Below, piece by piece: positions 1 through 37,289 of a stretch of 37,289 nt of DNA (positions within the stretch are counted from its first letter, which is position 1; every line of letters begins with the position of its first letter). This stretch comes from Candidatus Aquidulcis sp. (GTDB lineage: Bacteria; Chloroflexota; Anaerolineae; Anaerolineales; UBA4823): assembly GCA_020723385.1 (NCBI GenBank), contig DYIZ01000052.1:1-37289 (forward strand), in the 5' to 3' direction. Position numbers and translations under genes: made by a program. The notes below the pieces were generated by a model. That model searched no databases. It was not told the origin of the DNA and saw only the letters and a list, made by a program, of their open reading frames with translations.

Positions 1-50
1 CTTGCTTTTTTTCGCCGTTTTGAGCATCTACTAAGATATTTGCACAAAAC

Positions 51-593
51 TTACGTTAGTAAGTGCCCTGTTACATCGAGATCAGATAAACAATAAGTGC
101 TGACTGCCAATAAACTGCCCTCAGTATTAAAGGACTCATTCCCGCTATAGCAAGGCCAATACGGTGGTTTGGCAAAGTCATGGATGAGTTCCTGAGTATT
201 AATATCCCATAGGCTGACTTTCTCGCCTACAAGTGCAATCATTTTGCTGTCAGGACTAAAGACAATTGAAGGCCCGCTTCCATTACCGGCTTCTCCAAAT
301 GTAACGAAAAATCCAGGGTTATATCGTGGGGTTTTGATAGGTGCAAGCGTCAAGGTTGATGTACGAGAAGGTATTAAGGTTTTAGTAGGCTCAGGTGTTA
401 ATGTATTCGTCAAAGTCGGTGTTGGGGTCAAAGTCGAGGTAGAAGAAAGGGTTGGCGTTAGAAATGTCGCCGATGCAATTGGTATGAACGCCTGAATCGC
501 AGTTGCAGTTGTGGTTACCTGTTGCTTTGCAAACGAATTACATGCTGTTAGCAAGCATAAGAATAAAAATAGTAACAGACAATGGAATCTCAT
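51..593 (-). CDS. WD40-like lipoprotein, probably frameshifted at its C-terminus
   Basis: The 180-residue product starts with a lipoprotein signal peptide whose lipobox LLTAC puts the lipidated cysteine at residue 18. A Thr/Pro/Ser-rich linker follows (about residues 45-90), a style common in Chloroflexota surface lipoproteins. The rest resembles the first blades of a WD40 propeller: SPDSKMIALV then VSLWDINTQELI, and a second start at GSLLAVST. The frame stops at 51-53 in mid-propeller. A shifted frame on the same strand between about position 50 and the window edge reads ILVDAQNGEKKQ, a typical WD40 strand, so the gene is probably frameshifted and continues past position 1. It starts 45 bp after the stop of the NuoJ-like gene and has no clear Shine-Dalgarno site. 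It is more AT-rich than its neighbours. The function is unknown; extracellular binding is a guess. Confidence 0.6.
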   Translation of the reverse strand: MRFHCLLLFLFLCLLTACNSFAKQQVTTTATAIQAFIPIASATFLTPTLSSTSTLTPTPTLTNTLTPEPTKTLIPSRTSTLTLAPIKTPRYNPGFFVTFGEAGNGSGPSIVFSPDSKMIALVGEKVSLWDINTQELIHDFAKPPYWPCYSGNESFNTEGSLLAVSTYCLSDLDVTGHLLT

Positions 594-638
594 AATCTAA
601 TGTCCACAGGGCGACGCTCCGATTTGCTCAACATTAGA

Positions 639-1280
639 TTAATCGAGGATGTCATCGTTGGAAACTGGTGTTTCCTCGGGGATTTCAGCTTCCAGCGGGG
701 CCGAATCGTCGTTGCCGATGAGGTAAGTATCCGCCGGTTGGAGATCATCCGGCGCGGCGGGCTGGCGGCCCATCACCTCCGTGAGAGTATTCAACCCGGA
801 GCGGGGACGCGTCCGCCCTTCGGCCAGCAGCCCCAGGAGGCCCATCACACCCGACGAGATCAGCACGATCTGCACCCACACATCCAGGGCGCGGTTCTGC
901 CAGAGCACGTTTTCCAGGGAAATATCGGCTGCCGGGGCTTCCCGCCCGATCAGCGGCAGCGCCATCGCCGCCAGGATCACAGCGGCCAGCAGCGAGAAAA
1001 GACCCGCCAGCGGCTTGGGGAGCATGGAGATGAGATCGCGGGCGTCATCCCCCACCACGCTGATGGCGTACACCATGAGCACGGTGACCAGCCCCGCTCC
1101 AACGCTCAACTCGATCACCGCGACCTGATACGCGCCCAGCAGGTAGAGCATAATCGCCGTAAGCGCACTAACAGCCGCCAGCCACAGCGTGGCCGACAGG
1201 ATGCGCGTGGCAATCATCGCCCGGTAGGCGCAAAAGACGGCGCTGAGCGCCAAAAAGCCATAGAGAAACAATTCAATCAT
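639..1280 (-). CDS. NuoJ/MbhD-like integral membrane subunit (orphan)
   Basis: This 213-residue protein has five hydrophobic stretches. Its best-conserved part (about residues 28-75) resembles the MbhD/DUF4040 or NuoJ (ND6) core: LYLLGAYQVAVIELSVGAGL followed by VTVLMVYAIS. Such proteins are antiporter-like or quinone-site membrane subunits of complex I, group 4 hydrogenases or Mrp antiporters. The last 60 or so residues are hydrophilic and acidic. An ATG at 1280 has AAGGAG ten bases upstream; a TTG one codon earlier is also possible. No other complex I, Mrp or hydrogenase gene is adjacent within the window: the next gene downstream is a lipoprotein and the upstream gene is divergent. The choice between NuoJ and MbhD is uncertain. 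Confidence 0.6.
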   Translation of the reverse strand: MIELFLYGFLALSAVFCAYRAMIATRILSATLWLAAVSALTAIMLYLLGAYQVAVIELSVGAGLVTVLMVYAISVVGDDARDLISMLPKPLAGLFSLLAAVILAAMALPLIGREAPAADISLENVLWQNRALDVWVQIVLISSGVMGLLGLLAEGRTRPRSGLNTLTEVMGRQPAAPDDLQPADTYLIGNDDSAPLEAEIPEETPVSNDDILD

Positions 1281-1460
1281 CAAAATTCGGCTCCTTGATT
1301 GTGCATTTTATCACAATCCGCCAGAATTGGGAGGACGATTTTCACCGCCTTTCATTTTTCTCAGGAAATCCCACCAAAATACTCATATTTATCTAATATT
1401 AATACTTTATAGTTGACTTATGCCCCGTTCCGGTGAAAGCAAAAAATGCTAATTGATTGT

Positions 1461-1490
1461 TTAGCATAAACCAGCCAGTTCTGCCATAAT
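1461..1490 (+). promoter_or_regulatory. possible sigma70-type promoter for the gene at 1518
   Basis: TTAGCA (1461-1466) lies 18 bp from CATAAT (1485-1490), upstream of a ribosome-binding site GGAGG (1505-1509) and a GTG start at 1518. The matches to consensus are partial, and the call rests only on spacing and position in an AT-rich divergent region. Confidence 0.25.
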
Positions 1491-1517
1491 CATGTCCTTT
1501 ACGAGGAGGAAAACGAA

Positions 1518-1943
1518 GTGGAAATAAGTATGGCAAGTGTCAAGGGCCTGGGTACCCGAGAAAATCCATGGATTTTAAAAACGCCTAGCGGGTCATCGGA
1601 ATTCATGATGTTTCGCGACGAGACTCTGGAACCGCCGGCATTGGTTTGTTTGGTGGGCAAGACCGAGCTGCGCTACCATCTGCGCTGCCTGACTGATCTG
1701 CACGCGATGCTCAAAGCTCATGGCGATTGGATGCTGCTCGGCAGCGCTGATGAGCAAAAGCCAGCCGCAGAAGGAACTGTCGAAGCGTGGGCGCGTTCGC
1801 CCCAAAACCCGGTCGGCGGCTGGTATGGCCTGAAGAAGGGCTTACGCGGCCGGTTCGCGATGTATGTGCCGCCTGTCATGGAGGTTATGGGGCTAGCCGA
1901 AGTCGAGCACAATCCGAAAAATAATCGTATACGAGCGCGATAG
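1518..1943 (+). CDS. conserved hypothetical protein, 141 aa
   Basis: This is a soluble single-domain protein without signal peptide or membrane segment. The sequence is rich in conserved-looking blocks: GTRENPWILKTPSGSSEF near the N-terminus, a central HAMLKAHGDWMLLGSADEQK block, and EAWARSPQNPVGGWYGLKKG followed by RGRFAMYVPP. The pattern is familiar to me as a small uncharacterised family (possibly DUF6855), but that assignment is from memory and unverified. The start chosen is GTG at 1518 because GGAGG lies eight bases upstream; an in-frame ATG at 1530 lacks such a site. It is transcribed toward the HtrA-like protease gene 45 bp downstream. No function is proposed. Confidence 0.75.
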   Translation: MEISMASVKGLGTRENPWILKTPSGSSEFMMFRDETLEPPALVCLVGKTELRYHLRCLTDLHAMLKAHGDWMLLGSADEQKPAAEGTVEAWARSPQNPVGGWYGLKKGLRGRFAMYVPPVMEVMGLAEVEHNPKNNRIRAR

Positions 1944-1988
1944 CTGTTCGCATTCACTCACAACTGATATCCCGGTGGATTATAACGC

Positions 1989-2864
1989 TTGTTACCTTTG
2001 ATTTCAAAAAACATGATTGAAGCACCGATTTCCCGATTTGAGATTTGGCTCCGCCGCCTGCGGCTTTTGATTGCGAGTGTGCGCCGCCTGACGCGCCGCG
2101 CTGCGCCGTTCGTATTTGGAATGCTGGCAGCATTGTTGGCGCTCTTTCTTTATAACATCATCAACCCCCCACCCAGCCCGTTAACCGAACGGGATGTGGC
2201 TAATTCGGTCGCCCAGGCGATGGCTTCCGCCACTCCCCTGCCGGCCTATTCGGCGCGTGTCTATCAGGCTATTCAACCCTCCCTGGTTTTGATTCAAACC
2301 GAGGGCGTTGACGAGAATGGCGAAGCCCAGCACGGTTTAGGTAGCGGCGTCATCATTGACGATGTCGGGGACATATTGACCAGCTTACACGTTGTTGCAA
2401 ATGCCACCGACATCCATCTGCTGTTCGCGGATGGCACTGAGGCAAAGGGGCAAATCCTGGTCGAACAGCCGGAAAATGATATTGCCGTTCTCCAATCCAG
2501 CAAATTGCCAACGGTGCTCGTACCAGCAACGCTGGGCAACCCGGGCGCTATGAGCGTCGGCGATGAAGCATTCGTCGTCGGCAACCCGTTCGGTTTGTAC
2601 GGCTCGATGAGCGCCGGGGTGATCTCCGGTTTCGACCGTTCATTTCATCCGCCGGACAGCGAGCAGGTACTGGATGGATTGATCCAGATAGATGCAGCAG
2701 TAAACCCAGGCAACTCTGGCGGGCCGCTGCTCAATCGCTACGGTCAGGTGATCGGGATCGTCACCGGGATTGTAAATCCAACCGATCAGGATGTTTTTAT
2801 TGGCATCGGATTTGCGGTGCCGATTACGATTGCGGCTGCCGGAGCCGGTTTACCGCCGTATTGA
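1989..2864 (+). CDS. membrane-anchored trypsin-like serine protease (HtrA/DegP type, S1C)
   Basis: The protein has a basic N-terminus, one transmembrane anchor at about residues 40-57, and an S1C protease domain. The catalytic triad is visible: His134 in TSLHVV, Asp164 in ENDIAVL and Ser243 in NPGNSGGPLL. The fold should face outward and degrade or sense misfolded envelope proteins. At 291 residues it ends right after the protease domain, so the C-terminal PDZ domain usual in DegP/DegS is absent. The start is uncertain: TTG at 1989 has only a weak GGTGG upstream, and ATG at 2013 has no obvious site; either keeps the anchor. A repeat-rich spacer of 124 bp separates it from the moxR operon in the same direction. 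Confidence 0.88.
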   Translation: MLPLISKNMIEAPISRFEIWLRRLRLLIASVRRLTRRAAPFVFGMLAALLALFLYNIINPPPSPLTERDVANSVAQAMASATPLPAYSARVYQAIQPSLVLIQTEGVDENGEAQHGLGSGVIIDDVGDILTSLHVVANATDIHLLFADGTEAKGQILVEQPENDIAVLQSSKLPTVLVPATLGNPGAMSVGDEAFVVGNPFGLYGSMSAGVISGFDRSFHPPDSEQVLDGLIQIDAAVNPGNSGGPLLNRYGQVIGIVTGIVNPTDQDVFIGIGFAVPITIAAAGAGLPPY

Positions 2865-2970
2865 CAGTAATCAGTGAGCAGTGAGCAGTTATCAGTAAGC
2901 AATTGTGGAAAACAATCCGTCAACTGATTACTGGTCACATATCATAGGTAACTGATTACGGATTACTGAT
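2865..2970. repeat. intergenic palindromic repeat built from CAGTAATCAGT-type units
   Basis: CAGTAATCAGT (2865-2875) is matched by its perfect reverse complement at 2923-2933. Degenerate copies of the same unit lie at about 2878-2899 and 2951-2970, and a small inner hairpin pairs ATTGT (2902-2906) with ACAAT (2912-2916). It fills nearly the whole gap between the protease and moxR. It could fold as RNA and affect read-through. Confidence 0.7.
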
Positions 2971-2988
2971 TTTGCAGGAGAATACCTA

Positions 2989-3999
2989 ATGATACAAGAC
3001 AAATCCCCCGAAAACAGAAAACCGATGGAGAAGGTCTTATACGAGGTCAAGAAAGTGATCGTCGGGCAGGATCATCTGCTCGAACGGTTGGTGGTAGCGC
3101 TGCTGGCACGCGGGCACATCCTGGTCGAGGGCGTGCCGGGGCTGGCGAAGACGATGGCCATCAAAACCCTGGCGGATGCGATTGGCGGCGAGTTCAAACG
3201 TATCCAATTCACGCCCGATCTCGTCCCGGCTGATCTGATCGGCACGCGCATCTATAATCAGAAGACTGGCGAATTCAATACTTCGCTCGGCCCGGTGTTC
3301 ACCAATCTGCTGCTGGCCGACGAGATCAACCGCGCCCCGGCGAAGGTGCAAAGCGCGCTGCTCGAAGTAATGCAGGAGCGGCAGGTGACCATCGGGCGGG
3401 AGACTTTTCGGGTGCCGAGTCCCTTTCTCGTGCTGGCGACCCAAAATCCCATCGAGACCGAGGGCACTTATCCCCTGCCCGAAGCCCAGGTAGACCGGTT
3501 CATGCTCAAGGTGCTGGTCGGTTATCCCAATTCGACGGAAGAATTCGTCATCGTCGAGCGCATGACCAGCGCTCTGCAAGCGGTTCAAAAAGTGCTGACG
3601 ACGGAGCAATTATTGGGTTTGCAGCAAGAAGCGGATCGTGTCTATGTGGACCCGGCGATCATCCAGTATGCAGTGCGGATGGTCACGGCCACCCGTCAGC
3701 CGGGCGATTTCGGCCTGCCCGATCTGGCGAGTTACATCACATACGGCGCAAGCCCACGCGCTTCGATCAATCTGATCCTCACCGGGCGAGCGCTGGCTTT
3801 CGTACGCGGGCGCAATTACGTTCTGCCGCAGGATGTGCTGGATATGGCGCTGGACGTGATCCGGCATCGCCTGGTGCTCTCCTACGAGGCGCTCTCCGAT
3901 AATGTTTCGAGCGATGATCTGCTGAGTAAAATTCTCGACAATATCCCAATTCCGGTGGTGCCACTCCATGAACACGCCATCAGCCGCGCCAACGCCTGA
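2989..3999 (+). CDS. MoxR-family AAA+ ATPase
   Basis: This 336-residue AAA+ protein has Walker A GVPGLAKT (residues 48-55), Walker B LLLADE (107-112) followed by the MoxR hallmark INRAPAKVQSALLEVMQE, and sensor-1 ATQNP (150-154). The AAA lid follows to the C-terminus. MoxR ATPases act as chaperones that work with von Willebrand A proteins, often metal-dependent, in cofactor insertion or stress resistance. The context agrees: its end overlaps the DUF58 gene by 32 bp and two VWA genes follow. GCAGGAGAA (starting at 2974) serves as a ribosome-binding site for the ATG at 2989. Length and motifs are typical of the family. Confidence 0.95.
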   Translation: MIQDKSPENRKPMEKVLYEVKKVIVGQDHLLERLVVALLARGHILVEGVPGLAKTMAIKTLADAIGGEFKRIQFTPDLVPADLIGTRIYNQKTGEFNTSLGPVFTNLLLADEINRAPAKVQSALLEVMQERQVTIGRETFRVPSPFLVLATQNPIETEGTYPLPEAQVDRFMLKVLVGYPNSTEEFVIVERMTSALQAVQKVLTTEQLLGLQQEADRVYVDPAIIQYAVRMVTATRQPGDFGLPDLASYITYGASPRASINLILTGRALAFVRGRNYVLPQDVLDMALDVIRHRLVLSYEALSDNVSSDDLLSKILDNIPIPVVPLHEHAISRANA

Positions 4000-4954
4000 A
4001 CGGGCTGCGCCCGAACGGGCTGCACCCGTCCGAATTTTGCAGCGCCTCGATTGGAAAGTCATCCGCCGGTTGGATGGCATCCTGCAAGGAGACTATCGCA
4101 CGCTCTTCTACGGCTACGGGGTAGATTTCGCGGATCTACGGGAATACCAGCCGGAAGACGACATCCGTTATATTGACTGGAACGTCACGGCGCGCATGAA
4201 CACGCCTTACGTGCGCCAATATGTGGAAGACCGTGAAATCACAGCCTGGTTTCTGCTCGATCTCAGCCCATCCGTGGATTTCGGCACAGCGCAGGGTATG
4301 AAACGCTCGGTGCTGATAGATTTTGTCGGGACTCTAGCGCGGCTGTTGACTCGTCACGGCAACCGGATCGGGGCAATGTTCTACGGCGGCGGGCCACAAA
4401 AGACCGACGGAAGGCCAATTCAAGCCGGGAAAGGCCGTGTCACTGGCCGCATCGAGCACACAATCCCGGCGCGGGGCGGGCGAAACCAGGTGCTGCGCCT
4501 TGTCAACGATTTGCTCGACCAACCGCGATTACCGCGCGCTTCCTTCACCGATCTGACGCCTCTACTTGAAGGCGGGTTAAATGCGATCAAAAAACGCTCG
4601 CTGGTATTCATTGTGTCGGATTTCATCTGCGAACCGGGGTGGGATCGCCCATTGGCGTTGCTCAACCAGCGGCACGAAGTGATGGCAGTGCGTTTGTGGG
4701 ACCCGCGTGAGGTAGAACTGCCTGATATTGGTTTGATCGTCATGGAAGATGCGGAAACGGGCGAGCAAATGTACGTAGACACCCACGACCGGCGCTTCCG
4801 CCAGCGCTTTGCAGACGCACCTCACCGCCGCGAAGCGGCCCTAGACCAGTCGTTTAAGCACGCCGGTGTTGATGTGCTCTCGCTCTCGACCGAAGAGGAT
4901 TTGGTGCGCGCCATTGTGCGTTTTGCCACATTGAGACGGCAGCGGCGGCATTAG
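3968..4954 (+). CDS. DUF58 domain protein with VWA-like fold
   Basis: The protein (328 residues) carries the DUF58 signature: DLREYQPEDDIRYIDWNVTA (residues 56-75) then VRQYVEDRE (82-90). A VWA-like segment LLDLSPSVDFG (96-106) comes next, and IVSDF around residue 218. No transmembrane segment is obvious, so it is probably cytosolic or membrane-associated. It starts inside the end of moxR (32-bp overlap), which implies translational coupling. DUF58 proteins nearly always accompany MoxR and are thought to be partners of the ATPase. A small oddity is the tandem duplication ERAAPERAAP at residues 11-20, which reflects a 15-bp repeat in the DNA. Confidence 0.92.
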   Translation: MNTPSAAPTPERAAPERAAPVRILQRLDWKVIRRLDGILQGDYRTLFYGYGVDFADLREYQPEDDIRYIDWNVTARMNTPYVRQYVEDREITAWFLLDLSPSVDFGTAQGMKRSVLIDFVGTLARLLTRHGNRIGAMFYGGGPQKTDGRPIQAGKGRVTGRIEHTIPARGGRNQVLRLVNDLLDQPRLPRASFTDLTPLLEGGLNAIKKRSLVFIVSDFICEPGWDRPLALLNQRHEVMAVRLWDPREVELPDIGLIVMEDAETGEQMYVDTHDRRFRQRFADAPHRREAALDQSFKHAGVDVLSLSTEEDLVRAIVRFATLRRQRRH

Positions 4955-4972
4955 CCAGGAAACGACAATCAT

Positions 4973-5995
4973 ATGCCTATGACATTCATCTGGCCTTCGA
5001 TGCTTTTCCTTCTGGCGCTGATTCCATTGTTCATCGTGTTTTATATATTGATGCAGATCCACCGGCGCCGGTTGACAGCGAATTTCAGCCGCCTGGGGTT
5101 CGCACCCGGCGGGGGAGGACGCAAGCCCGGAGTGCGCCGCCATTTGCCGCAAATTTTCTTCCTGGCCGGGCTGGCAGTCCTCATCGTAGCGCTGGCGCGC
5201 CCGCGGACGGTCGTAGGTTTGCCGGTCGTCCAGGGCACTGTCATCCTGGCTTTTGACGTGTCTGGGAGTATGGCCGCCGACGATATGAAGCCGACGCGTA
5301 TGAACGCAGCTAAAGCCGCCGCTCAACAATTCGTCGAACGCCAGCCCACCAGCGTTCAGATTGGCGTTGTCGCTTTCAGTGATGGCGGGTTCGCGGTGCA
5401 AGCTCCCACCGACGACCGGGATGCGATCCTGGCCGCAATCGGACGGCTAACGCCGGAGCGCAGCACATCCATTGGGCAGGGCATTCTGGCCTCACTCAAC
5501 ACAATCGCGGCCAGCCTGGGGCAAAATACGACATCGCCAGATTTTCAAACGGATGGCGATACCGCCGAACCACCTGCCCCAACGCCTGTCCCGCCCGGGA
5601 CGCACGCGCCGGCAATCATCATCCTGCTTTCCGATGGTGAGAACACCGCCTCCCCTGGCCCCCTCGAAGCGGCGCAAACTGCCGCTGAGCGCGGCGTCCG
5701 CATATACACCATTGGCGTCGGCAGTCCCGCGGGAGCCTTGTTAAACGTGGAGGGATTTTCGATCCACACTCAGCTCGACGAAGCCATGCTGCAACAAATC
5801 GCCTTGTTCACGGATGGCGCCTATTACAATGCGGAAAATGAACAAGATTTACAGGCTATTTATGGGAATCTCAATCCACAGTTGGTGATCAAGCAGGAAG
5901 AGACTGAGGTGACTTCCCTTTTCGCAGGCGCGAGCATACTCGTTTTGTTAATCGGGGGCGCATTATCGTTCTTGTGGTTTGGACGATTGCCGTAA
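4973..5995 (+). CDS. VWA domain membrane protein (BatA-like)
   Basis: The protein (340 residues) has two N-terminal hydrophobic helices (about 6-27 and 58-76), a VWA domain and a C-terminal helix (about 315-337). The metal-ion-dependent adhesion site motif DVSGS is at residues 95-99, followed by QIGVVAFSD and LSDGENT for the other metal ligands. This topology matches BatA of the Bat aerotolerance-type operons, with the VWA domain outside the membrane. A Pro/Thr-rich loop (AEPPAPTPVPPGTHAP) interrupts the VWA domain. It lies 18 bp after the DUF58 gene, and AGGA at 4957-4960 is the only upstream ribosome-binding candidate. The binding partner is unknown. Confidence 0.9.
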   Translation: MPMTFIWPSMLFLLALIPLFIVFYILMQIHRRRLTANFSRLGFAPGGGGRKPGVRRHLPQIFFLAGLAVLIVALARPRTVVGLPVVQGTVILAFDVSGSMAADDMKPTRMNAAKAAAQQFVERQPTSVQIGVVAFSDGGFAVQAPTDDRDAILAAIGRLTPERSTSIGQGILASLNTIAASLGQNTTSPDFQTDGDTAEPPAPTPVPPGTHAPAIIILLSDGENTASPGPLEAAQTAAERGVRIYTIGVGSPAGALLNVEGFSIHTQLDEAMLQQIALFTDGAYYNAENEQDLQAIYGNLNPQLVIKQEETEVTSLFAGASILVLLIGGALSFLWFGRLP

Positions 5996-6031
5996 AGAAA
6001 CATAGCGACAATCGTACATGGAGGTATTCGC

Positions 6032-7081
6032 ATGAACATGCAATGGCCCGCAACGCTTCTTTTGTTAGGATTAGTCCCTTTGATCGTCGCCGCGTATCTC
6101 TGGATGCTGAGGCGGCGCAGGCGATACACGATTCGCTTCTCGAGTCTGGCTCTGGTGCGCGAAGCATTGCCTCATCAATCCCGCTTGCGCCGGCATCTGC
6201 CTTTTGCCCTGTTCCTCAGCGGTCTGACCAGTCTTATTTTTGCGATGGGCCGTCCAACGGCGACCGTGAATGTCCCCACCGGCCAAACCGTGATCATCCT
6301 GGCGATTGATGTCTCGCGCAGTATGCGCGCAACCGATATCCCGCCCAGCCGGTTACAAGCCGCCAAGGCGGCCGCGCTGTCGTTTGTTCAGCGCCAGGAA
6401 GCCAACGTACAAATCGGCATCGTCGCCTTTGCGGGTTTTGCTGAATTGATCCAAACACCCACCAACGATCAAGAAGCGCTGGAAACCGCCATCGAGAGTC
6501 TGACTTTGGCCCGCCGGACAGCCATCGGCAGCGGCTTACTCGCTTCGCTGGATGCGATCGCCCAAATCAACAAGAGCGTTGCCCCAATCGGATCGGGGAC
6601 ATCCTCCGAGACTGAGCCAACCCCGGTTCCCGAGGGGGCCTATATACCCGATATCGTCGTCTTACTGACGGATGGGGTCAGCAACTCCGGCCCGATGCCG
6701 TTGGTCGCCGCCCAGGCGGCTGTTGACCGAGGCGTTCGGGTATACACCATTGGGTTTGGTACGGACAATGGGACAATGCCAGGCGATCCACAACAGCCCC
6801 AAGGAGGCGACTACTACTTTGGAGGCGGCGGGCAAGATTTTGGCGGTGGATACCGCATGGGAATTGACGAGGAAACTTTGAAGCAAATCGCTACGCTGAC
6901 CGGCGGCGAGTATTATTCAGCAACTTCTGCGGGCGAGCTTCAAAGCGTTTTCCAGAAACTCCCCACCTATTTCACACTCAAACAGGAATTTATGGAAATC
7001 AGCGTCGCTTTCACCGCTATCGGAGCGCTGCTGGCCGCATTAGCAATCGGCCTCTCACTGATCTGGCGTCCGCTGCCTTAG
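6032..7081 (+). CDS. VWA domain membrane protein, paralogue of the preceding gene
   Basis: The 349-residue product has the same layout as its neighbour: two N-terminal helices, a VWA domain with MIDAS motif DVSRS (residues 93-97), QIGIVAFAG and LTDGVSNSG, and a final membrane helix. It is clearly a tandem duplicate that diverged, with S/R changes near the metal site. It has a distinct Gly-rich insert (GGDYYFGGGGQDFGGG) late in the VWA domain. GGAGG at 6020-6024 lies seven bases before the ATG. It is the last large gene of the moxR operon. A third component usual in Bat operons (BatC/BatD, TPR) is absent here. Confidence 0.9.
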   Translation: MNMQWPATLLLLGLVPLIVAAYLWMLRRRRRYTIRFSSLALVREALPHQSRLRRHLPFALFLSGLTSLIFAMGRPTATVNVPTGQTVIILAIDVSRSMRATDIPPSRLQAAKAAALSFVQRQEANVQIGIVAFAGFAELIQTPTNDQEALETAIESLTLARRTAIGSGLLASLDAIAQINKSVAPIGSGTSSETEPTPVPEGAYIPDIVVLLTDGVSNSGPMPLVAAQAAVDRGVRVYTIGFGTDNGTMPGDPQQPQGGDYYFGGGGQDFGGGYRMGIDEETLKQIATLTGGEYYSATSAGELQSVFQKLPTYFTLKQEFMEISVAFTAIGALLAALAIGLSLIWRPLP

Positions 7082-7103
7082 CGCCTCATTCAACGGAGAC
7101 CCT

Positions 7104-7154
7104 ATGGACAAATTTGACTTCCGATTGCTGAAGGAAGCGTATGAGCAAAAATAG
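7104..7154 (+). other. possible 16-residue peptide ORF or remnant
   Basis: An ATG at 7104 preceded by GGAG (7095-7098) opens a 16-codon frame reading MDKFDFRLLKEAYEQK before TAG. It lies between the last VWA gene and the terminator. It may be a truncated gene start, a small peptide or chance. Confidence 0.25.
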
Positions 7155-7187
7155 GTAACCGAAAGGGGAACTCATCAGTCCGCCAGC

Positions 7188-7233
7188 AATAGAAAGACTC
7201 CCGGAGTTTTGAAACACCGGGAGTCTTTCTATT
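7188..7233. terminator. bidirectional intrinsic terminator
   Basis: A perfect 17-bp inverted repeat pairs 7188-7204 with 7217-7233, around a 12-base loop. The stem core is ACTCCCGG and both outer flanks are A/T-rich (AATAGAAAG and CTTTCTATT), so it can work on both strands. It sits between the convergent VWA gene and the gene at 7251-7589. Confidence 0.88.
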
Positions 7234-7250
7234 GTGGGCAGAGTAATGCG

Positions 7251-7589
7251 CTACAAACCGCGGTCTTTGTATCCCTGGTAGATTTTATCCTCCATGATCC
7301 AGGTAGCGAGACTTGTTACCAGGCCGCCCGCGAGACAAACCAATGCGACGAAGCCCAGTTCGAGGGCCAATAGGGCTAACCGGGAAAGATTGATGGCAGC
7401 TAAACCCGCCTGCCCACCCCAAATCGGTTTAGCCCAGCCCAAAAGTGTGACCAAACCGAGAAGAATGAATAAGACGCCCCCGAAAATAACGATGCCATAC
7501 CACACAATAAAGTGACGCAGGCCTTTTTCGCGGATCTTTTCCCATTGGGCAATATCGTTCGGCGTCCAATCGAACAGCTTTTTGATCAT
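7251..7589 (-). CDS. small two-helix membrane protein, unknown
   Basis: The 112-residue product begins with a charged amphipathic segment (WTPNDIAQWEKIREKGLRHF), then has two long hydrophobic helices at about residues 28-51 and 68-92. It ends with a charged tail (EDKIYQGYKDRGL). No catalytic motif is visible and I do not recognise a family. It stands alone on the minus strand: its end faces the shared terminator at 7188-7233, and its start faces the giant gene at 7844 across a 254-bp divergent region. The initiation codon ATG at 7587-7589 has a weak GGAG at about 7597-7600. Confidence 0.72.
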   Translation of the reverse strand: MIKKLFDWTPNDIAQWEKIREKGLRHFIVWYGIVIFGGVLFILLGLVTLLGWAKPIWGGQAGLAAINLSRLALLALELGFVALVCLAGGLVTSLATWIMEDKIYQGYKDRGL

Positions 7590-7774
7590 AGGCTAATCTC
7601 CAATGTGTTGGTGATCGTGGTGCATTCAATCCGATTTTACCTCTACCTGCCACGTTGCCTGACATGCCGTGAGGTTATAGCGCTGCCTGCGAGACTCGTC
7701 ACAAGCGGCTGTTCGTGTTTTGCGAAATTTTGTTTGCAATTGTGATAGCACCTGCTAAATTGCCCGTGGAGATA

Positions 7775-7804
7775 TTGCCCTTCTTTGCCCAAAACTTGTA
7801 GAAT
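7775..7804 (+). promoter_or_regulatory. possible sigma70-type promoter for the giant secreted protein
   Basis: TTGCCC (7775-7780) is separated by 18 bp from TAGAAT (7799-7804). The predicted start of transcription near 7811 leaves a leader of about 33 bases with GGAGG at 7834-7838. Consensus matches are 4/6 and 5/6. Confidence 0.35.
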
Positions 7805-7843
7805 CCAGGCTGAACTCAGACATCACTTACTTAGGAGGAAAAG

Positions 7844-10800
7844 GTGAACATGCAACAGTATCCCATCTATAGAATTAGCGCTTATTTAATTGCATTTTTC
7901 TTGCTTTTCCTGGCAGTCAATCCCATTTCGACCGCTGCCTGGCCAGGAGCTCTCGCATCAGAAAACCCCGGGAATCGGGCTGGACTAGAAACCAATGGAG
8001 AAAAATTCTCGATCGCAGCGATTTTGCCCGGCACGGGGCAAGATTTGGCCTGGGGCGACGTGGACAATGATGGCGACCTGGATTTAGCCGCCGCGGAAGG
8101 CGAAGCCCACATTTATCTGAACCAGGGAGGAAATTTTATGACTCAGGCCGATTGGACGGCCAACGGCAGCAGCGATGCCGCCGGCGCGGCCTGGGGGGAT
8201 GTGAACAACGATGGCGCCCTCGACCTGGCAGTGGGCGAATCCACTGGCGCGAAACACCTCTATCTGAATGTCGGAGGCGTCTTGCAGTCCAATCCGGTTT
8301 GGACCACTTCCGGCAGCACTACCCATCGGCTGGCCTGGTGCGACTTCAACGGCGACGGCTGGCTGGATTTGGCTGCCACCGACACTGCGCCCCTGGTTTA
8401 TATCAGCATCAGCGGAACCCTGCCGCTCACGCCAAACTGGACAGGCGGCGTGGCCGATACCGCCACCATGGATATTGCCTGCGGCGATTTCGACGCCGAT
8501 AGCGATCTGGACCTGGTCACTGCCGGGTCAGACCAGGGAATCAATGTCTACCGCAACGCTGAAGGGGTTCTGCAAGCCACCCCGGTCTGGAGTCATATAC
8601 CCATCAACAGCGGGGGAATTCCTATGCCGGCCTTAAGCGTTGATTTGGGAGATGTAGATGGGAATGGATTGCTCGATATGGTGGTGGCTGGCAATCAGAT
8701 TCAGCTCAATCTCAACTCGGGCGGGATGATATTCACGCCAGTCAGCATTATAGACTGGTTCACTTTTTCAGTACCTTGGGGCCATAATGCCCGTTGGGGC
8801 GATGCTGACAATGACGGCGGCCTCGATTTGGCCGTCACCACCCAGGCTTGCGGATGGAGCTGCCCAAGCCCCGACCAGGTGCTCAAGCTCGAAGGAAGCG
8901 GCCCGGGGATCTGGCAGTCAACGGTGTTGTTCGATGATCAGCGCGCCAGCGACTCTCACAGCGCCGCCTGGGGAGACTGGGATGGCGATGGCGATCTGGA
9001 CTTGGCGATTGGCGCCCAGGAGGGCATCTGGCTTTACCGGAACAACGCCATCAATTTCGATTTCAGCGCCCCCTGGGCTACGCTGCAAACCCGGGGTTTT
9101 CAGGACCCGGGGCACGATTTCAGCCACGTAGCCTGGGGGGATGTCAATGGCGATGGTTGGCTTGACCTGGCTGGCAGCGACGGCGTGTATCTGGCTACTG
9201 GCGACGGACTGCAGGCCACTCCGCTCTGGAGTGTGCCATATGTCGGGGGCAGCTCATCGAGTTTTGCCTGGGGGGATGTCAATGGCGACGGCCGCCTCGA
9301 CCTGGCGGTTGGGTATACTTATGGCGATGCCAGGGTCTTTTTGAATATCACCGGTACCTTGTCAACCACACCGGTATTCATATCAGACCCCGGGAGCGTC
9401 ACCAGCCTGGCCTGGGGCGATGTGGATGGCGACGGCGACCTCGACCTGGCAGTGGGCTTTTTGGACTCGCTCAACCGGGTTTATCGAAACAATGGGGGAA
9501 CTTTGCAGCCCGAGCCGATGTGGGAAGCCGCTCTCAGCGAGCCGACCAACGATCTCGCCTGGGGCGACGTAGACGGCGACGGCGATCTCGATCTGGCGGT
9601 GGGCAATGGCTTATCGCCCTCCACCGGGCGCGCCGTGCCAAACCGCCTTTACCTGAACCAGATGGGGCAATTGCAAACCACGCCAGCCTGGAGCGGCAAC
9701 AATTACGACAACACCATCAGCCTGGCCTGGGGCGACATCAACAGTGATGGGCGTCCCGATCTGGTAACTGGCAGCTACAACACTCCCAGCCGGCTGTACC
9801 TCAACGATGGCGGTATGTTGTCTGACAGCGCCGCCTGGAACTCAGAAGAGTTTGGCCCCACCACCGACATAGCCCTGGGCGATGTGGATGGCGACGGCGA
9901 TCTCGACCTGGTGCAATCGCAATCAGTGCCTTTCGACGATCTGGGTAACAATTATGGCTATCTTCAAACCTATATCAACGATCACGGCCAATGGCCCGTT
10001 GCCAGCAACGCGCAAAGCGTGAATCAACTCTACGCCTTGTCGGTCAGCCTGGCCGATATAAACGGCGATGGCAGCCTGGATTTAGGAGTCGGTTACCGGC
10101 AGCCGACCATCTTTCCCCCCACGGCTATATTCAAAGTTTACGCCAACCACCATGCCGCCTCCCACCCTCGCTTTGGGCAAACCGCATCCAGCGCCAGCAT
10201 TGCCCTCGAGAGCGATGCAGCGCCCACGTTCAACCTCCCCACCACGTCCCTGGCTCCGGCCGATTTCTACGCTGTGCCGCAGATCCGCTCGGGTGTGATT
10301 CCTATCACATATACCTTGTACGATCAGGCCAGCCAGCCTGTTCGACTGGTGCGCGCCTTTTATTCATTGGATGGCGGCGGCCTGTGGTTTCCGGCTATTC
10401 CCACGGCCAACACCGAAACCACCAACCTGGCGACTGCACCAAAAACCAGCGGGGCCATTTCGATGATCTCAACCCCCATGCTGGCGATTGGCGATGGACA
10501 GGTGGTCAGCTCAACTCTCTCGCAGGATCGAATTGGATGGATAGATCAGATCAATTCACTCGAGCTGAATATTACTCATGCCCAGGACAGCCAGCTATCC
10601 GCCGCACTGCACGCCGATTGGCCTGCGCCCAATGGAACGAACATCCTGTTATTCAATGGTGTGGGCGGCAACGCCACCGGCTTCGATATCACCTTGAGTG
10701 ATGATCCATGGTATTCGCCCATAGACTCAGCAACCGCGCCATACACCACCTATGAGCCTGTTTATCCCAGCCTGGATGTTCCCAAAACCATCAGCGGAGC

Positions 10801-13800
10801 AATCACTTCATCGCTGACGATTACCAATGGTCCAACTGTGATCACCGATGTCAACGTGAGGGCGCTGGATGGCATCTATCGCCACTCAGCCGTTCTGACC
10901 TATACTTTGTCCAGCCCCTCTAGCGGCAGCCTGCCGCTGGCATCTTTCGCGTGCAATAATGGCGGCCTGGTATTCCCCGGATATTTCAGCAGCATGTATG
11001 TTGACCCGTTTGCAGACCCGGCCGCCGAGCTGACGCTCGAGTTGTGGATCAAGCCTGACGCCATTTCCGACCAAAAACTGATCGGCAAGGCCAACGGCGG
11101 CAGCAACGGGTATGTTTTGGGGATAGAAAACAGCCAGTTGTACCCGGAGGTCTGGGATACGAACGGGGTGCGTTACACGGCCAAGTGGGGGACGATCCCC
11201 ATCGGCGAGTGGACGCACGTGGCGCTGGTCTGGCAAAGCGGCGGCGACATGATCGGCTACATCAACGGGGTGGAGGTGGGGCGCGTGGCAGCCAGCGCCA
11301 ACCTTATCAGCCCAGGATCGTCAGCTTTTCGGGTGGGCGCAGCGCCCTGGGATGCCAGCTTTGCTTTTGATGGCGCGTTGGATGATGTGCGCGTCTGGTT
11401 TACCGCTCGCTCTGGGGCAGAAATCCAGGCGGCCATGAACCAGCGGCTGACCGGCAGCGAAGCGGACCTGGAGGCCTATTGGCCGCTCGATGAGGGTACA
11501 GGCTCTTGGGTAACCGACCGCACATCTCATCACTACGAGGGCATCTTTGGCGATCATGCGACCTGGGGGAACGTGATCCGATTCGATTTAGACGATGAGG
11601 CTGGCGCACCCCTGGGGGGATGTCCATCCCAGGATGGCGTCTACCAGCCTCTGGTACCGTTATCCGCTTTCGACGGGCAAGACTCGAATGGCAACTGGAC
11701 TTTGATGGTTTCCAGCACGAACGAGGCCATCCTCTCTGGCTGGGAGTTGAACTTCAGCGAGGTGATCACCACTTATTACCCCATTGTGGGTGAATATCAA
11801 CCCATGCAGCCGCTGGCGGCCCTGCAGGGTATCCCGCTAACCACCACATTGACACTGATTATCACCGACTCAGTTGCCGGTGGAACCGGGATATTCGAAG
11901 GCTGGAGTGTTAACATCAACGGCCTTTACCCGATTCCCACACACCGCTTCGAGTGGGACACCTTCGCCAGCGGCTTCTTTGGACAGTCGGATAACGTTGT
12001 TTTCCGCATCGAGGCGTTTCCCGGCCAGGCTGGGTTGAACGGAGCGCCAGGCCCATACCAGCGGCCATTCGTATCGGCGCAGACTTTCCCCTTCCGGGTG
12101 CGCGGCACGCAGGTGCAGGTGCTCTGGAACTCACAGCCAGTAGAGAATGCCATCGTCTATCGCCTGCCTGCCGGGCAATCCTCCGGGGCGCAGCCCATCT
12201 CTGATTCAGCCGGGCAGCCCTATCTCACGGATGCGTTCGGCTACCTGCAAGGGCGCGGCGAAATCCAGATCGGCGACCAGTTGGTCGCCATGCTGCCGAT
12301 CACGACAACAGAGTCCTATGCGCTTTATAACACCAGCGCCTCGCCGACTGAGATTGGACTGGCAGGGCATATCGTTCAAAATCCCGGTGTGCAAACCCTG
12401 TCCATCTCCGCCGATAATTCGTTGATGTTGTTCAATCTCGATCTATCCCTGGAATGGGACGCTCGCAATGACGGCTCATTCCTGGAAAACCTGGATTTGG
12501 CAGTCCAGCAGGCTTCGGCGGTATTGTACGATGTCAGCAACGGGCAAATCGCCCTGGGCGAGGTGCGCGTGCACCAGGCCAAAGAGAACTGGATTGCCTC
12601 GGACGTGGTGATCTACGCCCAAAACGGCATTCGCCCGCGCGCCAGCATGGGCGGTGTGAGCAACCAGCTCATCAACGATGTAATCAGCCCAACGCTCACC
12701 ATCACTGATGCTTACGGGCCTGGACAGGTTCGCATGGGGCCGAACTGGGATCCATTTGGTCTCAGTCTGATCGAGCTGGATCAGGATTGGCAGCGCGCCC
12801 TGGCGCACGAGTTGTCGCATTATTTACTCTACCTGCCCGATAACTACCTGGGAGTCAGCCCGGACGGCTTACCGATCACCACGGACTGCCAGGGCAGCTT
12901 TATGACCAACACGTATGACGATCTTTACAGCGAGTTCTTGACTTCCGCTGGTTGGGTGGGTGATTGCATGTTGACAATTGCTCAGCACACCACCCGCCGC
13001 ACAGATTGGGAAACGGTCGCTCATTTCTATGACTCCCTCGCTTCCCCTGGGTTGACTAACCCAGGGCCGGGTGTTTTGCCTCTGCAAGTGACGCACCTGA
13101 CCCTGGTCGAGCCAACCCTGCCCGACGACACGCTGCCGTCGAACTTCTTCGACGTGCGCGACGCCCAAACGATGGAATTGCTGTCTCTGCGCGGGGCGCA
13201 GGCTTACCTGTTCAAACCTACTTTTATGAATGGCAACACTCTGCTCCGGGATGAGACGCTCATCTCGTTGGGTTCCACCGTCGGAGACGGCGACCGCATC
13301 AAGGTGCGCGGCGCTGAACCCGGCGACCGGTTGTGCATCTTCGGGGAAGCTGACCCGGATGACGCGTCGAGCTACGCGGGCTGCATCGAAGCGCTGACTG
13401 CTCAGGATCGCAGCATTCTGCTGGACACTGTGACAGGCTGGCAGCCAGATATTATGGTTCAGTCAGTCACCTCACGCACGCTGGCGATCACCGTTACGCT
13501 GCCAATCAGTGTCAGTGTACTGAATGTGCAGGTTTTCCCCGCTTACGGCCCGATCACTTCCACACTGCCGGTTCTCTCTCCAGCAGCGGCCATGCTCCCG
13601 CTCGACCCGGCAAACCCGACCACTTTCACCCAGATCATCACACTGGAATACCCTGCTTTCGAGGGGTTCGTGCGTGTTTGGGTGCCGGGCAGCGCCCCTG
13701 TCCGGGAGGCTGTGACCCAGGTGTTTTTCAACCCACCCTGGGGGCCAAATCGAAAACCTTTCAGCGGCGGCAACAACCGGGCCTGGGGGGCCAACACCCG

Positions 13801-14821
13801 CCAGTTAGGCGCGCCGGTCGCCTCGGGCGATGGGCAGGTGACGATTTTCAATTTGAAGGATATTTTCGCCGATACGGGCGTGGTATCCTTACAAGCGCTA
13901 AACGATCTGCCCAGCCTGCCCGGTTGGCTGCACCAGGTGGGGCAGGGCTATCGCTACGATGGAAATCGTTACTTCCCGCGTTCGATTTCATTCGAATACT
14001 TGCAGCGTGATGTTCCGGCGGGTTATGAATATTCGTTGCGCATTTACTACTTGCCCAGCGGCGGACAGATCTGGCAACGGTTGGATACCGATCTCAATCA
14101 ACTCGAGAACCGCGCCACGGCTATCATGCCTGACGATGCGGTGGATGGCGATGGGATTTATGCTTTAGTTGCCACCATTGAAAAGCTGCCTTTGCGGGTG
14201 GGTTGGAACCTGTTTGGCTATCCCCTTCCTGGAACGAACCAGGTTGGGTCAGCGCTGGCTTCACTCGGGGATGCTTATACATCGGTTGCTTACTTCGCTC
14301 CTGGAGCTGATCAATGGCGGCTGTACGATCAACTTGTTCTCAGTCAACACCCCGATTACGCCGCCCTGGTGAACGATTTGAGCGTGTTGGAGTTCGACCA
14401 TGTTTATTGGATTTACGCAACTGAGCCAGTAACGCCTTACCTGGGAGTGCCGGAAGGCCTGATGGCGATTGAGGCCGCTAAATGGCCTCCTGCTACTTTC
14501 TACGGCCCCGTTTCAGCCTCGCCAGTATTCACGCCAACAGTCGGCATGGAAGTCATCGCTTCGATCAACGGCGTGATATGTGGGCGCGGCGTGGTGATAT
14601 CCCTGGATAGGAACAGTCAACTGGCCTACCGGGTGCAGATCAAGCCCGATACTGGAGACGGCTGCGGCAATCCCGGAAGGAAGGTGATCTTTACGGTCGG
14701 AGGGCGCGTGATGCTGGAAAGCTACTGGCTGAATTCTGATGATACCTGGAATCGACAGGCATGGTACTTCCCCCTGAACACGCCAAGTTTCTATCTTTAT
14801 TTACCGGTGGTGGGGAAATAA
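7844..14821 (+). CDS. giant secreted FG-GAP/VCBS-repeat protein with P-domain-like, LamG-like and HELSH modules
   Basis: This 2325-residue protein has a signal peptide (hydrophobic core about residues 14-32). Fourteen FG-GAP/VCBS-like repeats of the form WGDVDGDGDLDLAVG span about residues 66-755; the Asp-rich loops suggest calcium binding. A P-domain-like segment follows, then a LamG-like concanavalin fold (about 1040-1235) that seems to interrupt another P-domain-like fold. The motif HELSH at residues 1655-1659 looks like a zinc-protease helix. Near the C-terminus come a GWNLFGYP module and a module with SINGVICGRG, then the tail YLYLPVVGK. There is no membrane anchor or sorting motif. GGAGG at 7834-7838 serves GTG 7844 or ATG 7850. 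It is monocistronic. A role in adhesion or extracellular polymer degradation is an inference. Confidence 0.9.
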   Translation: MNMQQYPIYRISAYLIAFFLLFLAVNPISTAAWPGALASENPGNRAGLETNGEKFSIAAILPGTGQDLAWGDVDNDGDLDLAAAEGEAHIYLNQGGNFMTQADWTANGSSDAAGAAWGDVNNDGALDLAVGESTGAKHLYLNVGGVLQSNPVWTTSGSTTHRLAWCDFNGDGWLDLAATDTAPLVYISISGTLPLTPNWTGGVADTATMDIACGDFDADSDLDLVTAGSDQGINVYRNAEGVLQATPVWSHIPINSGGIPMPALSVDLGDVDGNGLLDMVVAGNQIQLNLNSGGMIFTPVSIIDWFTFSVPWGHNARWGDADNDGGLDLAVTTQACGWSCPSPDQVLKLEGSGPGIWQSTVLFDDQRASDSHSAAWGDWDGDGDLDLAIGAQEGIWLYRNNAINFDFSAPWATLQTRGFQDPGHDFSHVAWGDVNGDGWLDLAGSDGVYLATGDGLQATPLWSVPYVGGSSSSFAWGDVNGDGRLDLAVGYTYGDARVFLNITGTLSTTPVFISDPGSVTSLAWGDVDGDGDLDLAVGFLDSLNRVYRNNGGTLQPEPMWEAALSEPTNDLAWGDVDGDGDLDLAVGNGLSPSTGRAVPNRLYLNQMGQLQTTPAWSGNNYDNTISLAWGDINSDGRPDLVTGSYNTPSRLYLNDGGMLSDSAAWNSEEFGPTTDIALGDVDGDGDLDLVQSQSVPFDDLGNNYGYLQTYINDHGQWPVASNAQSVNQLYALSVSLADINGDGSLDLGVGYRQPTIFPPTAIFKVYANHHAASHPRFGQTASSASIALESDAAPTFNLPTTSLAPADFYAVPQIRSGVIPITYTLYDQASQPVRLVRAFYSLDGGGLWFPAIPTANTETTNLATAPKTSGAISMISTPMLAIGDGQVVSSTLSQDRIGWIDQINSLELNITHAQDSQLSAALHADWPAPNGTNILLFNGVGGNATGFDITLSDDPWYSPIDSATAPYTTYEPVYPSLDVPKTISGAITSSLTITNGPTVITDVNVRALDGIYRHSAVLTYTLSSPSSGSLPLASFACNNGGLVFPGYFSSMYVDPFADPAAELTLELWIKPDAISDQKLIGKANGGSNGYVLGIENSQLYPEVWDTNGVRYTAKWGTIPIGEWTHVALVWQSGGDMIGYINGVEVGRVAASANLISPGSSAFRVGAAPWDASFAFDGALDDVRVWFTARSGAEIQAAMNQRLTGSEADLEAYWPLDEGTGSWVTDRTSHHYEGIFGDHATWGNVIRFDLDDEAGAPLGGCPSQDGVYQPLVPLSAFDGQDSNGNWTLMVSSTNEAILSGWELNFSEVITTYYPIVGEYQPMQPLAALQGIPLTTTLTLIITDSVAGGTGIFEGWSVNINGLYPIPTHRFEWDTFASGFFGQSDNVVFRIEAFPGQAGLNGAPGPYQRPFVSAQTFPFRVRGTQVQVLWNSQPVENAIVYRLPAGQSSGAQPISDSAGQPYLTDAFGYLQGRGEIQIGDQLVAMLPITTTESYALYNTSASPTEIGLAGHIVQNPGVQTLSISADNSLMLFNLDLSLEWDARNDGSFLENLDLAVQQASAVLYDVSNGQIALGEVRVHQAKENWIASDVVIYAQNGIRPRASMGGVSNQLINDVISPTLTITDAYGPGQVRMGPNWDPFGLSLIELDQDWQRALAHELSHYLLYLPDNYLGVSPDGLPITTDCQGSFMTNTYDDLYSEFLTSAGWVGDCMLTIAQHTTRRTDWETVAHFYDSLASPGLTNPGPGVLPLQVTHLTLVEPTLPDDTLPSNFFDVRDAQTMELLSLRGAQAYLFKPTFMNGNTLLRDETLISLGSTVGDGDRIKVRGAEPGDRLCIFGEADPDDASSYAGCIEALTAQDRSILLDTVTGWQPDIMVQSVTSRTLAITVTLPISVSVLNVQVFPAYGPITSTLPVLSPAAAMLPLDPANPTTFTQIITLEYPAFEGFVRVWVPGSAPVREAVTQVFFNPPWGPNRKPFSGGNNRAWGANTRQLGAPVASGDGQVTIFNLKDIFADTGVVSLQALNDLPSLPGWLHQVGQGYRYDGNRYFPRSISFEYLQRDVPAGYEYSLRIYYLPSGGQIWQRLDTDLNQLENRATAIMPDDAVDGDGIYALVATIEKLPLRVGWNLFGYPLPGTNQVGSALASLGDAYTSVAYFAPGADQWRLYDQLVLSQHPDYAALVNDLSVLEFDHVYWIYATEPVTPYLGVPEGLMAIEAAKWPPATFYGPVSASPVFTPTVGMEVIASINGVICGRGVVISLDRNSQLAYRVQIKPDTGDGCGNPGRKVIFTVGGRVMLESYWLNSDDTWNRQAWYFPLNTPSFYLYLPVVGK

Positions 14822-14888
14822 GCCTACTCCCTTTCCCCTAGTTGCGGGAAGGCTTTTATCTTGGCTCTCCCGTTATTATCGGGAGTAC

Positions 14889-14943
14889 CCCGGATTTGGG
14901 GTGTGAGAGTGGGCTTCGCCCACCCTCACACCCCAAATCCGGG
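14889..14943. terminator. large hairpin between convergent genes
   Basis: A perfect 19-bp arm pair (14889-14907 with 14925-14943) continues, after one mismatch, with six more pairs around a TTC loop. It lies between the giant gene and the convergent cyclase gene. No T-tract follows on either strand, so it may be a transcription barrier or a repeat element and not a classical terminator. Confidence 0.7.
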
Positions 14944-14971
14944 AAATATTCCCGCCGATGGCGGTAGTGTC

Positions 14972-17900
14972 TTAATTATGCGCTGCCCGCAGTTCGCAGT
15001 TGAACGGCACGTTTTCCAGAAATTGCTGGCGCAGCGGTTCATCCCGAATAGCATTGGCGCGCACCATCATCAAGGCGTATCCGTCGGCGAGAACCTGACG
15101 CGCCCGCTCCATTTGAGCCGTCTCGCTCCCGTCAGTGAGGACACGATAAACGGTGAGAAACACCCACACGGGGAACTCGATCCCATCCGCGTCATGCTCT
15201 GCCAGCCAGGTCAGGATTATCTCAGCGTGTTCTCTTGCTTTTGGCAGATCCCCTCCACCCAGCGCCACCCGCGCCAGCCCGGCGAGGTCATCCATCGCTA
15301 AGTCAGGCTGCCCCAACTCACGGCGCAACTTCAAGGCTGCCGTAAATGCTTCCGCCGCCTGGATGAAATCATTGGCGCCGCTGTATGCCACCCCCAGGTG
15401 GTTCCAGGTGTATCCCTGGCTGTATGGGTCGTCAATCGTCCATTGCAACGCTAACGCCTGCCGGCCGTAAGACACAGCAGTGGCGTAATCCTGCTGGAAC
15501 GAGTGGATTAATCCTAAGGTGTCCAGATTGATAGCTTCATTCTCGCGGTAACCAATTTCACGACTGATGGAAAGTGATTGTTCGTGATAACGGCGTGCTT
15601 CAAGATAATTTCCCAAGTCGAACCAGTTATTGCCCAGGTTGGTCAGGATATTGGCTTCGCTGTATCGCCAGCCAATTGTCTGACTGATGGCCAGGGCCAA
15701 CTCGTATTTTCCCTGGGCGGCGATATATTCCCCGGACGTGTAGTGCAGCAACCCGAACATCAGCAGGCATTTCATCTGGCCGGGCTGGTCGTCAATAGCC
15801 TGGTACAGGGTTTGCGCCTGATCGTAATAGCCGCGTGCCGCGGCGTAATCGGCCTGTTGGTAGGCAATTCCACCAAGATCATAAAGGTTTTGGGCTTCCT
15901 GGCGGGGGCGTTTTTCAGCGCGTGCCAGGCGCAGCGATTGTTCGAGCTGCGCTTGAGCAGCATGGTATTGACATTGTTTTGCCAAAATCCGCCCCCATTC
16001 GTTTAGCCCGCCGATTCGTGTATCTAGATCATTCGCTTGTTCCGCCAAACTCACAGCGCGACGGGCGGCTTCTAATGCAGCCTCCGGGTTATCCAGCAAT
16101 CGCTCATAGATTGCCAACCGCAAGCTGACCGCGGCTTGCTTTTTGATGTCAGCCATCCGGTCGCTCAAGTCAGCTAACTGTCGTAAATCTGCCGCCTGGT
16201 TATCCCTTTCGCCGGTTACCTCGTAAACAGCTTCGCGCCCCAGGGACAGCCTGTATTGCTCTTCCAGATTGGCTTCCGGCGTCAGTTCCAACGCCCGGCT
16301 GAAGTAGCGCACCGCGCTTTCGTTGGCGTACTGCCGGGCGGCCTGTTCACCAGCCAATCCCGCAAAATGACACTCTTTTTCGGTGGCCTCGGCCTGGCGG
16401 TAGTGATGCACGAGCAGCGGAAAATAGGCAGCCTGGTCTGGCTGCGCCTCGTACCAGGAAGCGACGATTGTATGCAGCTCGCGCCGCTGGGCAAAGAGCA
16501 GGGTCTGGTAGGCTGCCTCCTGGGTGATAATGTGCTTGAAAGCGTACGCCAGGTCTGGCTCGACCGTTTCGACAAAGGTAAAGTCGGCTTCTGACAAGGT
16601 TTGCATTTGGGCACGCACGCCGGATGGCAGGGCAGGAGCATATTGGCTGAGGGTGTAATGCAGCGGCGTCAGGGCAAAGATGCGCCCGATGACGGATGCC
16701 ACTTTAAGTGTGATCTGCAACGGGGGAGACAGCCGGTCAATGCGGGAAAGGATCAACCCGTGAAGCGTGTCTGGCAGGGATTGGCTGGCCCGGTTGAGAT
16801 CACCGATGATCTGCACGCGGGGAACACCATCGGCCGCGGAAACCTGGAGGATACCCTGATCCCGCAGGGCGAAGACCAATTCCTCGGCAAAAAAGGGATT
16901 GCCGCCCGAGCGGGCTTGCACCAGGTCGAGGAATGGTTTTGGCAATTGGCCCGGCTCGACTTCCAGGCGATTGGCCGCCAGGGTTGCAATTTCACCCGGG
17001 TGGAGCGCCCCCAGCCGTAGAGTATTGCAATTATCATTCGCCGTCAGCCGAGTGAGGCTGGAGAATCCGGGGCTTTCCTCTTCCAGCGGGCGGTTGACGA
17101 TCACCAAGAGCAGCGGCAAACCATACACCCGCAGCGCCCGGGCTATCTGTTCTGCCAACAGCCACGAGAGATCGTCCAGCCAGTGCGCGTCTTCCAACAC
17201 GATCACGAGGGGCTGCGCGCTGGCCCAGGCTCGCAACAAATCGGTCAACAAGACAGCCAGGCTTTGCTGGCGCATCCTGGGTTCGAGCATTCGAGTGATA
17301 TCGTTATCCGGCAAGCCCAAATGGAGCATATCATCGAGCAAGGGGAAGAGATGGCTGTGGTCAGGCGCAAGCTGCGCGGCAAGCGACTGCACCCGCTCCC
17401 GGCGGTCAGCGGCGTCCAGAATGTTTTCCAGGCCGAAAAAGGCGTAAAACACATCCCGCCAGGCCCGGTAGGGGGTCTGCTGCTCGATGCTTTGCCCGGC
17501 CCCCAGCAGACGCGCCAGGCCGTGCGCCCGCATCAGGCGAACCAGCTCATCCACCAACCGTGACTTGCCGATCCCGGCTTCGCCTTCGATCACCAGCACA
17601 TTGGCCGCGCCGCCCTGCACGGCGTCGAGCAGCCGCTCCAGCTCGGCGATTTCATCCCGCCGCCCAACCATTTCCGGCTGGTCGTGAGCGACTGGCAACT
17701 GGTCAGTGTCTATTGGTCGGTAAACACGGATCAGCTCAGACCGGCCTTTGACGCGCACCGGCGGCAGGCTCTCGAATGCCAGTTTCGACTGCAATTCACG
17801 GTAAACGCTAAAGGCGCAGCGCATCTCGCCTGCGGGGGCGGCAGCCATCAGGCGGCAGGCCAGCACCGCATCGTCGCCGATCACGCCATACGAGCAGCGC

Positions 17901-19012
17901 GCGTAGCTTCCGTAAGCTCCTGTCCGAGCCTGGCCGCGGGCAATGCCAACCTGGGCGATAATCCCCTCAGGTTGATCGAGCTTCAGCAGCTCCGAGGCAG
18001 CGCGCACCGCCCGAAGGGTATCATCATCGTGAGCCAGCGGCGCGCCAAAAGCGGCGTACAGAAAGCTGCCCTTGTCGCCAATTGTCAACTGGATCAGGCT
18101 GCCGGCGTAAAGGTGAACAATTTGCTGCACCTGTTTGATGTAAGCGTCGAGCTTCAGGCCGGCATTTTCATCGCCTTCGTAGTCAATTCCAGAAAAGTGC
18201 AGAAAGAGCGACACTGCCGGGCGCAACTCGGGTTGGGCAGTATCTCCTCCGCTCAGTTTTTCATAGAGCAGTGGCAGCAGCCAGGAGCGGGTTTCCACGT
18301 TACTCGATGTTTCTGGCGGCATCGGGGGCCAGGGGCAGCGTTCAACCGGGAGGGATAACGTTCCTAAAACGGCATACTCAAGGCCGCTTTCCGGATGGAG
18401 ACGGCGCTCGAGAATGGTGATGGATTCTCCTAAAAGGGCTGTGCAACTCGGGGACAGGACAATCTCGCTTTTGTGCGCGACCCCCTCGGCTTCGGACATC
18501 TGGCGCAAAGTGTCGCCTGCCAGGGTGTCAATGACCTGGATTGCCGGGTCTCCAACCAGGAAACGGCGAGCCGGGCCGCTGGCGAGACCAATTTTGATCG
18601 CCAGCGCGGTTGGCGCGCCAGGAAGAATCGAGATATCGGCAAAGGCCGCCATTTCACGCTGCATCGCCAAGGCACAAGCCGCAGCGCGTAAAACAGACCT
18701 GACAGGTTTCTGAAGACCTGTCAGGTCTGTTTCATCGAACCAGCAAGTGATCGCGTCGCCTACAAAGCCGATCACACTGCCGTGAAAACTGTGTACCTGG
18801 TCAATCAGAGCAAGATACACCTGATCGAGCAGGCGGGCCAGTTCTTCGGCGGCGCGCTGTGCGCCAAAGCGCGCCATCAACCCTTCAGCCAGCGGGGTGA
18901 AACCAGAGATGTCCGCGAACAAGGCGCTCCCCTGGCAGGATTCGGGCAGGTTCATGCCCTGCGCCAGGGCGTGCAAGCGGTCAATTGGAAGATAAGCAAG
19001 CAGCGGCTTCAT
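14972..19012 (-). CDS. adenylyl/guanylyl cyclase with STAND ATPase and TPR domains (soluble adenylyl cyclase-like)
   Basis: Domain order over 1346 residues matches the ADCY10/sAC architecture. A class III cyclase domain comes first: LFADISGFTPL puts metal-binding Asp34 in place, and VGDAITCWF carries Asp86. A second cyclase-like domain (about 262-400) has FLHFSGID where Asp is expected, so it looks degenerate. Then a STAND/AAA ATPase with Walker A GEAGIGKS (477-484), and TPR repeats from about residue 900 to 1255. The product should be cytosolic and make cAMP or cGMP in response to a ligand. It starts 13 bp after the stop of the GAF-histidine kinase gene, probably co-transcribed. A 42-bp palindromic element encoding residues 95-108 sits in frame inside the first cyclase domain. 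Substrate choice was not determined. Confidence 0.92.
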   Translation of the reverse strand: MKPLLAYLPIDRLHALAQGMNLPESCQGSALFADISGFTPLAEGLMARFGAQRAAEELARLLDQVYLALIDQVHSFHGSVIGFVGDAITCWFDETDLTGLQKPVRSVLRAAACALAMQREMAAFADISILPGAPTALAIKIGLASGPARRFLVGDPAIQVIDTLAGDTLRQMSEAEGVAHKSEIVLSPSCTALLGESITILERRLHPESGLEYAVLGTLSLPVERCPWPPMPPETSSNVETRSWLLPLLYEKLSGGDTAQPELRPAVSLFLHFSGIDYEGDENAGLKLDAYIKQVQQIVHLYAGSLIQLTIGDKGSFLYAAFGAPLAHDDDTLRAVRAASELLKLDQPEGIIAQVGIARGQARTGAYGSYARCSYGVIGDDAVLACRLMAAAPAGEMRCAFSVYRELQSKLAFESLPPVRVKGRSELIRVYRPIDTDQLPVAHDQPEMVGRRDEIAELERLLDAVQGGAANVLVIEGEAGIGKSRLVDELVRLMRAHGLARLLGAGQSIEQQTPYRAWRDVFYAFFGLENILDAADRRERVQSLAAQLAPDHSHLFPLLDDMLHLGLPDNDITRMLEPRMRQQSLAVLLTDLLRAWASAQPLVIVLEDAHWLDDLSWLLAEQIARALRVYGLPLLLVIVNRPLEEESPGFSSLTRLTANDNCNTLRLGALHPGEIATLAANRLEVEPGQLPKPFLDLVQARSGGNPFFAEELVFALRDQGILQVSAADGVPRVQIIGDLNRASQSLPDTLHGLILSRIDRLSPPLQITLKVASVIGRIFALTPLHYTLSQYAPALPSGVRAQMQTLSEADFTFVETVEPDLAYAFKHIITQEAAYQTLLFAQRRELHTIVASWYEAQPDQAAYFPLLVHHYRQAEATEKECHFAGLAGEQAARQYANESAVRYFSRALELTPEANLEEQYRLSLGREAVYEVTGERDNQAADLRQLADLSDRMADIKKQAAVSLRLAIYERLLDNPEAALEAARRAVSLAEQANDLDTRIGGLNEWGRILAKQCQYHAAQAQLEQSLRLARAEKRPRQEAQNLYDLGGIAYQQADYAAARGYYDQAQTLYQAIDDQPGQMKCLLMFGLLHYTSGEYIAAQGKYELALAISQTIGWRYSEANILTNLGNNWFDLGNYLEARRYHEQSLSISREIGYRENEAINLDTLGLIHSFQQDYATAVSYGRQALALQWTIDDPYSQGYTWNHLGVAYSGANDFIQAAEAFTAALKLRRELGQPDLAMDDLAGLARVALGGGDLPKAREHAEIILTWLAEHDADGIEFPVWVFLTVYRVLTDGSETAQMERARQVLADGYALMMVRANAIRDEPLRQQFLENVPFNCELRAAHN
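18691..18732. repeat. 42-bp palindromic element inside the cyclase gene
   Basis: AAACAGACCTGACAGGT (18691-18707) and its perfect reverse complement (18716-18732) flank an 8-base loop. The element is exactly 42 bp, that is 14 codons, and keeps the reading frame. It encodes TDLTGLQKPVRSVL, residues 95-108, between WFDE and RAAACALAMQ, where cyclase domains of this type normally run on with few residues. It looks like an inserted mobile palindrome tolerated in a surface loop. Confidence 0.85.
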
Positions 19013-19025
19013 TGCCAGGGGAAAG

Positions 19026-20399
19026 TCAGCACGCTGGGTCTGCTCCGGGCAGAGTGAAGAAAAAGGTATTGCCCTGCCCTGGTGTGCTTTCGACGCCTAC
19101 ACGTCCCCCCAGCTTTTCGACAATCCTTTTGACGATAGACAATCCCAATCCATGCCCGGGGGTCTGCATATTGCCGAGCCGTTCGAATTCGGTGAACAGG
19201 CGCGATTGGGCTTCGGCAGACAACTCGTTGGCATTGTCATGCACCCAAAAACGCACCTCGCACGCTCCGGTCTCGGGGTTGGTAACCGATTGAGCACCCA
19301 ATTCGACAAGCGGCGGTTTCCCGCCATATTTGATGGCGTTACTGGCGTAATTTGCCCACACTTCCTCGACCCAGGGTGCATACCCCCATGCCGTCGGATA
19401 CGATTTTGGCTTGATTATTTGGGCATGCGAACGCTCGATAGCTTGCTTGAGGCGATTTTCCACTTCGGAAACAATCCCCGTCATATCCAACGTAGAGAAG
19501 GCAATCTCCTGCTGGCGGATACGGGCCAGCAGCAGCAATTCTTCGACGATCTTGTTGATTTTCAGACTCGAGGCGGTGACGTATCCACACCATTCGATGA
19601 GTGAGTCCTTCCCCATCCCTTCCACTTCTCGGGCCATGAGATCGCCGAATCCCAGGATCGTCCCCAAAGGCCCTTTGATATCGTGCGCGACCATGTGCGA
19701 AAAAGCCCTGAGATCGCCGATCAGGCGCTCGCGTTCGGCAATTTCCTGCTGCAATTGCATGTTCAATCGCTCGGCTTCGGTAAGAGCTTCCTTCAAATTG
19801 GCGGTGCGCTCTTCGACCAGATCGGCCAAATGGTCACGGTGGTGGCGTAATTCTTCTTCGATGCGGATGCGTTCTGCCAATTCTTGTTGGGCTGCCTGGT
19901 AGAGACGCACATTCTCGATGGCTACCGTCGCCTGTGAAGCCAGGAGCATCAAAATCTCGACATCCGCCTGGCTATATGAGCTGTCGCCGCGCTTGTTTTC
20001 AGCCTCGATCACACCGATCTTATGCTCTTTGAATTGCAGCGGCGCTGCCAGCAGCGAGCGAGCCGTGAAATTGATAGTCTCTTCAACCCTAACGTAGTAG
20101 CGAGGGTCTTCCCTGGGGTCGGTGACGATCACGGGTTTCCCGCTGGTGAAGGAAGCCCCGGCGATAGATCCTTGAATTGGAACAGGGATATCCAGCAACC
20201 GGTCTTCAAACAAGGTGACGGCAATGAAATGCAGTTTTTCGTCGGATTCGTTGTAAAGCAAGATGCCCGCTGATTCACTGTTCGTCAACTCAGCCGCCGC
20301 AGCGACAATTCGATGGAGCAATTCGTCCAGTGAAGCGCCAGTGGTCAGTTGCCGACCGATGTTGAAAATGATATCCATCTCGTATTGGTTTGTCTGCAT
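19026..20399 (-). CDS. GAF-domain sensor histidine kinase
   Basis: This cytosolic kinase has an N-terminal GAF domain (about residues 5-165), a coiled coil (about 165-230) with LVEERTANLKEA, a HisKA dimerisation domain and an HATPase domain. The phospho-acceptor is in FSHMVAHDIKGPLG (H-box), the N-box is VWANYASNAIKYGG and the G-box is GHGLGLSIVKRIVE. The D-box position reads VHDNANEL, not the usual DNGxG, so nucleotide binding may be unusual. No response regulator gene is adjacent; the cyclase gene follows at once and may be its functional partner. The ATG at 20399 is preferred over a TTG two codons upstream. There is no ribosome-binding site close by, and a TATAAT lies just upstream. Confidence 0.92.
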   Translation of the reverse strand: MQTNQYEMDIIFNIGRQLTTGASLDELLHRIVAAAAELTNSESAGILLYNESDEKLHFIAVTLFEDRLLDIPVPIQGSIAGASFTSGKPVIVTDPREDPRYYVRVEETINFTARSLLAAPLQFKEHKIGVIEAENKRGDSSYSQADVEILMLLASQATVAIENVRLYQAAQQELAERIRIEEELRHHRDHLADLVEERTANLKEALTEAERLNMQLQQEIAERERLIGDLRAFSHMVAHDIKGPLGTILGFGDLMAREVEGMGKDSLIEWCGYVTASSLKINKIVEELLLLARIRQQEIAFSTLDMTGIVSEVENRLKQAIERSHAQIIKPKSYPTAWGYAPWVEEVWANYASNAIKYGGKPPLVELGAQSVTNPETGACEVRFWVHDNANELSAEAQSRLFTEFERLGNMQTPGHGLGLSIVKRIVEKLGGRVGVESTPGQGNTFFFTLPGADPAC

Positions 20400-20405
20400 G
20401 ATCAA

Positions 20406-20411
20406 ATTATA
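20406..20411 (-). promoter_or_regulatory. possible -10 box giving a leaderless histidine kinase mRNA
   Basis: On the minus strand a perfect TATAAT ends six bases before the ATG at 20399, in the gap of 21 bp after the amidase stop. Transcription would start at or next to the start codon. No good -35 box was found 16-18 bp upstream. Confidence 0.35.
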
Positions 20412-20420
20412 CCCAACAAC

Positions 20421-22097
20421 TCACTTCAGGAGGTCGAAATATACGGGCGGCAAACGGCGGGTGAGGCGCAACTCGGCGTTGTAAGCCACCCGCAGCAGGA
20501 GATGCTCCTCCCAATGGCGTCCCATGGCCTGCATCCCGATCGGCATCCCCTCGGCAGTATATCCCACCGGGAAGCTGATCGCTGGCAGCCCGGTGAGATT
20601 GCCGGGATAGACATACCGCATCATCTCGGTTTCGACGCTCAAATCCGACCAGCCATTGCTCAGCGCCTGCGGCGGAACTTTCTGGGCAGCCAGCGCGGTG
20701 GCAGGGGTGAGCAAAACATCCACATCCCGATAAACTTTGGCGAAGATTTGCATGGCCCGCGTGCGCATACGCTGCGCCTGGATATAATCACGAGAACTCA
20801 TCACGCGGCCCAAAACCAAGTTGAGCCGGGTACTGGCGGCGAAATCGCCGCGGTGCTCGGGATAATTTTCCATGCAGGCCGCCATCTCGCTCAAAATGGC
20901 GACGACATGGGCAATACGCATGGCATCTAACTCGGGGATGGTCACGGCGATTAGCGTCGCGCCAGCTTTCTCGAATTCGGCTACCATCTTTTGGTTGGCC
21001 TCGACCACTTCGCGGTCGGCGTGATCGAACCAATCCCGGTAGAGGCCGATGCGCACGCCCTTCAGATCGGGGGTGTTCCACCCCTCGATGGTAACCGGCG
21101 GCTGCTGGAGGGTCAGCGGCTCGGCGGGATCTGGCCCGGCGACGATCTGGTAGACCAGGGCCACATCTTCCACCGAAGCGCCCAATGGTCCCAGGTGTGC
21201 CACACTCCAACAAAGCGGCGCAGCGCCACGCTCGCTGACGCGGGCAAAAGTCGGTTTCAGCCCAACCACCCCGCACAGGCTGGCCGGGACACGGATCGAG
21301 CCGCCGCCGTCCGCACCGATAGCGACCGGGACGATCCCGGCAGCCACGGCAGCCCCAGAGCCGCTGGAGCTGCCCCCGGGGTCGCGGTTCAGATCGTAGG
21401 GATTGGCGACTCTCCCGTGGTGCACGTTCGACCCATTAGGATTGATGCCGATCTCGTGCATGTTGGTCTTCCCAACCAGCAAGGCCCCCGCGGCCCGCAG
21501 GCGAGCAGCGACCAGCGAATCTGTCTTCGCCGGATGATCCCCCAGGAATTTGGTGCCCACCGTGGTGGGGTAAGGCGTCTGATCCACCTCGTCTTTGATC
21601 GCCACTGGCACCCCTTCCAAGATACTGCGCGGCTGGTTATTGCGTAACCGTTCGGTCGAAACTTCGGCCTGCTTGAGAATGTCCTCGCGCTGGCTGGCGA
21701 CGAAAGCGCGCATGGGCGGTGCGGTCCGGTCGCTGGCAGCGATGGCTTCGATGACGCGTTCCGCAACCTGGAGCGGCGTCATTTTGCCCTGGCGATAGAC
21801 GTCAACATAATCGCGCGAGATGCTGAATGGCATGGTCTCACGGGGCGCACGGCCACCCGAGGTGCTTTGCGGCATATCCAGCGGGCCAGCGGCGTGTTCC
21901 TGTGGAATAGACATAGGGAAGAATGTGGGTTCTTCGTCGAACTGCAACTTGCGCAGCTTGGGGATGCCGCCATTTTCGAGCAGGCTGCCGATCACCAGCG
22001 GGCGGGTGAGCGAATTGCCGGTGATTGCGGCAAAGGCGGATAACATGCCGCCGTAGAGCTTAGGCAGGTTCAGGGATTTCAGATCGTAGGGGGTCAT
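20421..22097 (-). CDS. amidase signature family hydrolase
   Basis: The 558-residue protein carries the Ser-cisSer-Lys machinery of the amidase signature family. Lys168 lies in GVPVAIKDEVDQ, the cis-Ser region is GGSSSGSGAAVAAG (241-254), and nucleophile Ser267 is in GADGGGSIRVPASLCG. These enzymes hydrolyse amides or transfer ammonia (GatA). No gatB or gatC neighbour is visible, and the sequence has an N-terminal extension of about 95 residues, so a stand-alone amidase is more likely than GatA. There is no signal peptide. AAAGGAGAC just upstream supports ATG at 22097. It is followed by the histidine kinase gene after 21 bp. The substrate cannot be read from the sequence. Confidence 0.93.
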   Translation of the reverse strand: MTPYDLKSLNLPKLYGGMLSAFAAITGNSLTRPLVIGSLLENGGIPKLRKLQFDEEPTFFPMSIPQEHAAGPLDMPQSTSGGRAPRETMPFSISRDYVDVYRQGKMTPLQVAERVIEAIAASDRTAPPMRAFVASQREDILKQAEVSTERLRNNQPRSILEGVPVAIKDEVDQTPYPTTVGTKFLGDHPAKTDSLVAARLRAAGALLVGKTNMHEIGINPNGSNVHHGRVANPYDLNRDPGGSSSGSGAAVAAGIVPVAIGADGGGSIRVPASLCGVVGLKPTFARVSERGAAPLCWSVAHLGPLGASVEDVALVYQIVAGPDPAEPLTLQQPPVTIEGWNTPDLKGVRIGLYRDWFDHADREVVEANQKMVAEFEKAGATLIAVTIPELDAMRIAHVVAILSEMAACMENYPEHRGDFAASTRLNLVLGRVMSSRDYIQAQRMRTRAMQIFAKVYRDVDVLLTPATALAAQKVPPQALSNGWSDLSVETEMMRYVYPGNLTGLPAISFPVGYTAEGMPIGMQAMGRHWEEHLLLRVAYNAELRLTRRLPPVYFDLLK

Positions 22098-22177
22098 GGG
22101 GGTCTCCTTTTTTTACTTTTCTACCGCAGAGAGCGCTGAGATAAGTAGTAAAAACTGTACCGCTTACACTACACTGA

Positions 22178-22792
22178 TCACTTCAACTGAAGCACTACCA
22201 GAAATACAATGCAAATGAAAAGCAAACCGTAAACAGACCCAAGAATTAAGCTCTTGGGGGGCACCCAACTGATTTCGCGGGAAACGTTCTTCCCCCTTTG
22301 AATATGTTCGTCTAAGATCAGCCTGAATTGTTTCTCTTGATCCTGAGAGTTGAAAGCTTTTTTGGGGATAAATTGGGACATATTTTTATTGGTTGAATAA
22401 ACGAGGTAGAAATAGGAAGAAGATTCAAAATATTCTGAAAATGTGCCCCAATCCAGTTTTGATTCCGTGAATTTTGTTCGAAGAATAGTTCCTGTATCAT
22501 CTATTTCCCACTTAATTTCAGTAGTGAAGCGCTCGTTGCTCTCCACTTGCTTGACTAGCCTGAACGGGAAGATAACGCTAAGCACATAAATTGGAAAAAA
22601 CACCAGGGGAATAACCATAATGGGGTTGAAACGCGGCCATAATAAGATGAGAGTGACCAGGCCAGACAGAAAAAATAGACCTGTAATGACAATAACCAAT
22701 CTTGTAACAGTTTGTCGTAGGCTAACCGTTCGAAAAGTTCTAACGTAATCTTCCTTTGTAGGTATAAAACTAAAAGTTAATTTGTTGTCCAT
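22178..22792 (-). CDS. YcxB-like family membrane protein
   Basis: The 204-residue product has a short N-terminal cytosolic piece, two transmembrane helices (about residues 32-51 and 56-76), and a soluble part. The soluble part has features of the YcxB-like C-terminal domain: WEIDDTGTILRT, then LDWGTFSEYFESSSYFYLVY and FIPKKAFNSQDQEKQFRLIL. A third hydrophobic helix closes the protein (about 181-201). The family is widespread and uncharacterised. The gene is clearly more AT-rich than the amidase and Nudix genes beside it, which could mean separate ancestry. ATG at 22790-22792 is preceded by GGAGACGGG. Confidence 0.82.
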   Translation of the reverse strand: MDNKLTFSFIPTKEDYVRTFRTVSLRQTVTRLVIVITGLFFLSGLVTLILLWPRFNPIMVIPLVFFPIYVLSVIFPFRLVKQVESNERFTTEIKWEIDDTGTILRTKFTESKLDWGTFSEYFESSSYFYLVYSTNKNMSQFIPKKAFNSQDQEKQFRLILDEHIQRGKNVSREISWVPPKSLILGSVYGLLFICIVFLVVLQLK

Positions 22793-22905
22793 TCCCGTCT
22801 CCTCTAGGCTCCATGTTCACAAGGGAAAAACTCAACCGATTCTAAACCATCTAGCGCATTTGTGTAATCCATATCTGGCCATGCTGACGCACGCGCCAGG
22901 TATCT

Positions 22906-23346
22906 TCACAGCTTGTCATTTCCCGGAAGACTATTGATCAACTCCTCAGCAGCCTCCAGAATCGCGAGATCGCGCATCGCCCCTTCCTTGTAGGTGGTTT
23001 GGGCGATCAGCATTCTGGCCTCGGCGGGTGTTGCCCAGCGTAAGCTGGCGGTTTCCCAATCATGTTCGCCTTGCTCTCCAGCTACACGCATCAGGAAGAG
23101 GGTATTTCTCGATCCATCGGGCGCCGCTTGAAAGACGCCGGGGATTGGCGCGATGATTTCGACCGGATAACCGGTCTCTTCCTGAACTTCTCGCAAGGCG
23201 GCCTGTTCGGGCGTGTCGCCTGGCTTTGGGCGGCCCTTGGGCCAGGTCCAGACGTAGCCATCGAAATGGTTCGTGGGTTCACGTAATAGCACCTGCCCCA
23301 ACTCATTGACAATGACACCGCCATACGCGGAATTATCTTCTTCCAT
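22906..23346 (-). CDS. Nudix hydrolase (second of a tandem pair)
   Basis: This 146-residue protein has a Nudix box from Gly38 to Tyr60: KGRPKPGD, then TPEQAALREVQEETGY. The catalytic REVQEETG core is intact, while the first Glu of the consensus is Asp43. Nudix enzymes hydrolyse nucleoside diphosphates linked to another group. The MutT-like size and KGRPKPGD segment resemble Ap4A- or diphosphoinositol-type members, but the substrate is not determinable. It starts 11 bp after the other Nudix gene ends, so the two form an operon. Upstream, GGGGGAGAAAGT near 23350-23358 is the ribosome-binding region. Despite the pairing, sequence similarity between the two outside the box is low, so this is not a recent duplication. 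Confidence 0.92.
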   Translation of the reverse strand: MEEDNSAYGGVIVNELGQVLLREPTNHFDGYVWTWPKGRPKPGDTPEQAALREVQEETGYPVEIIAPIPGVFQAAPDGSRNTLFLMRVAGEQGEHDWETASLRWATPAEARMLIAQTTYKEGAMRDLAILEAAEELINSLPGNDKL

Positions 23347-23357
23347 ACTTTCTCCCC

Positions 23358-23834
23358 CTATTTGAGAATGAACGTCCCATCGTAATTCCGCAAATCGGCC
23401 AATACTTCTTGATAATGACTGGCAATCCCTTCCGGCGGCTCACCAATGTCGAAGAAACGCGCCTGGGTAGTCTCATCGGTCTCGGATAGGAGCACCCCTG
23501 ACCACTCTTCGACCAGAAATTGGATGCTGAGTTGGTAATAAGGGTCGCCATACGCTGTGATGCTGGAAGGGTAAGAATAGATTGCCATCGGGGTTGCCTT
23601 AAAGACATCCAGCCCGGTTTCTTCTTTGACTTCGCGTTTCATGCCTTCGAACAAAGTCTCATCCAATTCCAGCGCGCCGCTTGGCATGACCCATTTGCTG
23701 TTATCAGTGCGGCGTACAAACAGAATGCGGCCCTCGGGATCCCGGATAACGGCGCGTGTAGCAACAACGATGAGCTTCTCCTTGCCGATAAGTTTACGGA
23801 TACGGCCCACGTAACTTTCTTCGTAGCTTGACAT
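23358..23834 (-). CDS. Nudix hydrolase (first of a tandem pair)
   Basis: This 158-residue protein contains a full Nudix box at residues 53-75: GALELDETLFEGMK followed by REVKEETGL. The core ATRAVIRDPEGRILFVRRTD and WVMPSGALE are typical of MutT/ADP-ribose-type enzymes. It is probably cytosolic and acts on a nucleotide-derived diphosphate. GAGGAG lies nine bases before ATG at 23834. It is the promoter-proximal gene of a two-gene Nudix operon. A long hairpin at 23865-23923 separates it from the upstream reductase gene. Confidence 0.93.
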   Translation of the reverse strand: MSSYEESYVGRIRKLIGKEKLIVVATRAVIRDPEGRILFVRRTDNSKWVMPSGALELDETLFEGMKREVKEETGLDVFKATPMAIYSYPSSITAYGDPYYQLSIQFLVEEWSGVLLSETDETTQARFFDIGEPPEGIASHYQEVLADLRNYDGTFILK

Positions 23835-23864
23835 GAATAACTCCTCGTGATGAAATTACCTTTG

Positions 23865-23923
23865 TTGAACCATGCTGGTCAGCGGCGCGACTACCACATA
23901 GGGTAGTCGGGCGCATGGTTCAA
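23865..23923 (-). terminator. hairpin at the end of the RmlD-like gene
   Basis: TTGAACCATG (23865-23874) pairs with CATGGTTCAA (23914-23923), and CGACTACC (23888-23895) pairs with GGTAGTCG (23902-23909). The outer arm overlaps the stop codon of the reductase gene. The arms are asymmetric and no T-tract follows, so termination is only probable. Confidence 0.55.
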
Positions 23924-24795
23924 GGGAATATTGCTGATAGCTGCTCTTGCACATCCATCAGATGGGTCTTCAAAATACTCTGTGTATAGCTCGTATCCAG
24001 GGCGATATTCCACGCTCGTGAAGTATCTTTTGTAACCAACTGCTCATCAGCCTTTATCTCGCGGGCAACCATTCGAGCAAAATCATAATAACTGATTTGC
24101 TGGCTGCCCGCCAGGTGCAAAACGCCCCGGTATTCGAAGTCATCCCTGCTAATTTCGAGCAGTGCTGCTACCAAATTGTCAACCAACGTCGGCGAAATGT
24201 AACCATCACAAAGGCGGTTTTTTTCTACACCCGCTTGTAGCTGCTCGACCAAGCGCTGCAGCCGTGGATTGAGTTTCCCCTGGATGCCCCTGCCATTCAC
24301 GTCAGCCGTGCGAGCGACGATGGTTTCGGGCCAGGCATCCAAAGCAATTTGCTCACCTCTGGCGCGTGTCATTGCATAAGCGCGATACTGATCTTGCCGT
24401 TCTTCCGGATCGGGTGTATCGTCCTCGCCATACGGGCCAGATTTCCCGCTGAAGACAGCGTTGGTCGAAACGTAGATGAATTTGCATGGATTTGACCTGT
24501 CCAAAACCGCGAGTAATCGTCGGACGCCATTCTCGCTTACAGCTTTATGTAACTCTGCGCCGCTCCCAGGATGCGGCACGGCGCAGTAAATGATAGCGCG
24601 CGGCCGGGTCTCGGCTATGCAGGCTTCCAACACCTTTTCATCCTGGAGATTTACCTGAAAAGAGGCTGCTGGCAGTTGTATTCTATGGCTCGAATAAGTA
24701 TAAGCCACCTGGCGGCCAGCCCGAATTGCCGCTTCGGTCAGCCTGGCGCCGACGAAGCCGCTCCCGCCGATGATCAAAAGATCAATGTTTGTCAT
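23920..24795 (-). CDS. RmlD-like NAD(P)-dependent sugar reductase/epimerase
   Basis: This extended short-chain dehydrogenase of 291 residues has the Rossmann motif GGSGFVG (residues 10-16). A conserved FIYVSTNAVFSGKSGPYGED segment carries the catalytic Ser/Thr (residues 110-111). At the YxxxK position it reads YAMTR (Tyr140, Arg144), so the usual Lys is Arg. The family includes dTDP-4-dehydrorhamnose reductase and MAT2B-like regulatory proteins. No other rhamnose gene is present, so the true substrate is open. I chose ATG at 24795 because the Rossmann fold starts right after it; the longer frame to 24867 adds 24 residues of unrelated sequence. It is divergent from eutA, with 145 bp between the starts. 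Confidence 0.85.
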   Translation of the reverse strand: MTNIDLLIIGGSGFVGARLTEAAIRAGRQVAYTYSSHRIQLPAASFQVNLQDEKVLEACIAETRPRAIIYCAVPHPGSGAELHKAVSENGVRRLLAVLDRSNPCKFIYVSTNAVFSGKSGPYGEDDTPDPEERQDQYRAYAMTRARGEQIALDAWPETIVARTADVNGRGIQGKLNPRLQRLVEQLQAGVEKNRLCDGYISPTLVDNLVAALLEISRDDFEYRGVLHLAGSQQISYYDFARMVAREIKADEQLVTKDTSRAWNIALDTSYTQSILKTHLMDVQEQLSAIFP

Positions 24796-24875
24796 TGAAC
24801 ATTTCCGTATGCCATGATGATCGCCCGAAGAATGTCCTTGCTGGCTTGGCCGGCAGGTAGCTGACAAGATTCAGG

Positions 24876-24904
24876 TTGCATTATATTGCATCTTTGATGA
24901 TAAT
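24876..24904 (+). promoter_or_regulatory. possible promoter of the eut genes
   Basis: TTGCAT (24876-24881) lies 17 bp from GATAAT (24899-24904), with AAAGGA (24929-24934) and the eutA ATG (24941) downstream. The leader would be only about 30 bases, which leaves no room for a cobalamin riboswitch. Confidence 0.4.
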
Positions 24905-24940
24905 AAGCGCAGTAAACCCCCTCCTCGTAAAGGACTCCTC

Positions 24941-26377
24941 ATGGACGGCGCACGCCAGATGGTCAGTGTCGGCATTGACATCGGCACCACCACCACTCAA
25001 ATCATCTTCAGCGAATTGACCCTGGTCACGGTCGCCCGCGCCGGTCAGATTCCCCGCCTGGACATCACCGAGCGGCGGGTTTTGCACGAGAGCGAGATCG
25101 TCTTCACCCCGCTGCTAGACGCGGAGACGATTGACGCCCAGCGTCTGGCCGAATTTCTCCGACAGGAATACCAGCGCGCCGGGATCGCCCCGCAGCAGAT
25201 CGAGACCGGAGCCGTTATCATCACCGGCGAGACCGCTCGCAAGAAGAATGCCGACCAAATCCTGAAGGCCATCGCCGACCTGGCAGGCGACTTCGTCGTG
25301 ACCGTCGCCGGGCCGAATGTGGAAGGTATGATCGCCGGGCGCGGCTCGGGCGCGTCCAGCTACTCGCGCCAGCACTTCACCACCGTGACCAACATTGACA
25401 TCGGCGGCGGCAGCGCCAACAGCGCCGTCTTCCGGCAGGGCAAATTGGCCGCTTCCGCCGCGATGAATTATGGCGGGCGGGTGATCGAGATCAGCGACGG
25501 GATGGTGCGCGCCATCACCCGCGCCGGGCAGTGGATCATGGACTCCGCCGGGGTGTACTTCGCCGTGGGCGACCGGCCAACCCTGGCTGACCTGCACCGG
25601 GTGACGGATGCCATGACCGAAGTGACCCTCCACCTGATCGAGGGCAGCACCTCTCCCCTGGCGGCAAAGTTGTACCAGACGCCGCCATCGCCTGTCTCAG
25701 GGCGGGGAAAGCCGGTGATGTTCTCCGGCGGGATTGGCTATTATTTCTACGATCCCATCCCCCTTTCGACTGTGGCGGATGTCAGCCGCCACGGGGATAT
25801 CGGCCCATTGTTGGCTGAATCCCTGCGGGATTGTCCTGCCCTCCACGGTTACACCATCCTGCGCCCGGCAGAGACGCAGCGCGCCACCGTACTGGGCGCC
25901 AGCTCGCAGACATTGATCCTCTCCGGCTCGACGATCTGGGCCGATCAATCCATCCTCCCATTGAAAAATGTCCCCGTCATCCGGCCTGACCTGAACGAAA
26001 AGCCGCTGAACGCCGACACGATTGCCGCCGCCATTGGCGAAGCGTTACGGCGCTGGGACCTGAACCTGGATTCCGACTTCTTCGCGGTATCACACGAGTT
26101 CAGTCACTCGTTGGATTACCCCCAATTGGTGCAAATCGCCCAGGGGTTGGTCAATTTTTCCCGATCCCTGCCTGCCAGCCGCCCATTGATCGCCATCATC
26201 AAGCAGGATTACGCCCAGGCGCTCGGCCAGACCGTGAAAGGGTTGGTCGGCAGCCGCCCGCTGCTGGTCATTGACCAGGTCGGGCTGGAGGAAGGCGACT
26301 ATATTGACATCGGCGCGCCGCTGATGGACGGCCGCGTGGTACCGCTGGTGGTCAAGACGTTGATCTTTTATCATTAG
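24941..26377 (+). CDS. eutA: ethanolamine ammonia-lyase reactivating factor EutA
   Basis: The 478-residue product has the actin-like ATPase motifs of EutA: GIDIGTTTTQ (residues 11-20) for phosphate binding, TGETARKKNAD around residue 90, and NIDIGGGSANSAVF near residue 151. EutA uses ATP to exchange damaged adenosylcobalamin on the lyase for fresh cofactor. Length and order match E. coli, where eutA also precedes eutB. The ATG at 24941 has AAAGGA six bases upstream. It is the first gene of the locus, under a candidate promoter at 24876-24904. It ends 151 bp before eutB, and a palindromic repeat fills part of that gap. Confidence 0.95.
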   Translation: MDGARQMVSVGIDIGTTTTQIIFSELTLVTVARAGQIPRLDITERRVLHESEIVFTPLLDAETIDAQRLAEFLRQEYQRAGIAPQQIETGAVIITGETARKKNADQILKAIADLAGDFVVTVAGPNVEGMIAGRGSGASSYSRQHFTTVTNIDIGGGSANSAVFRQGKLAASAAMNYGGRVIEISDGMVRAITRAGQWIMDSAGVYFAVGDRPTLADLHRVTDAMTEVTLHLIEGSTSPLAAKLYQTPPSPVSGRGKPVMFSGGIGYYFYDPIPLSTVADVSRHGDIGPLLAESLRDCPALHGYTILRPAETQRATVLGASSQTLILSGSTIWADQSILPLKNVPVIRPDLNEKPLNADTIAAAIGEALRRWDLNLDSDFFAVSHEFSHSLDYPQLVQIAQGLVNFSRSLPASRPLIAIIKQDYAQALGQTVKGLVGSRPLLVIDQVGLEEGDYIDIGAPLMDGRVVPLVVKTLIFYH

Positions 26378-26422
26378 TAAATTACGAATTGGGTCTTTGC
26401 TTTTTGTGCAAGGATTTGGGAG

Positions 26423-26491
26423 TCCGCTAATCTACGCTGATCTTCGCGAATGGTTTTAAAAGATTAGCGCAGATTGGCGAAGATTAGCGGA
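26423..26491. repeat. palindrome of CGCTAATCT-type units between eutA and eutB
   Basis: TCCGCTAATCT (26423-26433) is the exact reverse complement of 26481-26491. Between them each arm holds two more degenerate copies of a unit close to CGCTAATCT, for example CGCTGATCT at 26435-26443, around a central TTTTAAAA. The whole can fold as a long imperfect hairpin and could tune eutB expression. Confidence 0.75.
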
Positions 26492-26528
26492 TTCATCCGC
26501 TCGTTGCAAGATTAGTCCAGAGGCTTGA

Positions 26529-27896
26529 ATGCTGCTGCGCACGCGACTTTTCGGCAAGCCATACGAATTTCCCGACCTGCGGGTGCTGATGGGCAAGGCC
26601 AACGAGGAAAAATCCGGCGACCAGCTGGCCGGCGTCGCCGCGCAGACTACCGCCGAGCGGGCCGCGGCCAAGCTGGTGCTGGCCGAAGTCCCGCTGTGGG
26701 CTTTGCGCGAAAACCCGGTGGCGCCCTACGACCAGGACGAAGTGACACGCGTCATCCAGGATACAGTCAACGAGGCGGTTTACGCCGAAATCAAAGGCTG
26801 GACGGTCGGCGAGCTGCGCGAATGGCTGCTCGACGACCACAACGACGGCGAAGCCATCCAGCGCATCTCGGACGGGCTGACCTCCGAAATGGTCGCGGCG
26901 GTCACCAAATTGATGTCCAATCTGGATTTGGTGTACGCGGCCAGCAAGATTCGCGTCGTCCGGCACTGCGCCAACACCATCGGGCAGGCGGGCACGCTTT
27001 CCAGCCGGTTGCAACCCAACCACCCCACCGACTCGCCCGAGGGCATCCGCGCCGAAATCTACGAGGGGTTATCCTATGGCAGCGGCGATTCGGTGATCGG
27101 CATCAACCCGGTGGACGACAGCTACGCCTCGGTGGCGCGCCTGCTCGACATGACTTATGACATCGTCAAAACCTGGGAGATCCCCACCCAGACCTGCGTG
27201 CTGGCGCACGTCACCACCCAGATGCGCTGTATGCAGTCGGGGTCGCCGGTTGGGCTGGTGTTCCAGTCCATTTGCGGTTCGCAGAAAGGCAACGAATCCT
27301 TCGGGATCTCGGTCGGCATGTTGGACGAAGCCTCCGCACTGGCGAAAAAACATTGCTATCCCCCCGGCCCGAACTATCTCTATTTCGAGACCGGGCAGGG
27401 GTCGGCGCTCTCGGCGAACGCCCACCACGGATGGGATCAGCTCACCTTGGAGGCGCGCAACTACGGCCTGGCGAAGCGTTACGAGCCATTCCAGGTCAAC
27501 ACCGTGATCGGCTTCATCGGGCCGGAGTACCTCTACAACACCGAGCAAATCCAGCGCGCCGGGCTGGAAGATCATTTCATGGGCAAGCTCACCGGCATCT
27601 CGATGGGCTGCGACGTGTGCTACACCAACCATGCCCGCACCGACCAGAACAACAGCGAAAACCTGGCAGTGTTACTGACCGCGGCCGGCTGCAACTATTT
27701 CATGGGCGTCCCCATGGCCGATGACTCCATGCTCTCGTACCAATCCACCTCGTTTCACGATACGGCTGCCTTGCGGCGCATCTTCAACCTGCGCCCCGCG
27801 CCCGAATTCGAGCGCTGGCTGGAGGCGGTGGGCGTGATGAAAAACGGCCGCCTGACCGACAAAGCCGGCGACCCGACGATATTCCTGTCAAGGTAG
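26529..27896 (+). CDS. eutB: ethanolamine ammonia-lyase large subunit EutB
   Basis: EutB is the TIM-barrel catalytic subunit that, with EutC and adenosylcobalamin, converts ethanolamine to acetaldehyde and ammonia. The 455 residues align without gaps around the active site of the E. coli enzyme as I recall it: Arg160 and Gln162 in SSRLQPN, Asn193 in GINPV, Glu287 in YFETGQGSA and Asp362 in MGCDVCY. All substrate-contacting residues are present, so the enzyme should be active. ATG at 26529 has AGAGG (26519-26523) five bases upstream. It ends seven bases before eutC and the two are surely co-expressed. Confidence 0.98.
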   Translation: MLLRTRLFGKPYEFPDLRVLMGKANEEKSGDQLAGVAAQTTAERAAAKLVLAEVPLWALRENPVAPYDQDEVTRVIQDTVNEAVYAEIKGWTVGELREWLLDDHNDGEAIQRISDGLTSEMVAAVTKLMSNLDLVYAASKIRVVRHCANTIGQAGTLSSRLQPNHPTDSPEGIRAEIYEGLSYGSGDSVIGINPVDDSYASVARLLDMTYDIVKTWEIPTQTCVLAHVTTQMRCMQSGSPVGLVFQSICGSQKGNESFGISVGMLDEASALAKKHCYPPGPNYLYFETGQGSALSANAHHGWDQLTLEARNYGLAKRYEPFQVNTVIGFIGPEYLYNTEQIQRAGLEDHFMGKLTGISMGCDVCYTNHARTDQNNSENLAVLLTAAGCNYFMGVPMADDSMLSYQSTSFHDTAALRRIFNLRPAPEFERWLEAVGVMKNGRLTDKAGDPTIFLSR

Positions 27897-27903
27897 ACCC
27901 CTG

Positions 27904-28809
27904 ATGGACGATCAACACCTGGAAGAAATCGTCAATGCAGTCCTGAAGGAGCTGGCTGCGATGGGGATCGCGCCGTCATCTCGAACCGCAAGGAGCGCGC
28001 CGGCCCGACCGGGAGAGTCACCCCCCGAGGTGGTCATTGACCTGGGGGATCCTGCCACCCCGGCGGCACGCGGCAGCCCCGGGGTAAACCATCCCGCCGA
28101 CTCCGACGGCTTAACCGCCCTGATGGAGACCACTCCCGCCCGAATCGGGGTCGGACGCTCCGGGCCGCGCCTGCGCACCCGGTCGCTGCTCCTTTTCCAG
28201 AGCGATCTGGCTGTCACGCAGGACGCGCTGATGCGTGACGTGGATATCAAGCTCCTGGATGAGTTCAATCTCTTCCGGGTGCAGACTCGTATCACCGGCG
28301 GGAAACAGGAATACCTGCTGCGCCCCGATCTGGGGCGACAACTGAGTAACGAGGCGCGCCGCGTTGTCGCCGAGCGCTGCGTGAAAGCCCCGAATATCCA
28401 GCTCTGTGTGGGAGACGGCCTGAGCGCGGCGGCCATCGAGGCCAATCTGCGCAAGATATTTCCGGTGATCGAAGCCGGTTGCAAAACTGGCGGGTTGAGC
28501 CTGGGAACGCCGTTTTTTATCCAATATTGCCGGGTGGGCGTGATGAACGACATCGGCGACCTGCTCCACCCGGACGTGCTGATCCTGCTGATCGGGGAGC
28601 GTCCCGGCCTGGGCCGCGCCGACTCGATGAGCGCTTACATGGCTTACCGCCCGAAGTCGGGCGACACTGACGCCGAGCGCGACGTGATCTGCAATATCTA
28701 CGATGGCGGCACCAACCCGCTGGAAGCTGGCGCTTACACTCTGCAACTGGCGCAGAAAATGATCCGCAGCCAGGCATCCGGCGTCAAGCTGAAGCTGATG
28801 GAAAAATAG
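27904..28809 (+). CDS. eutC: ethanolamine ammonia-lyase small subunit EutC
   Basis: EutC completes the B12 site of the lyase. The conserved core begins near residue 77 (TTPARIGVGRSGPRLRTRS) and includes FQSDLAVTQDAL, EYLLRPDLGR and GERPGLGRADSMSAYMAYRP. Residues 1-21 (MDDQHLEEIVNAVLKELAAM plus G) form a predicted amphipathic helix, followed by a Pro/Ala-rich linker to about residue 65. This resembles the N-terminal signal that directs EutC into Eut microcompartments in enteric bacteria. At 301 residues it has the usual length. It starts seven bases after eutB; an AAGGT precedes it. It is the last gene before the low-GC stretch. Confidence 0.97.
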   Translation: MDDQHLEEIVNAVLKELAAMGIAPSSRTARSAPARPGESPPEVVIDLGDPATPAARGSPGVNHPADSDGLTALMETTPARIGVGRSGPRLRTRSLLLFQSDLAVTQDALMRDVDIKLLDEFNLFRVQTRITGGKQEYLLRPDLGRQLSNEARRVVAERCVKAPNIQLCVGDGLSAAAIEANLRKIFPVIEAGCKTGGLSLGTPFFIQYCRVGVMNDIGDLLHPDVLILLIGERPGLGRADSMSAYMAYRPKSGDTDAERDVICNIYDGGTNPLEAGAYTLQLAQKMIRSQASGVKLKLMEK

Positions 28810-28848
28810 CGCCAGGGATTTGCTTGGAAACCCAAAAAGGAATTTGGC

Positions 28849-29265
28849 ATGACATCAAAATCGGCTGAAATTCCCTTTTTCTCTTTCCTGTATGCAACCT
28901 TTGTCGGGAACCTTGTTTTTGCTTTTCCGGCAATCGGCGGCATCTTGTTGTTCAATTTGGTAGACATCATGGCTGTGTTGTTGATCTTGGCGGTGATTAC
29001 CTTATCGGTACCTGTCGGCGCTGCCATGACATGGCTCATAGCAAAAGGCTCGAATTGGGCTAATACAACTGCGGCAATTACGGCAAGCTGCACTGTACCA
29101 GGGCATTTTTATGGCATGTTATTCGGCGGCCTCCTGGGTTTTCATTTTTTCGGCACAGCAGGCGGCGTAATTTTGGCTGTTTTGTTTTTTCTGCTTGCTT
29201 CTGCAATAGCCATTCCATTTGGAAAGTTCTTGTCGCGTAAGATAATCCGAGAACCGCTTCGATGA
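28849..29265 (+). CDS. small four-helix membrane protein, unknown
   Basis: This 138-residue protein has four hydrophobic segments (about residues 10-34, 38-64, 80-100 and 103-125) and a basic C-terminus (SRKIIREPLR). No transporter or enzyme motif is visible. It does not resemble the ethanolamine permeases EutH or Eat, which are far larger. It starts 39 bp after eutC and is lower in GC than the eut genes, so it may have been inserted between eutC and eutL. The start is tentative: ATG at 28849 is preceded by AAAGGAATTTGGC. Confidence 0.65.
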   Translation: MTSKSAEIPFFSFLYATFVGNLVFAFPAIGGILLFNLVDIMAVLLILAVITLSVPVGAAMTWLIAKGSNWANTTAAITASCTVPGHFYGMLFGGLLGFHFFGTAGGVILAVLFFLLASAIAIPFGKFLSRKIIREPLR

Positions 29266-29336
29266 GAGGCTTTTTGTAAATTCGAGACGAAATGAGATTG
29301 CCATTATGGGTCCATCACCTAAAATTCGCATGATGC

Positions 29337-29380
29337 TGTCATTCTGAGGGTGCGAAGCACCCGAAGAATCCCTGTGACGA
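29337..29380. repeat. palindromic element A (TCATTCTGAGGG type)
   Basis: GGGTGC (29348-29353) pairs with GCACCC (29357-29362) around GAA, and outer ATTCT (29341-29345) pairs with AGAAT (29365-29369). The ends, TGTCATTCTG and TGTGACGA, are of the type repeated through many environmental bacterial genomes, from memory. Confidence 0.7.
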
Positions 29381-29421
29381 GTATGATTTCATACCTCAAC
29401 AGGCTCGAATTCATGTTTTTG

Positions 29422-29550
29422 CAGGGATTGCTCGTCGCGAAAAGCGCTCCTCCTAAGGAATTTTCTTTTATGCGTCACTGCGAGCGTTTTTTTTGCGAAG
29501 CATTTGCCCCGTATTTGCGAGATTGCTTCGGGTCGGGAAAGCGCCGACCC
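29422..29550. repeat. degenerate palindromic elements B (CACTGCGAG/GATTGCTTCG type)
   Basis: The stretch has GGGATTGCTCGTCGCGAAAA, then GCGTCACTGCGAGCG, a T-run and GCGAAGCA, then GCGAGATTGCTTCG. These are two or more decayed copies of one family in opposite orientations. A 7-bp hairpin GGGTCGG/CCGACCC (29530-29536 with 29544-29550) closes it. Confidence 0.6.
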
Positions 29551-29565
29551 TACTAATAACATAAT

Positions 29566-29620
29566 TGTCATTCTCTCATCGGATGGCGCTCCAGCGCCAT
29601 AGAGGAATCTCGCAATGACA
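29566..29620. repeat. palindromic element C with terminal inverted repeats
   Basis: TGTCATT (29566-29572) and AATGACA (29614-29620) are terminal inverted repeats. In the centre ATGGCGCT (29583-29590) pairs with AGCGCCAT (29593-29600) around CC. The 55-bp unit looks like a small non-autonomous element. Confidence 0.75.
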
Positions 29621-29671
29621 GTTCCTTTTGGATAGATGGGCGTCCTTCGCCCTCATCCCATAAGGAATGAC
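29617..29671. repeat. palindromic element D
   Basis: It shares the terminal TGACA of element C. TTCCTT near the left end mirrors AAGGAA near the right end, and GGGCG (29638-29642) pairs with CGCCC (29648-29652). The right end is AATGACA, as in element C. Confidence 0.6.
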
Positions 29672-29742
29672 ATCCGATCCGAATTTGCTCCATTACTGAT
29701 ATAGAGCAAGAGAATCGTCATCAAGCTGCTCTGGAATTATCT

Positions 29743-30195
29743 ATGGAAAAAGCATCACCTCGACCAAATCATAAAAAAGTCATTTTCATAACCTTGGGAA
29801 TCATAGCATCGATTCTCGTTGTTGTCGGTGCTGCATGTGGATACCCGCTTTGGTGGTTTGGAAATGAAATGTGCGGCAATCAGGTTTTCCAGGAAATCTA
29901 CTCGCCAGACAGTCAATATAAAGTTGTCATCTTTCAGAGAGACTGTGGGGCAACCACTGGCTTTTCGACCCAACTTTCCATCCTGAAGGCGGAAGAAGAA
30001 TTATCGAATACATCAGGAAACATCCTCGTCTTGGATGGACACCCAAAACAGACACAAATCCAGGTGGATTGGCAAAATGCGCGTTCAGTGGATATTACCT
30101 ATGCCGATGGCTATAAAGTACACCATTCAAAGAACACATTTCGAGACTTTTTTCAAGTCATTCAGATAAAATATCGTGTCGCACCCCAGGATTAG
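29743..30195 (+). CDS. small membrane-anchored protein, unknown
   Basis: The 150-residue product has one N-terminal transmembrane anchor (about residues 13-34) preceded by a basic segment (RPNHKK). An exported domain follows with three cysteines (CGNQVFQEIYSPDSQYKVVIF, then DCGATTGFSTQLSIL). The motif SPDSQYKVVIFQRDCGATTG is a pattern I associate with a small uncharacterised family, but I cannot name it with certainty. The gene is low in GC like the 28849 gene, and together with the repeats it splits eutC from eutL. No functional link to ethanolamine is visible. Confidence 0.72.
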   Translation: MEKASPRPNHKKVIFITLGIIASILVVVGAACGYPLWWFGNEMCGNQVFQEIYSPDSQYKVVIFQRDCGATTGFSTQLSILKAEEELSNTSGNILVLDGHPKQTQIQVDWQNARSVDITYADGYKVHHSKNTFRDFFQVIQIKYRVAPQD

Positions 30196-30240
30196 TCGGC
30201 GTGAAGCTGGGTGCAACTCGCAGATTACAGGAGATACATC

Positions 30241-30897
30241 ATGGGTACTCTTGATCCAATTGTCGCCAAACCGTTGGCCGTGCGACTGATCCCGCAGGTC
30301 GCGGCGGATTACGCCCGCGTGCTCGGCCTGCGCCCCAACCAGCGCAGCCTCGGTCTGCTAACCGCCGACAACGACGACGCCACCTACGTTTCCATTGACG
30401 AGGCCACTAAAAAGGCGGATGTGGAAGTGGTCTACGCGCACTCCTTTTACGCCGGGGCGCGCCACGCATCGGGATTGCTCTCGGGCGAGATCATCGCCAT
30501 GCTGGCCGGGCCGGACCCGGAGTCGGTACGCGCCGGGCTGGACGCGGCGCTACGCTACCTCGCCACCCAGGCGCTGTGGTATTCGGCTAACGAGGAGGGC
30601 AGCATCGCCTTTTTCCCGCACGTTATCTCTCAAACCGGATCGTATCTCTCCCGGTTGTGCAAACTCCCATTGGGTACGCCGATCGCCTATCTGATCGCGC
30701 CGCCTCTCGAAGGCTGCCTGGCGCTCGATGCCGCGCTGAAAGCCGCCGCCGTCGAAATCGTCTCGTACACCGCCCCGCCATCTGAGACGAATTATATGGG
30801 CGTGATCCTCACCGGCGACCAGTCAGCCTGCAAAGCTGCGGCGCGGGCTTTCCAGGAAACCGTGCTGGACGCGGCCCGACATCCGATCAGGTATTAA
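30241..30897 (+). CDS. eutL: bacterial microcompartment shell protein EutL
   Basis: EutL is a trimeric tandem-BMC shell protein with a gated pore, part of the ethanolamine microcompartment. The 218 residues match the usual length of about 219. Conserved blocks are RSLGLLTADNDDATYVSIDE, EATKKADVEVVYAHSFYAGA, TGSYLSR and PPSETNYMGVILTG. AGGAG at about 30229-30233 supports ATG at 30241, and not the upstream in-frame codon at 30211. Gene order eutA-B-C-L is that of E. coli, but two unrelated genes are interposed. No hexameric shell (EutM/S/K) or pentamer (EutN) gene is in the window; a closed shell would need those from elsewhere. Confidence 0.97.
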   Translation: MGTLDPIVAKPLAVRLIPQVAADYARVLGLRPNQRSLGLLTADNDDATYVSIDEATKKADVEVVYAHSFYAGARHASGLLSGEIIAMLAGPDPESVRAGLDAALRYLATQALWYSANEEGSIAFFPHVISQTGSYLSRLCKLPLGTPIAYLIAPPLEGCLALDAALKAAAVEIVSYTAPPSETNYMGVILTGDQSACKAAARAFQETVLDAARHPIRY

Positions 30898-30983
30898 AGC
30901 CCCTGCATTGCTTCGCGGCCAGGATGCTTTTCGTGAATAAATAAAGCAGCTTGAATCATCATCAAACATCCATTGGAGAAACC

Positions 30984-33191
30984 ATGACGCCATCACTGCG
31001 TGAGAGTGTGAAACCAAAGTTCCTGTTCCCCAGCCTGGCTGTCGGCTTGATTGTTGGGATCGAAAACTCGGTGCTGTGTTTGGCATTTGCGCTGATGATC
31101 TTCACTGGCGGGCTGACCCCCTATCTGTCCCTGGGAATCACCATCCTGTTTATCGGCAGCATCATCCACAATGTGGTAACTGCCATTGGCAGTTCGCTGC
31201 CCGGTACGTTGTCTGGTGTGCAGGATGGACCAGCCGTGATCCTGGCCGTGGTCATTGCCACCATGCTGGCCGGCATGCCCCAGGCGAGCGCCGAAACAAA
31301 ACTCTACACAGCCCTGGCGAGCATCATTCTCACCAGCCTATTGACGGGGTTGGTTTGTCTGCTGCTGGGCAAGTTCAAAATGGGCAATTTGGTCAGCTTT
31401 ATGCCGTACCCGGTTGTGGGCGGCTTCCTGGCGGGCACGGGAGTGCTTCTGGCGCTGGGCGGGCTGCAGGTGATGACCGGAAAGAGCATTACCCTGCTCA
31501 GCCTGGGATTGCTGTTTCAAGGGAATATCTGGATCCAATGGGTGGCAGGCGTGCTGTTTGCGATCATCCTGTTCGTGATGATTATGAAAATCAATCATTA
31601 TCTGGTGCTGCCCGGCGCGCTGGCGGCGACGGTAGTCGTTTTTTATATTGTTCTGGCAGTCAGCGGGAATTCCGTCTCGGATGCGGCGCAGACGGGTTGG
31701 TTGATCAGCGGGATGCCGCAAGGAGAAGCTCTTTTCCGCTTTTGGAATCCGGCGGGGTTTACCCAGGTTGATTGGGGAATGCTGCTGAGGCAAACTGGCA
31801 GCCTGATCGCCTGTGTGATTGTCAGCCTGATCTCAATGCTGCTCAATGTGACTGCTCTCGAGCTATCCACCGACCAGGAAATTGACCTGAACGCTGAGTT
31901 GAAAAACAACGGATGGGCGAATCTGATTTCCGGTTTTGCCGGCAGCGGGATCGGCTATCCTGCCCTGGGCGATACGTCGCTGGCGTACCGGCTGGGAGCG
32001 CGCGTCCGAACGAATGGGATTTTTGCAGCGCTCGTCATCGGCTTCGTTCTGATCGTTGGCAGTGGGTTGTTGGGATTCTTTCCGAATCTGGTGTTAGGCG
32101 GGCTGGTATTTTTTATCGGGATGGATTTCCTCTATTCCTGGCTGTATAAAACCTGGTTCAAGGTTACGCGGTCAGACTACATCATCATCGTCGCGATAGC
32201 TGTTCTGATCAATACATTGGGATTCCTGCAAGGCGTTGGGATTGGCCTGGCGCTGGCGGTGATTCTGTTCGTCGTCAAATACAGCCGGACGCGCGCCGTA
32301 CGCCACACCCTGTCGGGCGTCAGTTACCAAAGCAGCGTAGACCGCACTCGGCTGTATAACCATCTGCTGCGCCGCCACGGGGATTGGTTGTACATCCTCG
32401 AGCTGCAGGGATATATTTTCTTCGGGACGGCGAATCAAGTTTTGGATGAAATCCGCAACCACCTCGAGGCTCGATCCTGTCTTCAACCGCCGCGCTTCGT
32501 AATCCTGGATTTTCGGCTGGTTTCAGGCTTCGATTCATCTGCCGCCTTCAGCTTCGCCAAGATCAAACGCCTGGTGCAAGCCAAAGGGATCACCCTGGTT
32601 CTGTCCCACACTTCACCCCAAATTCGAAGGCAGCTCAAGAATGACCTCCCCGAAGATAGCTTTCACTACTTCTCCGATCTGGATCACAGCATCGAGTGGT
32701 GCGAGACCGAGATGGTCTCCACTTTCGAGAGTGTCGGATTGGCTGCACGGCAGCGTTCACTGTTTCAAGAACTTGCCAAATCGTTGCCCGCCAAAGAAGA
32801 TGTCGGTATCTTGCAGCAATACCTGAAACCGCGCGAATTCCAGCCGGGCGAGTGCATTATCTGCCAGGGCAGCCCGCAAGACGGTTTGTTTATGATCGAA
32901 AGCGGACAGGTGGTCATCCAGCTCGAATGCGAGGATGGCAGCGCTTTGCGCCTGCGTACCATAGGAGCAGGCGCATTCTTCGGCGAGATGGGCTTGTATT
33001 CAGGTGAGAAGGCGACTGCCAGCATTATCGCCGAGCAGCCGACCAGCCTTTATGTGCTGATGGCCGATGACCTGGCGCAACTGGAAAAAACCGCTCCCCC
33101 GGTGGCTGCCGCATTGCATCGCTTTGTCGCCGCCTACATGAGCGAACGGCTGGCCAAAGCAACGAACACAATGCAAGCGTTGATGCGCTGA
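30984..33191 (+). CDS. SulP-family transporter with STAS and cyclic-nucleotide-binding-like domains
   Basis: This 735-residue protein begins with a SulP/SLC26-type membrane domain (about residues 10-430; GVQDGPAVILAVVIATMLAG and PYPVVGGFLAGTGVLLALGG are typical). A STAS domain follows (about 465-575; FVILDFRLVSGFDSSAAFSF), and then a CNB-like domain (about 609-710; GECIICQGSPQDGLFMIESG, FFGEMGLYSGEKATASI). SulP proteins carry sulfate, bicarbonate or other anions. In the phosphate-binding cassette the usual Arg of PRSA is missing (KATA), so cyclic-nucleotide binding is doubtful. ATG at 30984 has GGAG (30975-30978). It lies 86 bp after eutL on the same strand and could be co-transcribed. Confidence 0.93.
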   Translation: MTPSLRESVKPKFLFPSLAVGLIVGIENSVLCLAFALMIFTGGLTPYLSLGITILFIGSIIHNVVTAIGSSLPGTLSGVQDGPAVILAVVIATMLAGMPQASAETKLYTALASIILTSLLTGLVCLLLGKFKMGNLVSFMPYPVVGGFLAGTGVLLALGGLQVMTGKSITLLSLGLLFQGNIWIQWVAGVLFAIILFVMIMKINHYLVLPGALAATVVVFYIVLAVSGNSVSDAAQTGWLISGMPQGEALFRFWNPAGFTQVDWGMLLRQTGSLIACVIVSLISMLLNVTALELSTDQEIDLNAELKNNGWANLISGFAGSGIGYPALGDTSLAYRLGARVRTNGIFAALVIGFVLIVGSGLLGFFPNLVLGGLVFFIGMDFLYSWLYKTWFKVTRSDYIIIVAIAVLINTLGFLQGVGIGLALAVILFVVKYSRTRAVRHTLSGVSYQSSVDRTRLYNHLLRRHGDWLYILELQGYIFFGTANQVLDEIRNHLEARSCLQPPRFVILDFRLVSGFDSSAAFSFAKIKRLVQAKGITLVLSHTSPQIRRQLKNDLPEDSFHYFSDLDHSIEWCETEMVSTFESVGLAARQRSLFQELAKSLPAKEDVGILQQYLKPREFQPGECIICQGSPQDGLFMIESGQVVIQLECEDGSALRLRTIGAGAFFGEMGLYSGEKATASIIAEQPTSLYVLMADDLAQLEKTAPPVAAALHRFVAAYMSERLAKATNTMQALMR

Positions 33192-33235
33192 TCTGGCCTG
33201 ACAATTACGATACTTCCTCTTTCCTCTGGGTAGGA

Positions 33236-33694
33236 TCATCCAGACTTTGCCCGGCCAGGCGGGCGGAGAAGACCCCAAATGCTTGCAACAAACATCCCTG
33301 CCCCCAGCGGGGTTGCACACAGGTAGACTGCCCAGCCCGTATAGAGACGTATACTCAGAGTGGATGCTAATGCGTAGAGGGGGATAGCCGTCAAGGGAAT
33401 AGCCGCAAGACCGAGGAGGGGGAAAGCATCGTACATCGTTTGCACGATCACACCTTCCACCAGCGAGCCGTAAAGCGCCCCCGCAAGGAAGGTTGCCCAC
33501 AGGCCGCTCACCCGAAAGACCGCGACCGTAGCCAGAAACGCATAGGTCACCAGTGAATAGAATAACCAGGTGACCGCCAAATCACCGGGCGTATCCCCCG
33601 GCTTGAAGCGCGCCCAAAACATGGAGTCCGAGTAATACATCAAGGTATACCCGGTCGCCAGCGCAATCCCGATCCGTTTGAGCAGCCCGATCAC
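33236..33694 (-). CDS. four-helix membrane protein, unknown
   Basis: The 152-residue protein has four or five hydrophobic segments (about residues 5-22, 42-62, 65-90, 92-112 and 118-143). Its first loop is polar (SDSMFWARFKPGDTPGD), and EGVIVQTMYDAFP is a distinctive loop. No enzyme or transport motif was recognised. Its 3' end meets the SulP gene convergently 44 bp away. It is in the same direction as the ABC exporter operon but separated from it by 265 bp with a hairpin. Confidence 0.7.
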   Translation of the reverse strand: MIGLLKRIGIALATGYTLMYYSDSMFWARFKPGDTPGDLAVTWLFYSLVTYAFLATVAVFRVSGLWATFLAGALYGSLVEGVIVQTMYDAFPLLGLAAIPLTAIPLYALASTLSIRLYTGWAVYLCATPLGAGMFVASIWGLLRPPGRAKSG

Positions 33695-33822
33695 CCGTCA
33701 CTCCCCCGGATCGGCGGGAAATGGATTTGGGGATGGCCTTGATCCAAAAATAAAGGTGATTTTGGCGATTTTCATGAGGTATCGCTAGATTGGGCGCTTC
33801 GCTATGCTCAGTTTTGACTTAA

Positions 33823-33854
33823 GCGCTTTAGCGAACTTATCTACGCTAAAGCGC
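33823..33854. terminator. hairpin after the exporter adaptor gene
   Basis: GCGCTTTAGCG (33823-33833) pairs perfectly with CGCTAAAGCGC (33844-33854) around a 10-base loop. It lies downstream of the adaptor gene on the minus strand. No T-tract follows. It may equally be a dispersed palindromic repeat. Confidence 0.55.
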
Positions 33855-33959
33855 CTACAACGAACTGATTTGTGATTTGCCAAGTCTGCTTTCACCAAGC
33901 GATGCAGACTTCTATGAGGTTATACAGGCGATGATTGGCAAAAGTTGCAATTCCTGTTT

Positions 33960-35297
33960 TCAGCGCAAATCGAATACCACATCCGCCGGCATGCCGGGCT
34001 TGAGCGCCTGGTCTGTATTGGAGACATTGATCTTGATCGCGAAAACGGTGCTCTGGCGCCCTTCCACCGTCTGCACATTGCGCGGCGTGAACTCAGCCTC
34101 ATCAGCGATGGACAGCACCTGGCCGGTGAACGCTCTATTGGGGTAAGAATCCACAGAAATGGAGACTTCTTGCCCCAAGCTGATTTGCCCATATTGGTCT
34201 TCGGGAACATAGACGGTCAGGTTGACCTCGTCCAACTGGCCGATAGTCAGCACGACGCCGCCTGCTGCCACCAGCTCACCTGCATCTACATCGAGTGAGA
34301 GCACAGTTCCCGCGGATGGCGCAGTCACCACACAACGCTGCAATTGAAGTTCGATGAAATTCAAGGCAGCCTGCGCCTGAACCAGGTTAGCCTGCGCCTG
34401 CGTGACGGCTATTTCAGCCTGTGAAGCGGCAGACAGTGCGGCTTCAACCGCCAACGAATCTTCGCCGGTCTGCAAGGCGGTGAGGGCATCCAGGGCATTA
34501 TTGAGCCTGGCGCGGGCTACAGCGACGCGGGCACGCGCTTCCAGCACAGCCTGGGCCGCAGTCGTCGTCAACAAACGGTCATATTCCAACTGGGCGGCAT
34601 CCAACTCAGATTGGGCCGCGTCCATCTGCTCCTGAGCAGCTGGCTCCAGGGTATCTTTATCTCTGGCAGCCTTGGCTTGCTCGAGGGTTTGATCGGCAAT
34701 CCGGTAAGCCATTTGGGCTTGCGCCAGCCGGGTTTCGACGGCGATGAAATCTTCGTTGCTGGCATCCTGCAGCTCATTTTCGAGGTTAGCCAGCTCGGTC
34801 TCCAGGTCCAGGCTTGCAGCATCCACTTCGGCTTGGGCTGCCGCCAACAACTCATCTTTTTCGAAATACCAGGCGGGCGTGTCGAAGTCATCTGGGGCAG
34901 GCGCTGCCCAGGCGGTGGCGCGGCTTTGCAAGTCGCCCAAGCGGGCTTGCTGGACTATCAAATCATACTGCACCTGGGCGCTGACCAGTTGGGCGTTGGC
35001 GGCATCCACTGAAACGGTTGCCAGGTCAACTGCGGCCTGGGTTTGCTGGGATTGCGCTTGAAGTAGCTCACAATCCAGGTTGAAAAGAACATCCCCCGGT
35101 TGAACCGTATCGCCTTCGGATACGAGGATTTCCAACACTTTGCCGCTGATCTCGGGGGCGATGCGAATCTGGTCGGTAGCGATAAAGCCCGAGGCGGTCA
35201 ATTCCTGGGCCGCGCCGTTACCATCCAGCGTGCTGCACGCACTGAGTCCCAACAACAGAAGTGAAGTCAGAATAAGTGTAATGGTTTTCGGTTTCAT
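33960..35297 (-). CDS. HlyD/YbhG-like membrane fusion lipoprotein
   Basis: The protein (445 residues) has a lipoprotein signal ending in LGLSAC (Cys21). A split biotinyl-lipoyl-like domain flanks a long Ala/Gln-rich coiled coil (about residues 75-305): the N-terminal part is APEISGKVLEILVSEGDTVQ with GDVLFNLD, the C-terminal part is VTAPSAGTVLSLDVDAGELV. A beta-barrel with NLTVYVPEDQYGQISLGQEV follows. Adaptors of this kind link inner-membrane ABC exporters to an outer channel. ATG at 35297 has GGAG (35303-35306); the longer frame to 35348 would overlap the permease. It is 16 bp after the permease gene, last in the operon. No outer-membrane TolC gene is seen. Confidence 0.9.
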   Translation of the reverse strand: MKPKTITLILTSLLLLGLSACSTLDGNGAAQELTASGFIATDQIRIAPEISGKVLEILVSEGDTVQPGDVLFNLDCELLQAQSQQTQAAVDLATVSVDAANAQLVSAQVQYDLIVQQARLGDLQSRATAWAAPAPDDFDTPAWYFEKDELLAAAQAEVDAASLDLETELANLENELQDASNEDFIAVETRLAQAQMAYRIADQTLEQAKAARDKDTLEPAAQEQMDAAQSELDAAQLEYDRLLTTTAAQAVLEARARVAVARARLNNALDALTALQTGEDSLAVEAALSAASQAEIAVTQAQANLVQAQAALNFIELQLQRCVVTAPSAGTVLSLDVDAGELVAAGGVVLTIGQLDEVNLTVYVPEDQYGQISLGQEVSISVDSYPNRAFTGQVLSIADEAEFTPRNVQTVEGRQSTVFAIKINVSNTDQALKPGMPADVVFDLR

Positions 35298-35313
35298 GAT
35301 TATCTCCAAATGA

Positions 35314-36447
35314 TTAGATTCGTTTGCGGAAGACCAGCACGCTGGCAATGAAATAGATCACGCTGAGTATCAGCAAGGGGAAGATCGAGGACCACCATAA
35401 TTCGAGGCCCGGAATACCCCGGATGATGATGCCGCGCGTGATTTCCAGGTAATGCGTCACTGGCAGCAGTTCGCTGTACCAATAGGTGACCAGGGGCATG
35501 TTATTGCGTGGGAAAAGCAGTCCGGAGAGGATGATAGCCGGGATGAGTATGACAAACACGGCCAGGTAAATTGCCTGCATCTGCGATTGGGCCAGGTTCG
35601 AGATCAACACGCCCATGCCCAGCGAGCCGACGATGAAGACCAGGCTCAACCCAACCAGCTCCCAAAAACTGCCGGCGATGGTGATGCCAAAGAGCAGCCT
35701 GGCCAACCCCAGCAAGGCAAACAGGTTAAAAATGCTGACGAGCAGGTAAGGGATGATCTTGCCCAGCATCAATTCCCAGGATTTGATGGGCGTGACGATC
35801 AACTGCTCCATGGTGCCCTGCTCGCGTTCTTTGACGATAGCCAGCGTAGAGAGCAGCAATGCCTGTACTTGCAGAATGATGGGGATCAGGCCGGGGATCA
35901 TGAACAGTTTGGTGTCGCCGTTGGGGTTGTATAGCGTCTTTATAAAAGCTTCGATTGGATTGCTCAATCCGGAGGCAAGCGGGCTGCGGCTGAACTGTTC
36001 GACCAGAACGTTTTGCGAGACGATCTGGCTGATAGCGCTCAATTTGAGCTGGATGGTCTGCACATCGGTGGGGTCGGAGGAGCCGTTGATGTACAACTGC
36101 ACGGTGGTGGGCTGGCCGGTATCCAGGCGGCGACCGAAATCCTCGGGGATCAGCAGCCCCACGTCTACCTGGCTTTGATCAATCAACGCCAACAGATCGT
36201 CTTCGCTCAGGACATCGTAAGCCAGCTTGAAGTCATCGCTGGCCGTGAAATACTCGATATACCGGCGGCTGGCGTCGCTTTTCGAGAAATCGGCCACCGC
36301 CATGGGGATGCTGGTGCGCTCGCCCGAAATGCCGTATCCCAACAGGATCAGCAGCATCCCTGGCAGGGCTAAGATCAACCCCAGAGTGCGCGGGTCACGC
36401 CAGATATGGTAAAGCTCCTTGCGCATGATCGTCCATAAACGTTCCAT
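35314..36447 (-). CDS. ABC-2 type exporter permease (YbhS/YhhJ-like)
   Basis: This permease (377 residues) has one N-terminal helix (LGLILALPGMLLILLGYGIS, about residues 23-42), a large extracytoplasmic loop to about residue 170, and five more helices in the C-terminal half. Marker segments are VKEREQGTMEQLIVTPIKSW, typical of the ABC-2 family, and PLVTYWYSELLPVTHYLEIT near the end. It forms the channel with the upstream ATPase. ATG at 36447 has CAGGAG eight bases upstream; the frame open to 36474 was not chosen. The substrate may be a drug, lipid or polysaccharide and is not determined. Confidence 0.92.
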   Translation of the reverse strand: MERLWTIMRKELYHIWRDPRTLGLILALPGMLLILLGYGISGERTSIPMAVADFSKSDASRRYIEYFTASDDFKLAYDVLSEDDLLALIDQSQVDVGLLIPEDFGRRLDTGQPTTVQLYINGSSDPTDVQTIQLKLSAISQIVSQNVLVEQFSRSPLASGLSNPIEAFIKTLYNPNGDTKLFMIPGLIPIILQVQALLLSTLAIVKEREQGTMEQLIVTPIKSWELMLGKIIPYLLVSIFNLFALLGLARLLFGITIAGSFWELVGLSLVFIVGSLGMGVLISNLAQSQMQAIYLAVFVILIPAIILSGLLFPRNNMPLVTYWYSELLPVTHYLEITRGIIIRGIPGLELWWSSIFPLLILSVIYFIASVLVFRKRI

Positions 36448-36500
36448 AAGTTTTACTCCTGATCTTTGCCGCATTGGCCTTCAGGCACCCTGAGCGTAGA

Positions 36501-36518
36501 CGCCGATTTCAATCGGCG
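36501..36518. repeat. short hairpin between ATPase and permease genes
   Basis: CGCCGATT (36501-36508) pairs with AATCGGCG (36511-36518) around TC in the 102-bp spacer. It could attenuate expression of the permease relative to the ATPase; it is short enough to be coincidental. Confidence 0.4.
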
Positions 36519-36549
36519 GCGATGGGCGGTTGAGCAGCAACCAGCATGT

Positions 36550-37289
36550 TTATTCCGCAGTCTTTTCGGCCTTTTCGGGCCTGACCTTCTCCACCATGTG
36601 GATGAATACATCCTCCAGCGATGGCTGGATGATCTCCGCCTGGTTCACCCGGAGACCGGCCTGGATGAGGGTCTCCATCATTACTTCTTGCAGTTCGGGC
36701 GATTCCAGCGAAACGTGAAGCTGCGCGCCGTGGATGGCCGAATCGATCACACCGGGAAGCGCCTCGAGGATTTTCTTGGCTTCCAGCGGGCGGTCACAGT
36801 CCAATTGGATGAGCGTGCCCGGCAGGTCAGCGCGCAGCGTATCGGGACTGGCCAGGGCGATCATCGCGCCGCGGTACATCATGCCGATGGTGTTGCAATA
36901 TTCGGCCTCGTCCATGTAATGGGTGGTCGCCAGCACGCTGACCCCTTCTCCAGCCATACGGTAGATCAGATCCCAAAACTCCCGTCGAGAAACGGGGTCT
37001 ACCCCGGCGGTGGCCTCGTCCAGAAACAGCATGGGCGGGTTGTGGACGATGGCGCATGCCAAAGCCAGGCGCTGCCGCCACGCGCCGGACAGGTTGCGGG
37101 TCAGGTCGCGGGCGTGGCCGCTCAGGCCGGCCATTTCGATCAATTCGGCCACCCGGCGGGCGCGTTTTTCGCGTGGCACGGCGTAGATCGAGGCGTAGAA
37201 GGTGATATTCTCAACCGGGGTCAGGTCGTTGTAGAGCGAGAACTTCTGCGACATGTAGCCGATGCGCTTCTTGATCTCCTCCGGCTGGC
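36550..37289 (-). CDS. ABC exporter ATP-binding protein, N-terminus cut by the window end
   Basis: The visible 246 or so codons run to the window edge in frame (PEEIKKRIGYMSQKF across 37254), so the gene continues beyond it. The ATPase has a Q-loop GYMSQKFSLYNDLT, signature LSGAWRQR where LSGGxxQ is usual, Walker B MLFLDEATAGVDP and switch His in TTHYMDEAEY. Walker A lies outside the window. The C-terminal domain (about the last 85 residues) contains QPSLEDVFIHMVE, typical of ABC-2 drug and polymer exporters. It powers the permease encoded downstream, and the three genes form one operon resembling E. coli ybhFSG. Confidence 0.93.
   Translation of the reverse strand, partial: QPEEIKKRIGYMSQKFSLYNDLTPVENITFYASIYAVPREKRARRVAELIEMAGLSGHARDLTRNLSGAWRQRLALACAIVHNPPMLFLDEATAGVDPVSRREFWDLIYRMAGEGVSVLATTHYMDEAEYCNTIGMMYRGAMIALASPDTLRADLPGTLIQLDCDRPLEAKKILEALPGVIDSAIHGAQLHVSLESPELQEVMMETLIQAGLRVNQAEIIQPSLEDVFIHMVEKVRPEKAEKTAE

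Follow-up and report, generated by a model that had tools for sequence, protein, structure and literature searches.

A probable Y1 transposase-spread, REPIN-like repeat in a translated loop of a class III cyclase domain

Introduction

The closest known systems to the repeat described here are the REPtrons, in which short palindromes lie beside Y1/HUH transposase genes (tnpAREP/RAYT subclasses 2.4 and 2.6, that is, RAYT groups 4 and 5) and copies are dispersed in the genome (Quentin et al. 2018, PMC6006769). The present family shares this arrangement, is symmetric as are the "double foot" REPs of these systems and, like the REPs of subclass 2.6, is devoid of the GTAG tag (PMC6006769). Unlike REPtrons, it has no GTAG/GTGG foot, forms a strict 33/34-bp double palindrome and occurs as one sequence in three phyla.

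Intragenic REPs have been listed for many proteins, and the Rickettsia palindromic elements RPE-4 and RPE-6 were equated with CGTC REPs (Di Nocera et al. 2013, PMC3733652), so palindromes inside genes are an already known phenomenon; translated ones are catalogued for tagged REPs and for Rickettsia elements. As in our family, intragenic REPs are translated in known proteins and are presumed to be tolerated in loops or linkers, but they are GTAG- or CGTC-tagged (PMC3733652), while the present repeat carries neither tag. TIRYTs (TIRtrons) resemble it in that their Y1 genes are flanked by inverted or self-complementary repeats with dispersed copies (PMC3733652); their consensus GGGGWSAS is missing here, and most TIRYTs belong to subclass 2.1 and have an HTH tail (PMC6006769). 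In REPINs, two inverted REP hairpins build a larger hairpin that a RAYT is thought to move (PMC3116915); the units of our repeat are only 15 nt each, with a spacer of 3–4 nt. Rickettsia palindromic elements offer an analogy as in-frame palindromes, with a different sequence, tag, host and size.

We found no description in the open-licence literature of the untagged double palindrome, of its sharing across phyla or of its coding copies. Here, we report such a palindrome, near-identical in three phyla, associated with a defined clade of transposases and translated in no fewer than seven unrelated genes. A series of dihydroorotase genes makes the origin of a protein loop from a selfish palindrome, and the decay of such a loop, directly testable.

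Results

The palindrome in the cyclase gene

The analysed DNA, referred to as the window, is the 37,289-nt contig DYIZ01000052.1 of Candidatus Aquidulcis sp. (GCA_020723385.1), and coordinates are window positions. Its relevant features are as follows:

14972–19012, minus strand: host gene, 1346 aa, with class III nucleotide cyclase domain(s), AAA ATPase and TPR repeats
18422–18928, minus strand: first cyclase catalytic domain (residues 29–197) with putative metal motifs FADISGFT and GDAITCWF
18691–18732, minus strand: perfect palindrome, arms 18691–18707 and 18716–18732, encoding parts of codons 94–108 (ETDLTGLQKPVRSVL)
18695–18728, minus strand: repeat element proper, 34 bp, on the gene strand AGACCTGACAGGTCT-TCAG-AAACCTGTCAGGTCT
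18714–18728, minus strand: arm 1, AGACCTGACAGGTCT, forming a 6-bp stem with a 3-nt loop by itself
18695–18709, minus strand: arm 2, AAACCTGTCAGGTCT, an imperfect self-complement as read from the sequence

The palindrome is 42 bp long, with 17 nt per arm, 100% complementarity and an 8-nt loop. An earlier note on this DNA had described it as perfect, which it is, and had placed its start at 18689, 2 bp before the actual one. The same note counted exactly 14 codons; the length agrees, but the palindrome is out of codon register because it spans from the second base of codon 94 to the first base of codon 108. The 1346-codon minus-strand frame was said to be open through it and is indeed uninterrupted. 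No further arm matches with up to 3 mismatches were present in the window (0.04 expected). An 81-nt context folded as RNA gave −43 kcal/mol (z −7.7), a value equalled by none of 200 shuffles, and the 42-mer folded as single-stranded DNA gave −18.5 kcal/mol (z −7.7). The palindrome is far past chance expectation.

The core at positions 18695–18728 (AGACCTGACAGGT..ACCTGTCAGGTCT) is a member of a family of dispersed repeats. It is composed of two 15-nt arms placed head-to-head, each nearly self-complementary, and arm 1 alone folds as single-stranded DNA at −3.7 kcal/mol. The outer AAAC/GTTT pairs of the window copy lie outside the family consensus. In the host protein, this copy is translated as DLTGLQKPVRS.

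Pfam assigns residues 29–197 of the host protein to Guanylate_cyc (E 4e-11) and residues 448–637 to an AAA ATPase, and also finds the TPR repeats; the closest solved relative is the soluble adenylyl cyclase ADCY10. The element is located in a loop ca. 8 residues beyond the second metal aspartate and a few residues past GDAITCWF. The statement in the earlier note that such cyclases usually run straight on to the RAAxxA helix is true in part: between the metal motif and this helix, homologues and paralogues have 6–27 residues and the window protein has 16. The shortest homologue loops are 10 residues below the window loop, and some palindrome-free homologues reach 14–16 residues, near its length. 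In the alignment that the note had proposed, the window loop residues occurred in no homologue; the homologue and paralogue loops are unrelated in sequence, and none of their hairpins is longer than 5 bp. As judged from the sequence, deletion of 36 bp (CAGACC..GGTCTG) keeps the cyclase frame open. A DNA-level empty site was not found for the cyclase copy because the closest cyclase-domain homologues are just 47–55% identical. The loop, most likely surface-exposed, is tolerant of length change, and we infer that it is neutral to the host. Since it tolerates unrelated fillers, the word "domesticated", used previously for this insert, is unsupported as it stands.

The palindrome family in the same genome

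The host assembly (6.43 Mb, 239 contigs) was searched with the pattern CCTNNCAGGT-N(2-14)-ACCTGNNAGG, with the reversed pattern as a control. This search retrieved 39 palindromes, and the control retrieved 0. A search with the exact 17-mer arm recovered the window and one near match; the arm was dropped as a family marker, the core pattern having exposed the family. The 17-mer misled because it includes the outer AAAC pairs, which no copy but that of the window has. Neither of the two outcomes named beforehand as speaking against the insertion, a homologue with the same residues or a genome free of other copies, was observed.

The majority form (C-type) is AGACCTCACAGGTTT-NNN-AAACCTGTGAGGTCT, 33 bp in length. 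Arms of the G-type (CCTGACAGG/CCTGTCAGG) are present in three copies: in the window, at C145:32914 and at C92:1539. About 34 of the 39 copies lie outside plausible genes and about 5 within. All three G-type copies are in long frames, namely, the cyclase, a ca. 2000-aa protein that is FG-GAP-like by its DVNGDG repeats alone (the palindrome reads NLTGLGDLSGL) and a PD-(D/E)XK nuclease (PF12705, E 7e-26; NLSGLLNLTGL). One further copy, of the C-type, is in a plausible 214-aa gene. The genic location of all G-type copies has a hypergeometric probability of 4e-4 when 4 genic copies of 39 are taken, and is a post hoc observation. A possible reason is that the G-type arm opens the frame DLTGFxNLSGL, which ends in TGA in the C-type.

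The palindrome is interrupted by a different repeat, CTTCGACAGGCTCAGGGCAGGC, at two loci (L139 5477 and L137 643; G000:C133 and C114), in nearly the same position each time; one repeat is thus nested in another. Two contigs end at a palindrome (G000:C87:20-50 and C116:14-44), and their ends look mutually reverse-complementary, which suggests that the repeat breaks the assembly there.

Boundaries and build of the element

In aligned flanks, AGA/TCT is strongly conserved, and conservation ends abruptly at AGACC/GGTCT, so that the element is 33 bp (majority) or 34 bp long. At its ends, neither the CGTC tag of RPE-4/6 nor any other conserved outer tag was found. Covariation is seen at pair 2 (G-C to A-T) and pair 14 (T-A to C-G), and the stem is paired in nearly all copies. 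The earlier note had taken the perfect arms for a sign of recent arrival or of selection on the hairpin; they do not support this as stated, because the arms remain paired in almost every copy, whatever its location. Single arms, picked by eye from palindromes that flank Y1 genes, relatives with other palindrome types included, form 5.7 of 7 possible pairs with themselves vs. 1.9 in shuffles. The arms being nearly self-complementary, the unit is therefore a nested, or double, palindrome, in which, as in a REPIN, two inverted hairpins are contained in one larger hairpin.

GT[AG]G occurs in 5 of 72 and 16 of 256 14-nt feet with no positional conservation. A canonical GTAG/GTGG-tagged REP was rejected, the tetranucleotide being missing at the hairpin foot. 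The broader features of TnpAREP/RAYT-type repeats are present, i.e., a palindrome of 20–40 bp and dispersed, mostly extragenic copies. A Y1 gene flanked by the palindrome is found in other genomes and not in the Aquidulcis assembly.

Distribution across phyla

GTDB genome contigs were scanned with the G-type pattern, which yielded at least 118 stretches, and the taxonomic spread given here is a lower bound. Among the matches listed, near-identical palindromes come from Chloroflexota (Anaerolineae and other Chloroflexota), from Bacteroidota, including Flavobacterium, Gelidibacter, Algoriphagus and Polaribacter, and from Beggiatoa-type Gammaproteobacteria, the gammaproteobacterial carriers being Marithrix, Thioploca, Halobeggiatoa, Thiomargarita and Methylomonas. 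In the order to which the window belongs, 31 of 121 sampled genomes contain the palindrome, with up to 37 copies each. Higher copy numbers were seen in Marithrix (177) and in one Chloroflexi MAG (226).

Association with Y1 transposase genes

PF01797 genes were surveyed in palindrome-bearing genomes, and their flanks were inspected. Eight Y1 genes have a palindrome within ca. 60 bp or in frame inside. These genes, with palindromes at their edges, are:

Gelidibacter gilvus: L369, L199
Marithrix: L373
Bacteroidia: L196
Methylomonas: L354
Anaerolineales: L447, L448, L450

At G. gilvus L369, a C-type copy lies 18 bp upstream and a G-type copy 10 bp downstream of the Y1 gene, and a second Y1 gene of this bacterium has another palindrome at its 5′ end. 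Seven copies accompany the Marithrix Y1 gene (L373), divided four to three between its two sides. A tandem palindrome array with ca. 66-bp spacing is seen at positions 920–1944 of this locus, on both sides of the gene. In a member of Bacteroidia (L196), 3 of the 8 copies in the genome are in or beside one Y1 gene (Poisson P 6e-10), which itself contains an in-frame palindrome. Per locus, the Poisson probabilities of flanking copies lie between 0.004 and 7e-13.

In a tree of 65 Y1 proteins, all eight palindrome-linked ones fall, scattered, within one 24-member clade (support 100/99); this clustering is partly built in, because part of the sample was collected by similarity to one member. Each of the 10 Y1 proteins tested hits NF047646 (REP-associated tyrosine transposase) with a score under the equivalog cut-off (best score, 63.5 vs. 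80 bits). The Y1s show the motifs NHFH and YIH.NP (YIH[QLRKTN]NP), compared here with NH[IFV]H and YIxNNP, have an HUH-Y spacing of 60–80 in proteins other than that of L196, show no GTAG foot at their loci and fit neither subclass 2.4 nor subclass 2.6 cleanly. A search with the Gelidibacter protein revealed relatives in 69 of 251 genomes of the window's order, and at many inspected loci of such relatives, 33-bp palindromes of 15-3-15 build are located 5–50 bp away. The flanking palindromes are of the ACCTGACAGGT type at L447, L448 and L450 and of other types elsewhere, e.g., AGACCCTAAAGGTCT or AGACCTCAAAGGTCT; the arms of these other palindromes are inverted repeats, too.

In the Aquidulcis assembly, the same protein search detected no member of the cognate Y1 clade at E 1e-12. 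The Y1 genes that this genome does have were rejected as mobilisers, since the palindrome is not at their flanks; two of them, on C74 and C95, run up to the end of a contig and have an IS200-like appearance.

Copies in other proteins

In-frame copies were also detected in a dihydroorotase (L174), a type I restriction HsdR subunit (L157), an FAD/Fe-S oxidoreductase (L261), the HATPase domain of a histidine kinase (L262) and the transposase itself (L196). Spurious-looking through-ORFs over palindromes (e.g., L251, L264 and L106) were left out of the count. The dihydroorotase loop holds the whole palindrome at L174, its right half alone at L390 and its left half alone at L392, and at L393 (G064), the translated palindrome is an unrelated one of 33 bp and 15-3-15 build, CCCTCCCCCATTTTCGGAGAAAATGGGGGAGGG; most other dihydroorotase relatives have a short loop without a palindrome. 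This loop looks like a hotspot. Because it may hold a whole, a half, another or no palindrome, the series suggests that tolerant loops receive insertions repeatedly and that these decay in frame; the halves could alternatively be independent half-copies. Blast searches with element flanks among the sampled loci retrieved no empty sites, just longer shared repeats that contain the palindrome.

Origin of the cyclase insert

We consider it highly probable that the cyclase palindrome is a REPIN-like repeat, likely spread by a Y1 transposase, which is located in, or replaces, a tolerant loop and is translated. The unit is a double palindrome of 33/34 bp in which two 15-nt mini-hairpins stand head-to-head, separated by 3–4 nt. 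A REP-associated tyrosine (Y1, HUH) transposase would most likely have spread the family by recognising the hairpins on single-stranded DNA, through which transposition presumably proceeds, and one copy, in a stop-free frame, would have entered or partly replaced a surface loop that tolerates length change in the first cyclase domain. The cognate transposase was presumably lost from, or is absent in, this genome. The essence of the earlier proposal, a mobile-looking dispersed palindrome serving as a protein loop, agrees with the 39 genome copies, the three phyla and the recurrent in-frame copies. We infer both mobility and neutrality of the palindrome.

That another transposase (DDE or IS-type) moved the family, Y1 genes being frequent insertion targets, would agree with the lack of a cognate Y1 in the genome and with the existence of longer, ca. 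92-bp elements that have the same termini and variable interiors. All eight palindrome-bearing Y1s nevertheless fall in one clade, and sister Y1s have their own palindrome types at equal distances, as in REPtrons (PMC6006769, PMC3733652), which leaves this explanation improbable. Somewhat less probable still is a family of selected protein-binding sites or bidirectional terminators with an accidental coding copy. Such sites would account for the mostly intergenic copies (about 5 of 39 are in plausible genes), and hairpins with A/T edges do look like bidirectional terminators; arm sequence is, however, not conserved in terminators, and cross-phylum identity, copies at both edges of and inside transposase genes, the Marithrix tandem arrays and the dihydroorotase half-palindromes would all be unexpected.

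A hairpin that evolved locally in the gene, by chance or under RNA-level selection such as for a translational pause, might be suggested by the very stable RNA fold and by the four extra outer AAAC/GTTT pairs. It is refuted for the core: the inner 34 bp belong to a family that counts 39 copies in the genome and has near-identical members in three phyla. Overall, a local origin is very improbable. The least probable explanation is true kinship with Rickettsia palindromic elements, which the earlier note had cited as precedent. Palindromes in frame inside genes are common to both, and RPE-4 and RPE-6 have been equated with CGTC-type REPs (PMC3733652); yet the conserved outer tag is missing here, the hosts differ and the present family, being of the REP/REPIN type, adjoins a clade of REP-associated tyrosine transposases, an association that CGTC REPs do not have (PMC3733652).

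Going beyond insertion of a REPIN-like repeat, one may speculate that the cross-phylum palindrome is preadapted as a frame-preserving loop insert, because its usual 33 bp make 11 codons with the stop-free reading DLTGFxNLSGL, and that the Y1 system is a recurrent source of loops that decay by in-frame half-deletions. We regard this as rather unlikely.

Other repeats

A second class of elements, 90–113 bp long, has AGACCTGACAGGTTTC-like termini and variable interiors. It was seen at L003 1420-1511, L005 1502-1593, L010 1502-1591, L012 1422-1511, L007 1399-1511, L008 1502-1591 and L004 1417-1511; the interiors are partly related, that of L010 with L012 and that of L005 with L003 reversed. One such element, of ca. 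95 bp and with the termini of the palindrome (L004/L124), is read in frame as part of a membrane-type protein of 2030 aa encoded in the Aquidulcis genome. In Chloroflexi MAGs, Go_Eff_bin_125 among them, the palindrome is at the centre of a ca. 100-bp imperfect palindrome that is repeated many times (L173, L178, L187, L219, L234, L267, L160 and L242).

The window also contains two large intergenic hairpins, at 14889–14943 (26-bp arms) and 7173–7248 (37-bp arms). The former has convergent genes on either side and resembles a bidirectional terminator; part of the latter recurs at G000:C133:5372-5406.
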